Source of the DNA: Streptomonospora litoralis
GTDB lineage: Bacteria > Actinomycetota > Actinomycetes > Streptosporangiales > Streptosporangiaceae
Length of the DNA: 64,000 nt
Direction: 5' to 3'
Assembly: GCF_004323735.1 (NCBI RefSeq)
Contig: NZ_CP036455.1
Span: forward strand, 1,607,101 to 1,671,100
Shown here: in pieces, positions 1 to 64,000 of the stretch
Layout: each line of letters starts with the position of its first letter
Numbering within the stretch: the first letter of the stretch is position 1
Translations under genes and position numbers: made by a program
The notes under the pieces: generated by a model
What the model was told of the DNA's origin: nothing
Seen by the model: only the letters and a program-made list of their open reading frames with translations
The model's database searches: none

Positions 1-283
1 CCGCGGGCAGGGCCGCCACGGCCGCGGCGGCGTCGGCGGCGGTGCCGCGCACGCCGATCGACAGGTGCGCGGACGCGCCCACACCGCGCACGGCGGGATG
101 CAGCACGCCGACCACGCGCAGGGCGCCGCTGTCCAGCAGCCGCCGCACCCGCAGCCGGGCGGCCGCGCGCGAAAGGCCCACGCGCCCGGCCAGTGCCTCG
201 AAGGCCAGCCTGCCGTCGGCGCGGAGTTCGTGCACGATCGCGGCGTCCACGGTGTCGAGCTGGAGCGTGCTTGCAGCGTTCAC
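1..283 (-). CDS. Lrp/AsnC family transcriptional regulator (partial, C-terminus beyond window)
   Basis: The reading frame starts at a GTG (281-283) preceded on the minus strand by a GGGAGG ribosome site and runs off the left edge of the window. The first 94 residues show the Lrp/AsnC N-terminal winged-helix pattern: LDTVDAAIVHELRADGRLAF, then a helix-turn-helix with GLSRAAARLRVRRLLDSGAL, and the beginning of the RAM ligand domain (VGVLHPAVRG). Members of this family bind amino acids or related metabolites through the C-terminal domain and regulate neighbouring or distant genes. The effector-binding part is not in view, so no ligand can be proposed. The gene is read leftwards, divergent from the DMT transporter gene, which makes that transporter a possible target (inference only). 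Confidence 0.85.
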   Translation of the reverse strand, partial: MNAASTLQLDTVDAAIVHELRADGRLAFEALAGRVGLSRAAARLRVRRLLDSGALRVVGVLHPAVRGVGASAHLSIGVRGTAADAAAAVAALPA

Positions 284-764
284 GGAACCTCCCTCGCTTC
301 TCCCGATTGTCCCGCCCGGTGCTCTCGTCGGAGCGCCCCCGGGGCGGGGAAGCGGCGCCTCGTCGCGGTGGCGGACTTGACAACCGCTCGTCCGGGTAGG
401 GGCCACTTCGAGGCCGAGTGCGGTCACCGACTCTTGACCGGATGTTTCCCCCGATTACCCGCCCCGCGGGGGACAGGACAGATCAAGGCGGTATCCAGGG
501 GGAGAGGGCCCGTCGCGGCGGGCGGCGAGCCGGTTCGGCTCCGACGGGATCCGATCGGGCCGGTGCTTCGGCGCGGTCGGGACGCGAATGCGGCGGAGGG
601 AGGCGCAAAGGCGCACCCGAACAGAGCGGTAGGGATGGCACTACCCGCATCCGGGTGGTGACTTCCTCGCTTCGCCGCAGGCTTTGTACTTGGCTTGGCG
701 GTAGGACAGGAGGCGTCCCAGCGGCGCCCGAGGAGCCCTCGACGAATGGGGAGGCGCAGCGAGC
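284..764. other. Intergenic region between divergent genes, 481 bp
   Basis: No convincing gene is seen here; open frames are low-complexity Arg/Gly/Ala translations typical of GC-rich DNA. A TTGACA hexamer lies at 377-382 but no good -10 element sits 16-18 bp downstream, so I do not call a promoter. The region presumably carries the promoters of the divergent Lrp regulator and the DMT transporter. Confidence 0.4.
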
Positions 765-1715
765 GTGATCGTCTGGTCCGTACTCGTCGCCCTGGCAGGT
801 GCGTTCTGCATGGCACTGGGGTCGGCGCTGCAGGAGCGCGACGCCGTGCGCGCACCGGGCCGCAGCGTGGCCCCCGTCGGCTTCCTCGTGCATCTCGCGC
901 GGCGCCCGCGCTGGGTGCTGGGCACCGTGGGCGCGGGTGCGGGCGTCGCGCTGCACCTGGTGGCGCTCAGCGGAGCCCCGCTCACGATCATCCAGCCCAT
1001 CGGCGTGACCGGCCTGCTGTTCGCGATCGTGCTCTCCGCCCTGTTCAACCGCCGCCGGGTGCGGCCCAACCAGATCGCCGCCGGCGCGGCCGTGATGGTC
1101 GGGCTGACCGGACTGCTGCTGCTGTTCCCGCACAGCGCGCAGACGCCGCAGATGTCGACGGGCACCGGCCTGATCCTGACCGGCAGCGTGCTTGCGCTGG
1201 GCTGCGCCGCCTATCTGGGGGCCCACTGGCTTCCGCCCACTCCGCGGGTGCTGCTGCTGGCCACCGTCGGCGGGGTCGCTCTGGGGACGACCTCGGCGCT
1301 GGCACGGGTGGTGGCCGCCAACACGGCGGCCGACGCGGCGGCGCTGCTCACCTGGCTGACACCGCTGTGCGTGCTGATCGCCGTCTTCGGCGGGCTGTTC
1401 CAGCAGAACGCCTATCGCACCGGCCACTTCGCCGCCGCCTACGCCACCCTGCTGGTCGTCGACCCGATCACCGGCGCGGGGATCGGTGCGCTGCTGCTGG
1501 GCGAAGGGCTGCCCGCCACGCCCGTCGCACAGCTGCTGGCCACCGCCGCGGCGCTGCTGGCCATCGGCGGCACCGTCGTCCTGGCGCTGGCCCGCAACCG
1601 CAACCCCGAGGCGATGCAGCCGGCCTCGGCCGAAGAACCTCCCGCAGCAAAGCCCGATCCCGCGGCCGCGGGCACCCGGGCATCCACGACCACGACCTCA
1701 GGAGAGTCCCGATGA
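765..1715 (+). CDS. DMT-superfamily (EamA-like) transporter
   Basis: This 316-residue protein is almost entirely hydrophobic, with about nine to ten membrane segments from the N-terminal helix (VWSVLVALAGAFCMALGSAL) to about residue 285, followed by a polar Pro/Ala-rich cytoplasmic tail. The two-fold repeat of short helices, the LTIIQPIGVTGLLFAIVLSA segment and the DPITGAGIGALLLGE motif in the second half are typical of drug/metabolite transporter superfamily proteins of actinomycetes. The substrate cannot be read from sequence. It starts with GTG. Its TGA overlaps the ATG of the next glycosyltransferase gene (ATGA, 1712-1715), so the two are probably translationally coupled, which suggests a linked role in envelope or glycolipid export, but that is inference. 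Confidence 0.8.
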   Translation: MIVWSVLVALAGAFCMALGSALQERDAVRAPGRSVAPVGFLVHLARRPRWVLGTVGAGAGVALHLVALSGAPLTIIQPIGVTGLLFAIVLSALFNRRRVRPNQIAAGAAVMVGLTGLLLLFPHSAQTPQMSTGTGLILTGSVLALGCAAYLGAHWLPPTPRVLLLATVGGVALGTTSALARVVAANTAADAAALLTWLTPLCVLIAVFGGLFQQNAYRTGHFAAAYATLLVVDPITGAGIGALLLGEGLPATPVAQLLATAAALLAIGGTVVLALARNRNPEAMQPASAEEPPAAKPDPAAAGTRASTTTTSGESR

Positions 1716-3028
1716 CCCCCTTGAGCCAACGCGCACCGCTCCGTACCGGCGCCCGGGAGGAGGCCGACGGCCACGACCGGCTCCGCGTCCTGATCGCGGC
1801 CGACACCTACCCGCCCGACGTCAACGGCGCCGCCTACTTCACCTACCGCCTGGCCACGGGCCTGGCCGCCCGAGGGCACGACGTCCACGTGGTCTGCGCG
1901 TCCCCGGTGGGCGAGCCGGGCGTCAGCGTGCGCGACGGCGTGACGATGCACCACCTGCGCTCGGCCTCGGTGCTGGTGCACGAGACCATGCGCACCACTG
2001 TGCCGATGGGTATCAACGGTCACCTGACCCGGTTGATCGACCGGCTGCGTCCGCACGTCGTGCACGCCCAGAGCCACTTCACCGCCAGCCGCGCGGCCAT
2101 GTCTCGCGCCCGCATGGCGGGCGTCCCCGTCGTGCTGACCAACCACTTCATGCCGGACAACCTGTTCGCCCACGCCCACGTTCCCGCGCGGCTGCACAGC
2201 CTGGTGGGCGAGCTGGCCTGGCGCGACATGGTGCGGGTGGCCCACGCCGCCGACTACGTCACCACGCCCACCCGGCGCGCGGCCGATCTGCTGACGGAGA
2301 AGGGCTTCGGCCGCCCGGTAGAAGCCGTCTCCTGCGGCATCGACCTGGAGCGGTTCCACCCCCGTCCGGCCGAACGCGCCGCCGCCCGCGAGCGCTTCGG
2401 ACTGCCCGACCGCGACACCGTGGCCTTCGTCGGGCGGCTCGACGAGGAGAAGCGCATCGACGACCTCATCCGGGCGCTGGCGCGGGTGGCGGAGCGCCGC
2501 GACGCGCAGCTGGCCCTCGTCGGCATCGGCCAGCGCGAGCAGGAGCTGCGCCGCCTCGCCGCCGAACTCGGGGTGGCCGACCGGGTGCACTTCCTCGGGT
2601 TCGTGCCCGACGCCGACCTCCCGCAGGTCTATGTCGCGGCCGACCTGTTCGCCATCGGCAGCGTCGCCGAACTGCAGAGCATCGCCACCCTGGAGGCCAT
2701 GTCGACAGGCCTTCCGGTCGTGGCCGCCGACGCGCTCGCGCTGCCGCACCTGGTCTCTGCCGGGCACAACGGATACCTGTACACGCCCGGCGACATCGCG
2801 ACGCTGGCCGAGCGCCTGCTGGCGGTGCTGGAGCCCGAGCGCGCCCGCACCGAAATGGGGGCCGCAAGCCGCGAGATCGCCCGGCGGCACGACCACCGCC
2901 GCTCGCTGGACCGGTTCACCGAGATCTACGGCGACGTCCGCCCCCGCGGTCTCGGCGGCCTGCGCCGCTCCCGTGCGCCGCTGAGCCCTCCGCGGCAGCG
3001 GACGCGCCGCCCCGTCATCGCCGCCTGA
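1712..3028 (+). CDS. GT4 family glycosyltransferase
   Basis: This 438-residue protein is a retaining GT-B glycosyltransferase. The N-terminal domain begins after a short variable leader with RVLIAADTYPPDVNGAAYF, which matches the acceptor domain of GT4 mannosyltransferases such as MgtA/PimB-type enzymes. The C-terminal nucleotide-sugar domain shows AFVGRLDEEKRIDDLIRAL and the E-x7-E motif in ELQSIATLEAMSTGLPVVA. These enzymes act at the cytoplasmic face of the membrane and transfer a sugar, often mannose or glucose, to lipid or polysaccharide acceptors. The ATG at 1712 was chosen because it overlaps the stop of the upstream transporter gene and has an AGGAGAG site just before it. The sugar and acceptor are unknown. 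Confidence 0.85.
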   Translation: MTPLSQRAPLRTGAREEADGHDRLRVLIAADTYPPDVNGAAYFTYRLATGLAARGHDVHVVCASPVGEPGVSVRDGVTMHHLRSASVLVHETMRTTVPMGINGHLTRLIDRLRPHVVHAQSHFTASRAAMSRARMAGVPVVLTNHFMPDNLFAHAHVPARLHSLVGELAWRDMVRVAHAADYVTTPTRRAADLLTEKGFGRPVEAVSCGIDLERFHPRPAERAAARERFGLPDRDTVAFVGRLDEEKRIDDLIRALARVAERRDAQLALVGIGQREQELRRLAAELGVADRVHFLGFVPDADLPQVYVAADLFAIGSVAELQSIATLEAMSTGLPVVAADALALPHLVSAGHNGYLYTPGDIATLAERLLAVLEPERARTEMGAASREIARRHDHRRSLDRFTEIYGDVRPRGLGGLRRSRAPLSPPRQRTRRPVIAA

Positions 3029-3210
3029 CCCAACACGGAGCGCGTCCGGCTCGATCGGCGGGTCCAACCGCCGATTCCCGCACACTTCGAGATGTGCGCA
3101 ATCGACGCGAAGCGCTCCAACGGTGCGGTTTGACTGCAGTAGGTGACTTTCCGCATTCTTTGCAGCACATAGCGGTGATACCGCGTCGGGCGACGGATAG
3201 ACCCCCTGAT

Positions 3211-3537
3211 GTGTGGTTCGTCGGGACAGGCCGGTCCAACGGTGCGGCACACATCCACGGTGTGGCCGCCCGGCTGCGGCGGGTCCAGCGCGAGGCCGAC
3301 GAGTGCGAGGCCGCACTCGTCGGCCTGGAGCGCGCCCATGCCGACATCCAGCGCCGGGTGGAGGAGACCGAGGCCGAGCTGGAGGAGCTGCGCCGCCGGC
3401 GGATCGACGCCTACGAGCGTTTCTGGACCACCCGCGAACAGCGCGACCGCGCCCGCCACGTTTCCCGGCGGCTGCGTCGGCGGCTGCAGCGTCTGCACCG
3501 CCGCCTGCGCCCCTTCGACGGCTGCGTCGGCGACTGA
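3211..3537 (+). CDS. Small coiled-coil protein of unknown function
   Basis: The proposed 108-residue product starts at GTG 3211; GTG at about 3259 is an alternative. After about 20 residues it is an almost continuous charged helix rich in Arg and Glu (RLRRVQREADECEAALVGLE and RVEETEAELEELRRRRIDAY) with heptad-like spacing, so a coiled coil is likely, and the end is a very basic Arg-rich stretch (RRLRRRLQRLHRRLR) before GCVGD. No Shine-Dalgarno sequence precedes the GTG. I do not recognise the family. The basic tail could bind nucleic acid or acidic lipid, but nothing proves it. The spacer before it (3029-3210) is AT-richer than the surroundings and may hold a promoter. Confidence 0.5.
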   Translation: MWFVGTGRSNGAAHIHGVAARLRRVQREADECEAALVGLERAHADIQRRVEETEAELEELRRRRIDAYERFWTTREQRDRARHVSRRLRRRLQRLHRRLRPFDGCVGD

Positions 3538-3555
3538 GGACGGCCCCGCACCTCC

Positions 3556-4500
3556 TCACACCGCCTCGGCGCCGCCCAGAGCGTCGTCGAGCGTCCACTG
3601 CACCCGGGTCGCGGCCTCTTGGAGCGCGCGCAGCGTGGCCTCGATCGCCGGGCGGCGCATGCTGGTGGCGCGCACCACGGCGCGTACCTCGCGCGCCGGG
3701 GCCTCGGGCAGGCGCCGGAAGGTGAGCCCCGACGTGCCGGCCCCCAGCGCGAGCGCGGGCACCGCGGCGATACCGATCCCCCGTGCCACCAGGCTGAGGA
3801 TGGTGCCCTGGCCCTGGAACTCCCAGGCGGCCGCGGGAGCCCCGCCCAAGGCGGCGAACAGCTTGTCGGTGCCGATGCGCGAGGGCTCTCCGCTCGGCGC
3901 GGCGATCCAGGGCTCGTCCAGCAGCCGGTGCAGTTCGACCGGCCGCCGGGTGTCGGCCAGCGGATGGTCGGTCGGCAGTGCCAGGACGAGGGGATCGTGT
4001 AGCAGGTGCAGGTGGCGGAGCTTGCCCGCCCCGCTTTCGGGGCGGCGCCCCGACCAGTCGTCGATCACCGCGATGTCCACCTCCGCGGAGGAGACCTGGC
4101 GTGCTCCGGCCTCACCGACGCTCTGCCGCAGCACCAGCTGCATGCCCTCGTGCCGGCGCAGGCTCTGCGCCAGCAGGGGGGCGAACGCGACCGCGGCCGT
4201 GGGGAACGCCGTCACGGTGACCGTCCCCACGGCGACGTCGCTCTGCGCCGCCAGCACCGACTCCGCGGCCTCGACCATGGCCAGGATCTGCTCGGCGTGC
4301 ACGACCAGCAGGCGGCCGCTGTCGGTCAGCTCGGCGCTGCGCGCGGTACGGTCCAGCAGCGGCGTTCCCGCTTGGCGCTCCAGTGCCGACAGCTGCTGCG
4401 AGACCGCCGAAGGCGTGTAGCCCAGGGCCTCGGCGGTGCCGGCGATGGTGCCCTGCTCCGCGAACTCCTTGAGTAGTTGCAGCCTCCGCAGATCAAGCAT
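3556..4500 (-). CDS. LysR family transcriptional regulator
   Basis: The 314-residue protein has the LysR N-terminal helix-turn-helix (LDLRRLQLLKEFAEQGTIAG, then ALGYTPSAVSQQLSALERQA) followed by the linker helix and a periplasmic-binding-protein-like effector domain from about residue 90 to 300. It is transcribed away from the aminotransferase gene starting at 4640. A 19-bp interrupted palindrome of LysR type (T-N11-A) lies 12 bp upstream of its ATG, so autoregulation plus control of the aminotransferase is the simplest model. The co-inducer is unknown; an amino acid or keto acid would fit the neighbour. Confidence 0.88.
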   Translation of the reverse strand: MLDLRRLQLLKEFAEQGTIAGTAEALGYTPSAVSQQLSALERQAGTPLLDRTARSAELTDSGRLLVVHAEQILAMVEAAESVLAAQSDVAVGTVTVTAFPTAAVAFAPLLAQSLRRHEGMQLVLRQSVGEAGARQVSSAEVDIAVIDDWSGRRPESGAGKLRHLHLLHDPLVLALPTDHPLADTRRPVELHRLLDEPWIAAPSGEPSRIGTDKLFAALGGAPAAAWEFQGQGTILSLVARGIGIAAVPALALGAGTSGLTFRRLPEAPAREVRAVVRATSMRRPAIEATLRALQEAATRVQWTLDDALGGAEAV

Positions 4501-4512
4501 AAGGACATCTTA

Positions 4513-4531
4513 CTCTCTGCATCGCAAAGAG
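4513..4531. promoter_or_regulatory. Probable LysR operator (T-N11-A box)
   Basis: The sequence CTCTCTGCATCGCAAAGAG pairs as CTCT-c-TGC-atc-GCA-a-AGAG, a 19-bp interrupted palindrome containing T-N11-A, the general recognition pattern of LysR regulators. It lies in the 139-bp space between the divergent LysR gene and aminotransferase gene, adjacent to the LysR start codon. The assignment to this regulator is inference from position and symmetry. Confidence 0.5.
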
Positions 4532-4639
4532 CCGCTTGTGGTGATGGACGGAAGTGGGCAGGGTGAACTGTGGAACCGGGTGCACACGCACCACGGCACC
4601 CACTTACGCGACTCGCACCTATGCGGAGCTGATCACTTC

Positions 4640-5950
4640 ATGTCTGTCACCGTGTCCGCGACCCTCGCCGTTAACGAGGCACTCGCCGAGAAGCGGCGCC
4701 GCGGGCTTCCCGTACTGCCGCTGGGATTCGGCGAGGCGGGATTACCCGTACACCCCGCCATGCGGGAGGCCCTGGCCGCGGGAGGTGACAAGAACGCCTA
4801 CGGGCCCGTCGCCGGAGCCGCCGAACTGCGCGACGCCGCCGCCGGATACTGGCAGCGCCGCGGCCTGCCCACCGACCCCGACCTGGTGGTGGCCGGACCC
4901 GGCAGCAAGCCGCTCCTCTACAGCCTGCTGCTGAGCCTGGGCGGCGACACCGCCGCCGCCGCGCCGAGCTGGGTCAGCTACGCCGCCCAGGCGCACCTGG
5001 CCGGCTACCGGTGCCTGCAGATCCCCACGGCTCCCGCTCAGGGCGGGGTACCCCAGCCGGAGTTGCTGGCCGCGGCGGTGGGCCGGGCACGCGCCCAGGG
5101 CCGCGACGTGCGCTCGGTGATCGTGACCGCCCCCGACAACCCCACCGGGACGCTGGCCTCCGAGGCGACGGTGCGCCGCCTCGCCGAGACGGCCCGCGAG
5201 CTGGGCCTGGTCGTCATCTCCGACGAGATCTATCGCGACCTCGTCCACAACGACGGCGAACGCGTCCACAGCGCCGCCGAGTTCGCCCCCGAACGCACCG
5301 TGGTCTCCACCGGCCTCAGCAAGAACCTGGCGCTGGGCGGCTGGCGGCTGGGCGTCGTCCGGCTGCCCGACAGCGACCTCGGCCGCTCCCTGCGCGCCGA
5401 CCTCCTCGGGGTCGCCAGCGAGATCTGGTCCAGCCCCGCAGCCCCCATCCAGCAGGCGGCGGCCTACGCCTTCACCGAGCCCCGCGAACTCACCGCGCAC
5501 ATCCGCCGCAGCGCCCGGCTGCACGGCACGGTCGCGCGCGCCGCGGCCGACCGCTTCGCCGCGGCGGGCGCCATGGCCGCGGCCCCTCAGGCCGCCTTCT
5601 ACTCCTATCCCGACCTGGAGGCGTGGCGCGATCATCTGGCCCGCCGGCACGGCGTCACCACCGGCGCCGAACTGACCGGGCTGCTGCTGGAGGAGTACGG
5701 CGTGGGCGTGCTGCCCGGATCGGAGTTCGGCGACAGTCCGCACGCCCTGCGCATGCGGGTCGCCACGAGCCTGCTCTACGGCGAGACCGAGGACCAGCGC
5801 GCCACCGCCCTGGAGTCCGACGACCCGCTCGCGCTGCCCTGGATCGCCGACCACCTCGACCGGCTCAGCGAGGTTCTGGAACTGGTGGGGCCGCGCGAGG
5901 CCCCCGAGGACGGTGCCGGGCCGCCGACCGCCGCGGCGCGGTGCGACTGA
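4640..5950 (+). CDS. PLP-dependent class I/II aminotransferase
   Basis: This 436-residue protein is a fold-type I aminotransferase of the aspartate aminotransferase family. Visible landmarks are GPVAGAAELRDAAAGYWQRR near the N-terminus, the PDNPTGTLAS loop, the SDEIYRDLVH strand that contacts the cofactor, and STGLSKNLALGGWRLG, where the Lys of SKN should form the Schiff base with pyridoxal phosphate. The ATG at 4640 has GGAG about 12 bp upstream; an in-frame GTG further upstream would add a polar extension not expected for the family. The substrate is not evident. Divergence from a LysR gene suggests the pair forms a small regulated unit, for instance in amino-acid catabolism. Confidence 0.85.
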   Translation: MSVTVSATLAVNEALAEKRRRGLPVLPLGFGEAGLPVHPAMREALAAGGDKNAYGPVAGAAELRDAAAGYWQRRGLPTDPDLVVAGPGSKPLLYSLLLSLGGDTAAAAPSWVSYAAQAHLAGYRCLQIPTAPAQGGVPQPELLAAAVGRARAQGRDVRSVIVTAPDNPTGTLASEATVRRLAETARELGLVVISDEIYRDLVHNDGERVHSAAEFAPERTVVSTGLSKNLALGGWRLGVVRLPDSDLGRSLRADLLGVASEIWSSPAAPIQQAAAYAFTEPRELTAHIRRSARLHGTVARAAADRFAAAGAMAAAPQAAFYSYPDLEAWRDHLARRHGVTTGAELTGLLLEEYGVGVLPGSEFGDSPHALRMRVATSLLYGETEDQRATALESDDPLALPWIADHLDRLSEVLELVGPREAPEDGAGPPTAAARCD

Positions 5951-5968
5951 GCGACCGCCGCAGCCTGT

Positions 5969-5999
5969 GCGCGCGCACACCTCGGGCGTGTGCGCGCGC
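5969..5999. terminator. GC-rich hairpin between convergent genes
   Basis: Perfect 12-bp arms (5969-5980 and 5988-5999, alternating G/C ending in CACAC/GTGTG) enclose a 7-nt loop. It lies between the convergent aminotransferase and glycosyltransferase genes and is likely a bidirectional terminator. There is no clear T-tract, as is usual in high-GC actinomycetes. Confidence 0.6.
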
Positions 6000-6076
6000 G
6001 ACGGGCGGGGAGCGGGGCCCCGGTCGTTGCGGAAGGGCCGGGCCCGCACCCCGCCGCGGGACAGCGTAACGCCGCC

Positions 6077-7252
6077 TCAGTTGCGCACCGGAACCCGGGG
6101 CTCCACCTGTTGGGGCGCGATCACCGAACGGTAGTGGTCCAGCAGCTGATCGCCGACGACCTCCCAGGTCCGCGACTCCACCGCGGGCCGGGCGGCGGCG
6201 GCCATGCGCCTTCGCAGCGCGCCGTTGTGGATCAGTCGGCCCAGCGCGACGCGCAGTTCACGCACGGAGGCCGGGTCGAACAGCAGCCCGTTGCCCTCGT
6301 GCTCGACCAGGTCCAGCGGCCCGCCCGCCGCCGGAGCCACCACCGGCACCCCCGAGGCCAGGGCCTCCTGGATCGCCTGGCAGAAGGTCTCGTCGGCGCC
6401 GGTGTGTACAAACACGTCCAGCGCCGCGTAGAGGCGGGAGAGGTCCGTGCCGGTGCGCTGGCCGGTGAACACCGCAGAGGGGATCCTGCGGCGCAGGCGT
6501 GCACGGTCGGGACCGTCGCCGACGACCACCAGCCGCGCGCCGCGCAGCCGAGCCGCATGGGCCAGCAGGTCCACGCGCTTGTCCTTGGACAACCGGCCGA
6601 TGTAGCCGACCAGCACCTCGCCGTCGGGGGCCAGCCGCCGGCGCAGCTCCTCGTCGCGGTGGCGCGGATGGAACCGCTCGGTGTCCACACCGCGCTGCCA
6701 CAGGCTCAGCCGGGGGAAACCGTGTCCGGCGAGCGCGCGCCGGGTTGCGGAGGAGGGCACAAGAGTGCGGTCGACGGCGGCGTGGATCTGGCGCAGCAGC
6801 GGCCAGAGGGCCTCCGCGCCGGGCACCCCGTGCCGAGCGGCGAAGCCCGGCAGGTCGGTCTGGTAGACCGCCACCGTGGGCAGCGCCAGCGGGCGGGCGA
6901 CCTCGACGGCGGCGTTGCCCAGCAGTACGGGCGAAGCCAGGTGCACGACATCGGGGGCGAAGGCCCGCAGGGCGGCCATCACCAGCCGCCGCGAGGGCAG
7001 GCCCACCGCGAACGTGCGGTACCCGGGCAGCGGCACGCTGGGCAGCCGCACCACGGGGAAGCCCGCGTAGGTGGCCGGCCCCGTCCCGGGCGCGAGGATG
7101 AGGGCCTCGTGGCCGCGTGCGCGCAAGTGGTCGGCCACGCGGCAGACCGAGTTGGTCACGCCGTTGACCTGGGGCAGGAAGGACTCGGTCACGAGCGCCA
7201 CGCGCAACGGGCGGGCGGGGGCGGAACTGGGGGATGGGTACAGCGGATGCAT
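6077..7252 (-). CDS. GT4 family glycosyltransferase, probable GDP-mannose-dependent mannosyltransferase
   Basis: The 391-residue product matches the MgtA/PimB-like branch of GT4: N-terminal RVALVTESFLPQVNGVTNSV, central VYQTDLPGFAARHG, and a C-terminal GT-B domain with VGYIGRLSKDKRVDLLAHAA, FTGQRTGTDLSRLYAALDVF and the E-x7-E motif in ETFCQAIQEALASGVPVVAP. Related actinobacterial enzymes transfer mannose from GDP-mannose onto phosphatidylinositol or glucuronosyl-diacylglycerol in lipoglycan synthesis; that specific acceptor is inferred from family only. The ATG at 7252 gives the usual N-terminus; upstream in-frame sequence is Arg-rich noise. It is the second GT4 gene within 6 kb but is on the opposite strand and not in an operon with the first. 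Confidence 0.85.
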   Translation of the reverse strand: MHPLYPSPSSAPARPLRVALVTESFLPQVNGVTNSVCRVADHLRARGHEALILAPGTGPATYAGFPVVRLPSVPLPGYRTFAVGLPSRRLVMAALRAFAPDVVHLASPVLLGNAAVEVARPLALPTVAVYQTDLPGFAARHGVPGAEALWPLLRQIHAAVDRTLVPSSATRRALAGHGFPRLSLWQRGVDTERFHPRHRDEELRRRLAPDGEVLVGYIGRLSKDKRVDLLAHAARLRGARLVVVGDGPDRARLRRRIPSAVFTGQRTGTDLSRLYAALDVFVHTGADETFCQAIQEALASGVPVVAPAAGGPLDLVEHEGNGLLFDPASVRELRVALGRLIHNGALRRRMAAAARPAVESRTWEVVGDQLLDHYRSVIAPQQVEPRVPVRN

Positions 7253-7438
7253 GCGGCTCTCCCGGTTTCGGGACTGCTCCTGAGCAGCACGGTAGGCACG
7301 GCGCGTGAACCCGTGCGGACCGCAGGCGAACGACCGGTCGACACTCAGCCGCCGGGAATGCGACGCGCCGCCTGCGCTCAGCCGTCCACCGCCGTATGAT
7401 CTGCCACTGTCGCCCCGAACCCCTGCAGAGGAGCCGCG

Positions 7439-7690
7439 ATGACCCTGGTCGAATGGGCGCAGCAGGTCTGCGCCGAACTGGAGTTGAACGACGAGATCGG
7501 CAAGGCCGACGTCGACCGCATCCTCGACCTCGCTAAGGACGCCGCCCACTCGGTGGCCCGGCCCGCGGCCCCGCTGACCACCTACCTGCTCGGCATCGCG
7601 GTGGGCCGGGGCGCCGATCCCGCCCAGGCGGCGTCGGCGCTGGCGGCGCTGGCCCGCGAGCACGCCGACGGATCCTCCGAGGACGGCTGA
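7439..7690 (+). CDS. DUF6457 domain protein
   Basis: An 83-residue acidic, helical protein starting at ATG 7439 behind a GAGGAG ribosome site. The segment LDLAKDAAHSVARPAAPLTT followed by YLLGIAVGRG matches the small DUF6457 family, which in actinobacteria occurs alone or near, or fused to, MobA-like molybdenum cofactor nucleotidyltransferases. No molybdenum gene is adjacent here. Its biochemical role is unknown. It has no membrane segment or signal peptide. Confidence 0.75.
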   Translation: MTLVEWAQQVCAELELNDEIGKADVDRILDLAKDAAHSVARPAAPLTTYLLGIAVGRGADPAQAASALAALAREHADGSSEDG

Positions 7691-7903
7691 TACTCGCAGG
7701 TCATATCACTGAAACACGGTGCAGGCGCAACCACTGTGTGGAGCAACCGTGATGCCGACGTGACGAAACGGTGTGACTCTGTCTCTGCGCTGATTCACGT
7801 TCGCGCAACCGCGCCGCGCCACCTGCCGCCGTCGCCGCGCCGCACACGGCGGGATACGTAGCGGCGGGCAGCGTTCCCGGATCCGATCGATAGGGAGTCC
7901 TTC

Positions 7904-9331
7904 ATGTCAGCCCTCCAGGACATCCTGGGTCAAATCTCCTCGGTGGTGTGGGGGCCGTTCGTCCTCATCCCGCTGCTGCTGTTCACAGGCGTCTTCTTGA
8001 CGGTGCGGCTGCGGCTGCTGCAGTTCCGGGTGCTGTTCCACGCACTCTGGCTCGCGCTGTTCCGCCGCAAGGAGTTCCGCTCCTCCGAGGGCGACATCTC
8101 GCATTACCAGGCACTGAGCACGGCGCTCGCCGCGACCGTCGGTGTGGGCAACATCGCGGGTGCCGCGCTGGCGATCGGCGCGGGCGGCCCCGGCGCGCTG
8201 TTCTGGATGTGGGTGGTCGGCCTGGTCGGCATGGCCACCAAGTACAGCGAGGCGCTGCTGGGTGTGAAGTTCCGCCGCAAGGACGCGCACGGCGAGCAGA
8301 GCGGCGGACCGATGTTCTACCTGCGCCGCGGCCTGCCCGGCGGACTCGGCCTGGTGCTGGGCGGCGCCTTCGCCGTCTTCGGCGCCATCGCCTCCTTCGG
8401 TATCGGCAACGGCACCCAGGCCAACACGGTCGCGCAGCAGCTCGAGTCGGTGTGGGCGGTTCCCGACTGGGTGACCGGGCTGCTCCTCGTCGTCCTCGCC
8501 GGCGCCGTGATCATCGGCGGCATCAAGAGCATCGGCCGGTTCGCCGCGGCCGTGGTGCCGATCATGGTCGTCCTGTACATCGCCCTCACGCTGCTGGTGC
8601 TGGTGGTCAACGCCGGCGCGCTGCCCGGCGCCCTTGCGCTGGTGTTCACCGAAGCGTTCACCGGGGCCTCCGCGGCCGGCGGCCTGCTCGGGTCGGCGCT
8701 GCTGTTCGCCATCCAGCAGGGCGTGGCGCGCGGCATCTTCTCCAACGAGTCCGGCCTGGGCACCGGCGGTATCGCCGCCGCCTCGGCCAAGACCGACCAG
8801 CCCGTGCGCCAGGCCATGGTCTCGATGACCCAGACCTTCATCGACACCATCATCGTCGTCACCATGACCTGCATGGTCATCATCGTCACCGGCGCCTGGC
8901 AGGCCCAGGACGCCGAGGACGGCTCGCTGCTGACCTCGCAGGCGGTCTCGGACGGCCTGTCGACGCTCTCCCCGGCGCTGGCCCCCGTCGGCGCCTACAG
9001 CATCGCCATCGCCGTGGCGGTCTTCGCCTTCACCACCATCGTGGGCTGGTCCTACTACGGCGAGCGCTGCATCGACTTCCTGATCGGGCGCAAGGGCGTG
9101 CTGCCGTTCCGCATCGTCTTCGTCGCGGTGGTGTTCGTGGGCGCGACCGTGCCGCTGGACCTGATCTGGTCCTTCAGCGACATCGCCAACGGCCTCATGG
9201 CGCTGCCCAACCTCGTGGGGCTGCTGCTGCTGTCGGGCGTGGTGGTCGCCGAGACGAAGCGGTACTTCGCCAACCCCGACTGGAAGAACCCCGAGGCGCA
9301 GCTGCCGAAGGTCTACGAGTCGGAGACCTGA
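7904..9331 (+). CDS. AGCS family sodium:alanine/glycine symporter
   Basis: This 475-residue membrane protein has about ten to eleven transmembrane helices and the family hallmarks HYQALSTALAATVGVGNIAG near residue 70, MWVVGLVGMATKYSEALLGV, and the SNESGLGTGGIAAASAKTDQ loop. The alanine or glycine:cation symporter family couples small neutral amino-acid uptake to sodium entry. The ATG at 7904 follows TAGGGAG. It is a single-gene transcription unit ended by a strong hairpin. The 213-bp leader (7691-7903) is partly AT-richer, but I see no glycine-riboswitch consensus in it. Confidence 0.9.
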   Translation: MSALQDILGQISSVVWGPFVLIPLLLFTGVFLTVRLRLLQFRVLFHALWLALFRRKEFRSSEGDISHYQALSTALAATVGVGNIAGAALAIGAGGPGALFWMWVVGLVGMATKYSEALLGVKFRRKDAHGEQSGGPMFYLRRGLPGGLGLVLGGAFAVFGAIASFGIGNGTQANTVAQQLESVWAVPDWVTGLLLVVLAGAVIIGGIKSIGRFAAAVVPIMVVLYIALTLLVLVVNAGALPGALALVFTEAFTGASAAGGLLGSALLFAIQQGVARGIFSNESGLGTGGIAAASAKTDQPVRQAMVSMTQTFIDTIIVVTMTCMVIIVTGAWQAQDAEDGSLLTSQAVSDGLSTLSPALAPVGAYSIAIAVAVFAFTTIVGWSYYGERCIDFLIGRKGVLPFRIVFVAVVFVGATVPLDLIWSFSDIANGLMALPNLVGLLLLSGVVVAETKRYFANPDWKNPEAQLPKVYESET

Positions 9332-9393
9332 GCCCGCGGGGGGCCGGGTGCGCCTGGCCCCAGCCCCGCTTCGGCGACGGCGCCGACGATGTG

Positions 9394-9429
9394 AAGGGGG
9401 GCTTCCCGCCGCGGCGGGAAGCCCCCCTT
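9394..9429. terminator. Strong bidirectional terminator
   Basis: A perfect 18-bp inverted repeat without a spacer (arms 9394-9411 and 9412-9429) beginning AAGGGGGG and ending CCCCCCTT. It sits between the convergent symporter and thiD genes, and its A/T ends give a short U-tract in both directions. Confidence 0.85.
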
Positions 9430-9449
9430 GCTCGTGGTCTGGCGGGCTC

Positions 9450-10274
9450 CTAGGCGTCGCGTGCGCCGTCGCCCCACCAGTGGTGGAAGTGGTGCACGGG
9501 GCCCTTGCCGCGGCCGGCGTCGAGCTCGTCGGCGTGGCGCAGCGCCTCGGTCAGGTAGTCCTTGGCGTCGCGCACGGCCTCGGAGTAGTTGCGCCGCTGC
9601 GGGCGCAGCGCCGCGATCGCGGAGGACAGGGTGCAGCCGGTGCCGTGGGTGTTGCGGGTGGCGATGCGCTCGGCGGAGAACGTCTCGGTCACGCCGTCGG
9701 TGCCCACCAGCAGGTCGGTGCTGCTCTGCCCGCTGAGGTGGCCGCCCTTGAGCAGGACGCGCTTGGCGCCCAGCTCCATCAGCCGCTCGGCCTGCTCGCG
9801 CATGGAGGAGAGGTCGTGGCGCTCGTTCTCGTCGAGCAGCGCGGCGGCCTCGGGCAGGTTCGGCGTGATGAGGTCGGCGCGCGGCACCAGGTCGGCCCGG
9901 ACCGCGTCGACGGCCTCGGCCGCAAGCAGCCGGTCGCCGCTCTTGGCCACCATCACCGGGTCCAGCACCACATGCGGCAGCTCGTGGGCGTCCAGGGCCT
10001 TGACCACGGCCCGGATCACCCCGGTGTCGGCCAGCATGCCGATCTTGACCGCGTCCACCCGGGCGTCGGTCAGCAGCGTGTCGAGCTGGCGGCTGACGAA
10101 CTCCGGCGGGACCTCCTGCACACCCGCCACGCCGACGGTCGACTGGGCGGTCAGCGCGGTGATGACGGTCATCCCGTAGCCGCCCAGGGCCGAGAACGTC
10201 TTGAGGTCCGCCTGGACACCGGCTCCGCCGCTGGGGTCGCTGCCGGCGATGGACAGGATGTTGCAGGTGCTCAC
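9450..10274 (-). CDS. thiD: Hydroxymethylpyrimidine/phosphomethylpyrimidine kinase
   Basis: The 274-residue protein belongs to the ribokinase-like ThiD family and phosphorylates HMP and HMP-phosphate to HMP-PP for thiamine synthesis. The N-terminal substrate loop NILSIAGSDPSGGAGVQADL, VKIGMLADTGVI, LDPVMVAKSGDRLL, and the anion-hole motif NTHGTGCTLSSAIAAL with its catalytic Asp-equivalent position are all present. The GTG start at 10274 follows GAAGGA and gives the normal N-terminus. The C-terminal tail ends in HHFHHWWGDG, as in many actinobacterial ThiD proteins. No other thiamine gene is adjacent and I see no TPP riboswitch in the short leader before the gene. Confidence 0.93.
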   Translation of the reverse strand: MSTCNILSIAGSDPSGGAGVQADLKTFSALGGYGMTVITALTAQSTVGVAGVQEVPPEFVSRQLDTLLTDARVDAVKIGMLADTGVIRAVVKALDAHELPHVVLDPVMVAKSGDRLLAAEAVDAVRADLVPRADLITPNLPEAAALLDENERHDLSSMREQAERLMELGAKRVLLKGGHLSGQSSTDLLVGTDGVTETFSAERIATRNTHGTGCTLSSAIAALRPQRRNYSEAVRDAKDYLTEALRHADELDAGRGKGPVHHFHHWWGDGARDA

Positions 10275-10478
10275 GTGCGTTCCTTCGCTGCTACGGGCCG
10301 GTCGGGTGCGCGGGCCGCCGGCGGTCCTCCACGCGCCGCGTGGGAGCCGGCGCGCGGCGGCCGGAAACGCGGCGCCCGGCCGCGCTCCCGTCCCGGGTCG
10401 TACCCGCCTGCGCGCCTCCCACATGCTGCTCCGGCCCAGAAACGGACCCGATCACATCACGATCCGTCGGCTCCGAGG

Positions 10479-11441
10479 TCACATCCGCCCGCCGGGCCCG
10501 GACGCGGGCGCCGAGTCCGGCGCCGTGCCCTGCCCGTCCGAGGCACCGGTGCGGGCGCGCACCGCCCGCTCGATCAGGATCACCGCGACGACCGTCGCGA
10601 AGCCCCCGGCCATCAGGGCCGTCGTCACCGCGACGTCGCCCTCGGGGGCGAGGAGGGTGCGGTCCTCGTCCTGCCACGGCCACAGGGCCCGCAGCGACCC
10701 CGCCAGCAGCCCGGTGAGCACCACCAGCGTGATGTGGTGGTGGCGCTCCAGCAGCAGCTGCAGCAGCTTGACGAAGAACGCCAGACCGATGACCGCGCCC
10801 GCCAGGAACAGGCCCAGGTAGCCGAAGTCGCGTTCGGAGACCGCGCTCATGGTGGAGGTGTACAGGCCCAGGGTGAGCAGGATGAACGAGCCGGAGACGC
10901 CCGGCAGCACCAGCGCGCAGATCGCCACGGCGGCGGCCGCCATGATGATCAGCGGATTGGGCTCGACGTGGGCCGGCGGCAGGCCGGTCAGCACGAAGGC
11001 GGCCGCCGCGGCCGCCAGCGCCAGCAGGTAGTGCCCGGCTTTCCACGAGCGGCCGGAGGCGGTGTAGGGCACCCACAGCGACGCCAGCACCAGCCCGAAG
11101 AAGAACGCGTAGGAGAGCTGCTCCTCGGCTTCGACGACGGGGGCCAGGAACGACGCCGCGAGCAGAGCGGCGCAGACCATGCCGACGAGCACCGCGATGA
11201 CCGCCGGCCAGTCCGCCTTGGCGAATTCGGTGCGGGCGCGGAGAAGACCGCGGCCCTTCACCACGTCCACGGCACCCAGGCGCACCCCGCTGACGGCGTG
11301 GCCGGCGGAGGTGATCAGGGTCGTGTAAATGCCCACGATGAGCGCGATGGTGCCGCCGCTGACACCGGGCACCGCTTCGGCAGTGCCGATCAGGGCGCCG
11401 CGGACGACGTTCACTATGTGCGTACCGACTGTCTTGGCCAT
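10479..11441 (-). CDS. DUF368 membrane protein, probable undecaprenyl phosphate translocase
   Basis: A 320-residue polytopic membrane protein with the two inverted-repeat motifs of the DUF368 family: GTAEAVPGVSGGTIALIVGI near residue 25 and LVLPGVSGSFILLTLGLYTS near residue 185. DUF368 proteins (PopT) were shown in other bacteria to recycle the C55 lipid carrier undecaprenyl phosphate across the cytoplasmic membrane. The assignment here rests on family membership. The final 30 residues are a polar, Gly/Pro/Ala-rich tail. It is a monocistronic gene downstream of the kinase gene on the same strand. Confidence 0.85.
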   Translation of the reverse strand: MAKTVGTHIVNVVRGALIGTAEAVPGVSGGTIALIVGIYTTLITSAGHAVSGVRLGAVDVVKGRGLLRARTEFAKADWPAVIAVLVGMVCAALLAASFLAPVVEAEEQLSYAFFFGLVLASLWVPYTASGRSWKAGHYLLALAAAAAAFVLTGLPPAHVEPNPLIIMAAAAVAICALVLPGVSGSFILLTLGLYTSTMSAVSERDFGYLGLFLAGAVIGLAFFVKLLQLLLERHHHITLVVLTGLLAGSLRALWPWQDEDRTLLAPEGDVAVTTALMAGGFATVVAVILIERAVRARTGASDGQGTAPDSAPASGPGGRM

Positions 11442-11668
11442 GACTCCGGTTTCGTCTGGTCGAGGTGCGGGGGGCTGCGGCAGCCGAAGGCGCCGGGTGC
11501 ATCCGGGTGATCGGCTGGGAGTGGTTCGAGTCTAGGGCGCCTCGGCAGCGGCGTGCGGCGGTGAGCAGCCGCGAAAAGTGCCGTGAAGCCGACGATCGGG
11601 CCTTCTCGGGCGGCCGTGCCGCCCGACGGGGCCCGCGACCGGAGGCGGTGGCGGGCGCCCGCGGCCGC

Positions 11669-12940
11669 TCAGTCCCGCACGGACAGCGGCGCGGGATCGC
11701 CGACGGCGGGTGCGGCCGCTGCGGTCCACTCCGGCGCGGCAGCGGAGCCGGACCCGGCGCCGCCGAATCCGGCCGAGCCCGCGGGCGCACCGCCGCCCGG
11801 CAGCTGCGCGGCGCCGGCGCGGTCCGCGGCGGAGGCGTTCTCGGCGGTGGGTCCGGGAGCGGGCTCGTCCTCGATGAGCACGCTGGAGAGGTACTCCACC
11901 AGCAGCGGGGCGACGATCAGCGTTATCAGCCCGATGACGAGCGACACCAGGATCCGCACCCAGCCGCGCCCGAAGTGCTTGGCGTCCGGCGACAGCCCTC
12001 CCGAGGCGGCCATATGGGCGGGAGCCGCCGCCGAGAGGCGGCCGCCGGGTGGAGTGGGGATCACTCCGACCGGCGAAAGCCCGCCCGAGACGTCGAGCTG
12101 GGTGGGGGTCAGGTCGTCGGTGCCCGACCCGCTGATCACCCGCGCCAGCGCCGCGTCCAGGGCGGGCCCGCCGAGCCGGTGCTCCGGGTCGGACTGCAGC
12201 ATCCCGTTGAGGACGGGCCGCAGGCCACCGGCGCGCTGCGGCGGGTCGGGCGGGTCTTCGAGCGGTGCCGCCAGCCGGGCGGCCGTGGTCGCACGCTCGA
12301 ACGCCGAGCGGCCCTCGACCGCGAAGTAGAGCGTCGCCCCCAGCGACCAGACGTCGGCCGCCGCGGACATGACGTTGCTGCGCAGCCGCTCCGGCGCGAC
12401 GTAGCCGGGCGAGCCCGGCAGTCGGCCGGTGAGTGTCAGTTTGTCCTCGGAGTCCGAGACCGCGATACCGAAGTCGGAGAGCATGGCGCGCCCGTCCGGC
12501 AGCAGCATCACGTTGGCCGGCTTCACGTCCCGGTGCACGACGCCGTCGCGGTGCGCGGTGTCCAGCGCGGCGAAGATCTGGCGGCCGATCTCGGCGGTGC
12601 GCCGCGGCGACAGCGGCCCCTCCTCGGCCACGACCTGGTCCAGCCCGCGGCCGCAGACGAGCTCCATGACGATCCACGGGCGCCCGCCCTCGCGGACGAC
12701 GTCGTGGATCGTCACGATGCCGGGGTGGGTGCTGAGCCCGGCGCAGATCCGCGCCTCCCGCATCGTGCGGGCGAGCAGCTCCTCGCGCTTGCCGTCCTCC
12801 AGTTCGGGGGCGACCCGCACCTCCTTTACGGCCACCAGCCGGTGCAGCAGGCCGTCCTCGGCGCGCCAAACGGTGCCCATGCCGCCGTGGCCGATCGGTT
12901 CGAGCAAGCGGTAGCGGTCGGCGAGTACCTGGGGGGCCAT
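11669..12940 (-). CDS. Membrane-anchored Ser/Thr protein kinase (PknB-type)
   Basis: The 423-residue protein has a Hanks-type kinase domain at about residues 8-270: glycine loop IGHGGMGTVWRAE, the VAVKEV lysine, catalytic loop HRDVKPANVML, metal-binding DFGIA and the APE-equivalent GYVAPERL. A Pro/Gly linker is followed by one membrane helix (VRILVSLVIGLITLIVAPLL, near residue 335) and a 70-residue Ala/Gly/Pro-rich extracytoplasmic tail without PASTA repeats. It would phosphorylate cytoplasmic substrates in response to an unknown outside signal. The ATG at 12940 gives a kinase domain starting promptly (APQVLADRYRLLEPIG). No phosphatase or FHA protein is adjacent. Confidence 0.9.
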   Translation of the reverse strand: MAPQVLADRYRLLEPIGHGGMGTVWRAEDGLLHRLVAVKEVRVAPELEDGKREELLARTMREARICAGLSTHPGIVTIHDVVREGGRPWIVMELVCGRGLDQVVAEEGPLSPRRTAEIGRQIFAALDTAHRDGVVHRDVKPANVMLLPDGRAMLSDFGIAVSDSEDKLTLTGRLPGSPGYVAPERLRSNVMSAAADVWSLGATLYFAVEGRSAFERATTAARLAAPLEDPPDPPQRAGGLRPVLNGMLQSDPEHRLGGPALDAALARVISGSGTDDLTPTQLDVSGGLSPVGVIPTPPGGRLSAAAPAHMAASGGLSPDAKHFGRGWVRILVSLVIGLITLIVAPLLVEYLSSVLIEDEPAPGPTAENASAADRAGAAQLPGGGAPAGSAGFGGAGSGSAAAPEWTAAAAPAVGDPAPLSVRD

Positions 12941-13087
12941 GTCCACAGACCTTAGCGTTCGCCGGGCTCCGGTGTGGATCGCCCGCGTATTACCGGTTGG
13001 ACACGGCATGCGGTCTCCGCGCACGCAGCGGCGTATGTGCGCAGGTCGAGGTCGGTGCGCGACCGGTGCGCCGCGGAACCGGCGCCC

Positions 13088-14854
13088 TCAGGCGGACGGC
13101 GGGTGCCGCATCGTGCCGTCGGGTTCGGCGGAAGGCGCGGCGGGGGTGCGCACCACCTCCGCCGCCCAGCGGTAGTCCTGCTTGCCCACCGCGGTGCGGC
13201 GGACATGCTCGACGACGTGCAGGGCGCGGGGGATCTTGAAGCCCGCCAGGTGCTCCCGGCAGTACTCGCGCAGCTCCTCGGCGCCGGGGGCGCCGCACGC
13301 GGCGGGCGCCACGATGGCCGCGACCCGGCGGCCCAGCGCCTCGTCGGGGGCGCCCACCACGATGGCGTCGGCGACGCCGGGGTGGGACTTCACGACCGCC
13401 TCCACCTCCTCGGCGAAGACCTTCTCGCCGCCGGTGTTGACGACCGCCGAGCCGCGACCCAGCAGCGTGACGGTGCCGTCTTGGGCGACGGTGCCGTAGT
13501 CGCCGGAGAGCACCCAGCGTCGCCCGTCGGGATCAACCGGAAAGGTGCGCGCGGTCAACTCCGGGTCGTTGTGGTAGCCCAACGGGATGCGGCCGGTCCG
13601 CGCGATCCGGCCGATGCACCGGGAACCCGGCGGCAGGGGCCGCAGGTGCTCGTCCAGCACCGCCACGCTCCCGCCCATCGCGAACCGGGCCGCTCGGGAC
13701 TCGGGCGCGTCCGCCGCCCCGCACACGCCGGTCTCCGAGCCGCCGTAGCTGTCGTTGACCGCGATCCGCGGCCGCCAGTTCCGCCACATCTGTTGCACCT
13801 GCGGCGTCAGCGGGGTTCCGCCGGAGGTCAGGGCGGCCAGGTCGGGGCAGCGCTCGGGCGTGCCGGCCAGTCGGCGCGCCAGCGGGCGGGCCATCGTGTC
13901 GCCGACCACCTGGATCGTGTGCACACGCTCGGCCTCGGCCAGGGCCAGGACCCGCTCGGCGTCGAACTCGCGATCGGCGGACAGCACCACGGTGCCGCCG
14001 GCGAAGAGGGCGGACAGCGCGTTCCACTGGCCGGCGGCGTGCATCAGCGGCCCCAGCACCAGCATCCGCCTCGGCCGCCGCTCTCGTGCGCGCCGGGCGA
14101 CCTCCTCCGGGCTCGCGGCCCGCGGACGGCCGCGGCCGCGCCGCTCCAGGGCCGCGCGGAACAGGTCCGCCTGGCGCCAGACCACCCCCTTGGGCAGCCC
14201 CGTGGTTCCTCCGGTGTAGAGCAGGTAGTGCGCTTCACCGCCGCTCGCCGGCAGGGGAGCGGCGGCGCCGCCCGCCCCCGCGGCCGCAGCGGTGTAATCG
14301 GCGGCGCGCGGTGCGGACCCGGCGGCCCGGGTCTCCCACGCGGCCGCAGCGGTACCGTCGTCGACGAGCACGACGTGCCCCAAGGCGGGCAGGTCGGCAC
14401 CGCCGCCTTCGTCCAGCAGGCGGGCGGCGTGCGCCCGCTCGGCGACCAGGGCGGCGCAGCCGGAGTCGGCGAGCACGTACTCCAGTTCCGAGCGGATGTA
14501 GCGCTGATTGAGGTTGACCGGTACCGCGCCGGCCCGCAGCACGCCGAAGAACGCCTCCAGCCACTCGACCCGGTTGCGGCTCAGCAGTGCGACACGGGCA
14601 CCCGGCGCGGTGCCCGCGGCGAGCAGGTGCCCGGCCAGCCGGTCGGCGCGGGCGTCGAGTTCGGCATAGGTGCGGCGCCGCCCGCCGCCCACGAGGGCGG
14701 TGCGCTCCGGCACGGCCGCGGCGACGGCCCGCAGCAGCCCCGCGAGCGTGAGGCGCCGCTCACCGGCGCCCGGGCGGATGTCGGCCCGCCCGCGCCCGCC
14801 CGGAGCGGCCGCGGAACGGCGGGCCCGTGGTGTGCGCTCGGCTGTCTCCGTCAT
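13088..14854 (-). CDS. AMP-forming acyl-CoA synthetase (ANL superfamily)
   Basis: This 588-residue protein has the adenylation core of fatty-acid or aryl acyl-CoA ligases: the P-loop YLLYTGGTTGLPKGVVWR, the A8-like GDYGTVAQDGTVTLLGRGSA and the C-terminal TAVGKQDYRWAAEVV with the catalytic Lys of GKQDY. It activates a carboxylate with ATP and transfers it to CoA. The first 40 residues are Arg/Ala-rich and unconserved, so the true start could lie further in. The ATG at 14854 is preceded by GGGGGA. The gene is divergent from the ornithine aminotransferase gene. The substrate is unknown; a medium or long chain fatty acid is plausible. Confidence 0.85.
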   Translation of the reverse strand: MTETAERTPRARRSAAAPGGRGRADIRPGAGERRLTLAGLLRAVAAAVPERTALVGGGRRRTYAELDARADRLAGHLLAAGTAPGARVALLSRNRVEWLEAFFGVLRAGAVPVNLNQRYIRSELEYVLADSGCAALVAERAHAARLLDEGGGADLPALGHVVLVDDGTAAAAWETRAAGSAPRAADYTAAAAGAGGAAAPLPASGGEAHYLLYTGGTTGLPKGVVWRQADLFRAALERRGRGRPRAASPEEVARRARERRPRRMLVLGPLMHAAGQWNALSALFAGGTVVLSADREFDAERVLALAEAERVHTIQVVGDTMARPLARRLAGTPERCPDLAALTSGGTPLTPQVQQMWRNWRPRIAVNDSYGGSETGVCGAADAPESRAARFAMGGSVAVLDEHLRPLPPGSRCIGRIARTGRIPLGYHNDPELTARTFPVDPDGRRWVLSGDYGTVAQDGTVTLLGRGSAVVNTGGEKVFAEEVEAVVKSHPGVADAIVVGAPDEALGRRVAAIVAPAACGAPGAEELREYCREHLAGFKIPRALHVVEHVRRTAVGKQDYRWAAEVVRTPAAPSAEPDGTMRHPPSA

Positions 14855-15105
14855 GGGTCCCCCAGATCGGCGGCTTACCCGTGAAATGCCATGGCGACCG
14901 ATCATGCCCCTATGGGACGCATCACAGCAGGCCGGGGGTGGGGTTGCGCCGCCGGCCCGGATCGGCCGACCGCCCGCCCGCCCCCGCGGACGGGCTCCCA
15001 CGGGTCCCGCCCGGCTCACGAGCCACCGCTGTGAGCGCTTCACGCTCGCGGAGAGCGGGTATCCATCGAGCGGCTAATCGATCAAGGGTGATCGGAGGAA
15101 CCTGG

Positions 15106-16383
15106 ATGAGCGAGACCCGCGCTCTGGGACCGCAGGAGGCCGGCGGAGATCCCGCCGGTGCAGTCGACTCGACCGCCGAGCACATCCGGCTGGCCGAGAC
15201 CCACTCCGCACACAACTACGCCCCCCTGCCCGTCGTCATCGCCGAAGGCGAGGGCGCCTGGGTGACCGACGTCGAGGGCCGAAGCTACCTCGACTGCCTG
15301 GCCGGATACTCCGCCGTGAACTTCGGCCACCGCAACCCCGAACTCGTCGCGGCCGCCAAGCGCCAGCTGGACCGCGTCACACTGACCAGCCGAGCCTTCT
15401 ACCACGACCGCTTCGCGCCGTTCGCCGCCGCCCTGGCCGGGCTCGCCGGCAAGGGCCGGGTGCTGCCGATGAACTCCGGCGCCGAGGCGGTGGAGACCGC
15501 CGTCAAGGTCGCCCGCCGATGGGCCTACGACGTCAAGGGCGTGCCTGCCGACCAGGCCACCATCGTCGTCGCCGGCGGCAACTTCCACGGACGCACCACC
15601 ACCATCGTCTCCTTCTCCGACGATCCCGACGCCTACGGCGGCTACGGCCCCTACACCCCCGGGTTCCGCTCCGTCCCCTACGGCGACGCCGACGCGGTCG
15701 CCGAGGCCGTCGACTCCACCACCGCGGCCGTGCTCGTGGAGCCGGTACAGGGCGAGGCCGGTGTGATCGTGCCGCCGCCCGACTACCTGCCGCGGCTGCG
15801 CGAGCTCTGCGACCGCAACCGCGTACTGCTCATCGCCGACGAGATCCAGTCGGGCCTGGGCCGCACCGGAACCGTGCGCGCCTGCGAGCACACCGGGGTG
15901 GTCCCCGACGCCTACCTCTTCGGCAAAGCGCTGGGCGGCGGCATCCTGCCGGTGTCGGCGATGGTCGCCGACGAGGACGTGCTGGGTGTCGTCAAACCCG
16001 GCCAGCACGGCAGCACCTTCGGCGGCAACCCCATGGCCTGCGCCATGGGTTCCGAGGTGGTGCGGATGCTGCGTGAGGGCCCCTACCTCGGCGACGCGCG
16101 GCGGCTGGGCGAGGTGCTGCGCACCCGGCTCAAGGAGCTGGAGGGCAGCGGCGCCGTCGCCACCCGCTGCATCGGCCTGTGGGCGGGCGTCGACGTTGCG
16201 CCGGAGCTGGCCACCGGGCGGCGGATGTGCGAGCTGCTGGCCGAGCGCGGCGTCCTCGTCAAGGACACCCACGGCTCCACGATCCGGTTGTCGCCGCCGC
16301 TGGTGATCTCCGAGGACGACCTGAACCGGGCACTCGACCAGGTTGCCGCGGTGCTGCACGACCTGGGCGCGACGCGCGCCTGA
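15106..16383 (+). CDS. rocD: Ornithine--oxo-acid aminotransferase
   Basis: This 425-residue class III aminotransferase matches ornithine aminotransferase: HNYAPLPVVIAEGEGAWVTD, NSGAEAVETAVKVARRWAYD, VEPVQGEAGVIVPP, LIADEIQSGLGRTG and the PLP lysine in LFGKALGGGILPVSA, ending with the typical IRLSPPLVISEDDL. The enzyme converts ornithine and 2-oxoglutarate into glutamate semialdehyde and glutamate. The ATG at 15106 follows ATCGGAGGAACCTGG, a strong ribosome site. No arginase or proline gene is next to it, so it is probably a stand-alone catabolic gene. Confidence 0.9.
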   Translation: MSETRALGPQEAGGDPAGAVDSTAEHIRLAETHSAHNYAPLPVVIAEGEGAWVTDVEGRSYLDCLAGYSAVNFGHRNPELVAAAKRQLDRVTLTSRAFYHDRFAPFAAALAGLAGKGRVLPMNSGAEAVETAVKVARRWAYDVKGVPADQATIVVAGGNFHGRTTTIVSFSDDPDAYGGYGPYTPGFRSVPYGDADAVAEAVDSTTAAVLVEPVQGEAGVIVPPPDYLPRLRELCDRNRVLLIADEIQSGLGRTGTVRACEHTGVVPDAYLFGKALGGGILPVSAMVADEDVLGVVKPGQHGSTFGGNPMACAMGSEVVRMLREGPYLGDARRLGEVLRTRLKELEGSGAVATRCIGLWAGVDVAPELATGRRMCELLAERGVLVKDTHGSTIRLSPPLVISEDDLNRALDQVAAVLHDLGATRA

Positions 16384-16401
16384 TCCCGCCGGGATCCGGC
16401 C

Positions 16402-16446
16402 TGCCGTCCCCCTGCCGGCCGCCGCCCGGTCGGCACGGGGACGGCA
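16402..16446. terminator. Hairpin between convergent rocD and hydrolase genes
   Basis: Outer arms TGCCGTCCCC (16402-16411) and GGGGACGGCA (16437-16446) pair perfectly, and the enclosed segment contains a second TGCCG/CGGCA pairing. The location between convergent stop codons supports a bidirectional terminator. Confidence 0.65.
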
Positions 16447-16458
16447 CCGGTGCGGGCC

Positions 16459-17571
16459 TCAGTCCAGTTCGCCCGCCAGTACCTCCGGGCTGGCGTTGTC
16501 CAGAGTCTCCTGCGCGGCGTACAGCGCCCGGTCCGGTCCCTCCTCCAACCGCTGCAGGACCTGCTCGGAGAACGCCCTGTGCCCGCGGGCGTTGGGGTGG
16601 AAGGTGCCGTGGTCGACCCGGACGCCGTCGGCGAAGTCGCCCAGCAGCACACCGTTGAGCCACGGCTTCTCGGAGCCGATCTCGTGCCCCTTCAACGCGT
16701 CGTACATCCGCACGTACTCCACACTGCCGGTCTGGCGGTCCTCGACGATCCCGGCGTCCAGCTCGGCCGTGCTCTGCCGCACCTGCTTGTTGAACCGCTT
16801 GAGCATGTGGTTCAACCACTCCTGGTCGTGGGGCGCCAGGGTGTAGTACATCCCCTCGGGATCGGTGGGGAAGAGCCGCGGATAGCCCACAACCAGGATG
16901 CGCGCGTCGGGCGCGCGCTCGCGGATCTCGTCGACGATGTCCTCGAAGGTGGAGTCGAACGCCCGCATATTCCGCTCGATGCGCTCCTCCTGGTCGCTGC
17001 ACGCGGTGGTCTCCATCAGCGGCACGCGCAGCATGCACTTCTTCAGGATCGTGGTGAACCCGAGGTCGTTGCCGCCGATGCCGATGGTGACCAGCGAAGT
17101 GTGCGCGGTCACCCGCCCGATCTGCGACTTCGTCTCGCCCAGCGACTGCAGCATGGCTTCGCCGCGCTGGCGGCTGCACGCGAAGAACCCCAGCTGACCG
17201 GAGAAGTCGAAGGAGTCCGCCACGCGCTCGGGGTAGGCGTTGGCCGAGCGCCGGCATCCGCCCGAGGCGGCCGTGCCCTCGGCGTACTCGCCCGCGCCCT
17301 CGCCCGAGGAGTACGAGTCGCCCAAGGCGATGTAGTTGCCCCAGGTGGCCGCCTCCTCGGGGGTCAGGCGCTCGCGCCAGCCCGATGCGCCGTCGTAGTC
17401 GCGGCGGGGGTCCTCCAGGCGCGAGCAGCCCTGGCCGGTGACCTCGCACCAGGCGTCGAGCACACCCTCGCGGGTCACCGGTACCAGCATGACGGCGACG
17501 CACACCAGAACCGCGGAGGCCACCGCGGCGCTGACAAGCCGAGTCCGCCGGCTGGTATCGGGGATGCGCAC
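16459..17571 (-). CDS. Secreted or membrane-anchored SGNH/GDSL hydrolase
   Basis: The 370-residue protein starts with an uncleaved-looking signal anchor (RTRLVSAAVASAVLVCVAVM, about residues 10-32) and an SGNH lipase/esterase domain. Block I is IALGDSYSSGEGAG, block III is IGIGGNDLGFTT, and the catalytic Asp/His block is VDHGTFHPNARGH. Several cysteine pairs suggest disulphides, consistent with action outside the membrane. The start is GTG at 17571, with GGGAGG about 11 bp upstream. Substrate is unknown; such actinomycete enzymes hydrolyse lipid or carbohydrate esters. It is transcribed alone. Confidence 0.87.
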   Translation of the reverse strand: MRIPDTSRRTRLVSAAVASAVLVCVAVMLVPVTREGVLDAWCEVTGQGCSRLEDPRRDYDGASGWRERLTPEEAATWGNYIALGDSYSSGEGAGEYAEGTAASGGCRRSANAYPERVADSFDFSGQLGFFACSRQRGEAMLQSLGETKSQIGRVTAHTSLVTIGIGGNDLGFTTILKKCMLRVPLMETTACSDQEERIERNMRAFDSTFEDIVDEIRERAPDARILVVGYPRLFPTDPEGMYYTLAPHDQEWLNHMLKRFNKQVRQSTAELDAGIVEDRQTGSVEYVRMYDALKGHEIGSEKPWLNGVLLGDFADGVRVDHGTFHPNARGHRAFSEQVLQRLEEGPDRALYAAQETLDNASPEVLAGELD

Positions 17572-17783
17572 CGTTCGATCTGCCTCCCGTTCTCAGCGCT
17601 TCCGCGGCCGTGCGGTCCCGGGGCCCACGCCGCGAGGCGAGGCTTCGGGACCACCGTCCACAGCATGCAGGCTACCCGGAGGGCGAAAACCCCACAGTGG
17701 CGAAGGCGCATGCCGGGCACCGCGGAAGGGGGCGGGAGCGGCCCTCGACAGGCGCGGACGGCCGCGCCCGGTGCGGGGACGCC

Positions 17784-18962
17784 TCAGCGCGCGCCGCCGG
17801 TCGGCCCCGTCGCGGCGATCACTTCCACCGCCCGCTCCACCTGCACATCCGTCAGGTCCGCATGCGCCGTGAGCCGGATCCGGGAGCGGCCGTCGGGCAC
17901 CGACGGCGGCCGGAAGCAGCCCACAGCGACGCCGGCGGCGCGGCAGCGCTCGGCCCAGGCCACGGCCTCCCCGCGGGAGGGGGCGGCGACCGAGACGACG
18001 GCGGCATCCGGCCGGGTCGCGTCCAGCCCGGCCGCGTTCAGCCCTGCGGAGAGTCTGAGCGCGACAGACCGCAGCCGGCCGGGACGCTCCGGTTCGGCCC
18101 GCAGCAGCCGCAACGCGGCCAGCGCGCCGCCGGCGGCGGGCGGCGCCAGCCCGGTGTCGAAGACGAAGCTGCGGGCCGTCTCCACCAGATGCCGGACGAG
18201 GGCGCCCGGTCCCAGGACGGCTCCGCCCTGCGCGCCCAGCGACTTCGACAGCGTGACCGCCGCCGCCGCGCCCGGCGCACCGCGCAGTCCCGCCGCGGTC
18301 AGCGCGCCCGCGCCGCCTTCTCCGACGACGCCGAGCCCGTGCGCATCGTCCAGCAGCAGCGCGGCGCCGTCCTCGGCGCAGGCGCGAGCCAGGGCCGCGG
18401 TGTCGGTCAGGTCCCCGTCCACGGAGAACACGGTGTCGGTGAGCAGCATCCGGTGCTCGCGCCCCGCGTCGGCCAGGGCCGCCTCGGCCGCGGCGGTGTC
18501 GGCGTGGTCGAACAGCAGCACGCGCGTGCCCGCCGCCTTGGCCAGCCGCGCGGCGTCGATGAGGGAGGCGTGGTTGTTGCGGTCGCAGACCAGCGCCGCC
18601 GACGGGCCGGACAGGGAGGTGACCATGCCGAGGTTGGCGGTGTAGCCGGACGAGAACACCAGAGCCGCCTCTGTGCCGCAGAAGTCGGCGAGCTCGTCTT
18701 CGAGTTCGCGGTGGAGCATCGTGTCGCCGGTGACCAGGCGGGACCCGGTGGCGCCGGCGCCCCAGCGGCGCGCGGCGGCCGCGGCCGCCGCGGTCACGTC
18801 GGGGTGGCGGGCGAATGCGAGGTAGTCGTTGCCCGCCAGGTCGACGGTGCCCGCGCCGGGGTCCGCGGACCGGGGACGCAACCGCCGGGTCAGGCCCGCG
18901 GACGCGCGCTCGCGGGCCGCGTCGGCGAGCCGGTCGAACGGAGCGGGGCTCCGGGTCGCCAT
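17784..18962 (-). CDS. bioF: 8-amino-7-oxononanoate synthase
   Basis: A 392-residue alpha-oxoamine synthase. The family landmarks are DLAGNDYLAFARHPDV, GAGATGSRLVTGDTMLHREL, FSSGYTANLGMVTSLSG, TDTVFSVDGD, DDAHGLGVVG and the PLP lysine in AVTLSKSLGAQGGAVLG. The enzyme condenses pimeloyl-ACP or -CoA with L-alanine in the first committed step of biotin ring assembly. It is divergent from bioA-bioD across a 481-bp spacer. The ATG at 18962 directly follows a GGAGGAGGT run. Confidence 0.9.
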   Translation of the reverse strand: MATRSPAPFDRLADAARERASAGLTRRLRPRSADPGAGTVDLAGNDYLAFARHPDVTAAAAAAARRWGAGATGSRLVTGDTMLHRELEDELADFCGTEAALVFSSGYTANLGMVTSLSGPSAALVCDRNNHASLIDAARLAKAAGTRVLLFDHADTAAAEAALADAGREHRMLLTDTVFSVDGDLTDTAALARACAEDGAALLLDDAHGLGVVGEGGAGALTAAGLRGAPGAAAAVTLSKSLGAQGGAVLGPGALVRHLVETARSFVFDTGLAPPAAGGALAALRLLRAEPERPGRLRSVALRLSAGLNAAGLDATRPDAAVVSVAAPSRGEAVAWAERCRAAGVAVGCFRPPSVPDGRSRIRLTAHADLTDVQVERAVEVIAATGPTGGAR

Positions 18963-19443
18963 ACCTCCTCCTCGTCGGCTCGTTCACTGGCTCCGGTGCG
19001 GCGCGGACGCGCCTGCCGTCGGCATGCCGCCGTCGCGGACTCGGTACCACAGGGGAGAGGTCACCGGAGGGGTCGGTCCGCCGACCCGCCGTACCCGCCT
19101 GTGCTCCGGCGTGTGACCGCGCAGACGGCCGCTCCCGCGGTGCCCGACTCGCCCGGCCGCCGCGCCACCGTCGCCGCGGCGGCCGGTACGTGAGAAGGGC
19201 CCCGCACCAGGGAAGCGCGCCCCTTCCCCGCGTCCGCCCGGCCGGCTACCGGGCGTCCGAGGCGGGGCCTGTGCCACTGTCACATCCGCACAGCCCGAGC
19301 GGATGTGCGGGAAGCGACAAAATTCGGCCCCGGAAAACTGGGCGGCCCGCCCTACTCGACGGGCGCGGCCCGTTGGCAGGATCACCGGGTATGACCAGCG
19401 CTGCTGAGGCCGTCGAAGTCGCCGAGAAAGGCAGGCGAGGGCG
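18963..19443. other. bioF/bioA divergent intergenic region, 481 bp
   Basis: This spacer separates the divergent biotin genes and should contain both promoters. It holds a 27-bp inverted repeat (19281-19307) and a small overlapping leader frame before bioA (19391-19447), described separately. I did not find a clear match to known BirA or BioQ operators. Confidence 0.5.
19281..19307. promoter_or_regulatory. Inverted repeat upstream of bioA, candidate operator or attenuator hairpin
   Basis: CACATCCGC (19281-19289) and GCGGATGTG (19299-19307) are perfect 9-bp arms around a 9-nt spacer, one near-helical turn in scale. It lies 137 bp before the bioA start. A dimeric repressor site or an RNA hairpin would both fit; no regulator is known from this window. 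Confidence 0.4.
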
Positions 19444-19447
19444 GTGA
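19391..19447 (+). CDS. Possible 18-residue leader peptide coupled to bioA
   Basis: An ATG at 19391 with AGGA about 9 nt upstream opens an 18-codon frame ([18 protein letters not shown]) whose TGA overlaps the GTG start of bioA (GTGA, 19444-19447). The arrangement resembles translational coupling. It may be chance in such a GC-rich genome; nothing in the peptide suggests an attenuation sensor. Confidence 0.3.
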
Positions 19448-20808
19448 ACCATCGGCCGAGCGAGTCTCTTGCGACGACTCCCCACTCCGACCCCGATCCG
19501 GCGTGGACGGCCCGCGTCGACCGCGAGCACCTGTGGCATCCCTACTCCGCGATCGGGCCCGCCGATCCGCCGTTCGTCGTCGTGGGCGCATCGGGCACGC
19601 GGCTGCGGCTGGCCGCGGCCGAAGGCGGCGCCGAGCACGAGGTCGTCGACGCCATGTCGTCGTGGTGGTCGGCGATCCACGGCTATGCCCACCCCGTGCT
19701 GGACGAGGCGGTGGCGAACCAGGCAGGCGCCTTCAGCCACGTCATGTTCGGCGGCCTCACCCACGGCCCCGCCGCCCGCCTCGCGCGAACCCTGGTCGAA
19801 CTGTCCCCGGAGCCGCTGCGCCACGTCTTCCTCGCCGACTCGGGATCGGTGTCGGTGGAGGTGGCGCTGAAGATGTGCCTGCAGTACTGGCGCTCGGCCG
19901 GGCGCCCCGCCAAGCGGCGCGTCCTCACCTGGCGCGGCGGCTACCACGGCGACACCTTCCACGCCATGTCCGTGTGCGACCCCGAGGGCGGCATGCACGC
20001 GCTGTGGGGCGACGTGCTGCCCCGCCAGGTCTTCGCCGAGCAGCCGCCGCCCGGTTTCGGCGCCGCCCCCGACCCGGCCTACACCGCGCACCTGGAGGCG
20101 CTGGTGGCCGAGCACGCCGACGAGCTGGCCGCCGTCATCGTCGAACCCGTCGTGCAGGGCGCCGGCGGGATGCGCTTCCACAGCCCCGGCTACCTCGCCG
20201 AACTGCGCCGGATCACCGAACGGCACGACGTGCTGCTGGTCTTCGACGAGATCGCCACCGGCTTCGGCCGCACCGGTGAGCTGTTCGCCGCCGACCACGC
20301 CGGCGTCGCCCCCGACGTGATGTGCCTGGGCAAGGCGCTGACCGGCGGGTACCTGACGCTGGCGGCGACGCTGTGCACCACCCGGGTCGCCGAGGGCATC
20401 GCGCGCGGCGAGGTCCCGGTGCTGGCGCACGGCCCCACGTTCATGGGCAACCCCCTGGCCTGCGCGGTGGCCTCGGCCTCCGTCGGTCTGCTGACCACGG
20501 GCGACTGGCGGGGCCGCGTCGACCGCATCGCCCGGGAGCTGGAGGCGGGGCTGGCCCCGGCCCGGGAGGTGCCGGGGGTCGCCGATGTGCGGGTGCTCGG
20601 CGCGATCGGCGTCGTGCAGCTCGACGGCCCCGTGGACGTGCGCGCCGCCACCGCGGCCGCGATGGACGCCGGGGTGTGGCTGCGGCCGTTCCGCGACATG
20701 CTCTATACGATGCCGCCCTACATCTGCGACTCCGCCGACACCGCCCGTATCACCGGGGCGATGGTCGCCGCCGCCCGCGCGTGCGGGCCCGGGGAGGCCG
20801 CGCGGTGA
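19444..20808 (+). CDS. bioA: Adenosylmethionine--8-amino-7-oxononanoate aminotransferase
   Basis: The 454-residue protein is a class III aminotransferase with BioA-specific features: [10 protein letters not shown] near the N-terminus, [40 protein letters not shown], and the PLP lysine in [17 protein letters not shown]. It converts KAPA to DAPA with S-adenosylmethionine as amino donor. The start is GTG 19444, overlapping the end of a short leader frame. The bioD gene begins inside its stop codon (GTGA, 20805-20808), so the two are translationally coupled. Confidence 0.93.
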
Positions 20809-21527
20809 TCCTCGTCGTCGCCGGGACGGGCACCGGTGTCGGCAAGACCGCGGTCACCGCCGCCGTCGCCGCTGCGCACCGCGGCCGCACCGCCGTCCTC
20901 AAACCCGCGCAGACCGGCGCGGTGCCCGGCGAGGCGGGCGACGCCGACGAGGTGGCGCACCTGGTCCCCGGCACCGCGGTGTGCGAACTCGCCCGCTATC
21001 CCGACCCGCTCGCACCGGCCACCGCCGCCCGGCGCGTCGGCCGCGCGGGGGTGCGCGCCGCCGACGCGGCCGACGCTGCGCGCGCCCTCGCCCGCGAGAA
21101 CGACCTGGTGCTGGTGGAGGGCGCCGGCGGCCTGCTGGTGCGGTTGCACGCCGCCGGCGACACCCTCGCCGACGTCGCGGCCGAACTGGGCGCCCCGGTG
21201 CTGCTGGTGGTCCGCGCAGGGCTGGGCACGCTCAACGACACCGCCCTGGCCGCCGAAGCCGTCGCCGCGCGCGGCCTGGCCTGCGCGGGTACGGTGATCG
21301 GCAACCTGGGCGTCCGGCCCGACCTGGCGGTACGCTGCAACCTCGCCGATCTGCCGGAGGTGTCGGGCCTGCCGCTGCTGGGGGCCCTGCCCGAAGGGGC
21401 GCCGGCCTGCCGGCCGCGGGCGTTCGCCGAGGTCGCGCAGGCTGCCCTGGCGCCCCCGCTGGGCGGCCGGTGGCGCGCGCCGCGGCGACCCGGCCGTGTG
21501 CCGGTGCCGGAGCCTGTAGTTAGATGA
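20805..21527 (+). CDS. bioD: ATP-dependent dethiobiotin synthetase
   Basis: The 240-residue protein begins with the P-loop [16 protein letters not shown], followed by LKPAQTG and [11 protein letters not shown], all typical of BioD, which closes the ureido ring of dethiobiotin from DAPA, CO2 and ATP. The GTG at 20805 overlaps the bioA stop. A basic, Pro-rich C-terminal tail of about 25 residues is beyond the family core. BioB is not in the window, so the last step must be encoded elsewhere. Confidence 0.92.
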
Positions 21528-21590
21528 TGGGCGTCACACCCGCCTGCCGGACCTGCGCGCCGGCGTGCAGCCCGAAGGAGGAAGCCGGAT

Positions 21591-23561
21591 ATGCCGACAG
21601 CGCCGCCGCTGCTGTGGAAGCCGGATCACGACCGGCGCGAGCGTGCGAACATCACCCCCTTCACCCGGTGGGTGCGCGAGCACCGCGGAGTCGACGCCGA
21701 GGACTACGACGCGCTGTGGCGGTGGTCGGTCACCGATCTGGACGGATTCTGGTCGGCGATCTGGGAGTACTACGGCGTCAGCGCCGAAACCCCTTACGAG
21801 CGGGTGCTCGTCGACGCCTCCATGCCCGGCGCCCGGTGGTTCACCGGATCCCGGCTGAACTACGCCAGGCACATCTTCGCGGACCGCGACGACGACGCCG
21901 TGGCCATCCGCCACGCCTCCGAACTGCGCATGATGGGCGAGTGGACCTGGGGCGAGCTGCGCGCCCGCACCGCCGCGATCGCCCAAGGGCTGCGCCACCT
22001 CGGCGTCCGTCCCGGCGACCGCGTCGTGGCCTACCTGCCCAACATCGCCGAGACGGTGGCCGCCTTCTACGCCTGCGCCTCCATCGGCGCCGTATGGTCC
22101 TCCTGCTCGCCCGACTTCGGCGTGCGCAGCGTCGTCGACCGCTTCGCCCAGATCGAGCCCAAGGTGCTGCTGGCCGTCGACGGCTACCGCTACGGCGGCA
22201 AGGACTTCGACCGCACCGACGTCGTCGCCGAGCTGCGCGAGCAGCTGCCCACCGTCGAGCACACCGTGGTGCTGAACTACCTGCGCGACGTCCCCGTCGA
22301 AGGCGCCCTGGCCTGGGAGGAGCTGGAGTCGGCCGGCGCGGGCGCCGAGCTCGCCTTCGCCGAGGTCCCCTTCGACCATCCGCTGTGGGTGCTGTACTCC
22401 TCGGGCACCACCGGCCTGCCCAAGGCCATCGTGCACGGCCACGGCGGCATCCTGCTGGAGCAGCTGAAGAACCTGCACCTGCACCTGGACGCCCAGGACG
22501 GCGACCGCGTCTTCTGGTACACCACCACCGGCTGGATGATGTGGAACTTCCTGGTCAGCGTGCTGCTGACGGACGCCTCCATCGTCCTCTACGACGGCAG
22601 CCCCGGCTATCCCGACCTCGGCGCGCTGTGGGACCTCGCCGAGCGGGCGCAGGTCACCATCTTCGGAACCAGCGCCGGGTTCCTCTCCTCCTGCATGAAG
22701 GAGGACGTCCACCCGTCCCGCGGGCGCGACCTCTCCCGGCTGCACGCGGTCGGCTCCACCGGGGCGCCGCTCAGCCCGGAGGGGTTCGAATGGTGCTACC
22801 GCGAACTCGGCGACGGGCTGTGGCTGTTCTCCACCAGCGGCGGCACCGACATCTGCAGCTGCCTGGTCGGCGGCGTGCCCACACTGCCCGTCTACGAGGG
22901 CGAGATCCAGGCCCGGTCGCTGGGCATGGCCGTCGCCGCGTGGGATCCCGACGGCAACGAGCTGATCGGCGAGGTGGGCGAGCTCGTCGTCACCCAGCCG
23001 GCGCCGTCGATGCCGCTCTACCTCTGGAACGACCCCGACGGTGAGCGGCTGCACGACAGCTACTTCTCCGTCTATTCCGGCGTGTGGCGCCACGGCGACT
23101 GGATCGAGATCACCGAGCGCGGCACGGCGGTGATCTACGGGCGCTCCGACTCCACCATCAACCGCGGCGGAATCCGCATGGGCACCAGCGAGATCTACCG
23201 GGCCGTGCTGGCACTCGACGAGGTCACCGACGCCCTGGTGGTCGACGTGCCCCAGCCCGAGGGCGGCTCGCGCATCGAGCTGTTCGTGGTGGTGCGCGAA
23301 GACGCGGCGTTGGACGACGACCTCACCTCGCGTTTGGCGCGGCGCATCCGCGAGGACTGCTCGCCGCGGCACGTACCCGACGCGGTCCGCGCGATCGGCG
23401 AGGTGCCGCGCACGCTCTCCGGCAAGGTGCTGGAGGTCCCGGTCAAACGCATCCTGATGGGCGAGGCCGCCGAACGCGTCGCCAGCCGCGACTCCCTGGC
23501 CAACCCGCAAGCTCTGGACTACTTCACCCGGCTGGCCGCCGAACAGCCCGGCGGCGCCTGA
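21591..23561 (+). CDS. Acetoacetate--CoA ligase
   Basis: The 656-residue product matches acetoacetyl-CoA synthetase (AacS): N-terminal LLWKPDHDRRERANITPFTRW, NYARHIFADRDDDAVAIRHA, the P-loop YSSGTTGLPKAIVHGHGG, the FWYTTTGWMMWNF block and the C-terminal TLSGKVLEVPVKRILMG with the catalytic Lys. The length fits the family (about 650). It activates acetoacetate for ketone or leucine-derived carbon use. The ATG at 21591 follows GGAGGAAG. It lies 63 bp after bioD on the same strand but is functionally unrelated and may have its own promoter. Confidence 0.92.
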   Translation: MPTAPPLLWKPDHDRRERANITPFTRWVREHRGVDAEDYDALWRWSVTDLDGFWSAIWEYYGVSAETPYERVLVDASMPGARWFTGSRLNYARHIFADRDDDAVAIRHASELRMMGEWTWGELRARTAAIAQGLRHLGVRPGDRVVAYLPNIAETVAAFYACASIGAVWSSCSPDFGVRSVVDRFAQIEPKVLLAVDGYRYGGKDFDRTDVVAELREQLPTVEHTVVLNYLRDVPVEGALAWEELESAGAGAELAFAEVPFDHPLWVLYSSGTTGLPKAIVHGHGGILLEQLKNLHLHLDAQDGDRVFWYTTTGWMMWNFLVSVLLTDASIVLYDGSPGYPDLGALWDLAERAQVTIFGTSAGFLSSCMKEDVHPSRGRDLSRLHAVGSTGAPLSPEGFEWCYRELGDGLWLFSTSGGTDICSCLVGGVPTLPVYEGEIQARSLGMAVAAWDPDGNELIGEVGELVVTQPAPSMPLYLWNDPDGERLHDSYFSVYSGVWRHGDWIEITERGTAVIYGRSDSTINRGGIRMGTSEIYRAVLALDEVTDALVVDVPQPEGGSRIELFVVVREDAALDDDLTSRLARRIREDCSPRHVPDAVRAIGEVPRTLSGKVLEVPVKRILMGEAAERVASRDSLANPQALDYFTRLAAEQPGGA

Positions 23562-23566
23562 CCCGC

Positions 23567-23601
23567 GGCGGCGCGCGGCCCTCTCGGGACCGCGCGCCGC
23601 C
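23567..23601 (+). terminator. Terminator hairpin after acetoacetyl-CoA synthetase gene
   Basis: Perfect 12-bp arms GGCGGCGCGCGG (23567-23578) and CCGCGCGCCGCC (23590-23601) around an 11-nt loop begin five bases after the stop codon. Confidence 0.7.
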
Positions 23602-23685
23602 GTACCCGCGCGCCGCGCGGCGCCCGCTCCCGTCGCACCGCTCCTGCGGGATCGGGCGGATGGGACAAGTACCCGCGGACCCGCC

Positions 23686-23691
23686 TAGTGT
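23686..23691 (+). promoter_or_regulatory. -10 element of an apparently leaderless promoter
   Basis: TAGTGT lies 7 nt before the GTG at 23699, the distance expected if transcription starts on the start codon itself. There is no Shine-Dalgarno sequence. A clear -35 element is not visible. Confidence 0.45.
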
Positions 23692-23698
23692 GGTGCGC

Positions 23699-24982
23699 GT
23701 GTCGCAGCAGATTCCCCACCAGGGGACCCCGGACGCCGTCGACGCCCGCGGCGGGCGCATCGCCGGTATCGACGTCGCCCGCGCGCTCGCGGTCTTCGGG
23801 ATGTTCACCGTCCACCTCGGTGTGGGGGCCATCGGCGTCTTCGGCGGCGACCCGTTCGGCGAGTCCGCCTCGGAAACCGTGCACCAGTTGGCCCGCGGCC
23901 GCTCCTCCGCGCTGTTCGCCTTCCTGGCCGGAGTGTCCCTGTCGCTGATGACGGGGCGCACGGTGCCGCTGGAGGGCACGGCGCTGCAGCGGGCGCGTGC
24001 CCGCATCCTGGTGCGCGCCCTGGTCCTGGCGCTGCTGGGGATCATGCTCGACCTCACCGGCGCGCCGATCGCGGTCATCCTCACCTACTACGGCGGATTC
24101 TTCCTGCTGGCGCTGCCCCTGCTGCGGCTGCGCGCCCTCGCGCTGGGCGCGATCGCGGCCGCCGTCGCCGTGCTCGGCCCGGTGGTGTCCTTCCTGCTGC
24201 GCGCCGGGCCGGTCGAGCCCTCGCCCCGGGTCTCCTCCATCGGCGGCGTCACCGACTTCCTGCTCACGGGCTACTATCCCGCGGCGACCTTCATGGCCTT
24301 CGTCGCGGCCGGCATGGCGTTGGGGCGGCTGGACCTCTTCGCGGTGCGGGTGCGGCTGACGATGGCGGCCACCGGGGCCGGTCTCGCGCTGGCGGGCTAC
24401 GGCGGCTCCTGGCTGCTGCTATACCCCCTGGGAGGGCTCGACCGGCTCGTGCGGGACCGGCTGGGCGGCGCCACCGACTCCGTCGGCGCCGACACCCTGG
24501 TGAGCGGCCAGATGCGCAGTGTGGTCTCGGGCGAGCTGAACGACCTGCACGGCCAAGTGCCCACCGACTCCCTGTGGTACCTGGTGGTGGCCACTCCGCA
24601 CAGCGGTACCGGCTTCGAGATCGCCGGTGCCGTGGGCACCGCGCTGCTGGTGCTGGTCGCCTGCATGGCCGCCGCGGACGTCGCTGCCGCACCGCTGTAC
24701 CCGCTTGCCGCAGCCGGGTCGATGGCGCTGACCATCTACACCGGCCACATCCTGGTGATCGCGGCGCTGGGGTTCTCCTTCCAGGACGACGCACCCTTCC
24801 GGCTGGGAGCGTTCGTGCTGGGCGCGCTGGTCTTCGCCACCTTGTGGCGGCTGACGCTGGGGCGCGGCCCGCTGGAGCGCGCCCTCGGCTCCGCCGGGGA
24901 CGTCGTCGCGGAGCTGGTGACCGCCACCGGGCCGCCGCTGGAGGGCGGCGGGGGCGCCCCTCCGCCGGGGTCCGGGCGCTGA
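23699..24982 (+). CDS. Polytopic membrane protein, DUF1624/heparan-glucosaminide acetyltransferase-like with DUF418-like C-terminus
   Basis: This 427-residue membrane protein has about ten to eleven helices. GGRIAGIDVARALAVFGMFTVHLG at its start, followed by RGRSSALFAFLAGVSLSLMT, is typical of the actinobacterial heparan-alpha-glucosaminide N-acetyltransferase-like group, a branch of the acyltransferase-3 superfamily, and the C-terminal third (AAGSMALTIYTGHILVIAAL) resembles DUF418. Members may transfer acyl groups across the membrane to envelope glycans, but most are untested. The GTG at 23699 was chosen because a -10 element places transcription start there; GTG codons at 23690 and 23693 are alternatives. 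Confidence 0.75.
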   Translation: MSQQIPHQGTPDAVDARGGRIAGIDVARALAVFGMFTVHLGVGAIGVFGGDPFGESASETVHQLARGRSSALFAFLAGVSLSLMTGRTVPLEGTALQRARARILVRALVLALLGIMLDLTGAPIAVILTYYGGFFLLALPLLRLRALALGAIAAAVAVLGPVVSFLLRAGPVEPSPRVSSIGGVTDFLLTGYYPAATFMAFVAAGMALGRLDLFAVRVRLTMAATGAGLALAGYGGSWLLLYPLGGLDRLVRDRLGGATDSVGADTLVSGQMRSVVSGELNDLHGQVPTDSLWYLVVATPHSGTGFEIAGAVGTALLVLVACMAAADVAAAPLYPLAAAGSMALTIYTGHILVIAALGFSFQDDAPFRLGAFVLGALVFATLWRLTLGRGPLERALGSAGDVVAELVTATGPPLEGGGGAPPPGSGR

Positions 24983-25018
24983 AGGGGACGCGTCCGGACC
25001 GCGGCGGATGGCCGGGTG

Positions 25019-25804
25019 CTACCGGGGCCACTGCGGCGAGCGCTTCTCCAGGAATGCGGCGATGCCCTCCCGCGCCTCGGGTGTCTGGCTGCTCGCGGCC
25101 ATGACCTCCACCGCGTAGGTGTAGGCGTCGCGTTCGGGCCGGTCGAACTGGGCGTAAAGAGCCTGCTTGCCCAGCGCGGTGCTGCGCGGCGCCCCGCGGG
25201 TGGCCCGCTCCAGCAGGTCGTGGGACATCTCGTCCAGATCGGCGTCGGGTACCGCCATGTTGACCAGCCCCCACTCGGTGGCGGTCGGCGCGTCGATGGT
25301 GTCTCCGGTCAGGGCCATCTGCAGAGCGCGCTTGCGCCCGATGCAGCGCGAGATCGCCACCATCGGCGTGTGGCAGAACCAGCCGCCCTTGCCGCCTGGG
25401 GCCGCGAAGCCGGCGTTGTTGCCGGCCACGGCGAGGTCGCAGTCGGCCACCAGTTGGCATCCGGCGGCGGTCGCCAGCCCGTGCACGCGCGCGACCACCA
25501 CTTGAGGCACCGACTGGATGGTCTCCACCAAGTGGACGCAGGTGCGCAGCAGTTCCCGAGCGCCGTCGAGGTCGGCCTCGGCCACGTCGGCGAAGTCGTG
25601 CCCGGCGCTGAAGACCGGCCCGTTGCCGGCCAGGATCACACCCGTGGCGTCGGACGCGCCGACCTCCTCGAACGCGGCGGTGAGCCGGTGCATGTGCTCC
25701 AGGGAGAGGGCGTTCCGGCGCTCGGGCCGGTTCATGGTGATGGTCGCGACCCGACCGTCCCGCTCGACGAGGACGGGTTCTTCGCTGACGGCTTCTTCGT
25801 TCAT
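25019..25804 (-). CDS. Enoyl-CoA hydratase/isomerase family protein
   Basis: The 261-residue protein is a crotonase-fold enzyme: VATITMNRPERRNALSLEHM, the oxyanion-hole segment FSAGHDFADV and LATAAGCQLVADCDLAVAG. The catalytic glutamate expected about 20 residues after the second oxyanion-hole strand for true hydratases is not obvious (GGKGGWFCHTPMVAISRCIG is in that region), so it may be a divergent family member such as an isomerase or hydrolase. Length and start (ATG 25804) are normal. It is convergent with the membrane protein gene and has no beta-oxidation partner next to it. Confidence 0.8.
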   Translation of the reverse strand: MNEEAVSEEPVLVERDGRVATITMNRPERRNALSLEHMHRLTAAFEEVGASDATGVILAGNGPVFSAGHDFADVAEADLDGARELLRTCVHLVETIQSVPQVVVARVHGLATAAGCQLVADCDLAVAGNNAGFAAPGGKGGWFCHTPMVAISRCIGRKRALQMALTGDTIDAPTATEWGLVNMAVPDADLDEMSHDLLERATRGAPRSTALGKQALYAQFDRPERDAYTYAVEVMAASSQTPEAREGIAAFLEKRSPQWPR

Positions 25805-25970
25805 GGCCCGACGCTACGCCGCGGCGGCGCCGCGCTGTAGGGGAGCGCGCCGCGGGACGGGCATCGGCGCCGCCCCGGCGGCTCGCGGAGCGACCGGCCG
25901 CATGAGGGCGATTCCAGGCTTGCACACGGAGCGGATGAACCGGCCGGACAGCCCGGCAGCAGCTCCGGCA

Positions 25971-27509
25971 TCACTCGCCGCGTTCGGGGCGTCGGGTGCC
26001 GCCGCCGGAGGAGTCTGTCGTCGAGGAGTCGCCCTCCTCCGGCTCGGTCTCGGCCCGCTCCGCCAGCGCCGCCTCGTGGCGGGCTCCGGGGTCCCAGCCG
26101 CGTTCGACGGCGCGCTTCTGCACCACGATCGCCCCCGCGAGCAGGGCGGCCGCCAGCACCAGCGCGAGCACGACACCGCCCACGTCGCCCGTGCGGAACG
26201 CGTAGCCGATCGCGATGCCGAACCAGCCGAAGTCGGCGTCGCCGAAGGTGGTGTTGGCCGTGCCGAAGTCGCCGAGCACGCCGAGCAGGAAAGCGGGCAG
26301 CAAGGTGATCAGCACGCCGTTGACGAAGGCCCCCGCGACAGCGCCGCGCCGGCCACCCGTCGCGTTGCCGAACACCCCGGCGGCACCCCCGGTGAAGAAG
26401 TGCGGCACCAGCCCCGGCAGGATCAGCGCCAGCCCGAATACCGGATTGAGCGCCACGGCCATCACCGCCAGCGTCACCAGCCCGCCGACGAAGCTGGAGA
26501 GGAACCCCACCAGAACCGCGTTCTGCGCGAAGGGGAACACGATCGGCGCGTCCAGCGCGGGAACCGCGCCCGGCACCACGCGGTCGGCGATGCCCTGGAA
26601 CGCCGGCACCAGCTCGCCCAGGATGGTCCGCACGCCGTAGAGGATCACCGCGACCCCGATGCCGAACTGCAGGCCCTGCATCACCGACTGCATGATGAAG
26701 TGCCCGATGGTGGGCTCGATGCCTTCGGCCGGCGGGAACATCTCCAGCGCGGCCGCCGTGCCCTGGCGGGCCCAGAAGACCAGCGCCACGGCGACGTAGA
26801 TGAGCACCATCGACAGCGCCGTGGCCACCATCGAGTCGCGCAGGAAGCGCAGCCCTTCGGGCAGTTTCAGATCCTCGGTGCTGCGGCTGGTGCGGCCGAC
26901 GAGCTGCCCGGTGGCGCCGGCGGCCACATAGCCCAGCGTGCCGAAGTGGCCGATGGCGATCTTGCCGTCGCCGCCGACCCTGCGTGTCCACGGCTGGGAC
27001 AGCGCCGGCAGCGCCACCATCACCACCGCGAGCAGCACCGCGCCCAGCGCCACCGAGACGGCGGTGGGCAGCGCGGTGGTGGCCAGCACCATCGTCAGCA
27101 GCGTGGCCATGAAGAGGATGTGGTGGCCGGTGAGGAAGACGTAGTGCAGCGGGGTGAACCGGGCCAGCACCAGGCTCAGCGCGAATCCCGCGATCATGAT
27201 CCAGGCGACCTGGGCGCCGAACCGGTCCTGGGCGATCGCCACGATCGCCTCGTTGGTGGGCACGACGCCCTGGGCTCCGGCGGCGCCCTGGATCATCACG
27301 CCCAGCGGGTCCAGGGCCGTTACGACGATGTCGGCGCCGGCCCCGATCAGCAGGAAGCCGAGTACCGCTTTGAGGCCGCCGCCCACGATCTGGCCGACCG
27401 ACTTGCGCAGGGCGATCAGGCCCACGGCGGTGATCAGGCCGACCATGTAGGCCGGGATGCTCAGGACCTCGTTGACGATGAACTGCGCGACTGCGACGAG
27501 CTGATCCAT
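25971..27509 (-). CDS. PTS ascorbate-type transporter, IIC component (UlaA-like)
   Basis: The 512-residue membrane protein aligns by eye with UlaA/SgaT: LRKSVGQIVGGGLKAVLGFLL near residue 38, FTPLHYVFLTGHHILFMATL, the EDLKLPEGLRFLRDSM segment, LVPAFQGIADRVVPGAVPAL, the FAQNAVLVGFLSSF block and LILPGLVPHFFTGGAAGVFG. These are hallmarks of the ascorbate PTS permease, which imports and phosphorylates L-ascorbate or related acids. A polar 45-residue Glu/Thr-rich tail follows. The ATG at 27509 has GGAG 8 nt upstream; an in-frame GTG at 27542 is less likely. It is last in an IIA-IIB-IIC operon. Confidence 0.88.
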   Translation of the reverse strand: MDQLVAVAQFIVNEVLSIPAYMVGLITAVGLIALRKSVGQIVGGGLKAVLGFLLIGAGADIVVTALDPLGVMIQGAAGAQGVVPTNEAIVAIAQDRFGAQVAWIMIAGFALSLVLARFTPLHYVFLTGHHILFMATLLTMVLATTALPTAVSVALGAVLLAVVMVALPALSQPWTRRVGGDGKIAIGHFGTLGYVAAGATGQLVGRTSRSTEDLKLPEGLRFLRDSMVATALSMVLIYVAVALVFWARQGTAAALEMFPPAEGIEPTIGHFIMQSVMQGLQFGIGVAVILYGVRTILGELVPAFQGIADRVVPGAVPALDAPIVFPFAQNAVLVGFLSSFVGGLVTLAVMAVALNPVFGLALILPGLVPHFFTGGAAGVFGNATGGRRGAVAGAFVNGVLITLLPAFLLGVLGDFGTANTTFGDADFGWFGIAIGYAFRTGDVGGVVLALVLAAALLAGAIVVQKRAVERGWDPGARHEAALAERAETEPEEGDSSTTDSSGGGTRRPERGE

Positions 27510-27638
27510 AGGGCCGCTCCTGGCAACAGGGATTCGTTCCACCGCCGCGGCGCGCCGCCGGCGCGGGTCGGCGGATGCGGCGCCCGCTCGGGCCGCCGCG
27601 GCGGGAGTGTGCAGGGTCTACACGAGCCGGCCGGACCG

Positions 27639-27914
27639 CTACCGGCCCACGGCGGCGCCGAGTTTCTCGCGGATCTCCCCGCCGTCGACGAAGTTGTCCA
27701 CGACGACCACGGGAATGCCCACGTCGCCCAGTTCTGCCGCGAGTTCGCCGGAGGTCAGCACCACGTCGGCGGTCGCCGCGGCTCCGCGGGCGGTGCCGAT
27801 GTCGGCGATCTCCACGTCGGCGTCCAGGCCGAGGTCGTTCGCGGCCTTCTCGGCGTTGCTCTTGAGTAGAACGCTGGTGCCGATGCCCATGCCGCATACC
27901 GCGAGGATCTTCAT
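27639..27914 (-). CDS. PTS IIB component (lactose/cellobiose-like fold, UlaB-type)
   Basis: The 91-residue protein opens with MKILAVCGMGIGTSVLLKSN; Cys7 in the CGMGIGTS phosphate loop is the expected phosphorylation site that receives the phosphoryl group from IIA and passes it to the sugar. The size and the ADVVLTSGELAAELGDVGIP middle part fit UlaB. Its ATG overlaps the IIA stop by four bases (27911-27914), and IIC follows after 129 bp. Confidence 0.9.
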   Translation of the reverse strand: MKILAVCGMGIGTSVLLKSNAEKAANDLGLDADVEIADIGTARGAAATADVVLTSGELAAELGDVGIPVVVVDNFVDGGEIREKLGAAVGR

Positions 27915-28384
27915 TGCTCTTCGCTCGATTCGTACTCGCTGATGGTGCCGTGGATGTCCGCCGCGCTGGTGGCGGCGGTGAGCCGGGCCAGCCGATCGGG
28001 GTCGGCCAGCAGCCGGGCCAGCCGCGAAAGCGCCGAGGAGTGGCCGTCGTGGTCGACGGCGGCGAGGCCGATCACCAGCCGGACCGGGTCGTTGCTGGTA
28101 TGGCCGAACTCGACCGGCTCCGCCAGCCCCGCCCAGGACAGCCCCGTGTGCAGCACGGCGGGGGAGGGGCGGGAGTGGGCGAGCGCCAGGCCGGGGGCGA
28201 TCACGATGTAGGGCCCGTACTCCTCGACCGCCTGCTGCATCTCGCCGATGTAGTCGTCCGCGGTCGCGCCCGTGGCGACCAGGAGTTCGCCGGCGGCTCT
28301 GATCGCCGCACGCCAGTCCTCGGCCTCGATGCCGGTGACGATGGCGTCGACCGGCAGCAGCCGCGACAGCGACGGTTCCTGCAT
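27911..28384 (-). CDS. PTS IIA component (mannitol/fructose superfamily, UlaC-type)
   Basis: The 157-residue protein has the EIIA-2 fold pattern, with His70 in PGLALAHSRPSPAVLHTGLS as the phosphoryl acceptor from HPr. The surrounding YGPYIVIAPG and GLAAVDHDGHSSALSRLARL blocks fit ascorbate-type IIA. It is the first gene of the operon; the 206-bp spacer to the divergent HAD gene should hold the promoter. No ula metabolic gene or PTS regulator is adjacent, so the substrate is inferred from IIC only. Confidence 0.88.
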   Translation of the reverse strand: MQEPSLSRLLPVDAIVTGIEAEDWRAAIRAAGELLVATGATADDYIGEMQQAVEEYGPYIVIAPGLALAHSRPSPAVLHTGLSWAGLAEPVEFGHTSNDPVRLVIGLAAVDHDGHSSALSRLARLLADPDRLARLTAATSAADIHGTISEYESSEEQ

Positions 28385-28590
28385 GGTGCCTCCCGAAGGT
28401 GGACCCGGCCCGCCGCGTGCGCTGCGGGATCACTCCCGCTACGGGCCGCGCTCTCACGCTAGGTCGTGATCGCACGAATGTAACGTAGGGCACGGTTCGG
28501 TGTCGTGCAGGTATGCGCGCGGGTACGCTCCCCGGGATCGGGAACCGCCGCCGCAGCGGCGGACGAGCGCGAAGGGATACGGATAGACGG

Positions 28591-29283
28591 ATGCTGCGCC
28601 CGATGAACCTGATCTTCGACGCCGACGACACCCTGTGGGAGTGCAACGTCCTCTTCGAGCAGGCGATCGAGGAGTTCGTCGACTACGTCGGGCATCCCGC
28701 GCTCTCCCGCGCGCAGATCCGCGCGGTGCTGACCGGGATCGAACGGGAGAACAGCGCCCGCTACGGCTACGGCGCCCGCGTCTTCGAGCGCAGCTTGGGT
28801 GACTGCCTGGCGCGGTTGCGGCCCGGCGGAAGGGTGGACGACGCCGACCGCGCCTACCTCCACGGGCTGTGCCGGCGGATCGTCGAAGGCGAGATCATCC
28901 TGCTCGAAGGCGTGCTGGAGACCCTCCACGCGCTGCGCGACCGGCACCCCCTGTACCTGCTGACCAAGGGCGATCCCGAGCACCAGCAGCTCAAGATCGA
29001 CGGCTCGGGGCTGGCCTCGCTGTTCGACGGCATCGGAATCGTCCCGGAGAAGGAGCCGCAGGCCTACCGCGACTTCGGGCGGACGCACGGGCTCGACCCC
29101 GAGCACACCTGGATGATCGGCAACTCGGTGAAGTCCGACGTCCTCCCCGCGCTGGAGGCGGGCATGGGCGCCGTCCTCGTGCCGCACCCGGCCACCTGGG
29201 TCCTCGAACACGCCGAGCCGCCCGCGTCCCACGACCGCTACCGCGAGGTCACCCCGATCGGTCGGCTCGTCGAGGTCTTCTGA
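28591..29283 (+). CDS. HAD-superfamily hydrolase
   Basis: The 230-residue protein has all four HAD motifs: DADDTLWE near the N-terminus (nucleophile and acid/base Asp), the LLTKGD Thr motif, KEPQAYRDFG with the Lys, and MIGNSVKSDVLPALEAG with the metal-binding acidic residue. It resembles small phosphatases of the YjjG/phosphoglycolate type. The ATG at 28591 or the one at 28603 may be used; the first has a loose purine-rich site upstream. It could dephosphorylate a sugar or nucleotide phosphate; its divergent position next to an ascorbate-type PTS is suggestive only. Confidence 0.82.
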   Translation: MLRPMNLIFDADDTLWECNVLFEQAIEEFVDYVGHPALSRAQIRAVLTGIERENSARYGYGARVFERSLGDCLARLRPGGRVDDADRAYLHGLCRRIVEGEIILLEGVLETLHALRDRHPLYLLTKGDPEHQQLKIDGSGLASLFDGIGIVPEKEPQAYRDFGRTHGLDPEHTWMIGNSVKSDVLPALEAGMGAVLVPHPATWVLEHAEPPASHDRYREVTPIGRLVEVF

Positions 29284-29617
29284 CACGCGAGGGCGGACAT
29301 GGGACCGCGGCGGTCGCAGGCGCGCCCGGCGGGGGCGGCAAGGAGGCCGCGGAGCCGGGAGGCGCTCAAGGGCCCGTTATGTCGCAGGGCAGCGTGGCGA
29401 TCGTGGCCGTATGACGAGATCCAGCGGCGTTTTTTGGGAATTCGGCCACGATCGCCACGTCTTCCGCGGCCGGCTCCGGCCGGCCGCCGCCACCGGCGAG
29501 CACCCGGCCTGTTGGGCGCGGGCCCGGTCCTCCGCCGTCCTCGGCGCCGCTTTAGACCACCCCTTCACCAGGCAGACCGACGAGGCCGCCCAGCAGACCG
29601 GCGTTGTTGAACAGGGT
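29284..29617. other. Intergenic region with long inverted repeat, 334 bp
   Basis: No credible gene is seen. It contains a perfect 17-bp inverted repeat with a comparatively AT-rich 33-nt centre, described below, and GC-rich sequence leading to the convergent acyltransferase gene stop. Confidence 0.5.
29393..29459. repeat. 17-bp perfect inverted repeat with 33-nt centre
   Basis: CGTGGCGATCGTGGCCG (29393-29409) recurs as its exact reverse complement at 29443-29459. The centre includes a run of six T and GGGAATT, unusual here. The arms do not extend further. It may be a terminator-like stem, a repressor site, or a relic of a small mobile element; no target-site duplication is obvious. Confidence 0.7.
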
Positions 29618-30790
29618 CTAGAACACGCGGTCGGCTCGGGGGAGTGAGCGCAGCAGGTAGGCCGCGCCCCAGCACAGCGGCAGCGCGAGCGCGCCCACGG
29701 CAGCGAACTTGGCGACGGCCGGCGCCTCCCACTCCGAGAAGGCGTGGTTCAGCCCGACCAGCACCGCAGGGTGCAGAAAGTAGACCGCGTAGGCGTGGTC
29801 GGAGAGGAACCTCCCGACGGCCGAACGGCGGTTGAACCGTCGCTGGAACAGCGCCGACAGCGCCAGCACGGTGCCCGCGGCGAGGGTGCTCTCCGTCGCC
29901 GCCACCGCGAGCGTCTGCCAACTGCCGGGCTGGAGGGCCGCCGGGTCACCCAGCACGGTTATCACGAGCACGTAGACCGGCACCATGAATAGGGCGGCTG
30001 CCGCTCCGCCCCAGCCCGCCCAGCGCGGTACGGCGTCGAACCAGCCCTTGCGGAAGGCCAGTACCCCCGCGGCGAAGAGCAGCACGTACTGCGGCATGTA
30101 GGCGGGAGTGGGCAGTACGCCTGCGATGGAGGTGCCGCTGGGCACCATGATGCGCCACAGGTAGGTGACCGCTATCAGCAGGGCCACGGAGCCGGTGACG
30201 GCCAGTGGTCCGATAGCGCCGGCCGGTCCGGCCGGGACCACCTGCGCCGCCGGCGCGGCCGCGGCCTCGCGCTCGGGAGCGAACCGCCTGATCAGCACGT
30301 ATGCCAGGGCGAACACCAGGAGCGTGGCGACGAACCACATGGGGCCGGGGTCCATATTCGCCACGGCGTAGCGCCAGAAGGGTGTCCCGCCGGGATCGGC
30401 CAGGTAGTCCCCAAGGCCGAGCAGAGGGCGGAACAGCACCACGAAGAGCAGCAGCGGCACCCCCAGCCGCACCAGCCTGCCGCCGATGAAGCCGCGGGCG
30501 CCTTTGCGGTCGTGGGAGCCGGGCGTGAAGAACCCGGCGATCATGAAGAAGAACCCCATGAAGAACGTCTGGTTGAGGGCGTTGAAGACGTCCAGCAGGA
30601 GGCCGCTGGGGTCGTCGGCCGGTTCGACGTAGTACCACATCGCGATGTTGCCGTAGGCGATGGCGGCGTGGTGCAGCACCACCAGCACCGTCAGCGCGAC
30701 GCGCAGGTTGTCCAGGTAGTACAGCCGCGGGCGGGTCGGTGCTGCGGCCCCGTCCGCAGGTGGGGAGGCGGTGGTCCGGTTCGATGCCAT
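29618..30790 (-). CDS. Acyltransferase-3 family membrane protein
   Basis: The 390-residue protein has about ten helices and the acyltransferase-3 signature: RLYYLDNLRVALTVLVVLHH with the conserved His, FMGFFFMIAGFFTPGSHDRK with the GxxRKG-like Arg/Lys segment, and the late SDHAYAVYFLHPAVLVGLNH. Such proteins modify envelope glycans or export acylated products with acyl-CoA donors. The ATG at 30790 has GGAG 8 nt upstream. It lies downstream of a TetR gene in the same direction, separated by 222 bp with an AT-rich repeat segment, so TetR control is plausible. Confidence 0.85.
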   Translation of the reverse strand: MASNRTTASPPADGAAAPTRPRLYYLDNLRVALTVLVVLHHAAIAYGNIAMWYYVEPADDPSGLLLDVFNALNQTFFMGFFFMIAGFFTPGSHDRKGARGFIGGRLVRLGVPLLLFVVLFRPLLGLGDYLADPGGTPFWRYAVANMDPGPMWFVATLLVFALAYVLIRRFAPEREAAAAPAAQVVPAGPAGAIGPLAVTGSVALLIAVTYLWRIMVPSGTSIAGVLPTPAYMPQYVLLFAAGVLAFRKGWFDAVPRWAGWGGAAAALFMVPVYVLVITVLGDPAALQPGSWQTLAVAATESTLAAGTVLALSALFQRRFNRRSAVGRFLSDHAYAVYFLHPAVLVGLNHAFSEWEAPAVAKFAAVGALALPLCWGAAYLLRSLPRADRVF

Positions 30791-30821
30791 GGACGATCTC
30801 CGATCCGGGGCGAGACGGGGT

Positions 30822-30875
30822 GACTTCTGTCCAAGCGTACTGATTTTTGTCCGAACGGCCAGTTTTTTAGTCAAG
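30822..30875. promoter_or_regulatory. AT-rich segment with repeated GAC-A-tract motifs, candidate TetR site/promoter
   Basis: Read on the minus strand, this segment has TTGACT followed by an A-run, then GGACAAAAATCAGT and GGACAGAAGTC at roughly helical intervals. It is strikingly AT-rich compared with its surroundings and precedes the acyltransferase gene. A promoter overlapped by sites for the upstream TetR protein is a reasonable guess; no perfect palindrome is present. Confidence 0.35.
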
Positions 30876-31012
30876 TGGGCAGAAGAGAGTCGGTGGCCTC
30901 CATCACGGATCCCTGAGCCGCCGTTGAGACCGGTCGAGCGCAGACGGAAAGCGGCGGGACCGACTACGCGTCCGCTTGCGGGCGCCGCCGGAGCGCGCGC
31001 CGGCGGGGCGGG

Positions 31013-31645
31013 TCAGGCGGGGGAGTCGGCCCGCGTGGCGCGGTCGACCAGCTCGGCCACTTCGGCGGCGTGGGCCTCCAGGTCGTGGTCCGGATAGGCC
31101 ACCCAGTACTGGAACATCCCGTCGATCAATGCCTGCACGGACACCGCCATGACCCGCGTGTCGAAGGCGCGGAAGACGCCCCGGTCCTGGCCGGCGCGCA
31201 GCAGCTCCGAATAGCCCTGGTAGATCGACTCGGTCGCCCGGATGCGGTAGCGCGGCGTGCCCTCAGGGGTCTGCGTGCCGCTGAAGATGCCGGCCAGGGC
31301 CAGCAGCTGCTCGCGGTGCCCGCGCATGTACTCGCCCACGGCCAGGATGTGGGTCCGCAAGGAGGAGCGCTCGTCGGCCGCCTCCGCGGCGCGGGGCAGC
31401 ACGAACTCCGCGATGTCGGAGTAGACCTGCTCGACGGCCCGCTCCATCAGCTCGTCCTTGCCGGAGAAGTGGTAGGAGATGACGCCCTTGCTGATACCGG
31501 CCCGCTGCGCGATGCGCGACAGCGAGGCGCCGGCATAGCCCGCCTCGGCGACGGTGCCGATGGCAGCGGAGACGATCTGCGCGCGCCGGGCCTCCTCGAT
31601 GAAGGTGCGTTTGCGGCGGCCGTCCGAGCGCGAATCTGACCCCAT
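31013..31645 (-). CDS. TetR family transcriptional regulator
   Basis: The 210-residue protein has the TetR DNA-binding domain in the first 65 residues (RAQIVSAAIGTVAEAGYAGA, SLSRIAQRAGISKGVISYHF) and an all-helical ligand/dimer domain. The basic N-terminal arm SRSDGRRKRTF precedes it. On the minus strand TATGTT (31654-31659) lies 8 nt before the ATG with no Shine-Dalgarno sequence, so the mRNA may be leaderless. The likely target is the membrane acyltransferase gene downstream and its own gene. Ligand unknown. Confidence 0.88.
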   Translation of the reverse strand: MGSDSRSDGRRKRTFIEEARRAQIVSAAIGTVAEAGYAGASLSRIAQRAGISKGVISYHFSGKDELMERAVEQVYSDIAEFVLPRAAEAADERSSLRTHILAVGEYMRGHREQLLALAGIFSGTQTPEGTPRYRIRATESIYQGYSELLRAGQDRGVFRAFDTRVMAVSVQALIDGMFQYWVAYPDHDLEAHAAEVAELVDRATRADSPA

Positions 31646-31775
31646 GGACAGCGAACATACCAGCGGGTCGGCAGCTGCCCGCGCACCTCGGAACGCGCGG
31701 TCGTGCGCGGTCGCCGCGGCCCCGCGCGGGCAGCGGCCGGCGTGCGCCCCTCCGCTCGCCCGGTGTCGCCGCGCG

Positions 31776-32462
31776 TCAGTGCCTGCGGCGGGTGATGTGG
31801 GCGGCGGTGCGGTCGCGGTGCTCCAGGGAGTCGCTGGTGGTGGGGGATTGGGCGCGCATCAGGCGGCGCGCGTCGTCGGCGGCGGCGCGCGCCGCCTGGG
31901 GTGAGGCGGCCCGCCGCCCCGCCTGGGCCCCTTCCTCGGGCAGGCCGAGGCCGCCGGGCAGGCCGATACGCCCCACGATGCGCATCTGCGCGCCCTCCTG
32001 CGACACCGAAGGGCGGATGTCGCCCGTCTCGGATTTCCAGTTGCGCAACCGGTGCTGCAGCCACTCGACGCCTTCGTAGCCCGGTCCCTGCTCCCACGGC
32101 GTCCCGTCGTGGCGGTGGCCCAGCGCGTGCAGCAGGTCGCCCACCGTCCAGCCCGCGGCGAAGAACCGGGCGGCCTCGTCGCGCAGTTCCGCGAAGTCGA
32201 CGCCGCGCAGCGACGGATCGCTGCGGCGCAGCGTCTCGCAGGCGCGGTGCACGTCGCTGCGGGTGTGCACCGTCGCCGAGAGCGGATCGGGCTTCGAATC
32301 CGCAAGCAGGGCGGGGTCGACGGTCACCAGAACATCGCCGCCGCCCCGGTTCTCCCAGATGCTCACCTGGTCGCGCGGCCAGCCCTGGGACTCCACCAGG
32401 TCGGCGGCCAGCCGGCGCAGATCCAGCTCCCCGCCCTCGGAGACGATGCGAAACTCGGCCAC
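31776..32462 (-). CDS. Conserved-looking actinobacterial protein of unknown function
   Basis: The 228-residue product starts at GTG 32462 with GGGAGGG nine bases upstream. I do not recognise a named family. Residues 1-80 read as an alpha/beta region (EFRIVSEGGELDLRRLAADL, VSIWENRGGGDVLVTVDPAL); residues 90-160 look helical and may form a winged-helix-like unit (ARFFAAGWTVGDLLHALGHR followed by a Trp-rich WLQHRLRNWKSETGD); the last 60 residues are polar, Arg/Ala-rich and probably disordered. There is no signal peptide or membrane helix. It is divergent from the nucleoside catabolism operon but a link is not shown. Confidence 0.6.
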   Translation of the reverse strand: MAEFRIVSEGGELDLRRLAADLVESQGWPRDQVSIWENRGGGDVLVTVDPALLADSKPDPLSATVHTRSDVHRACETLRRSDPSLRGVDFAELRDEAARFFAAGWTVGDLLHALGHRHDGTPWEQGPGYEGVEWLQHRLRNWKSETGDIRPSVSQEGAQMRIVGRIGLPGGLGLPEEGAQAGRRAASPQAARAAADDARRLMRAQSPTTSDSLEHRDRTAAHITRRRH

Positions 32463-32839
32463 ACTCGCCGCCCTCCCCGCGCGCCCGCGCACTGCGCGGC
32501 CACCCGCGTCACGGTGAACCCTTCCCGCCCCATCATGCCCGACAGCGGGCGGCGTCCGATGCGCCGGTTCTCCACAAGCGGCGGACGGGTGTGGTGCGGG
32601 GCGGGGCTGATGCGCTTGACTTGAAATAAGAGGTTCCCCCGGAGCCCCCGCGCTGTCGTGCCGCGATTCCGCGGTCGTCTCAGGGCGCCGGACGCGGCGC
32701 GCCGCTCCGACCACTCGTCCACAAGCGCTCTTGCCGGGCGCCGCCGCCGGGTGGTGGCGTGGCACTATGGGGGGCGTTGCACCCGGTGCCACAAGCCCCC
32801 GGTGCGACATCCGCGACCAGCGACATCCGTGAGGTGCCA
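32463..32839. other. Divergent regulatory region upstream of deoC, 377 bp
   Basis: An AT-rich pocket (CTTGACTTGAAATAAGAGG, about 32614-32632) stands out and could hold a promoter for either direction. Nearer to deoC, GGCACTATGG (about 32761) resembles actinobacterial -10 regions. No regulator binding site is recognised. Confidence 0.35.
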
Positions 32840-33790
32840 GTGCCCGAAACCGCCCTTCCGCCCGATCCGGCGGCGGAGTTGTCGAACACTTCGTTGCGGG
32901 CGCTGCTGCACGGCCTGCCCGGCGTCGACGAGGTCGGCGCGCAGGCGCGCGCGGCAGACCTCTCCACCCGCTCCATCAAGACCACCGCCAAGGCGCGGGC
33001 GATCGACCTCGCGATCAGCATGATCGACCTCACCACCCTGGAGGGCGCCGACACTCCCGGCAAGGTCCGGGCGCTCTCGGCCAAGGCCGTGCGCCCCGAC
33101 CCGACCGACCCGACTGTGCCCCCGGTCGCCGCCGTGTGCGTCTACTCCGACCTCGTCGCCGCGGCCGCCGAGACGCTGACCGGCTCCGGAGTCGGCGTGG
33201 CCTCGGTCGCCACCGCGTTCCCCGCGGGCCGGGCGCCACTGGAGGCCAAACTCGCCGACACCCGCCGCGCGGTCGCCGACGGCGCAGCCGAGATCGACAT
33301 GGTCATCGACCGGGGCGCGTTCCTCGCTGGCGACTACCGCGCCGTTTACGACGAGATCACCGCGGTCAAACAGGCCTGCGGCGCCGCCCACCTCAAGGTG
33401 ATCCTGGAGACCGGCGAACTCGCCACCTACGACAACGTCCGCCGCGCCTCGTGGCTGGCCATCCTCGCCGGAGCCGACTTCATCAAGACCTCCACGGGCA
33501 AGGTGGCGCCCGCCGCGACGCTCCCCGTCACCCTGGTCATGCTGGAGGCGGTGCGCGACCACCACGCCGCCACCGGCCACCGCGTCGGCGTCAAGCCCGC
33601 CGGCGGTATCCGCACCGCCAAGGACGCCATGAAGTACCTGGTCCTGGTGAACGAGGTCGCCGGAGACGGCTGGCTGGACCCCGCCTACTTCCGCCTCGGC
33701 GCGTCCAGCCTGCTCAACGACCTGCTCATGCAGCGGACCCGGCTCTCCACGGGCACCTACTCCGGCCCCGACTACTACACCCTGGACTGA
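32840..33790 (+). CDS. deoC: Deoxyribose-phosphate aldolase
   Basis: This 316-residue class I aldolase cleaves 2-deoxyribose-5-phosphate into glyceraldehyde-3-phosphate and acetaldehyde. The Schiff-base lysine lies in ADFIKTSTGKVAP; MVIDRGAFLAGDY, VILETGEL and VGVKPAGGIRT are further family blocks. An N-terminal extension of about 60 residues, compared with E. coli DeoC, is usual in the longer eukaryote-like/actinobacterial group. GTG 32840 is preferred because GAGG precedes it by a few bases; GTG 32834 is an alternative. It opens an operon with two aldehyde dehydrogenase genes, which would handle the acetaldehyde. Confidence 0.92.
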   Translation: MPETALPPDPAAELSNTSLRALLHGLPGVDEVGAQARAADLSTRSIKTTAKARAIDLAISMIDLTTLEGADTPGKVRALSAKAVRPDPTDPTVPPVAAVCVYSDLVAAAAETLTGSGVGVASVATAFPAGRAPLEAKLADTRRAVADGAAEIDMVIDRGAFLAGDYRAVYDEITAVKQACGAAHLKVILETGELATYDNVRRASWLAILAGADFIKTSTGKVAPAATLPVTLVMLEAVRDHHAATGHRVGVKPAGGIRTAKDAMKYLVLVNEVAGDGWLDPAYFRLGASSLLNDLLMQRTRLSTGTYSGPDYYTLD

Positions 33791-33801
33791 GAGGCCGACC
33801 A

Positions 33802-35259
33802 GTGGCAGAACAGGCCGAGCGGATCCTCGAGTACGCGCCCGCCCCGGAGTCGCGCTCCGCGGTGCGGCTGCGCCCTTCCTACGAACTGTTCATCGACGGC
33901 GGGTTCGTGCCCGCCAAGTCCGGCGAGCACATGGCTACGGCCAACCCCGCCGACGAGGAGCACCTGGCCCACGTCTCGGTCGCCGGCGAGACCGACGTGG
34001 ACCGCGCGATCGCAGCGGCCCGGCGCGCGTTCGAAGGCGCATGGGGGGCGATGCCGGGCGCCGAACGGGGCAAGTACCTGTTCCGGATCGCCCGCATTCT
34101 CCAGGAGCGCTCCCGCGAACTCGCCGTGCTGGAGACCCTGGACAACGGCAAGCCCGTCAAAGAGACCCGCGACGTCGACCTTCCGCTGGCCGCCGCGCAC
34201 TTCTTCTACCACGCGGGCTGGGCCGACAAGCTCGACCACGCGGGACTGGGTCCCGCGCCGCGCCCGGTCGGCGTGGCCGCCCAAGTCATCCCGTGGAACT
34301 TCCCGCTGCTGATGCTGGCGTGGAAGATCGCGCCCGCGCTGGCCGCCGGCAACACCGTGGTGCTCAAGCCCGCCGAGACCACCCCGCTGACGGCGCTGGT
34401 CTTCGCCGAGATCTGCCAGGAGGCCGATCTCCCGCCCGGCGTCGTCAACATCGTCACCGGCGCCGGCGAGACCGGGCGGACCCTGGTAGGCCACCCCGGC
34501 GCCGACAAGGTCGCCTTCACCGGATCCACCGCCGTCGGCCGCGAGATCGCGCGCTCGGTGGCGGGCACCGGCAAGCGCCTCACCCTGGAGTTGGGCGGCA
34601 AGGGCGCCAACATCGTCTACGACGACGCGGCACTGGACCAGGCCGTCGAAGGCATCGTCTCCGGAATCTTCTTCAACCAGGGCCACGTGTGCTGCGCCGG
34701 ATCCCGGCTGCTGGTGCAGGAGTCGGTCGCCGAGGAGGTGCTGGCCCGGCTGCGCGCCCGCATCGAGCGGCTGCGGTTGGGCGACCCGCTGGACAAGAAC
34801 ACCGACATCGGCGCCATCAACTCCGCCGAGCAGCTGGAGCGCATCCGCGAGCTGTACCGAGCGGGGGCCGAGGAGGGCGCCCAGAGCTGGTCGCCGCAGT
34901 GCCCGCTGCCCGAGCGCGGCTACTGGTTCGCCCCCACCGTGTTCACCGGTGTCACCCAGGCCCACCGCATCGCCCGCGAGGAGATCTTCGGCCCCGTCCT
35001 CTCGGTGCTGACGTTCCGCACCCCCGACGAAGCGGTGGCCAAGGCCAACAACACCCCCTACGGGCTTTCGGCGGGGGTGTGGACCGAGAAGGGTTCGCGC
35101 ATGCTGTGGACCGCCGAGCAGCTGCGCGCGGGCGTCGTCTGGTCCAACACGTTCAACAAGCTCGACCCGGCCAGCCCCTTCGGCGGGTACAAGGAGTCCG
35201 GCTACGGCCGGGAGGGCGGCCGCCACGGACTGGAGGCATACCTTGTCCACGCCGCCTGA
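33802..35259 (+). CDS. Aldehyde dehydrogenase (catalytically complete)
   Basis: The 485-residue NAD(P)-dependent enzyme has PWNFPLLMLAWKIAPALAAG, the cofactor segment FTGSTAVGREIA, Glu263 in LELGGKGANIVYDD and catalytic Cys297 in FFNQGHVCCAGSR, then EEIFGPVLSVLTF and the C-terminal PFGGYKESGYGREGG. It starts at GTG 33802, 11 bp after deoC, so they are co-transcribed. The most economical role is oxidation of acetaldehyde released by DeoC to acetate. Its last 17 bases overlap the next gene, which encodes a related but truncated protein. Confidence 0.92.
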   Translation: MAEQAERILEYAPAPESRSAVRLRPSYELFIDGGFVPAKSGEHMATANPADEEHLAHVSVAGETDVDRAIAAARRAFEGAWGAMPGAERGKYLFRIARILQERSRELAVLETLDNGKPVKETRDVDLPLAAAHFFYHAGWADKLDHAGLGPAPRPVGVAAQVIPWNFPLLMLAWKIAPALAAGNTVVLKPAETTPLTALVFAEICQEADLPPGVVNIVTGAGETGRTLVGHPGADKVAFTGSTAVGREIARSVAGTGKRLTLELGGKGANIVYDDAALDQAVEGIVSGIFFNQGHVCCAGSRLLVQESVAEEVLARLRARIERLRLGDPLDKNTDIGAINSAEQLERIRELYRAGAEEGAQSWSPQCPLPERGYWFAPTVFTGVTQAHRIAREEIFGPVLSVLTFRTPDEAVAKANNTPYGLSAGVWTEKGSRMLWTAEQLRAGVVWSNTFNKLDPASPFGGYKESGYGREGGRHGLEAYLVHAA

Positions 35260-36349
35260 ACACCCCGAACCCGCCTCCGCCCCGGGCGCACAGACCGACG
35301 GGCCCGGCGCCGCCGACGGGCGGCCCGAGTCCGCCGGCCGCGAGCCCGGCGGTGCGTCGGCCCGCCCCGAAGTACACGCCGAGCCGGCCGAGCTCGCCGA
35401 ACCGGTCGAGGGCGCCGAGGCCACCCGGCCGACAGCACCCGCCGGCGCCGCCCGGGCGGGCGCCGACGTCCCCCTCGGCGCACCCGCCGCCGGGCGCATC
35501 CCGGTGCGCAAGACCTACAAGCTCTACGTGGGCGGAGCCTTTCCCCGCTCCGAGTCAGGCAGGTGCTACCCCGTGACCGCATCCGACGGCGGCCACCTCG
35601 CCAACGCCGCGCTCGCCTCGCGAAAGGACGCCCGCGACGCCGTGGTGGCCGCGCGCAAGGCGTTCTCCGGCTGGTCCGGCCGCACCGCCTACAACCGCGG
35701 CCAGATTCTTTACCGCATCGCCGAGGTGATGGAGGGCCGCCGCGCCCAGTTCGCCGCCGAGATCGCCGAGGCCGACGGCATCGGCGCCGAGAAGGCCGAC
35801 GAGCTGGTCTCCGCGGCGATCGACCGGTGGGTCTACTACGCCGGGTGGCCCGACAAGATCGCCCAGGTCCTCGGCGCTGCCAACCCGGTCTCGGGCCCCT
35901 ACTTCAACCTGTCCAAGCCCGAGCCCGCCGGCGTTGTGGCCGTCCTCGCTCCGCCCATGGGTCCGCTGCTGGGGCTGGTGTCGGTCGTCGCCCCGGTGAT
36001 CGCCACGGGCAACACCGCCGTCGTGCTCGCCAGTGAGCGCGCGCCCCTGCCCGCCGTCACCCTCGCCGAGGCGCTGGCCGTCTCCGACCTCCCCGGCGGC
36101 GTCGTCAACATCCTCACCGGCAAGGCGGCCGACCTGGCACCGCACCTGGCATCCCACGCCGACGTCGACGGACTCGACCTCACCGGCGCCGGCCCCGATT
36201 CCGCCGCAGAGCTGGAACGCAGCGCCGCCGACACCCTCAAGCGGGTTCTGCGCCCCGCCGGCCGCGAGGACTGGCTCGCCACCCCGGGCACCGCGCGGAT
36301 GACCCCCTTTCTGGAGACGAAGACGGTCTGGCACCCCGTCGGGACCTGA
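35243..36349 (+). CDS. Aldehyde dehydrogenase-like protein lacking the catalytic domain
   Basis: The 368-residue product starts at TTG 35243, six bases after GGAGG and inside the end of the previous gene. Residues 1-85 are a Pro/Ala/Glu-rich disordered leader. Residues 86-340 align with the NAD-binding half of aldehyde dehydrogenases (RKTYKLYVGGAFPRSESGRC, AAIDRWVYYAGWPDKIAQVL, VVNILTGKAADLAP). The ELGGK glutamate is replaced and the protein ends soon after, so the catalytic cysteine region and oligomerisation end are missing. The only Cys (SGRCYP) is not at the catalytic position. A scaffold, inhibitor or NAD-binding partner of the preceding enzyme is likely (inference). No C-terminal remnant follows, arguing against a recent frameshift. 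Confidence 0.85.
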   Translation: MSTPPEHPEPASAPGAQTDGPGAADGRPESAGREPGGASARPEVHAEPAELAEPVEGAEATRPTAPAGAARAGADVPLGAPAAGRIPVRKTYKLYVGGAFPRSESGRCYPVTASDGGHLANAALASRKDARDAVVAARKAFSGWSGRTAYNRGQILYRIAEVMEGRRAQFAAEIAEADGIGAEKADELVSAAIDRWVYYAGWPDKIAQVLGAANPVSGPYFNLSKPEPAGVVAVLAPPMGPLLGLVSVVAPVIATGNTAVVLASERAPLPAVTLAEALAVSDLPGGVVNILTGKAADLAPHLASHADVDGLDLTGAGPDSAAELERSAADTLKRVLRPAGREDWLATPGTARMTPFLETKTVWHPVGT

Positions 36350-36426
36350 GACCTCGGGCCCCGGACCAACGCGTCGAGACGACAGCGCGCCCCGGCGCCG
36401 ACCCGGAGCAGAGGGAGGTGATCGGC

Positions 36427-36969
36427 TTGGCCGAAGACACGGGTGCCGCGGCACTGCGCTCCGCGGTCGACCTGGTGCGCCTCGACCGGCCCGGCCCGCA
36501 GGTCGAGCGCCTGCGCACGGCCGTCCTGCGGCTGCGTGTGGCGCCCGGCCAGCGCGGCCTCGTCACCGAGGCGGTCGAGACCCTGCCCCGCGCCGACGCC
36601 GACCCCGACCGCACTCCCTTCGCGGTACTGGTGGATGCGCAACCCGCCGGGTACGGCATCATCGACCGGGGCGGCGCCCTGGCCGAGCTGTCCGGCATCG
36701 CCGCAGACACAGCGCGTGCCGTCCTGCTGCGTGCCTTCTACCTCGCCCCGGAACACCAGGGGCGCGGTATCGGGCGCGCGGCATGCGCCGCCCTCGCCCC
36801 CCTCGTACGCAGCGTGCACCCGCACGCCGACGCGGCGTTCGTCATCGTCGGCGAGGCCAACCGGGCCGCCGTGCGCGCCTACCGCGCCGGCGGCTTCCTC
36901 CCCACGGGAACGCGCCTGACCAGCGCAACCGCCGGACAGCAGACGGTGCTGCGCAAGGAGGTGGCGTGA
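36427..36969 (+). CDS. GNAT family N-acetyltransferase
   Basis: The 180-residue protein has the acetyl-CoA-binding motif A, FYLAPEHQGRGIGRAACAAL, and the following ANRAAVRAYRAGGF segment typical of GNAT proteins. TTG 36427 was chosen because GGGAGG lies 7-8 bases upstream; a GTG at 36418 overlaps that site and is less likely. It sits 77 bp after the truncated dehydrogenase gene and 121 bp before the purine nucleoside phosphorylase gene, within the nucleoside operon. The acceptor (an amine on a small molecule or a protein lysine) is unknown; regulation of the pathway enzymes by acetylation is possible but unproven. Confidence 0.78.
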   Translation: MAEDTGAAALRSAVDLVRLDRPGPQVERLRTAVLRLRVAPGQRGLVTEAVETLPRADADPDRTPFAVLVDAQPAGYGIIDRGGALAELSGIAADTARAVLLRAFYLAPEHQGRGIGRAACAALAPLVRSVHPHADAAFVIVGEANRAAVRAYRAGGFLPTGTRLTSATAGQQTVLRKEVA

Positions 36970-37090
36970 GCGGGTGCAGCGGACGGTCTGCCGTATACCG
37001 GCGGTTCGCCGTTGCCAGGGCGGGGGAGCGCGCGCCAAGATCACTGCGCGGGCCCGACCGCGACAGCCATGACCCTGGAGGTAAGCCCCA

Positions 37091-37921
37091 GTGACCACCG
37101 ATCCGCACACCACCGCCACGAAGGCGGCCGAAGAGCTGCGCTCCCGTACCGGCGTCGACTCCTACGACGTCGCCCTGGTCATGGGATCGGGGTGGGCGCC
37201 CGCCGCCGACACACTCGGTGCCGGCGGGACCGAGCTGCCGACCAGCGAGCTGACGGGATTTCTGCCGCCGGCCGTCGAAGGGCACAGCGGCACCGTCCGC
37301 AGCGTGCGCAGCGGAGACCGCGACCTGCTCGTCTTCCTCGGCCGCACCCACCTCTACGAAGGGCACGGCGCCGATCCGGTCGCCCACGGCGTCCGCACGG
37401 CCGTCGCCGCGGGCGCCTCCACCGTGATCCTCACCAACGCGGCCGGATCGCTCGATCCCGACCTGGGCGTGGGATCGCCGGTCCTCATCGCCGACCACAT
37501 CAACCTCACCGGCCAGTCGCCACTGCGCGGCGCCACCTTCGTCGATCTCACCGACACCTACTCGGCGGTGCTGCGCGCGATCGCCAAGGAGGTCGACCCG
37601 TCGCTGCCCGAGGGCGTATACGCGGCCATGCCCGGTCCGCACTTCGAGACTCCCGCAGAGATCCGCATGCTGCGCGCCATGGGCGCCGACCTGGTGGGCA
37701 TGTCCACGGCTCTGGAGGCGATCGCCGCACGCGAGGCCGGCGCCTCGGTACTGGGCCTGTCCCTGGTGACCAACATCGCCGCGGGCCTGTCGGGCCAGCC
37801 CCTGGACCACGAAGAGGTCCTGGCCGCCGGTAGGGACTCCGCGACCGACGTCGGCGCGTTGCTGGCCTCCGTGGTCGAGCGCCTCGACGCGCCCTCCCAG
37901 GGGGCCGGCGCCGGCGCGTAG
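37091..37921 (+). CDS. Purine-nucleoside phosphorylase (trimeric, family II)
   Basis: The 276-residue enzyme phosphorolyses purine (deoxy)nucleosides to base and (deoxy)ribose-1-phosphate. Family landmarks are VALVMGSGWAPAAD for phosphate, FLGRTHLYEGHG, ILTNAAGSLDPDLGVGS, AMPGPHFETPAEIRMLRAMG and VGMSTALEAIAAREAGASVL. The GTG at 37091 is preceded by GGAGGT. It is followed by the phosphosugar mutase that would use its product. Confidence 0.92.
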   Translation: MTTDPHTTATKAAEELRSRTGVDSYDVALVMGSGWAPAADTLGAGGTELPTSELTGFLPPAVEGHSGTVRSVRSGDRDLLVFLGRTHLYEGHGADPVAHGVRTAVAAGASTVILTNAAGSLDPDLGVGSPVLIADHINLTGQSPLRGATFVDLTDTYSAVLRAIAKEVDPSLPEGVYAAMPGPHFETPAEIRMLRAMGADLVGMSTALEAIAAREAGASVLGLSLVTNIAAGLSGQPLDHEEVLAAGRDSATDVGALLASVVERLDAPSQGAGAGA

Positions 37922-38024
37922 CGACACGGGCACCGGCGCCGCGGAAGGGGCGCACGCGGCGGGGCCGGGTAGAGCAGACGACGGAACCGGGGGACCAGAC
38001 GAGACGAAAGGGACGGCGCGACCG

Positions 38025-39722
38025 ATGGCCGACTCCTATCGCACGCTCGCGCAGGCGTGGCTCGACCAGGACCCCGATCCGGTGACCCGCGAGGAGTTGG
38101 CCGCCCTGCTCGACTCCGGTGACGACGCCGCCTTGGCCGACCGGTTCGGCGCGCGCCTGGAGTTCGGTACCGCCGGGCTGCGGGGCAGGCTGGGCGCCGG
38201 TCCCAACCGGATGAACCGGGTGACGGTCATGCGCGCCGCCGCGGGCGTGGCCCACTGGACCGGCGCCGGCGGCACCGTGGTCATCGGCTACGACGCGCGC
38301 CACCGCTCCGCCGACTTCGCCCGCGACTCCGCCGCCGTGCTGGCCGGGGCCGGCTGCACCGCGCTGCTGCTGCCCCGTGCCCTGCCCACGCCGGTGCTGG
38401 CGTTCGCGGTACGCGACCTGGGCGCCGACGCCGGGATCATGGTCACCGCCAGCCACAACCCGCCCGAGGACAACGGCTACAAGGTCTTCACAGGCACCGC
38501 AACCGCCGGAACCGGTGACGACGCGGGCAGCCAGATCGTTCCGCCCGCCGACACCGACATCTCCGCCGCCATCGCGGCGGCCGGACCGGTCGACCGGCTG
38601 CCGCTGTCGCAGGACTGGCACCTGCTGGGCGAGGAGACCGTCGAGCGCTACCTCGCCGCCGTGTGCAGACTGCCGCTGGGCACCGACCGCGACATCACCA
38701 CCACCTACACCCCGCTGCACGGCGTCGGCGGCCGGATTCTGGCCGCCGCGTTCTCCTGGGCGGGATTCCCGCCGCCGCGCACGGTGACCGAGCAGAACCG
38801 GCCCGATCCCGATTTCCCCACGGTCCAATTCCCCAACCCCGAGGAGCCCGGCGCCATGGATCTGGCGCTGGCGACCGGGCGCGACGAGGGCACCGACATC
38901 ATCCTGGCCAACGACCCCGACGCCGACCGACTGGCGGTGGCCGTACCCGGCCACGGGCTGCTCACCGGCGACCAGGTGGGCGGACTGCTCGCCGAGTACG
39001 TGCTGGGCCGCACCAGCGGGGCCGACCGGATGGTGGCGACCACCATCGTCTCCGCCGGGCTGCTGCCCAAGATCGCCGCCGCGCACGGGGTGCGCTGCGC
39101 CGAGACGCTGACGGGCTTCAAGTGGCTGGCGCGCGCCGCCGGGCCCGGCGAGCGGTGCGTATTCGCCTACGAGGAGGCGCTGGGCTACTGCCTGGGCGGC
39201 GACGCGGGGCGGCCGGTGGCCGACAAGGACGGCATCGGAGCGGCGCTGGCGGTGTCGGCGCTCGCGGCCGAGGCCAAGCGCGAGGGACGTACCCTGCTCG
39301 ACCTGCTGGACGACCAGGCACGCCGCTACGGCCTGCACGCCACGCGCCAGGTGTCGGTGCGTGTGAGCGACCTCGCCGCCATCCCGGCGACCATGGAGCG
39401 GCTGCGCGCCGAGCCGCCGCGCGCATTCGGCGCCCTGCGGGTGGAGGCGGTCGAGGACTTCTCCGCGGGACACGCCGACCTGCCCGCGACCGACGCGCTG
39501 CGCTACCTCCTGGTCGGCCCTGAGAGCGCGGCGGAAGCGGACGGCCCCGCGGGCGGCCGCCTCACCCTGCGCCCGTCGGGGACCGAACCCAAGCTGAAGG
39601 CGTACCTGGAGGTCGTGCTGCCGGTGGAGGACGACGTCGCCGACGTCCGCGCCGCCGCGGAGGCCCAGCTGGCGGAACTGGCCCGCGAGGTGGAGGCGCT
39701 GTTTCCGCAGACGTCCGCGTAG
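38025..39722 (+). CDS. Phosphohexomutase-superfamily enzyme (PGM2/PmmB-like), possible phosphopentomutase
   Basis: The 565-residue protein has the alpha-D-phosphohexomutase architecture: EFGTAGLRGRLGAGPNRMNR, the phosphoserine loop TASHNPPEDNGYKVF, metal loop DPDADRLAVAV, sugar loop GYCLGGDAG/YEEALGYCLGG and the phosphate-binding RPSGTEPKLKAYLE. Length and motifs match the PGM2/PmmB branch, whose human member acts on ribose-1- and deoxyribose-1-phosphate. Its position directly after purine nucleoside phosphorylase, with deoC upstream and no DeoB in the region, supports a phosphopentomutase role feeding deoC, but phosphomannomutase or phosphoglucomutase activity cannot be excluded. Confidence 0.88.
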   Translation: MADSYRTLAQAWLDQDPDPVTREELAALLDSGDDAALADRFGARLEFGTAGLRGRLGAGPNRMNRVTVMRAAAGVAHWTGAGGTVVIGYDARHRSADFARDSAAVLAGAGCTALLLPRALPTPVLAFAVRDLGADAGIMVTASHNPPEDNGYKVFTGTATAGTGDDAGSQIVPPADTDISAAIAAAGPVDRLPLSQDWHLLGEETVERYLAAVCRLPLGTDRDITTTYTPLHGVGGRILAAAFSWAGFPPPRTVTEQNRPDPDFPTVQFPNPEEPGAMDLALATGRDEGTDIILANDPDADRLAVAVPGHGLLTGDQVGGLLAEYVLGRTSGADRMVATTIVSAGLLPKIAAAHGVRCAETLTGFKWLARAAGPGERCVFAYEEALGYCLGGDAGRPVADKDGIGAALAVSALAAEAKREGRTLLDLLDDQARRYGLHATRQVSVRVSDLAAIPATMERLRAEPPRAFGALRVEAVEDFSAGHADLPATDALRYLLVGPESAAEADGPAGGRLTLRPSGTEPKLKAYLEVVLPVEDDVADVRAAAEAQLAELAREVEALFPQTSA

Positions 39723-39736
39723 CGGCGAGTACGCGC

Positions 39737-39756
39737 CCCGCGCTTGAGAGCGCGGG
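39737..39756. terminator. Hairpin between the convergent nucleoside operons
   Basis: CCCGCGCT (39737-39744) and AGCGCGGG (39749-39756) enclose a TGAG loop 14 bases after the mutase stop codon. It lies in the 194-bp space where the two nucleoside operons converge. Confidence 0.55.
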
Positions 39757-39916
39757 CAGAACGAAGCGGACACGGTTGTCGGGGGTCGCGGACAGCGCGG
39801 TAGCGAGCTGGTGGCCGGACCTTCGAGGTCGCGGGCAACAACGGTCCGCTGGGCGGCCTTGCTGATCGGCCGGGTGCGGGTGGCCCGCGCGGAAACCGGA
39901 CCCGCTCGGTTGCCTC

Positions 39917-41188
39917 CTACCCGATCCGGTCGACGACGAGCGGTAGGCGCCGCTCCGGTCCGTCGAGGGAGAAAGAGTCGGCGAGCACCTCGGCCGCTCG
40001 GTCGAACCGTGCCGGGTCGTCGGTGTGCAGGGTGAACAGCGGACGCCCGGCGCGGACCGGCTCGCCCGGCTTGGCGTGCAGTTCGACACCGGCGCCCGGC
40101 GAGACCGCGTCCTCCTTGCGGGCGCGGCCCGCACCGAGGCGCCACGCCGCGAAGCCCACCGCGTAGGCGTCGAGGCGGGTGAGCGTCCCGGTCGCGGGGG
40201 AGAGGATGTCGCGCTGCTCTGCGGCCACCGGCAGCGCGGCGTCGGGGTCTCCGCCCTGTGCCGCGACCATCCGCCGCCAGGACTCCATCGCCGAGCCGTC
40301 GCGCAGCGCGTCGGCCGGGTCGGTACCGCCGCTGAGACCGGCTGCCCGCAGCATCTCCCGCGCCAGTTCGACCGTCAGCTCCACCACGTCGTCGGGGCCC
40401 CCGCCGGAGAGCACCTCGACGGCCTCGGCCACCTCCAGGGCGTTGCCGACACGGCGGCCCAGCGGGGTGTCCATCGCGGTGAGCAGCGCACGCGTGCGTA
40501 CCCCGTGGTCGGTGCCGATGGCCACCATGGTCTCGGCGAGCTCCCGGGCGGAGGCGGCGTCCTTCATGAACGCCCCCGAGCCGACCTTGACGTCCAGCAC
40601 CAGCGAGGAGGTGCCCTCGGCGAGCTTCTTGGACATGATCGACGCGGCGATCAGCGGAATCGACTCCACCGTGCCGGTCACGTCGCGCAGTGCGTAGAGC
40701 TTGCGGTCGGCGGGTGCCAGATCCGGCCCGGCGGCGCACACGGCGCAGCCCGCGGTGACGAGCTGCTCCAGCATCTGCTCCGGGGTGAGGTCGGCACGCC
40801 AGCCGGGGACGGACTCCAGCTTGTCCAGGGTTCCGCCGGTGTGCCCCAGGCCGCGCCCCGACAGCTGCGGCACCGCGGCACCGCAGGCGGCGACGGTCGG
40901 TGTCAGCGGCAGGGTGATCTTGTCGCCGACGCCGCCGGTGGAGTGCTTATCGGTGGTCGGCCGGGCCAGCCCGGTGAAGTCCAGCCGCTGCCCGGAGTCC
41001 AGCATGGCCCGCGTCCACTCGCTCACCTCGGCGCGCGTCATGCCCCGCCACACCACGGCCATGCTCAGCGCCGCCATCTGCTCCTCGGCGACTTCGCCGC
41101 GCGTGTAGGCGTCGACGACCCACCTGATCTGGTCCCGGGTGAGCTCGCCGCCGTCGCGTTTGGCGGTGATGACGTCGATGGCCTCCAT
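39917..41188 (-). CDS. deoA: Thymidine phosphorylase
   Basis: The 423-residue enzyme releases thymine or uracil and deoxyribose-1-phosphate. It has the family signature SGRGLGHTGGTLDKLESVPG and the phosphate-binding TTDKHSTGGVGDKITLPLT, plus the C-terminal PYNP domain (GVELHAKPGEPVRAG). The ATG at 41188 follows a perfect AGGAGG. It is the last gene of the uptake operon, 88 bp after the cytidine deaminase gene, so imported pyrimidine nucleosides are deaminated and then phosphorolysed. Confidence 0.95.
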   Translation of the reverse strand: MEAIDVITAKRDGGELTRDQIRWVVDAYTRGEVAEEQMAALSMAVVWRGMTRAEVSEWTRAMLDSGQRLDFTGLARPTTDKHSTGGVGDKITLPLTPTVAACGAAVPQLSGRGLGHTGGTLDKLESVPGWRADLTPEQMLEQLVTAGCAVCAAGPDLAPADRKLYALRDVTGTVESIPLIAASIMSKKLAEGTSSLVLDVKVGSGAFMKDAASARELAETMVAIGTDHGVRTRALLTAMDTPLGRRVGNALEVAEAVEVLSGGGPDDVVELTVELAREMLRAAGLSGGTDPADALRDGSAMESWRRMVAAQGGDPDAALPVAAEQRDILSPATGTLTRLDAYAVGFAAWRLGAGRARKEDAVSPGAGVELHAKPGEPVRAGRPLFTLHTDDPARFDRAAEVLADSFSLDGPERRLPLVVDRIG

Positions 41189-41276
41189 CTGATCCTCCTG
41201 TCGGCGGTGGTAGGCGAGCGTGCTCCGTCGTGCACAACCCGGCGCCGGCGGCGGCGCCGCCGGGCCGACTGCGGCA

Positions 41277-41747
41277 TCATGGAATAGGGGGTCCCCACCC
41301 GCGGCCCGGCTCGCCGCCGGCCTGCGGCTCACCCGGGTCCAGATCGCGCGGGCCGAACGCCTGCGGAAGCAGCGCATCCAGGGTGCGTATCCCCTCGGGG
41401 GTGTCCACCAGCAGCGCCGGCCCGCCGTGCTCGTAGAGGAGTTGGCGGCAGCGACCGCACGGCATCAGCGCGGAGCCGGCGCGGTCGACGCAGGCGAACG
41501 CGCGCAGGCGGCCGCCGCCGGTGGCGTGCAGGGCCGACACCAGGCCGCACTCGGCGCACAGAGCGAGGCCGTAGGACGCGTTCTCCACGTTGCAGCCCAC
41601 GACCGTGCGTCCGTCGTCGACCAGCGCGGCCGCCCCGACGGGGAAGCCGGAGTAAGGCGCGTACGCGCGCTCCATGGCGCGCGCGGCCTGTGCCCGCAGC
41701 GCCGCCCAGTCGACGCCGTCCCGCTCGGCGCCCGCATGCCCGGTCAC
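41277..41747 (-). CDS. cdd: Cytidine deaminase (tetrameric type)
   Basis: The 156-residue zinc enzyme converts (deoxy)cytidine to (deoxy)uridine. Zinc ligands and catalytic acid are in ALCAECGLVSAL (Cys-Ala-Glu) and LMPCGRCRQLLYEHGG (PCGxC), the three-cysteine arrangement of tetrameric CDAs; PYSGFPVGAAAL and VENASYGLALCAECG complete the site. GTG 41747 is the chosen start. A 20-residue Gly/Pro-rich C-terminal tail is additional. It is encoded between the transporter permease and deoA. Confidence 0.93.
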   Translation of the reverse strand: MTGHAGAERDGVDWAALRAQAARAMERAYAPYSGFPVGAAALVDDGRTVVGCNVENASYGLALCAECGLVSALHATGGGRLRAFACVDRAGSALMPCGRCRQLLYEHGGPALLVDTPEGIRTLDALLPQAFGPRDLDPGEPQAGGEPGRGWGPPIP

Positions 41748-41919
41748 GCCGCGCCCCCGTCCGAGCAGTGCCGGCAGCGCCGCGGAAACCGCCCGCGGAA
41801 CGGTTCCGGGAGACGGGCGCAGCTGCCTCCCGCGAGCCGTCTGCGCCGCTGCGGACCCCGCATCTCGCAGGAGACGGGCCGGGTGCCGCCGATGCGGCCG
41901 CCCGCCCGGCGCCGGGCGC

Positions 41920-43395
41920 TCACGCGTGTCCCCGGCGCCACTGGCGGCCCACGTTCGCCGGCGGGCGGAGGCGCTGGGATGCCAGGGCCAGCACGAGCAG
42001 GGTGGCGATGTGCGGGCTGTAGGTGACCAGTTGGCCCGGCAGCGAGTCGGTGCCCAGGTACCACAGCAGCACGACGACTCCGGCGGGTGCCGCGACCAGC
42101 GCGGAGGCCGGGAGGCTCCCGGCCGCCTCCGGCCAGGTGCGCACCGTCTGGAGGGCGGCGGCCGCAGCCGCGGCCGCCCCGAGCGCGGTGACGGCCCACC
42201 ACCAGGCGGCACCGCCGGTGACCGCGACCGCGCCGCCGAGGGCGGCCACGGCCGCGCCGCCCGCGAACACCGCGCAGAGGCCCGCCGTGGCGGTGAAGGC
42301 GCTCGTTCCCCGCGTGCGCCGGAGAGCCGCGGCCAGCATCAGCACGGCGGCGACCAGCAGCGCCGCGGCGATCAGCAGCAGCAGCGCATGCACCGCGCCT
42401 CCGCCGCCGCGTACCTGCAGCGCGTCGGTGAATCCGAACAGCCCGGCGCCCATGGCCAGCCCGCCCGGTCGCCAGTTGCCGAAGATCATCGCCGCCAGTC
42501 CGATGTAGCCCCGCCCGCCGGTCTGGCCCTCCTGGTAGACGGAGGAGGCCACCATCGCGAGGAAGACTCCGCCCATGCCCGCGAAGCCGCCGGAGAGCAC
42601 GACCGCGGTGAACTTGTAGGTGTAGACGGGCACGCCCAGCGACTCCGCGGCGTCGGGGTTCTCCCCGCACGACCGCAGCCGCAGCCCGAACGGGGTGTGC
42701 CACAGCACCAGGAACGTCAGCGGCGCCAGCAGGATCGCCAGCAGCGTCACCACCGACATCCCCGTCGTGGTACCGACGATCAGCGAAGCGGTGTCGGCCA
42801 CCAGGAAGATCCCCGACTCCCGGGCCGGCGCCAGCGCGTCCGCCACGAACGGCAGCCCGATCCGCGGGAACTCCGGAAGCTGCGGCGACTGCGCCGCACC
42901 GCCCCCCGGTGCGCCCTGGAAGAACAGCAGGGACAGGTAGCGCATCGCGCCTACCGCGAGGATGTTGATCGCCACGCCCGAGACGATGTGGTCGACGCCG
43001 AAGGTCACGGTCGCCACCGCATGGATCAGCCCGCCGGCCATGCCGCCCAGCACCCCGGCGAGCAGCCCCGCCCACGGGCTCTCGAAGCTCCACGCGAAGT
43101 ACGCGCCGAACCAGGTGCCCAGCACCATCATGCCTTCGAGGCCGATGTTGATGATCCCGGCGCGCTCGGCCCACAGGCCGCCGAGCCCGGCGAGGCCGAT
43201 GGGCACGGCGAACGCCAGTGTCGCCTGGATGGTGCCGGCGCTGGTCAGCATCGGCTGGCCGGTGATGGCCCGCACACCGGCCAGGGCCACGAACGCCGCG
43301 ACCGCGATGCTGACGAAGCGCCACCGCGAGCGGGCGCCGCGCTGCCGCCCGGCCGGGGCGGCGGATGCCGGGGAGACGCTCAGATCCTGGCTCAT
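41920..43395 (-). CDS. ABC transporter permease (nucleoside/BMP type), second subunit
   Basis: The 491-residue protein contains a BPD_transp_2 permease domain in its first 330 residues, including LAGLGGLWAERAGIINIGLE, VSGVAINILAVGAMRYLSLL and the EAA-like SCGENPDAAESLGVPVYTYK. Unlike standard subunits of about 300-320 residues, about 150 residues with further hydrophobic helices (LLLLIAAALLVAAVLMLAAA onwards) follow. Its ATG overlaps the preceding permease stop by four bases. With the partner permease, ATPase and BMP lipoprotein it should form a nucleoside importer. Confidence 0.9.
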   Translation of the reverse strand: MSQDLSVSPASAAPAGRQRGARSRWRFVSIAVAAFVALAGVRAITGQPMLTSAGTIQATLAFAVPIGLAGLGGLWAERAGIINIGLEGMMVLGTWFGAYFAWSFESPWAGLLAGVLGGMAGGLIHAVATVTFGVDHIVSGVAINILAVGAMRYLSLLFFQGAPGGGAAQSPQLPEFPRIGLPFVADALAPARESGIFLVADTASLIVGTTTGMSVVTLLAILLAPLTFLVLWHTPFGLRLRSCGENPDAAESLGVPVYTYKFTAVVLSGGFAGMGGVFLAMVASSVYQEGQTGGRGYIGLAAMIFGNWRPGGLAMGAGLFGFTDALQVRGGGGAVHALLLLIAAALLVAAVLMLAAALRRTRGTSAFTATAGLCAVFAGGAAVAALGGAVAVTGGAAWWWAVTALGAAAAAAAALQTVRTWPEAAGSLPASALVAAPAGVVVLLWYLGTDSLPGQLVTYSPHIATLLVLALASQRLRPPANVGRQWRRGHA

Positions 43396-44828
43396 GACGC
43401 CGCCGCCTCCTCACGCTCGCCGCGGGCCAGCTCCCGGCCGACCTGCTGCTGCTGGTAGCGCAGACCCCAGCGGTGCACCACCTCGTACACCACGACCACG
43501 GTCAGCACGATGGTGGCCTGGGTGACCACGGCGATCTCCTTGGGAATGCCTTCGAAATCCAGGATCTGGCTGGACTGGTCCAGAAAGGCCCAGAACAGCG
43601 CGGCGAACGCGATGCCGACGGGGTGGTTGCGCCCCAGCAGGGCGATGGCGATGCCGGTGAAGCCCAGCCCGGTGGGGAAGTCCAGCGCGTAGTAGTGCGA
43701 CTGGCCGAGCAGCTGCGGTACGCCGACCAGCCCGGCGACCATCCCCGAGATCACCATCGACAGCAGCACCATGCGCTTGATGTCGATCCCGCTGGCCCGC
43801 GCCGCCGTCGGGGACTGGCCGGTGGCGCGCAGGTCGAAACCGAACCGGGTGCGGTTGAGCATCAGCCAGTAGCCGACACCGACCGCCATCGCCAGCAGCA
43901 CCAGGCCGAAAATCTCGCGGTCGGCGCCCATGAACCCGGCGGGGATGCCCGGCACCCAGCCCGTTTCGGCGATCTCGCGGGTGCCGATGTTGTTCGTGCT
44001 GATCTGCACCGCCAGCCGGTCGGTGTTGAGCAGGTAGGCGGTGATGCCGGTGGCAACCGAGTTCAGCATGATCGTGGAGATCACCTCGGAGACCCCGCGG
44101 GCCACCTTCAGGTAGCCGGCGATCCCGGCCCAGAAGCCGCCGACGGCCACCGCCACCGCGATGATGACGATCTGGTGGATGACCGGCGGCAGCACCCAGG
44201 CGCCGCCCACCGCCGCCGCCAGCAGCGCCGCCAGTCGGTACTGGCCGTCCACGCCGATGTTGAACAGCTTCATCTTGAAGCCGATCGCCACCGCCACGGC
44301 GGAGAGGTAGAACGTGGTGCCGGAGTTGACGACGAGCACCAGACTGTCGGGCTGCAGCCCGAACTCCAGCATCCGGCCGAAGGCGTGGAAGGGCTGCACA
44401 CCGCTGACCCGCAGCACCAGCGCGGTCACCGCCAGAGCCAGCGCCCCCGCGGCCACCACCGCGCCGAACGACAGCGCCAGCGTGGTGGCCAGCCGCCGGT
44501 AGAGCAGGAAGGCGGCCGCCGAGCCGATCAGGGCGCCGAGCGGGTAGGCCACCGGCTCGATCAGCCACCAGTCGATGATCCCGCCGCCGAGCAGGCCCGC
44601 GGTCACCGACAGCAGCAGCGCGATCGGCGTCACCAGCAGCCGGTGCAGGCGGGTGTCGGCGTCCTCGGTGGTGGGCCGGGTGAGCGCCACGACCAGCGCG
44701 AACGCCAGCGCGACGCCGATCGCGGCCGCCGCGGGAGCCAGCAGGCCCCGGTCGGCCGCGGCGGTCACACCCGCGCCCAGAACGGCTGCGAGGGCCACCG
44801 CCGCCCAGATGGGGATGGAGGTCCTCAT
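43392..44828 (-). CDS. ABC transporter permease (nucleoside/BMP type), first subunit
   Basis: This 478-residue subunit has several N-terminal helices (SIPIWAAVALAAVLGAGVTA and following) before the BPD_transp_2 core at about residues 110-440: FNIGVDGQYRLAALLAAAVG, EVISTIMLNSVATGITAYLL, LRATGQSPTAARASGIDIKR and GFTGIAIALLGRNHPVGIAF. It overlaps the ATPase gene stop by four bases upstream and the second permease start downstream, so translation of all three is probably coupled. Confidence 0.9.
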   Translation of the reverse strand: MRTSIPIWAAVALAAVLGAGVTAAADRGLLAPAAAAIGVALAFALVVALTRPTTEDADTRLHRLLVTPIALLLSVTAGLLGGGIIDWWLIEPVAYPLGALIGSAAAFLLYRRLATTLALSFGAVVAAGALALAVTALVLRVSGVQPFHAFGRMLEFGLQPDSLVLVVNSGTTFYLSAVAVAIGFKMKLFNIGVDGQYRLAALLAAAVGGAWVLPPVIHQIVIIAVAVAVGGFWAGIAGYLKVARGVSEVISTIMLNSVATGITAYLLNTDRLAVQISTNNIGTREIAETGWVPGIPAGFMGADREIFGLVLLAMAVGVGYWLMLNRTRFGFDLRATGQSPTAARASGIDIKRMVLLSMVISGMVAGLVGVPQLLGQSHYYALDFPTGLGFTGIAIALLGRNHPVGIAFAALFWAFLDQSSQILDFEGIPKEIAVVTQATIVLTVVVVYEVVHRWGLRYQQQQVGRELARGEREEAAAS

Positions 44829-46393
44829 GCGCCGTCCTCGCCTTCGCCCGTGCCGGTCCGGCTGTCCAGCCCGGCGCCGGTCATCGCCGCGCCGAGCTCC
44901 TCAGGGGTCACCGTCATCGGGTCCGCCTCGGCCACCAGCCGGCCGCGCAGGATGACGTGCAGCGTGTCGGACATGCCGATCAGCTCATCCAGATCGGCCG
45001 AAACCAGCAGCACCGCCAGCCCTTCGCCGCGCGCCCGGCGCAGATGCTCCCAGATCGCCGCCTGCGCGCCCACGTCGACCCCGCGCGTGGGGTGGGCGGC
45101 CACGAGTACCTTGGGTCGGCCGCGCATCTCCCGGCCGACGATCAGCTTCTGCTGGTTGCCGCCGCTCAGCGCCTCGGCGATCACGTCGATACCGGGCGTG
45201 CGCACGTCGTAGTCGGCCACGATCCGCTCGGTGTCGGCGCGCGCGCCCGCCCGGTCGATCCAGATGCCCCGGGCGTTGGGCGCCTCCCCCTGGTGGCCGA
45301 GGATGCGGTTCTCCCACAGCGACGACTCCAGCAGCACGCCGTGGCGGGTGCGGTCCTCGGGGATGTAGCCGACCCCGGCCTCGCGGATGTCCAGGGTGCC
45401 CCAGCCGGTGATGTCGCGCCCGTCCAGGCGGACGGTGCCCTGCTGGACGGGGCGCATACCCATTACGGCCTCGATCAGCTCGGACTGGCCGTTGCCCTCC
45501 ACGCCCGCGATACCGACGATCTCGCCCTCGCGCATGGTCAGGGACACGTCGTCGACCACCGGGCGTCCGCCGGGCTCGCTCACCCGCAGGCCGCTGATCT
45601 CCAGCATCGGGCGGTCGGTCACCGTGGACTCGCGCAGTTCGGGCACGGGCAGTTCGCCGCCGACCATCAGCGTGGCCAGTTCCCGGGCGCTGGTGGCGGC
45701 GGGATCGACGGTGGCCACGGTGGTGCCGCGGCGGATCACGGTGATGGTGTCGGCGACCGACAGCACCTCGTCGAGCTTGTGCGAGATGAAGATGACCGTC
45801 AGGCCCTCCCGCTTGAGCTCGCGCAGGTTGTCGAACAGCTCGTCGACCTCCTGGGGCACCAGCACCGCGGTCGGCTCGTCCAGGATGACGATATCGGCGC
45901 CCCGGTAGAGGACTTTGAGGATCTCCACGCGCTGGCGCTGGCCCACGCCCAGCTCCTCCATCAGCCGGTCGGGTTCGACACCCAGCCCGTACTGCTCGGA
46001 GAGCGAGGTGATCCGCGCCCGCGCGTTGCGGCCGATGCCGACGCGGCCCTCGGCGCCCAGCACGACGTTCTCCAGCACGGTGAGGTTGTCGGCGAGCATG
46101 AAGTGCTGGTGCACCATGCCGATGCCGTGCTTGATGGCGTCGGAGGGGGAGTTCAGCCGCACCGTGGCACCCTTGACCGCGATGGTGCCCTCGTCCTGTC
46201 GGTGCATGCCGTAAAGCGTCTTCATCAGGGTGGACTTGCCGGCCCCGTTCTCGCCCACGATGGCGTGGACGGTACCGGGCCGCACCGCGATGTCGATGTC
46301 GTGGTTGGCCACGACCCCCGGGAACCTCTTGGTGATCCCGCGCAGCTCGACGGCGGGAGGTGCCTCCCCGCCGCCGGATGGTGCGCTGCTCAT
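44825..46393 (-). CDS. ABC transporter ATP-binding protein with two nucleotide-binding domains
   Basis: The 522-residue protein has tandem ABC domains, as in sugar and nucleoside importers of the CUT2/BMP group. Domain 1 shows Walker A VGENGAGKSTLMKTL, signature ELGVGQRQRVEILKVL and Walker B DIVILDEPTAVL. Domain 2 has the degenerate P-loop AGVEGNGQSELIEAV and signature ALSGGNQQKLIVGREM, a normal asymmetry in this family. It energises import by the two permeases encoded downstream. A 170-bp spacer with a strong hairpin separates it from the lipoprotein gene. Confidence 0.93.
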   Translation of the reverse strand: MSSAPSGGGEAPPAVELRGITKRFPGVVANHDIDIAVRPGTVHAIVGENGAGKSTLMKTLYGMHRQDEGTIAVKGATVRLNSPSDAIKHGIGMVHQHFMLADNLTVLENVVLGAEGRVGIGRNARARITSLSEQYGLGVEPDRLMEELGVGQRQRVEILKVLYRGADIVILDEPTAVLVPQEVDELFDNLRELKREGLTVIFISHKLDEVLSVADTITVIRRGTTVATVDPAATSARELATLMVGGELPVPELRESTVTDRPMLEISGLRVSEPGGRPVVDDVSLTMREGEIVGIAGVEGNGQSELIEAVMGMRPVQQGTVRLDGRDITGWGTLDIREAGVGYIPEDRTRHGVLLESSLWENRILGHQGEAPNARGIWIDRAGARADTERIVADYDVRTPGIDVIAEALSGGNQQKLIVGREMRGRPKVLVAAHPTRGVDVGAQAAIWEHLRRARGEGLAVLLVSADLDELIGMSDTLHVILRGRLVAEADPMTVTPEELGAAMTGAGLDSRTGTGEGEDGA

Positions 46394-46474
46394 CCGACTC
46401 CTCGATACGTGGGGCCGCCGGTTCCCGGCACCGGCGGCGCCGGTCCGCCGGCGGCGGAGCTGGGGGAGGGCGGA

Positions 46475-46520
46475 CCGCGGTACCGGGGCCGGGGCACTCT
46501 CCCCGGCCCCGGTACCGCGG
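46475..46520 (-). terminator. 20-bp-arm intra-operon hairpin (attenuator or mRNA stabiliser)
   Basis: Perfect 20-bp arms at 46475-46494 and 46501-46520 (starting CCGCGGTACCGGGG) enclose a 6-nt loop, without a T-tract. It lies between the substrate-binding lipoprotein gene and the ATPase gene of the same operon, the usual place for partial terminators or 3'-end stabilisers that raise binding-protein expression relative to the membrane parts. Confidence 0.75.
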
Positions 46521-46563
46521 CGACCGCGCCGGGGCTGGGCCCGCCTGCGCGGGCCGCACCCGG

Positions 46564-47640
46564 CTACGGCTCGGTCGGGACCTCGATCTCGCCGTCGATG
46601 ATCTGCTGCTTCAGCTCGTCGAGCTGCCCCTCGATGTCGGAGATCAGCTCCTCGTTGGACTTGGAGTAGCCGACACCGCCGCTGGCCAGGTCGAAGCGCC
46701 GGATGCCCGATTCGACGTCGCCCTGCTGCGCCGACTGCACGAACTCGAACACCGCGGTGTCCACGCGCTTGATCGCCGAGGTGAGCACATACTGCTTCTG
46801 GTCCTCGGGCGCGGTCTTGTACTGGTCGCTGTCCACACCGATGAACAGCTGATCCGCTGCGGCCACGGCCTCCAGCACGCCGTTGCCCGAGGCTCCGGCC
46901 GCGTGGTAAATGACGTCGGCGCCCTGGTCGAGCTGGCCTTCGGCGGTGGATCGGCCGGTCGCCGGGTCGGAGAAACCGCTCATGTCCGGCGGCTGGGTGA
47001 GGTAGGAGGTCTCGATCTCGATGTCGGGGTTGATCTTCTGCGCCCCGGCGATGTAACCGGCCTCGAACTTCTTGATCAGCGGTGTCTCCACGCCGCCGAC
47101 GAAGCCGATGTGGTCCTCCTCCGTCTTGAGCGCGGCCGCCGCGCCCACCAGGTAGGACGCCTGCTCCTCGGTGAAGACGAGGCTGGTGACGTTGTCCTGG
47201 TCGGTGATCTCCGAGTCGACGATGGCGAAGTTGACGTCGGAGTAGGCCTCGTTGCTCGCGACGTTGATCATCGGCTGCGTGTAGGCGAAGCCCACCCCGA
47301 TGATCACGTCGAAGCCCTGGTCGGCCATGTTCTTCAGACGTTCTTCTTTGTCGACGTCCGACTCGCCCTCGCTGGGCTCGAAGTCCTGGATGTCGTCCCC
47401 GCTGATCCCCAGCTCTTCCTCGACGCGCTGGAGCCCGCGGTAGGCCGAGTCGTTGAACGACTTGTCCCCTCGGCCGCCGACGTCGTAGGCGAGGCCGACG
47501 CGGATCCCGTCGTCGCCTCCTCCGCCTTCGCCGTCGCCCCCGCCGGCGTTCCCGCCCTGGGGGTTGTCACAGGCCGTCAAGGCCAGGGTAAGCACGCCTG
47601 CCGCTGTGGCGGCGGCGAGCTTGGCGGCACGCTTGTTCAA
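46564..47640 (-). CDS. BMP family nucleoside-binding lipoprotein
   Basis: The 358-residue lipoprotein has a signal peptide with lipobox LALTAC, giving lipidation at Cys24, followed by a Gly/Glu/Asp-rich linker and a PF02608 domain from about residue 46: VGLAYDVGGRGDKSFNDSAY, VIIGVGFAYTQPMINVASNE, FVGGVETPLIKKFEAGYIAG and YHAAGASGNGVLEAVAAADQ. It is anchored outside the membrane and delivers nucleosides to the permeases. TTG at 47640 is the start, with GGGGAG about 9 bases upstream. Neighbouring cdd and deoA support a nucleoside ligand. Confidence 0.92.
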   Translation of the reverse strand: MNKRAAKLAAATAAGVLTLALTACDNPQGGNAGGGDGEGGGGDDGIRVGLAYDVGGRGDKSFNDSAYRGLQRVEEELGISGDDIQDFEPSEGESDVDKEERLKNMADQGFDVIIGVGFAYTQPMINVASNEAYSDVNFAIVDSEITDQDNVTSLVFTEEQASYLVGAAAALKTEEDHIGFVGGVETPLIKKFEAGYIAGAQKINPDIEIETSYLTQPPDMSGFSDPATGRSTAEGQLDQGADVIYHAAGASGNGVLEAVAAADQLFIGVDSDQYKTAPEDQKQYVLTSAIKRVDTAVFEFVQSAQQGDVESGIRRFDLASGGVGYSKSNEELISDIEGQLDELKQQIIDGEIEVPTEP

Positions 47641-47752
47641 TCTTCACTCCCCTTCAGCCCTGAAGCGGCCCACGCTTGTGGGTGGGCTCGCCGGGTTCTG
47701 CTGCCGGACGATAGCCGTTCCGGGAAATGTCACCAATCCACCGGGAACGGTT

Positions 47753-47758
47753 GTTATA
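47753..47758 (-). promoter_or_regulatory. Candidate -10 element for the nucleoside uptake operon
   Basis: The minus strand reads TATAAC in an AT-rich pocket about 113 bases before the TTG start. No convincing -35 is seen. The implied leader would be roughly 105 nt. Confidence 0.35.
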
Positions 47759-47927
47759 AAGGCGAGAGCAGAGCGAAACGGACGTTACCGATTCGCCGTT
47801 CCGCCGCTGGGCGGATCGCTCGTCTCACCAGGTCGCCGCCGCCCGCGCAAGGGCAATTCTCGCCCAAGTCCGGCCGTGTCGTTGAGTAGCGAAGGGGTGA
47901 CCGGCGCGCCGTGCCGCCCGCCGTTCC

Positions 47928-48671
47928 TCAGTTTCGCGAAAGCGCGGCGGGCTCGGCGGTGAGGAATTCCACAGCGCTCTTCTTCAGGCGCTGCGCCGAG
48001 ACGGCCGTGCGGTGGTCGCGGCCCGGCGCGCGCAGGGCGGTACCGCCCACCTGCCGGGCGAGGTCCTCCATGCCGGCGGCCAGGCCGTCGCGTTCACCGG
48101 CCATCAGCAGCATCGGCACCTCGGGGGCCGGCTCGGGGCTGAAAGGGTGGGCGGCCTGCCCGCGCGCGCAGGCCGCCAGCGCCGCCGGGTCGCCCCCCGG
48201 CAGCTGTGCGGCGGCGCGGTAGACAGCGCCGAAGGGGGACTCGTCGGCGTCCAGGTCGTCCGAATCGGTGCCGGCGAACGCGTCGCGCGGCCCGAATCCG
48301 GCCAGCACGCCGCGGCGCACCCGGTCGGGACGGGCCAGCGCCGTCTCCCAGGCGAGGCGCGCGCCCAGCGAGTAGCCCACGACGTCGACCCGCTCGATCT
48401 CCAGCGCGTCCAGCAGCCCCAGCAGGTCGGCGGTGAACCGAGCCGGGGTGTAGGCGGCGGGGTCGTGCGGCTTTCCGCTGCCGCCGTGGCCCCTCAGGTC
48501 GCAGCCGAACACCGGGAGTTCGGCGAGCGCGCGGGTCCAGCCGGTGCGCACCCAGTTCAGTTCGAAGTCGGAGCCGAAACCGTGCACCAGCAGCACCGGT
48601 ACGCCCGCGGCAGCGGGGTCGGGGGCACTGTAGCGCAGCGGCACCTGCGCGGGCAGGGTGTATTCGGTCAT
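47928..48671 (-). CDS. Alpha/beta hydrolase
   Basis: The 247-residue protein is an alpha/beta hydrolase with oxyanion segment LLVHGFGSDFELNW, nucleophile elbow VVGYSLGARL (Ser101), Asp195 in MAGERDGLA and His220 in APGRDHRTAV, so a full triad is present. It is the last gene of the E1-alpha/E1-beta/lipoyl operon. Its ATG is in the same frame as the lipoyl-domain gene upstream, with one TGA and 14 open codons between, resembling a split form of AcoC, in which a lipoyl domain is fused to an alpha/beta hydrolase. Whether it acts as an acyltransferase or thioesterase is unknown. Confidence 0.85.
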   Translation of the reverse strand: MTEYTLPAQVPLRYSAPDPAAAGVPVLLVHGFGSDFELNWVRTGWTRALAELPVFGCDLRGHGGSGKPHDPAAYTPARFTADLLGLLDALEIERVDVVGYSLGARLAWETALARPDRVRRGVLAGFGPRDAFAGTDSDDLDADESPFGAVYRAAAQLPGGDPAALAACARGQAAHPFSPEPAPEVPMLLMAGERDGLAAGMEDLARQVGGTALRAPGRDHRTAVSAQRLKKSAVEFLTAEPAALSRN

Positions 48672-48713
48672 GGCGGTCCCGTTTCCCGTCGAATGGCCAG
48701 CGTGGAGCGGCCC

Positions 48714-49055
48714 TCAGTCGTCCTCGGGCGGTGTGAGCCGGACCCGGCGGCGGGGCGGCTCGCCGGCGGGGACCGTGCCCACGATCCCGGCGCCGTCCTC
48801 CTCGGCCTCCACCTCGAAGGTCACCAGCGGCGCGCCGACCTCCACCACGTCGCCCTCCTCGGCGTGCAGCCTGCGGACCACCCCGGCGTGCGGCGAGGGG
48901 ATCTCCGCCGCGGACTTGGTGGTCTCGACCTCGACGAGCGGCCCGTTGCGTTCGACCCGCTCGCCCGGGCCCGCCAGCCACTCCAGCACCGTGGCCTCGA
49001 CCAGGCCCTCGCCCAGGTCCGGCAGGTGGAACGTCTTCTCGTTCTGCTGCGCCAT
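48714..49055 (-). CDS. Stand-alone lipoyl-domain protein (truncated E2-like)
   Basis: The 113-residue protein consists of one biotinyl/lipoyl domain (residues 7-85) with LPDLGEGLVEATVLEWLAGP and the lipoylation lysine, Lys47, in EVETTKSAAEIPSPHAG, followed by a short Arg/Pro tail. It lacks the peripheral-subunit-binding and catalytic domains of normal E2 (over 400 residues). ATG 49055 is used, 17 bp after the E1-beta stop; an upstream in-frame TTG at 49076 is possible. It would carry the acyl group produced by the E1 pair to an acceptor or to a separate acyltransferase. Confidence 0.88.
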   Translation of the reverse strand: MAQQNEKTFHLPDLGEGLVEATVLEWLAGPGERVERNGPLVEVETTKSAAEIPSPHAGVVRRLHAEEGDVVEVGAPLVTFEVEAEEDGAGIVGTVPAGEPPRRRVRLTPPEDD

Positions 49056-49072
49056 GTCCTCGTCGAATCCTC

Positions 49073-50101
49073 TCAAGCGCCGAACGTCCGCTGCACCGCG
49101 TACAGGATGCGGTCGACGGTGGGCAGGTACTGCGGCTCCAGCGGTCCGGCCGGATAGGGCACGTCGAATCCGGTCACCCGCTGCACGGGTGCGGCGAGCC
49201 GGGAGAACGCCCCCTCCGTGATCAGCGCGCCGACCTCGCCGCCCAGTCCCGCCGTCAGCGGCGCCTCGTGCACCACCACCGCGCGCCGGGTGCGCCGCAC
49301 CGACTCCACCAGCCCTTCGGCGTCGAGGGGCTTGAGCCAGCGCAGGTCCAGCACCTCCAGCTCCACGCCGTCCTCGGCGGCGAACTCGGCGGCCTGAAGG
49401 CAGCGCTGCACCATCGCCCCCCAGGCCACCAGGGTGGCGTGCCGACCCGGCCGCACCACGCGGCTCGCGCCCACCGGCAGCTCCGCAGGCGCATCGCCGT
49501 CCTCAGGCGCGGGGCGGCGGTCCCAGTAGCGCGCCTTGGGCTCCATGAACACCACGGGGTCGTCGGAGCGCACCGACTGCAGCAGCAGGCTGTAGGCGTC
49601 GGCCGCCTCGCTGGGCGCGGCCACCTTCAGGCCGGGCACGTGGGCGAACAGCGCCTCCAGGCTCTCGCCGTGGTGCTCCGGCGCCTGGATGCCGCCGAAG
49701 CTGGGTACCCGCAGCGTGACGGGCATGGGGGCGGTGCCGCGCGAGCGGTAGCGCATCCGCGCCACCTGATTGACGATCTGGTCCAGGGCGGGATACGCGA
49801 ACCCGTCGAACTGCAGCTCGGGCACGGGGCGCCAGCCGTTCATGGCCAGGCCCACGGCCATGCCGACGATGCCCGACTCCGCCAGCGGAGTGTCGAAGAC
49901 GCGGTGCTCGCCGTGGCGCCGCTGCAGGCCGTCGGTCACGCGGAAGACGCCGCCCAGCCGGCCCACGTCCTCACCGAAGACCAGGACCGCGGGGTCCTCG
50001 GTCAACGCCTCGTCCAGCGCGCGGTTCAGCGCCTCGCGCAGTGTGGACGCGTGCGCGGGCGCCTCGGCGGTCCCGGGCGCGCCGGTCGCAGTCGGGCTCA
50101 T
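49073..50101 (-). CDS. 2-oxoacid dehydrogenase E1 beta subunit (branched-chain type)
   Basis: The 342-residue subunit has the E1-beta features TLREALNRALDEALTEDPAV, VFGEDVGRLGGVFRVTDGLQ, FDTPLAESGIVGMAVGLAMN, VPSFGGIQAPEHHGESLEAL and the C-terminal LTAGLGGEVGALI. It pairs with the E1-alpha encoded just upstream (ATGA overlap at 50098-50101) to decarboxylate a 2-oxo acid with thiamine diphosphate. Sequence is closest by eye to branched-chain E1-beta, yet acetoin dehydrogenase E1 is not excluded given the odd downstream genes. Confidence 0.9.
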   Translation of the reverse strand: MSPTATGAPGTAEAPAHASTLREALNRALDEALTEDPAVLVFGEDVGRLGGVFRVTDGLQRRHGEHRVFDTPLAESGIVGMAVGLAMNGWRPVPELQFDGFAYPALDQIVNQVARMRYRSRGTAPMPVTLRVPSFGGIQAPEHHGESLEALFAHVPGLKVAAPSEAADAYSLLLQSVRSDDPVVFMEPKARYWDRRPAPEDGDAPAELPVGASRVVRPGRHATLVAWGAMVQRCLQAAEFAAEDGVELEVLDLRWLKPLDAEGLVESVRRTRRAVVVHEAPLTAGLGGEVGALITEGAFSRLAAPVQRVTGFDVPYPAGPLEPQYLPTVDRILYAVQRTFGA

Positions 50102-51132
50102 CCGACCTCCTCCTGCCAGACCCGCCGCTGGCGGGCCAACTCCTCGGTGGGTTCGGCGAAGACGTGCGTGAACAGGTCCGAGCCGGACGGTTCCGCGGCG
50201 GCGCCGACCGCGTCGCGGATGCGCTCGGCCTCGGCGCGGCCCTCGGCTTCGGCCCGCTCGAAGAACGCGGCGTCGGCGTGTCCGGCGGCCTCCAGCGCGG
50301 CGCGGGCCCGCGGCAGCGGGTCGCGTGCGGCCCAGGCCCGCTCCTCCGCGGGATCGCGGTAGCGGGAGGTGTCGTCGGAGGTGGAATGCGGCGCCGCCCG
50401 GTAGGTCAGTGCCTCGACGAGGCTGGGGCCGCCGCCGGAGCGGGCGCGTTCCAGAGCCTCGCGCACGGCGGTGTAGACGGCCGCGGCGTCGTCGCCGTCG
50501 ACGGCCGCGCCGGGCATGCCGTAGCCGGCGGCGCGGGCGGCCACCGACCCGCCGGCGATCTGGCCTTCGTTGGGCACCGACAGCGCCCAGCGGTTGTTCT
50601 GGCAGACGAACACCACGGGTGCGCCCATGACGCCGGCGAGGTTCATGGCCTCGTGCACGTCGCCCTCGGAGCTGGCGCCGTCGCCGAAGTAGGAGATCGC
50701 GCAGCCGCCGCGCCCGGCCAGCTTCTCGCCCAAAGCCCAACCCACGGCGTGCGGTACGGGCCCGCCCACGACCGCGTTGACGGGGGCGAAGCGCGAAGCC
50801 ATGGGGTCGTAGAGGCCGCCGTGCCACAGGGCGCGGTGGCTGGCCATGTAGCCGACCATGTCGACGCCCAGTGTCAGCGCGACCGCCATCTCGCGGTAGG
50901 TGGGGAAGGCGAAGTCGCGGTCGGGGTCCATGGCCGCTGCGCTGCCGACCTGGGCGGCCTCCTGGCCGCGCAGCGAGACGTAGGCGGGAAAGACGCCCTG
51001 GCGCTGCAGCGCCACGGCCTCGGTGTCGAGCAGGCGCGCGGTGAGCATGGTGCGGTACATCCGGCGCGCCTGCTCGGCGGGCAGGGCGGGGCCTGTGCCC
51101 TGCCGGGCCTCTGGCGGCTCGCGGGTCGGCAT
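50098..51132 (-). CDS. 2-oxoacid dehydrogenase E1 alpha subunit (branched-chain type)
   Basis: The 344-residue subunit has the thiamine-diphosphate motif GDGASSEGDVHEAMNLAGVM followed by FVCQNNRWALS, the substrate region FPTYREMAVALTLGVD and the phosphorylation-loop-like HSTSDDTSRYRDPAE found in branched-chain E1-alpha. YVSLRGQEAAQVGSAAAMDP is also typical. ATG 51132 follows GAGGAGA. It is the first gene of the operon, and a long AT-richer leader with a candidate Lrp operator precedes it. Confidence 0.9.
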   Translation of the reverse strand: MPTREPPEARQGTGPALPAEQARRMYRTMLTARLLDTEAVALQRQGVFPAYVSLRGQEAAQVGSAAAMDPDRDFAFPTYREMAVALTLGVDMVGYMASHRALWHGGLYDPMASRFAPVNAVVGGPVPHAVGWALGEKLAGRGGCAISYFGDGASSEGDVHEAMNLAGVMGAPVVFVCQNNRWALSVPNEGQIAGGSVAARAAGYGMPGAAVDGDDAAAVYTAVREALERARSGGGPSLVEALTYRAAPHSTSDDTSRYRDPAEERAWAARDPLPRARAALEAAGHADAAFFERAEAEGRAEAERIRDAVGAAAEPSGSDLFTHVFAEPTEELARQRRVWQEEVG

Positions 51133-51454
51133 GGGGGCGTCTCCTCGGCGGCGGTTCGGCGGTCGAAAACGGTGGCGCGGTGCCCGCCGCATCCACAGTT
51201 CGATTGTGTGCCGAGGATCGACAGATGCGCTAGAGATTCGCGCAAACTGCATACAACAGAGGACGATAGTGGTTAAATGGTCCGCAATCGTCTAACTCAA
51301 GTGATCATGGGTGGCCTCGGGGGAGTGGTGTCCGTTGACGTCGCCGACAGTGGTTCGAACCCGGTGCACCGCGCCGTGCGCCTCTGCGCGGGGCGCCGTC
51401 GCGAGCGGGTGGCGCCGGGTCCGTCGCGGCTGCGGCCCGGCCGCCCCGCGGCAC
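51133..51454. other. Regulatory leader of the E1 operon, 322 bp
   Basis: Bases 51190-51310 are clearly AT-richer than their surroundings and should contain the promoter for the minus-strand E1 operon, including an inverted repeat at 51262-51292. Bases 51320-51454 are GC-rich and hold no feature I recognise. Confidence 0.45.
51262..51292. promoter_or_regulatory. Candidate Lrp operator upstream of E1 operon
   Basis: GACGAT and ATCGTC bound a 31-bp partially symmetric, AT-centred stretch (GTGGTTAAATGGTCCGC inside). A related GACCGCAATGACC sequence occurs about 60 bp before the Lrp gene (near 51945-51960), so both promoters may share a site for that regulator. Confidence 0.35.
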
Positions 51455-51814
51455 TCAGAGGTCGGGCAGCGGGTCGGGCGGCAGCGAAGCCCTGCCCTCC
51501 AGTTCGGCGTCGCAGGCGTTGATCACCGAGACGTACTCGTCGTCGACCTCGAAGGTGTGGCCACCGAGGTGGAACGCCGGGATCAGGTGGGTCTCGACCG
51601 GGCCGATGCGCACACCCCGGGGAAAGACGTGCCAGATGCCCTTCGGGCGGGTGCGGCTCCAGAACCGGTTCACCAGGACGGTCACCGTCGCTTCGGTCAC
51701 CACGAAGACGAAGAACTGCGACTCGTTCCACGAGGCGGGGAAGATGTAGCGGATCTCGGCTCCGGCCGGAAGGAAGCCGCGCGCTCGCTCGCGGATACGG
51801 GGGGAGATGGGCAT
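51455..51814 (-). CDS. Small protein of unknown function
   Basis: A 119-residue, beta-rich soluble protein without signal peptide or membrane helix. It has several aromatic positions (AEIRYIFPASWNESQFFVFV, VLVNRFWSRTRPKGIWHVFP) and ends acidic. The alternating pattern is compatible with a PH-like beta-barrel, but no family can be named. ATG 51814 follows AGGAGGCAC. It sits between the E1 operon and the Lrp gene, divergent from the latter; relation to either is unknown. Confidence 0.7.
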   Translation of the reverse strand: MPISPRIRERARGFLPAGAEIRYIFPASWNESQFFVFVVTEATVTVLVNRFWSRTRPKGIWHVFPRGVRIGPVETHLIPAFHLGGHTFEVDDEYVSVINACDAELEGRASLPPDPLPDL

Positions 51815-52013
51815 CGTGCCTCCTTGCGGTCACCGCACGTGTGCGCCGCGCGTCCTGGCACCATGGTAGAAGCGCCCCCGCCCGCCGCCGAAGGCCGAAT
51901 CCGCGGCGCGGGTGGCGGAAGCGCCGCCCGGCTCCCGATAATTGACCGCAATGACCGCACGTCGATGGTCGCCCGCCCGGCCGTCGCCCGACCGACATCC
52001 CAGGAGTAGGGGA

Positions 52014-52595
52014 ATGGCCGACGGCCGGCAACGGCAGGAACACGGGCGCGCACCGGAGACCGCGGAGCCCGAACGAAGCAGGCCCCTGCGGGCCGCCGCC
52101 GCGGGGGAGGACGGGCCGCGGCCCAAGCGGCGCGACTCGCGGCTGCCCGACGCCACCGACGAGGTCATCATCGGCGCGCTGGCCGACGACGCCCGCACCG
52201 GCATCACCGAGATCGCGGCCATGGCCAACGTGTCGCGGGCGACCGCCTACAACCGCATCAAGCGGCTCACCGACGACGGCGTCATCCGCGGCTACTCCGT
52301 GGTCGCCGACCACGCCCGAATGGGGCTGGGCGTCACCGCGCTCGTGCTGATCTCGGGCAGCCAGCCCGACTGGCGGGCCAACCGCGAGGTGCTGTCCTCC
52401 TACCCCGAGATCGAGTACTGCTGGTACGTCGTGGGCTCGGCCGACATCGTGCTGCTGGTGCGCGTCGCCGACACCGACCAGTTGCGCGACCTGATCCTCA
52501 CCCGCCTCCAGGCGCTGCCCGGCGTCACCTCCACCCAGACGCTGACCGTCATCGACGAGGTGGTCCACCGGCCGGTGGTGAAGCCCGCCGACTGA
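52014..52595 (+). CDS. Lrp/AsnC family regulator, probable regulator of the E1 operon
   Basis: The 193-residue protein has a 45-residue basic, disordered N-terminus, then the AsnC winged helix (ATDEVIIGALADDARTGITE, IAAMANVSRATAYNRIKRLT) and the RAM effector domain (LGVGTALVLISG-type strand, YCWYVVGSADIVLLVRVADT). Its position close to branched-chain E1 genes matches the BkdR regulators that control 2-oxoacid dehydrogenase operons in response to branched-chain amino acids; the ligand is inferred. ATG 52014 follows CAGGAGTAGGGGA. Confidence 0.85.
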   Translation: MADGRQRQEHGRAPETAEPERSRPLRAAAAGEDGPRPKRRDSRLPDATDEVIIGALADDARTGITEIAAMANVSRATAYNRIKRLTDDGVIRGYSVVADHARMGLGVTALVLISGSQPDWRANREVLSSYPEIEYCWYVVGSADIVLLVRVADTDQLRDLILTRLQALPGVTSTQTLTVIDEVVHRPVVKPAD

Positions 52596-52619
52596 GACCG
52601 GCCCCGGCGCGCCCGGAAC

Positions 52620-53192
52620 CTACATCGGCGGCGCAGTCGGCGTCGGGGGCGGCACGAGCAGGAAGGCCACCAGCGAGACCACCAGGAACGCCAGGCCGAT
52701 CAGCACGGTCGCCCCCGCGGTCCAGCGCGTCCACGGGCGGCCGGACTCCCCGGCCAGCCACAGCGCCACCAGGCCCAGCACCACGCCCAGCAGCGCGACC
52801 ACGGCGTCTCCGAGGATCATCCCGGCCACGGCCGAGACCTGGTCCTGGGCGGTCACGCTGGAGAGCATCTGCACCAGCCGCGGCCCCACCAGTGCCGCCG
52901 CGATCGTGATCACCGCGGTGACGGCGAAGGTCTCCGCGACGAACACTCCGTTGAGCAATCCCAACTGGGACCGCGTAGCGGCGCCGGAGGTGCGGGGCTC
53001 CTCGGCCTCCAGCGGCCGCTCGTCATCGCTCTCGGCTGCCTCCAGCGGGTCGCCCTCCTGCTGCGCGCGTTCCCTGCGCGTGGCCCCTGCCGCCGCGCTG
53101 TCCGGCTCATGCGCTTCGGCGTCGGGGCGGTCCCGCTCGGGTTCGCGCCCCGGGCCGCCGGATTCGTCGTCCCTGTTCGATGGCGTGTTCAT
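52620..53192 (-). CDS. Hypothetical membrane protein with acidic cytoplasmic N-terminus
   Basis: The 190-residue product has a first half that is highly polar and acidic (Asp/Glu/Arg rich, about 75 residues, probably disordered), followed by three membrane helices (VAETFAVTAVITIAAALVGP, ILGDAVVALLGVVLGLVALW, AGATVLIGLAFLVVSLVAFL) and a short PPTPTAPP end. I do not recognise the family. ATG 53192 has AGG about 9 bases upstream. It is convergent with the Lrp gene and divergent from phosphoketolase. Confidence 0.7.
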   Translation of the reverse strand: MNTPSNRDDESGGPGREPERDRPDAEAHEPDSAAAGATRRERAQQEGDPLEAAESDDERPLEAEEPRTSGAATRSQLGLLNGVFVAETFAVTAVITIAAALVGPRLVQMLSSVTAQDQVSAVAGMILGDAVVALLGVVLGLVALWLAGESGRPWTRWTAGATVLIGLAFLVVSLVAFLLVPPPTPTAPPM

Positions 53193-53406
53193 CGAGGTCA
53201 ACCTACGTCGGGCCGGACTTCGGCGGTGGGAGCCGCGCCGGAACGGCGCAAGCGTTTCGTCCGCCGGCGGGCATGAACCGAACATGACCTCCGGCCCGAC
53301 TTAGCAGCGCCGCCGCGGGTAGGTGAGACAAACGCGGACGCGGGAAGCGGACGGGGGCCGCGCCAACGACTCCGCCGACCCGAAACGCGGCACAGGGGGA
53401 TCGACG

Positions 53407-55797
53407 ATGACGGACACCACGGAACGAGCCGATACGGCCGCCGGGCGGGCGCTCGGCGACGCCGGACTGCGCCAGGCCGACCTCTACTTCCGAGCGGCCA
53501 ACTACCTCTCGATCGGCCAGATCTACCTGCTGGACAACCCGCTGCTGCGCGAGCCGCTGCAGGCCGAGCACATCAAGCCGCGACTACTGGGCCACTGGGG
53601 CACCGTGCCCGGACTGAACTTCGTCTACGCCCACCTCTCCCGCCAGGTGAAGCGCCGCGGCACCGACATGATGTGGATCGTGGGACCCGGCCACGGCGGG
53701 CCGTCGGCGGTGGCCACCTCCTGGCTCGACGGCACCTACACCGACGTCTACCCGGAGGTCACCCAGGACGCCGCGGGCATGCGCAAGCTGTTCCGGCAGT
53801 TCTCCTTCCCCGGCGGCGTGCCGAGCCACGTAGCCCCCGAGACTCCGGGCTCCATCCACGAGGGCGGCGAGCTGGGTTATTCGCTGTCCCACGCCTACGG
53901 CGCCGCCTTCGACAATCCCGACCTGGTGGTCGCCGCGGTCGTCGGCGACGGCGAAGCCGAGACCGGGCCGCTGGCCGGCAGCTGGACCGCTCACCACTTC
54001 ACCGACCCCCGCCGTGACGGCACGGTGCTCCCCATCCTGCACCTGAACGGCTACAAGATCGCCGGGCCCACCATGCTGGCCCGCATGCCGGAGAGCGACC
54101 TGGTCTCCATGCTGGAGGGTTTCGGCTACCGGCCCCACATCGTCGCCGGCGACGACCCCGCTGAAATGCACCGGACGATGGCCGCCACCTTCGACCGCGT
54201 GCTCGACGAGATCGCCGAGATCAAGGAGGGCGCCGGCCGCGGAGCCGCCCGCGGCGGCGTGCGCTGGCCGATGGTCGTGCTGCGCACCCCCAAGGGCTGG
54301 ACCGGCCCGGCCGAAGTCGACGGCCAGCCGGTCGAGAACACCTGGCGCTCCCACCAGGTGCCGCTGGCCGCCGTGCGCACCGACCCCGACCACCTGCGCC
54401 AGTTGGAGGAGTGGATGCGCTCCTACCGGCCCGAGGAGCTCTTCGACGCCGACGGCGCGCCCGTCGCCGAGAGCACCGCGGTCGTGCCGGACGACATCGA
54501 GCGGCGCATCAGCGGCAACCCGCACGCCAACGGCGGGCTGCTGCTCAAGGACCTCACGATGCCCGACTTCCGCGAACACGCGGTCGAGGTACCCGCACCC
54601 GGCGCGGTGCGGTCCGAGGCCACCCGGGTGCTCGGCGGATTCCTGCGCGACGTCGTCAGAGCCAACCCGCGCACCTTCCGCATCGTGGGCCCCGACGAGA
54701 CGGCGTCCAACCGGCTCGACGCCGTTTTCGAGGAGACCGGCCGCGCCTGGAACATGGCCACGCTGCCCACCGACCGCAACCTCGCGCCCGACGGCCGTGT
54801 CATGGAGACGCTCAGCGAGCACCTCTGCCAAGGCTGGCTGGAGGGCTACCTGCTCACCGGGCGGCACGGCCTGTTCAACAGCTACGAGGCGTTCATCCAC
54901 ATCGTCGACTCGATGTTCAACCAGCACGCCAAGTGGCTCAAGGTCACCCGGGACCTGCCCTGGCGCCGCCCGATCGCCTCACTGAACTACCTGCTCAGCT
55001 CGCATGTGTGGCGCCAGGACCACAACGGTTTCAGCCACCAGGACCCGGGCTTCATCGACCACGTGGTCAACAAGAAGCCCGAGATCATCCGGGTGTACCT
55101 GCCGCCGGACGCCAACACGCTGCTGTCGACGGCCGAACACTGCTTGCGCTCGCGCGACTACGTCAACGTGGTCATCGCCGGCAAGCAGCCGACCTTGAAC
55201 TACATGTCGATGGAAGACGCCATCGCCCACTGCACGCACGGCCTGGGCATCTGGGAGTGGGCGAGCACCGACGCCGGCGTCGAACCCGACGTCGTGCTGG
55301 CCTGCGCCGGCGACGTCCCCACGGTCGAGACGCTGGCCGCCGCCAAGCTGCTCCGCGAACACCTGCCCGATTTGCGGGTGCGCGTGGTCAACGTGGTCGA
55401 CCTGATGCGGCTGCAGCCGGAGGAGGAGCATCCGCACGGGCTGAGCCAGAAGGCGTTCGACGCGATCTTCACCACCGACAAGCCGATCATCTTCGCCTTC
55501 CACGGCTACCCGTGGCTGATCCACCGGCTGACTTACCGCCGCAACGGGCACGGCAACCTGCACGTGCGCGGCTACAAGGAGGAAGGCACCACCACCACGC
55601 CCTTCGACATGGTGATGCTCAACGACCTCGACCGCTTCCACCTGGTCTGCGACGTCATCGACAACATGCCGGGACTGGGCGTCAGCGCCGCGCACCTGCG
55701 CCAGCGGATGCAGAACGAGCGGCTGCGCTGCCGCGCCCACACCCGCGAGTACGGCGACGACGCGCCCGACATCCGGGACTGGACCTGGTCGTCGTGA
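53407..55797 (+). CDS. xfp: Xylulose-5-phosphate/fructose-6-phosphate phosphoketolase
   Basis: The 796-residue thiamine-diphosphate enzyme splits xylulose-5-P or fructose-6-P to acetyl phosphate and a triose or tetrose phosphate. Diagnostic blocks are [92 protein letters not shown] and [23 protein letters not shown] 53407 follows GGGGGA. No acetate kinase or phosphotransacetylase gene is in the window, so the fate of acetyl phosphate is handled elsewhere. Confidence 0.96.
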
Positions 55798-55855
55798 CAG
55801 CGGCCGCCGGCGCCGCTTAGGGCGCCGCGTCCGCGCCGCGTAAGAGGCCGCGTCC

Positions 55856-55896
55856 GCGCCGGCGGCAGCCCCGGGCCCCGGGGCTGCCGCCGGCGC
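55856..55896. terminator. Strong bidirectional terminator
   Basis: Perfect 19-bp arms (55856-55874 and 55878-55896) with a GCC loop, between convergent phosphoketolase and acyl-CoA oxidase genes. Just before it a 15-bp GC-rich motif (GCCGCGTCCGCGCCG) is repeated twice around 55824-55860. Confidence 0.8.
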
Positions 55897-55901
55897 GGGG
55901 C

Positions 55902-57869
55902 TCAGCCCTGCGCGGCGGCGCGCTGCTCGCGCCGGCGCTCCGCCTCGGCCCCCAGCGCGATGGGCGCCGCCAGCCACTCGTCGGGAAAGCCGAACGTGTC
56001 GACGAGCGCCTCGGCGTGCGGCCGCAGTTCGGCGCACAGCCGGTTCACCTGCTGGGTGACGGTCTTGGCGCGGGTGGCGGTGAGCCGCTCGTGCTCCAGG
56101 AACCAGGCGCGGTCCTCCTCGACCGCCGAGAGCACGAACAGATCGCACACCCGGTCCAGCAGCCTGCGGGTCTCCTGGTCGGTGCACCGGTCGATGGCGG
56201 CGACGAACGCCTCCAGCACGACGCGCTCCATGTGCGCCCGTCCGGCCGCCAGCACGTGGTCCTGGGCGTCGTTGAAGGCGTCGAAGGCCTCGGAACCCGA
56301 GGAGCCGGCCCGGCGCAGCCGCCGCGCCAGCCCGTCCAGCACGTGCTTCTCCCGGTCCTCCAGCAGCTCCAACTGCCATCCGCGGTCGTAGAGGTCGGAC
56401 TCGTCACCGCGGCCCGGGGCGGCACTGACCAGCCGTTCGATCAGCGAGCGCGCCGCGGTGCGCTCGATCACCGCGCCGAGGAACTGCCCGGCGGCGAAGC
56501 GCGCCATGCCCAACGGGTCCAGTTCGCCGAACTCCTGGCGGTAGTTGGTGATCAGACCCCGGGCGACCAGTTGCAGCAGCACCGTGTTGTCGCCCTCGAA
56601 GGTGGTGAAGACGTCGGTGTCGGCCTTGAGCTGGGGCAGCCGGTTCTCCTCCAGGTAGCCGGCCCCGCCGCAGGCTTCGCGGCAGGTCTGGATGGTGTCG
56701 GTGGCGTGCCAGGTGGCCAGCGCCTTGAGCCCCGCGGCGCGTGCCTCCAGTTCGCGCTGGCCGCGCTCGTCGCCCGCGGGTTCGCCGCTGTGCCGCTCGT
56801 GGAGGGTGCCGACGAGCTCCTCCTGGGCGAAGTGCAGGGCGTAGGTGCGGGCCAGCGCGGGCAGCAGCCGGCGCTGATGCGCGCGGTAGTCCAGCAGCGC
56901 GACCTCCTCGCCGGTGTCGGGGCGGTCGAACTGGCGGCGGACCTGCGCGTACTTGACCGCGATCGCCAGGGCGGCCTTGGTGGCGCTGCCCGCCCCGCCG
57001 GCGACGCTGATGCGACCGCGCACCAGGGTGCCCAGCATGGTGAAGAAGCGGCGGTTGTCGCTCTCGATGGGACTGGAGTAGGTGCCGTCGGGGGCGACGT
57101 CGCCGTAGCGGTTGAGCAGCGCCTCGCGGGGCACGCGCACGCCGTCGAACCACAGCCGGCCGTTGTCCACGCCGTTCAGTCCGGCCTTGCGGCCGCAGTC
57201 GCCGATCCGCACGCCGGGCGCGGGGCTGTCGTCGGCGGTGCGGATGGGGACTAGCAGGGCGTGCACGCCGTGGTCGGTGCCCTGAGTGATCAGTCGGGCG
57301 AAGACGACCGCCATCCGCCCGTCGCGCGCGGCGTTGCCGATGTAGTCCTTGCGGGCGGCTTCGTCGGGGGTGGTGACGACGAACTCCTCGGTTCCGGGGT
57401 CGTACTCGGCGGTGGTACGCAGCCCTTGGACGTCGGAGCCGTGCCCGGTCTCGGTCATGGCGAAGCAGCCCGGCAGATCCAGCGACATCAGGCGGTGCAG
57501 GTAGGCCGCGTGGTGGCGCTGGGTGCCCAGCGCCTGGATCGCGCCGCCGAACAGGCCCCACTGCACGCCGACCTTGACCATCAGCGACAGGTCGCACACC
57601 AGCATCTCGAAGGCGACCACCGAACCGCCCACGTCGTCCTGGCCGCCGTAGTCGGCGGAGAAGCCGTAGCTGGACATCTCCGTGGCCGCGATCGTCTTGA
57701 GCTGACCGAGTACCCGTTCGCGGTGCTCCTCGGTGCTCAGATCGGCCACCGGCGCGAACCGCTCGCCGCGCAGCTGCTCCCGCGCGAGGTCGCGGATGTG
57801 CCGCCAGCGGCCGTCCAGCAGTGTGCGCAGCTCGGGCGGATAGGTCGGGCGCTCGTCGGCTGCCGTCAT
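55902..57869 (-). CDS. Acyl-CoA oxidase/dehydrogenase (ACOX type)
   Basis: The 655-residue flavoprotein is longer than ordinary acyl-CoA dehydrogenases (about 380-400) and has the oxidase layout: FAD-binding core with PGCFAMTETGHGSDVQGLRT, SGSA-like RKDYIGNAARDGRMAVVFAR, the FTTFEGDNTVLLQLVARGLI segment typical of acyl-CoA oxidases, and a C-terminal helical ACOX domain. It would introduce the first double bond of fatty acyl-CoA with oxygen as acceptor. ATG 57869 has GGGGGA five bases upstream. It is a single transcription unit. Confidence 0.9.
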   Translation of the reverse strand: MTAADERPTYPPELRTLLDGRWRHIRDLAREQLRGERFAPVADLSTEEHRERVLGQLKTIAATEMSSYGFSADYGGQDDVGGSVVAFEMLVCDLSLMVKVGVQWGLFGGAIQALGTQRHHAAYLHRLMSLDLPGCFAMTETGHGSDVQGLRTTAEYDPGTEEFVVTTPDEAARKDYIGNAARDGRMAVVFARLITQGTDHGVHALLVPIRTADDSPAPGVRIGDCGRKAGLNGVDNGRLWFDGVRVPREALLNRYGDVAPDGTYSSPIESDNRRFFTMLGTLVRGRISVAGGAGSATKAALAIAVKYAQVRRQFDRPDTGEEVALLDYRAHQRRLLPALARTYALHFAQEELVGTLHERHSGEPAGDERGQRELEARAAGLKALATWHATDTIQTCREACGGAGYLEENRLPQLKADTDVFTTFEGDNTVLLQLVARGLITNYRQEFGELDPLGMARFAAGQFLGAVIERTAARSLIERLVSAAPGRGDESDLYDRGWQLELLEDREKHVLDGLARRLRRAGSSGSEAFDAFNDAQDHVLAAGRAHMERVVLEAFVAAIDRCTDQETRRLLDRVCDLFVLSAVEEDRAWFLEHERLTATRAKTVTQQVNRLCAELRPHAEALVDTFGFPDEWLAAPIALGAEAERRREQRAAAQG

Positions 57870-58419
57870 GCGGTCCCCCTTGTCCGGTCGGGGCCTTGTC
57901 GAACCTGATCGGAGCTCGTCCACCGTCGTATGGCCCGCTTCCCCGGAACGTTAGTAGTACTTCGTCGGGTGCCTGATTTCCGTGTACCTATCCGGTCGGC
58001 TCCGTGCTGTTTACGGCGGCGCCCACGATGCGCTGTGCGGCCTTGTTTCCGGGCGGGTGCCAGCGGACACGCGGACGCCCGGTCTTCACCGAGACTGTCT
58101 CTGGAGTCGGTTTCAGCGCGGCGTCGGGCGCGCCACCGGCGGGCACCCTGATGGGCGCGGGCCTGGCCCCGCTCCCGCTCTCGCTGCCGCATTCCCCCAG
58201 GTCGGCCGTCGCCCGGCAGGCCGCAAGGCCGCCCAGCGGACCCCCAGACCTGAACCGCCCGGCCCGCCCGCGCCGGCGCCTCGGCGCCGCCGCCGGGTGT
58301 TCGGATCGGCGTCGGGCGAAGTTCTCCTGCGCTTTCCGCGGCCCGCCGCGCCGCCGATGTTGCAAACCGATCCGGCCGGGGCAGGGATAGTGCTACGTCC
58401 GAGACACGAGGAGTCAGCG
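57870..58419. other. Divergent region between acyl-CoA oxidase and egtA, 550 bp
   Basis: Bases 57930-58020 are AT-richer and presumably contain the acyl-CoA oxidase promoter. The rest is GC-rich without a credible gene. A TAGTGC hexamer at 58388-58393, 27 nt before egtA, is the best -10 candidate for the ergothioneine operon. Confidence 0.4.
58388..58393 (+). promoter_or_regulatory. Candidate -10 element for the egt operon
   Basis: TAGTGC lies 26 nt before the TTG start and before the GAGGAG ribosome site, leaving a short leader. TTGCAA upstream is 22 nt away, too far for a standard -35. Confidence 0.3.
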
Positions 58420-59625
58420 TTGGCCTACCTCACCGAGAACGACGTGCAGGACTACATCAACGGCATCTGTTTCAAGACCGGCCCGCCCGGGCGCGTGGGA
58501 GCAGAGACGGAATGGCTCGTCCGCGACCCGCTCCGGCCGCGCGAACCCGTTCCACTGGATCGGCTGAAACCGATCGTCGACCAGGTCGGGCCACTGCCCG
58601 GCGACAGCACCGTCACCTACGAACCCGGAGGGCAGCTTGAGCTCAGCTCGCCGCCCCTCCCCGGCCCCGGGGCCGCACACGCCGCCCTCGCCGCCGACCT
58701 CACCCTGATCCGCGACCGGCTGCACGCCGCCGGGCTGGCCCTGGACGGAAACGGCCTCGACCCGCGCAGGCCCCCGGTCCGCCAACTCTCCCTCCCGCGC
58801 TACACCGCGATGGAGGACTACTTCCACTCCGCCGGCTGCCGCACCGGGCCGCTGATGATGTGCAGCACCGCGTCGCTGCAGGTGTGCCTGGACATCGGCG
58901 CCGACGCCGAGGACGCCGCCCGCCGCTGGCGCCTCGCCAACCGGCTCGGTCCGCTGTTCGTCGCCGCCTTCGCCAACTCGCCCATCCACCGGGGCCGCAG
59001 TACCGGCTGGCGGTCCACGCGCTGGGCCATCTGGGACGCGATCGACCCCACGCGCACCAGCCCGGTCGCCTGCGGCGACCCCGTCACCGCCTGGACCGGC
59101 TACGCGCTGCGGGCCAAGCTCATGACCATCCGCGACGACGACCGCCCGTGGGTGGTCGACCCCGGTATCGCCTTCGGCCAATGGCTGTCCGAGGGCGTGC
59201 CGCGCCCGCCCACCCGCGACGACCTCGTCTACCACCTGAGCACCCTGTTCCCGCCGGTGCGGCCGCGCGGCTGGCTGGAGTTCCGGATGATCGACGCGCT
59301 GCCCGAGCGCTGGTGGCCGGTGCCCATAGCCGTCGCCGCCGCCCTGGTGGACGACCCGGTGGCCGCCGCGACCGCGGAGGAGGCCCTCGATCGACTCGGC
59401 CGGGGCGCCGAGCCCGACCGCGTCCTGTGGGCCCGCGCCGCCCGCGCCGCACTGACCGACCCCGCCCTGGCGGCGTGCGCGCGCACCTGCTTCACCGCGG
59501 CCGCCGAGGCGCTGGGGCGCCTGGACTCCGCCGAGCTGGCGGACGTCGTCGACGACTACCGCGAGCACTTCGTCGAGCGCGGGCGCTGCCCCGCCGACCT
59601 GCAGAGCCTGGACAAGGCGGCATAG
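58420..59625 (+). CDS. egtA: Ergothioneine biosynthesis glutamate--cysteine ligase
   Basis: The 401-residue GCS2-type ligase makes gamma-glutamylcysteine, the sulphur donor for ergothioneine. Blocks VGAETEWLVRDP, YEPGGQLELSSPPLPGPGAA, YFHSAGCRTGPLMMCSTASL, RSTRWAIWDAIDPTRTSPVA and WLEFRMIDALPERWWPVPIA match EgtA. TTG 58420 is the start: GAGGAG lies 7 bases upstream and the next in-frame candidates would lengthen it with noise. Followed 80 bp later by egtB. Confidence 0.93.
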   Translation: MAYLTENDVQDYINGICFKTGPPGRVGAETEWLVRDPLRPREPVPLDRLKPIVDQVGPLPGDSTVTYEPGGQLELSSPPLPGPGAAHAALAADLTLIRDRLHAAGLALDGNGLDPRRPPVRQLSLPRYTAMEDYFHSAGCRTGPLMMCSTASLQVCLDIGADAEDAARRWRLANRLGPLFVAAFANSPIHRGRSTGWRSTRWAIWDAIDPTRTSPVACGDPVTAWTGYALRAKLMTIRDDDRPWVVDPGIAFGQWLSEGVPRPPTRDDLVYHLSTLFPPVRPRGWLEFRMIDALPERWWPVPIAVAAALVDDPVAAATAEEALDRLGRGAEPDRVLWARAARAALTDPALAACARTCFTAAAEALGRLDSAELADVVDDYREHFVERGRCPADLQSLDKAA

Positions 59626-59705
59626 ACACCCATCACTTCGGCGACCGCCGCGGGCGGCGCGTGCCCGGAATCGGCCGCGCCCGCGGCGAGCGAGGAGGAG
59701 ACGAC

Positions 59706-61082
59706 ATGACCGAGCACACCACCGGCGCGACCGGCGACCGCGCCGCCGCGGAGCGGCTGCGGCGGCGCATCGCCGCCGAACTCGACACCGGGCGGGCGCG
59801 CAGCGTCGGCCTGACGCTGGAGGCTCTGGACGAGGCCGACCTCGTCGCGCAGCATTCGCCGCTGATGTCCCCCCTGGTCTGGGACCTCGCCCACGTCGGC
59901 AACTACGAGGAGCAGTGGCTGCTGCGCACCGCCGCCGGAGGCGAAGCGCTGCGCCCCGACATCGACACCCTCTACGACGCGTTCGAGAACCCGCGCGCCG
60001 AACGCGTCAGCCTTCCGCTGCTCTCGCCGAGCGAAGCCGAGGACTACAACGCCGCCGTGCGCGCCCGCGTGCTGGACTCGTTGGATGGCGCCGCCTTCGA
60101 TTCCGGATCCCCGCTGCTCGACGGCGGATTCGTCTACCACATGGTCATCCAGCACGAGCACCAGCACGACGAGACCATGCTCGCCACCCACCAGCTGCGC
60201 GAGGGTGGGCCCGTACTGGCCGAGACCGCCGCCCCGCCGCGGGCGCCGGAGTTCACCGGCCCCGCCGAGGTGCTGGTGGAAGCGGGCCCCTTCACCATGG
60301 GCACCACCGCCGACCCCTGGTCCTACGACAACGAGCGCCCCGCCCACACCGTCGACCTGCCCGCGTACTGGATCGACACCCGCGCGGTCACCAACGCCCA
60401 GTACCTGGACTTCGTCGCCGACGGCGGCTACGACGATCCCCGCTGGTGGAGCCGGCGCGGCTGGGAGTGGCGCACCCGCTCGGGCAAGCGCACACCCGCG
60501 TTCTGGGTCGGCGACGACGGCGGCACACCGCTACGCCGCCGCCTGGGCCGCGTCGAGCCCCTGCCGCCCGACGAGCCGGTGCAGCACGTGTGCTTCTTCG
60601 AGGCCGACGCCTACGCCCGATGGGCCGGCAAGCGGCTGCCCACCGAGGCGGAGTGGGAGAAGGCGGCGCGCCACGACCCCGCCACCGGCTCTTCCCACCG
60701 CTTCCCGTGGGGCGAGGAAGAGCCCCGCCCCGAGCACGCCAACCTGGGCCAGCGGCTGCTGCGGCCCGCCCCGGCGGGCACCCACCCGGCGGGGACGGCC
60801 CCCTGCGGCGCCCTGCAGATGCTCGGCGACGTGTGGGAGTGGACCTCCTCCGACTTCACCGGCTACCCCGGCTTCTCCGCCTTCCCGTACCGGGAGTACT
60901 CCGAGGTGTTCTTCGGCGGGGACTACAAGGTGCTGCGCGGCGGCTCCTGGGCCACCCACCCCACCGCCATGCGCGCCACCTTCCGCAACTGGGACCACCC
61001 CCTCCGGCGGCAGATCTTCAGCGGGTTCCGGCTGGCCCGCGACGCCGGCGAGACCGCCCCAGGCGGCGGGGGCCCGCGATGA
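59706..61082 (+). CDS. egtB: Hercynylcysteine sulfoxide synthase
   Basis: The 458-residue non-haem iron enzyme couples hercynine and gamma-glutamylcysteine with oxygen. It has an N-terminal DinB-like domain with the iron-binding VIQHEHQHDETMLATHQL (His triad) and an FGE-sulfatase-like C-terminal domain with AGKRLPTEAEWEKAARHD, LGDVWEWTSSDF and VLRGGSWATHP. ATG 59706 follows GAGGAGG. The stop codon overlaps a short coupled frame that leads into egtC. Confidence 0.95.
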   Translation: MTEHTTGATGDRAAAERLRRRIAAELDTGRARSVGLTLEALDEADLVAQHSPLMSPLVWDLAHVGNYEEQWLLRTAAGGEALRPDIDTLYDAFENPRAERVSLPLLSPSEAEDYNAAVRARVLDSLDGAAFDSGSPLLDGGFVYHMVIQHEHQHDETMLATHQLREGGPVLAETAAPPRAPEFTGPAEVLVEAGPFTMGTTADPWSYDNERPAHTVDLPAYWIDTRAVTNAQYLDFVADGGYDDPRWWSRRGWEWRTRSGKRTPAFWVGDDGGTPLRRRLGRVEPLPPDEPVQHVCFFEADAYARWAGKRLPTEAEWEKAARHDPATGSSHRFPWGEEEPRPEHANLGQRLLRPAPAGTHPAGTAPCGALQMLGDVWEWTSSDFTGYPGFSAFPYREYSEVFFGGDYKVLRGGSWATHPTAMRATFRNWDHPLRRQIFSGFRLARDAGETAPGGGGPR

Positions 61083-61126
61083 TGCGCGCCGCCGAACGCG
61101 GCCGGGGCCGGGCGGTGGTGCGCTGA
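61079..61126 (+). CDS. Possible 15-codon relay frame between egtB and egtC
   Basis: The ATG at 61079 overlaps the egtB stop (ATGA) and the frame (MMRAAERGRGRAVVR) ends with TGA at 61124-61126, overlapping the egtC ATG (TGATG). It could pass ribosomes from egtB to egtC. No conservation can be judged; chance is possible. Confidence 0.3.
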   Translation: MMRAAERGRGRAVVR

Positions 61127-61869
61127 TGTGCCGCCACCTGGCCTACCTGGGGCCGCCCCGCACCCTCTACGACCTGCTCTACGCCGACACCCACTCGCTG
61201 CACACCCAGTCGTACGCGCCGCGCGAGCAGCGCCACGGCACCGTCAACGCCGACGGCTTCGGCGCGGGCTGGTACACCGCCGAGCGGCCCGAGCCGCTGC
61301 GCTACCGCCGCGCGATGCCGATCTGGGCCGACTCCTCCTTCGCCGATGTCGCCCAGGCCGTCACCGCCGCCTGCGCCGTCGCAGCGGTACGCGACGCCAC
61401 GCCCGGGTTCGGCAGCGACGAGTCCTGCGCACAGCCTTTCCGCGGGGACGGTCGGCTGTTCTCGCACAACGGCGCCGCAAAGGACGACGAAGCCCTGTCC
61501 GCGCGGCTGGGCGCGCCCGCGCCGCCCGGCGCACTGGACGCGCGCACGCCCGTGGACTCCGCGCCGCTGTTCGCCGCAGCGCTGCGGCTCTGGCGGGCGG
61601 GCGCCGGCCTGGGGGAGGCGCTGGCCCGGGTCGTGGTCGAGGCGCGCGCGTGCTCGCCCGGCCGCTACAACCTGCTCGCCGCCGACGGCATCCGCCTGGC
61701 CGCCACCGCCGACGGCGACACCCTCTACGCCCGCCACGGCGCCCAGGGCGTCTGGCTGGCCTCCGAACCCCTCGACGACGACCCCGCCTGGCAGCGGGTT
61801 CCCGACGGATCCCTGGCCATCGCCGATGCCCGGGGTCTGCACATCAGCCCGATCGACGCGGCTGCCTGA
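61126..61869 (+). CDS. egtC: Gamma-glutamyl-hercynylcysteine sulfoxide amidohydrolase
   Basis: The 247-residue class II amidotransferase-like Ntn hydrolase starts with MCRHLAYLG, so Cys2 becomes the N-terminal nucleophile after Met removal. VNADGFGAGWYTAER, RDATPGFGSDESCAQPFRGD and FSHNGAAKDD are the expected substrate-binding blocks. It removes the gamma-glutamyl group from the EgtB product. Its ATG overlaps the preceding short frame. Confidence 0.94.
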   Translation: MCRHLAYLGPPRTLYDLLYADTHSLHTQSYAPREQRHGTVNADGFGAGWYTAERPEPLRYRRAMPIWADSSFADVAQAVTAACAVAAVRDATPGFGSDESCAQPFRGDGRLFSHNGAAKDDEALSARLGAPAPPGALDARTPVDSAPLFAAALRLWRAGAGLGEALARVVVEARACSPGRYNLLAADGIRLAATADGDTLYARHGAQGVWLASEPLDDDPAWQRVPDGSLAIADARGLHISPIDAAA

Positions 61870-61881
61870 GACGGAGCGCCC

Positions 61882-62844
61882 ATGCTGCACATCGACCACC
61901 ACCTGACCGCCGACGACCTCGCCAAGACGCTGCGCGCCGACGCGGTGGAGGGGTTGTCGTCACGTCCGAAGGCGCTGCCGCCCAAGTGGTTCTACGACGA
62001 GCGCGGCAGCGTCCTGTTCGAGGAGATCACCCGGCTTCAGGAGTACTATCCGACCGGCGCCGAGCGGGCGATCCTGCAGCGGCGCACACCCGAGATCGCC
62101 CGGATCGCCGGCGCCGACACGCTGGTCGAGCTGGGAGCCGGCTCCGGTGAGAAGACGCGGCTGCTGCTGGACGCCCTGCTCGGCGCCGAAACGCTGCGCA
62201 GGTTCGTGCCCGTCGACGTCAGCGGCGACTTCCTCGGCGAGGCGGCCGCCGCGATCGGCGCCGCCTACCCCGGGTTGGAGGTGCACGCGGTCGTCGCCGA
62301 CTTCGAGCGCCACATGCACCTGCTGCCCGCGGGCGGGCGGCGGCTGGTCGCGGTGCTCGGCTCGACCCTGGGCAACCAGGCCCCCGCCGGGCGGCGGTCC
62401 TTCCTCACCGACCTGCGCAGCGGGTTCACCGCGGACGACACGCTGCTGCTGGGCGTCGACCTGGTCAAGGACCCGCAGCGGCTGGTCGCCGCCTACGACG
62501 ACGCGCGCGGGGTGACCGCCGAGTTCAACCGCAACGTGCTGCAGGTGCTCAACCGCGAACTCGGTGCCGGCTTCGACCCGGCCGCATTCGATCACCTGGC
62601 GGTGTGGGACGCCGGCAACGAGTGGATCGAGATGCGGCTGCGCTCGCGCATCGCCCAGCGGGTCCGCGTCGCGGCCCTGGAGATGGACGTCGAGTTCGCC
62701 GCCGGCGAGCAGATGCGCACCGAGATATCGGCCAAGTTCCGCCGCGAAGGCATCGAGGCGGAACTCAACGCGGCCGGGTTCGCCCTGGACGCCTGGTGGA
62801 CCGACCCCGCCGGCGACTTCGCGGTGCTGCTGGCCCGCCCTTGA
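61882..62844 (+). CDS. egtD: L-histidine N-alpha-methyltransferase
   Basis: The 320-residue SAM-dependent enzyme trimethylates histidine to hercynine. LPPKWFYDERGSVLFEEITR and QEYYPTGAERAILQ at the N-terminus, the SAM site LVELGAGSGEKTRLLLDALL and LGSTLGNQAPAGRRSFLTDL are EgtD hallmarks. It follows egtC by 12 bp. EgtE, the final lyase, is absent downstream; dapB comes next behind a terminator. Confidence 0.95.
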   Translation: MLHIDHHLTADDLAKTLRADAVEGLSSRPKALPPKWFYDERGSVLFEEITRLQEYYPTGAERAILQRRTPEIARIAGADTLVELGAGSGEKTRLLLDALLGAETLRRFVPVDVSGDFLGEAAAAIGAAYPGLEVHAVVADFERHMHLLPAGGRRLVAVLGSTLGNQAPAGRRSFLTDLRSGFTADDTLLLGVDLVKDPQRLVAAYDDARGVTAEFNRNVLQVLNRELGAGFDPAAFDHLAVWDAGNEWIEMRLRSRIAQRVRVAALEMDVEFAAGEQMRTEISAKFRREGIEAELNAAGFALDAWWTDPAGDFAVLLARP

Positions 62845-62862
62845 GGCCGAGGCGCCGCCTGT

Positions 62863-62902
62863 GCCCGCCGCCCGGCCCGCCGCGGCGGGCCGGGCGGCGG
62901 GC
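62863..62902 (+). terminator. 40-bp perfect palindrome, terminator of the egt operon
   Basis: Arms 62863-62882 and 62883-62902 are exact reverse complements, 18 bases after the egtD stop. It separates the egt operon from dapB. Confidence 0.8.
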
Positions 62903-62936
62903 GCGCCGGGGTTCCGGAGGCGGCCAAGCGCTCCGG

Positions 62937-62942
62937 TACCGT
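62937..62942 (+). promoter_or_regulatory. -10 element of a leaderless dapB promoter
   Basis: TACCGT ends six bases before the GTG start of dapB, the spacing expected when the transcript begins at the start codon. No ribosome-binding site is present between the terminator and dapB. Confidence 0.55.
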
Positions 62943-62948
62943 AAGGCC

Positions 62949-63692
62949 GTGATCAAGGTAGGAGTTTTCGGCGCCCGCGGGCGCATGGGGTCCGAAGTCG
63001 TCAAGGCGGTCGAGCAGTCCGCCGACACCGAGCTGGTCGCCGCCGTCGACGACGCGGCCGAGCGCGAGCGGGTGCGCGGCGCCGATGTCGTCGTCGACTT
63101 CACCCACCCCGACGAGGTCATGGGCAACCTGCGCTGGCTCGCCGAGAACGGCGTGCACGCCGTGGTGGGCACCAGCGGCTTCGACGAGGCCCGCCTGACC
63201 GAGTTGCGGGAGGTCCTGGCCGCCAACCCCGGCCCCAATGCGCTGATCGCCCCCAATTTCGGCATCGCGGCCGTGCTGATGATGAACTTCGCCGCCAAGG
63301 CGGCGCCGTACTTCGAGTCCACCGAGATCGTCGAGCTGCACCACCCGAACAAGGCCGACGCCCCCAGCGGCACCGCCTACCGCACCGCCGAGCTGGTCGC
63401 CCGCGCACGCGAAGGAACCGGGGCCGAGCCGATGCCCGACGCCACCACCTCCGAGATCCCCGGCGCCCGCGGCGCCGACGTCGAGGGCGTACGGGTGCAC
63501 GCGCTGCGCATGACCGGGATGATCGCCCACCAGGAGGTCGTCTTCGGCACCCACGGGGAGACGCTGCGCATCCGGCACGACTCGATGAACCGCGAATCGT
63601 TCATGCCCGGCGTACTGCTGGGCGTGCGCCGCGTCGGCGAGCTGCCCGACCGCATCACCGTCGGCCTGGAGCCGCTGCTCGGCCTCGCCTGA
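62949..63692 (+). CDS. dapB: 4-hydroxy-tetrahydrodipicolinate reductase
   Basis: The 247-residue NAD(P)H-dependent enzyme of the diaminopimelate/lysine pathway. It has the dinucleotide motif VGVFGARGRMGSEV, GTSGFDEARL, IAPNFGIAAVLMMNFAAKAA and the catalytic HHPNKADAPSGTAYRTAE with the His and Lys residues. GTG 62949 gives the normal N-terminus (VIKVGVFG) and is probably the 5' end of the mRNA. It has no lysine-pathway neighbour in view. Confidence 0.95.
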   Translation: MIKVGVFGARGRMGSEVVKAVEQSADTELVAAVDDAAERERVRGADVVVDFTHPDEVMGNLRWLAENGVHAVVGTSGFDEARLTELREVLAANPGPNALIAPNFGIAAVLMMNFAAKAAPYFESTEIVELHHPNKADAPSGTAYRTAELVARAREGTGAEPMPDATTSEIPGARGADVEGVRVHALRMTGMIAHQEVVFGTHGETLRIRHDSMNRESFMPGVLLGVRRVGELPDRITVGLEPLLGLA

Positions 63693-63770
63693 CCCGCCCG
63701 GCCCGGCGCACCCCGCGTGGCCCGTGCCTGTCGGACGCGGGCCGGTGCGAGTCCCGCCGGTCGGCCACCT

Positions 63771-63817
63771 GGCGGGGGCGGCTCGGGTCTGCTGTGCGGT
63801 CTTGTGGGTCTGCCGGG
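63771..63817 (+). repeat. 47-bp direct repeat, copy 1
   Basis: Begins GGCGGGGGCGGCTCGGGTCT. It matches 63908-63954 with one mismatch (GTGGG versus GTCGG), and the flanks after it are also partly similar. Confidence 0.85.
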
Positions 63818-63907
63818 AAACGGGCAGCCTCGAAAAAAGGCGGCGGCGACGGTGGCGGATGGTTCGGCCCGCGGACACCGGGTCGGGTGCTCGCCGGTGG
63901 CGGTTGC

Positions 63908-63954
63908 GGCGGGGGCGGCTCGGGTCTGCTGTGCGGTCTTGTCGGTCTGCCGGG
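63908..63954 (+). repeat. 47-bp direct repeat, copy 2
   Basis: Second copy, offset 137 bp from the first. Both copies are followed after about 20 bases by an A-rich tract and a GGCGGCG segment. Confidence 0.85.
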
Positions 63955-64000
63955 TGGCGGGTGGTCTTCACTGAAAAGCGGCGGCGAGGACAGCGGAGGG

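Follow-up and report, generated by a model that had tools for sequence, protein, structure and literature searches.

Two adjacent genes downstream of deoC in Streptomonospora litoralis encode a putative split form of ALDH16

Two aldehyde dehydrogenase (ALDH) genes present directly downstream of deoC in Streptomonospora litoralis appear, from their sequences, to be a split, two-gene ALDH16. They lie in the window analysed here, a stretch of 64,000 nucleotides of contig NZ_CP036455.1 (positions 1,607,101 to 1,671,100). The second gene resembles a truncated aldehyde dehydrogenase, which makes it an annotation trap, but is a conserved subunit. We infer a complex, its activity and its substrate: the two products would, very likely, constitute an obligate heteromeric dehydrogenase that probably oxidises acetaldehyde after DeoC.

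Results

Features of the locus are listed in Table 1, where the coordinate of deoC, the start codon of which is uncertain, is that of the first ORF start. The deoC, catalytic ALDH and pseudo-subunit genes are all co-oriented, with a gap of 11 bp between deoC and the ALDH gene. The two ALDH genes are in different frames. The GGAGG of the second gene is located 6 bases upstream of its TTG, where it overlies codons of the GLEAY motif of the catalytic subunit, and this TTG is the sole ATG, GTG, TTG or CTG codon in the pseudo-subunit frame upstream of the folded core. The overlap of 17 bp with an own ribosome site, as given in the preliminary description, was thereby confirmed. At 17 of 22 split loci of close relatives and at 47 of 59 in the Actinomycetota sample, the pseudo-subunit frame likewise has a start that overlaps the end of the ALDH gene; this applied to none of the 18 split loci in Verrucomicrobiota.

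Table 1. Features of the deoC-ALDH region (positions of the window)
Feature	Position	Strand	Evidence
deoC, deoxyribose-phosphate aldolase	32759..33790	+	TIGR00126, 174.9 bits (cut-off 117.3); PF01791
Putative catalytic subunit of split ALDH16, 485 aa, GTG start	33802..35259	+	6mvr best PDB match
Shortened oligomerisation hairpin of catalytic subunit, 11 residues	34231..34263	+	Comparison with ordinary ALDH rows
GGAGG ribosome site of pseudo-subunit	35232..35236	+	Sequence
Overlap of catalytic and pseudo-subunit genes, 17 bp	35243..35259	+	Sequence
Putative pseudo-subunit of split ALDH16, 368 aa, TTG start	35243..36349	+	6mvr best PDB match
Disordered, variable leader of pseudo-subunit, 85 aa	35243..35497	+	Low pLDDT; length varies in relatives
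Full-length oligomerisation hairpin of pseudo-subunit, 22 residues	35858..35923	+	Aligned rows; predicted strands 220-228 and 231-235
Conserved terminal strand, residues 357-365	36311..36337	+	Predicted strand; tail pattern
GNAT-family protein, possibly co-transcribed, outside the ALDH16 pair	36418..36969	+	PF00583
Purine-nucleoside phosphorylase	37091..37921	+	TIGR01698 above cut-off; PF01048
Phosphohexomutase-family enzyme	38025..39722	+	PF02878, PF02879, PF02880, PF00408
Thymidine phosphorylase (deoA)	39917..41314	-	NF004490, 624 bits (cut-off 269)

Further downstream, the phosphohexomutase-family enzyme would, from its context, be a phosphopentomutase. Facing the deoC group, positions 39917-47640 of the reverse strand carry genes for thymidine phosphorylase, cytidine deaminase, two BPD_transp_2 permeases, an ABC ATPase and a Bmp/PnrA-like binding protein. 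Together, the deoC group and the facing genes look like a region for uptake and breakdown or salvage of deoxynucleosides. A conserved wider operon did not emerge from the comparison: only a minority of the stretches from relatives carried homologues of the phosphorylase, mutase and deoA, counts that are lower bounds because these stretches are short.

Both proteins shared their best sequence match in the PDB, 6mvr (with its sister entries), the single-chain 767-residue ALDH16 of Loktanella. The catalytic ALDH aligned with residues 10-475 of 6mvr (508 bits) and the pseudo-subunit with residues 475-766, up to the C terminus (142 bits); the match of the latter to the catalytic part of 6mvr was far weaker (51 bits). 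Since consecutive halves of 6mvr were matched, the partner corresponds to the entire second domain of ALDH16 present as its own gene. The preliminary description had taken it for a truncated half enzyme, which did not hold, as it represents the whole C-terminal pseudo-domain. The pseudo-subunit was 44% identical to the C-terminal domain of Loktanella ALDH16, and the catalytic part was 54% identical to a Loktanella ALDH16 (tblastn, L057), above the 40% identity in the catalytic part that delimits the ALDH16 class in PMC8160307. A bacterial-type catalytic Cys is present, as is a second ALDH-like domain devoid of catalytic Cys and Glu, with a Rossmann fold and a strand flap. ALDH16 is one polypeptide and here there are two genes; the pair was therefore filed as a split variant and not as canonical ALDH16.

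The Pfam Aldedh model covered profile positions 1-456 in the catalytic subunit, which retains C297 and E263 of ELGGK; this Cys, the ELGGK Glu, the KPAE Lys and the EIFGP Glu were invariant in all 201 aligned catalytic rows. The catalytic subunit scored below the cut-off for all 25 NCBIfam models listed (of 43 matched), including the ExaC acetaldehyde dehydrogenase model NF050026 (423.4 bits against a cut-off of 900), and hence no specificity was assigned. In the pseudo-subunit the same Pfam model covered positions 14-233 of 461, and both the catalytic Cys and the Glu of ELGGK are missing. That the partner lacks these two residues, next to a complete ALDH directly upstream which keeps both, was thus correctly described earlier. 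The C-terminal end of the pseudo-subunit, LETKTVWHPVG, is a conserved terminal strand, and the catalytic domain is therefore missing from inside rather than by a simple stop half way.

Comparison of the aligned rows revealed that the losses in the two proteins are reciprocal. The oligomerisation hairpin was 19-24 residues long in 18 of 18 ordinary ALDH rows (16 distinct) from this genome and its relatives, the hairpin counts leaving out Actinomycetota ALDHs at 45-52% identity. In catalytic subunits it was shorter: that of the window has 11 residues, 92 of 93 split relatives have 9-13 and all 107 fused rows have 9; the exception was a split catalytic subunit with a hairpin of 20 residues (L170). 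The catalytic chain of the window terminates as GLEAYLVHAA, without a terminal strand. None of 99 split catalytic subunits had an EVKT-type strand after the GL..Y motif: most end a few residues past this motif and a few have longer tails, and one tail ends in EVKGG. Ordinary ALDHs extend beyond it, mostly into an EVKT-type strand. In the pseudo-subunits, the hairpin had 19-22 residues in 214/214 rows, and a loose E/Q-x-K...W-x-P pattern was found in the tails of 192 of 213 rows, a similar strand being recognised by eye in the other 21; a stricter pattern within the last 14 residues was present in 150 of the 213. Each partner thus has what the other has lost: the active subunit is without full hairpin and strand, and the dead one without catalytic domain.

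The model of the pseudo-subunit, built with 35 split rows and no fused protein, had a mean pLDDT of 82.5 with low values mainly in the leader. A fold search with it returned 6mvu, 6mvr and 6mvs as best matches (285-288 columns, rmsd 2.3-2.4), followed by ordinary ALDHs with about 250 columns. A joined single-chain model of both frames of the window, made from an alignment of 50 fused and 68 split rows (1 of 119 rows was misplaced by the aligner), gave a mean pLDDT of 89.6 and a pTM of 0.88, with residues 496-559 disordered. It superposed on 6mvs over 839 columns (TM 0.95 by target length, rmsd 6.4), a result which speaks for compatibility and is not independent proof of docking, since the alignment included fused rows and AlphaFold was probably trained on ALDH16. 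Modelling covered this single chain; a further mark of ALDH16 is an assembly of two units that mimics the classical tetramer.

Most of residues 1-75 of the pseudo-subunit had pLDDT values below 50, and a confident fold started from about residue 88. In close relatives, the ALDH stop codon and the pseudo-subunit core are separated by 5 to 245 bp. The 85-residue leader was thus rightly considered disordered in the preliminary description, but it is a variable linker and not a conserved feature; a conserved functional role of the leader was rejected, as its length varies among relatives.

The split and fused forms were surveyed at 213 loci of relatives in four phyla (Actinomycetota, Pseudomonadota, Verrucomicrobiota and SAR324), of which 109 were fused, 99 split and 5 without ALDH in the stretch. 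Split loci made up 22 of 23 in close relatives and 59 of 60 in the Actinomycetota sample (60 of 92 matching genomes); the remaining two loci had no ALDH in the stretch and none was fused. A search for full-length versions in close relatives, proposed earlier, thus yielded none, only the same short partner. The preliminary description mentioned similar two-dehydrogenase arrangements in other actinomycetes, and these split loci bear this out, with conservation far beyond this genome. Fused genes were found at 79 of 80 loci, nearly all of Rhodobacterales, in a contig scan (best 80 of 594), at 20 of 20 loci in the Pseudomonadota sample (20 of 56 matching genomes) and at 7 of 7 in SAR324 (7 of 20), one of which (L343) has an internal stop in the joined frame. 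Verrucomicrobiota (23 of 30 genomes) had both, 18 of 23 loci being split and 3 fused. Each of the 57 Pseudomonadota matches fell within an open frame of 768 aa or more, which corresponds to the length of the fused form. Quick maximum-likelihood trees of the pseudo-domain (75 rows) and of the catalytic part (81 rows) each placed the fused and split forms one change apart. Six ordinary ALDHs with long branches served to root the latter tree, in which the fused and split forms were sister clades (SH-aLRT 97 and 98).

Some individual loci deserve mention. Just one fused copy, detected among the best 80 of 594 in the contig scan, has an actinomycete label, being on a contig titled Nocardioides marinus (L058, 4552-6903); its C-domain is 72% identical to that of Loktanella, and the copy would represent contamination or a recent transfer. 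A second pseudo-subunit copy, 94% identical to that of the window, is present at L042 (5428-6733, G008:C168), where the stretch contains no deoC and, of the ALDH, just a C-terminal fragment; an intact set is found elsewhere in this genome, at L056. At the SAR324 locus L343 (4484-6865, G1092), the ALDH match begins at 4484 and the frame is open from 5573 only, which is a frame break or a sequence error. In seven verrucomicrobial loci (L299, L305, L306, L307, L309, L311 and L312), the catalytic and pseudo-subunit genes are 1.4-2.2 kb apart, leaving room for another gene.

We determined the co-occurrence of the two genes in whole genomes. In 396 genomes of Actinomycetota, the pseudo-subunit was detected in 92 (E up to 1e-36); for the ALDH16-type catalytic subunit, with a cut-off set afterwards within an empty gap from 1e-174 to 1e-134, the count was also 92. 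Both were present in 91 of the 93 genomes with either, each occurred once alone, and 303 genomes had neither. The two exceptions were contig cuts: G217 has an adjacent ALDH fragment (L203), and in G158 the ALDH meets the contig end. Similarly, 29 of the 30 verrucomicrobial genomes with either gene, out of 240 analysed, had both (catalytic cut-off in the gap between 1e-159 and 1e-130); the pseudo-subunit occurred alone once, in G932 (L315), again a contig cut, and the catalytic subunit never. The genes are apart in three Verrucomicrobiota, on separate contigs in G990 and separated by about 24 kb in G1061 and about 6 kb in G1039. In G1061 and G1039, deoC remains with the catalytic gene; in G990, no deoC was found within 1.5 kb of the genes. 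Fisher tests on these co-occurrences ignore relatedness and only illustrate the counts.

Of 198 loci with ALDH and enough upstream sequence, 194 had deoC upstream on the same strand, within 300 bp at 176 loci and farther away at 18; it was not found at L042, L054, L337 and L343. In another ten verrucomicrobial stretches, taken with flanks of 1.5 kb, deoC was found in 8, and not in L379 and L385. The linkage is common to fused and split forms; its counts reflect constancy and not the number of separate origins, because a linkage shared by related genomes does not amount to independent events.

Discussion

The window differs in various ways from the known systems with which it can be compared. 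Ordinary ALDHs, tetrameric or dimeric (ALDH1/2, betaine aldehyde dehydrogenase), have the fold and catalytic residues in common with the catalytic subunit; however, they carry their own full hairpin and terminal strand and have no pseudo-partner, and the window does not conform to the classical ALDH1/2 type with both elements in the catalytic chain. Proline utilization A (PutA) has a vestigial ALDH-like C-terminal domain beside an active ALDH, within one polypeptide that belongs to the proline pathway; the listed PDB sequence and fold matches include no chain of that name. Human ALDH16A1, of the same named family and compared by description, has two ALDH-like parts. It is described as a pseudoenzyme without the catalytic residues (PMC10650815 and PMC8160307), which the catalytic subunit of the window keeps. 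The closest counterpart is the Loktanella ALDH16 (6mvr, 6mvs, 6mvt, 6mvu), described in a review (PMC8160307), which has the same order of a catalytic ALDH part and a cofactor-type domain without catalytic residues, in one 767-residue chain instead of two genes. In a Loktanella genome (L057) deoC is directly upstream of the fused gene, as in the window. Neither a split ALDH16 nor a link of ALDH16 to deoC was found in the open-licence papers searched; the ALDH16 structure paper, which is outside this set, may mention split forms. The available portions of PMC9007349 and PMC10211241 contain nothing on a split ALDH pair.

We propose that the first gene would encode the catalytic subunit, with NAD-binding and catalytic domains, and the second a pseudo-subunit with a cofactor-type Rossmann fold and an oligomerisation arm that has lost its catalytic domain. 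Translation of the pair is probably coupled through the overlap in this genome. The subunits would bind each other like the two parts of single-chain ALDH16, with the pseudo-subunit contributing its hairpin and terminal strand in place of the arm that the catalytic subunit has lost, and so completing and stabilising the active enzyme. DeoC releases acetaldehyde and glyceraldehyde-3-phosphate (PMC6365646). Being linked to deoC, the pair is probably linked to acetaldehyde. The simplest role suggested by the gene neighbourhood would be oxidation to acetate of the acetaldehyde freed by DeoC from deoxyribose-5-phosphate during deoxynucleoside breakdown. Of the two-component complex handling acetaldehyde that was proposed earlier, the non-catalytic partner and the deoC linkage stand, and acetaldehyde is probable from the neighbourhood.

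Other explanations were weighed against this proposal. A recently truncated, decaying paralogue would fit the Pfam match to the first half of the model only, but has almost no chance of being correct: split loci of two phyla have the same length and end, with an own start and ribosome site, a conserved terminal strand and near-perfect co-occurrence. Recent truncation was rejected also because the ALDH was fused at none of 82 Actinomycetota loci (22 of relatives, 59 of the sample and the window; L058, from the separate contig scan, is excluded). It is very unlikely that the pseudo-subunit acts apart from the catalytic ALDH, whether by scaffolding or regulating DeoC or as a nucleotide-binding sensor. 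The pseudo-subunit is indeed a protein of its own, which here has a long linker, and in some Verrucomicrobiota its gene is 0.5 to 24 kb away from that of the ALDH or even on a different contig; yet the C-terminal domain of single-chain ALDH16 is its closest relative, the lost parts of the two subunits are complementary, and genomes with unlinked genes still have both subunits, deoC staying with the catalytic gene in two of them (L382, L384).

The remaining alternatives retain the split ALDH16. It may act on another aldehyde of nucleoside breakdown, such as deoxyribose or glyceraldehyde-3-phosphate, for which speak the scores of the catalytic subunit below the listed NCBIfam cut-offs, leaving specificity unassigned, and the oxidative routes from deoxyribose in other bacteria described in PMC6365646. 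We regard this as rather unlikely, since DeoC itself makes acetaldehyde (PMC6365646) and deoC is the constant neighbour. That the pair also binds DeoC and channels acetaldehyde, with the pseudo-subunit as docking platform, appears unlikely as well. Analogies are offered by DmpG/DmpF, an aldolase paired with a dehydrogenase, and by PutA with its C-terminal ALDH-like domain, and deoC is linked to both forms of ALDH16; linkage does not show channelling, however, and the deoC-ALDH gap exceeds 300 bp at 18 of 194 loci.

Returning to the proposed heteromeric dehydrogenase, one may speculate, with low expectation of being right, that bacterial ALDH16 is the dedicated partner of DeoC for disposal of acetaldehyde, either as one chain or as an obligate two-gene heteromer with complementary losses; in the boldest form of this idea, the pseudo-subunit would dock DeoC and channel acetaldehyde. 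The roles of human ALDH16A1 are described as not fully understood (PMC10650815), and the near-constant linkage of deoC to both bacterial forms provides a concrete substrate hypothesis for the ALDH16 family. The split form allows the dead domain to be deleted, titrated or exchanged with no need to cut a protein. If the proposal is true, split ALDH16 would be a natural separable system for measuring the work done by the dead domain.
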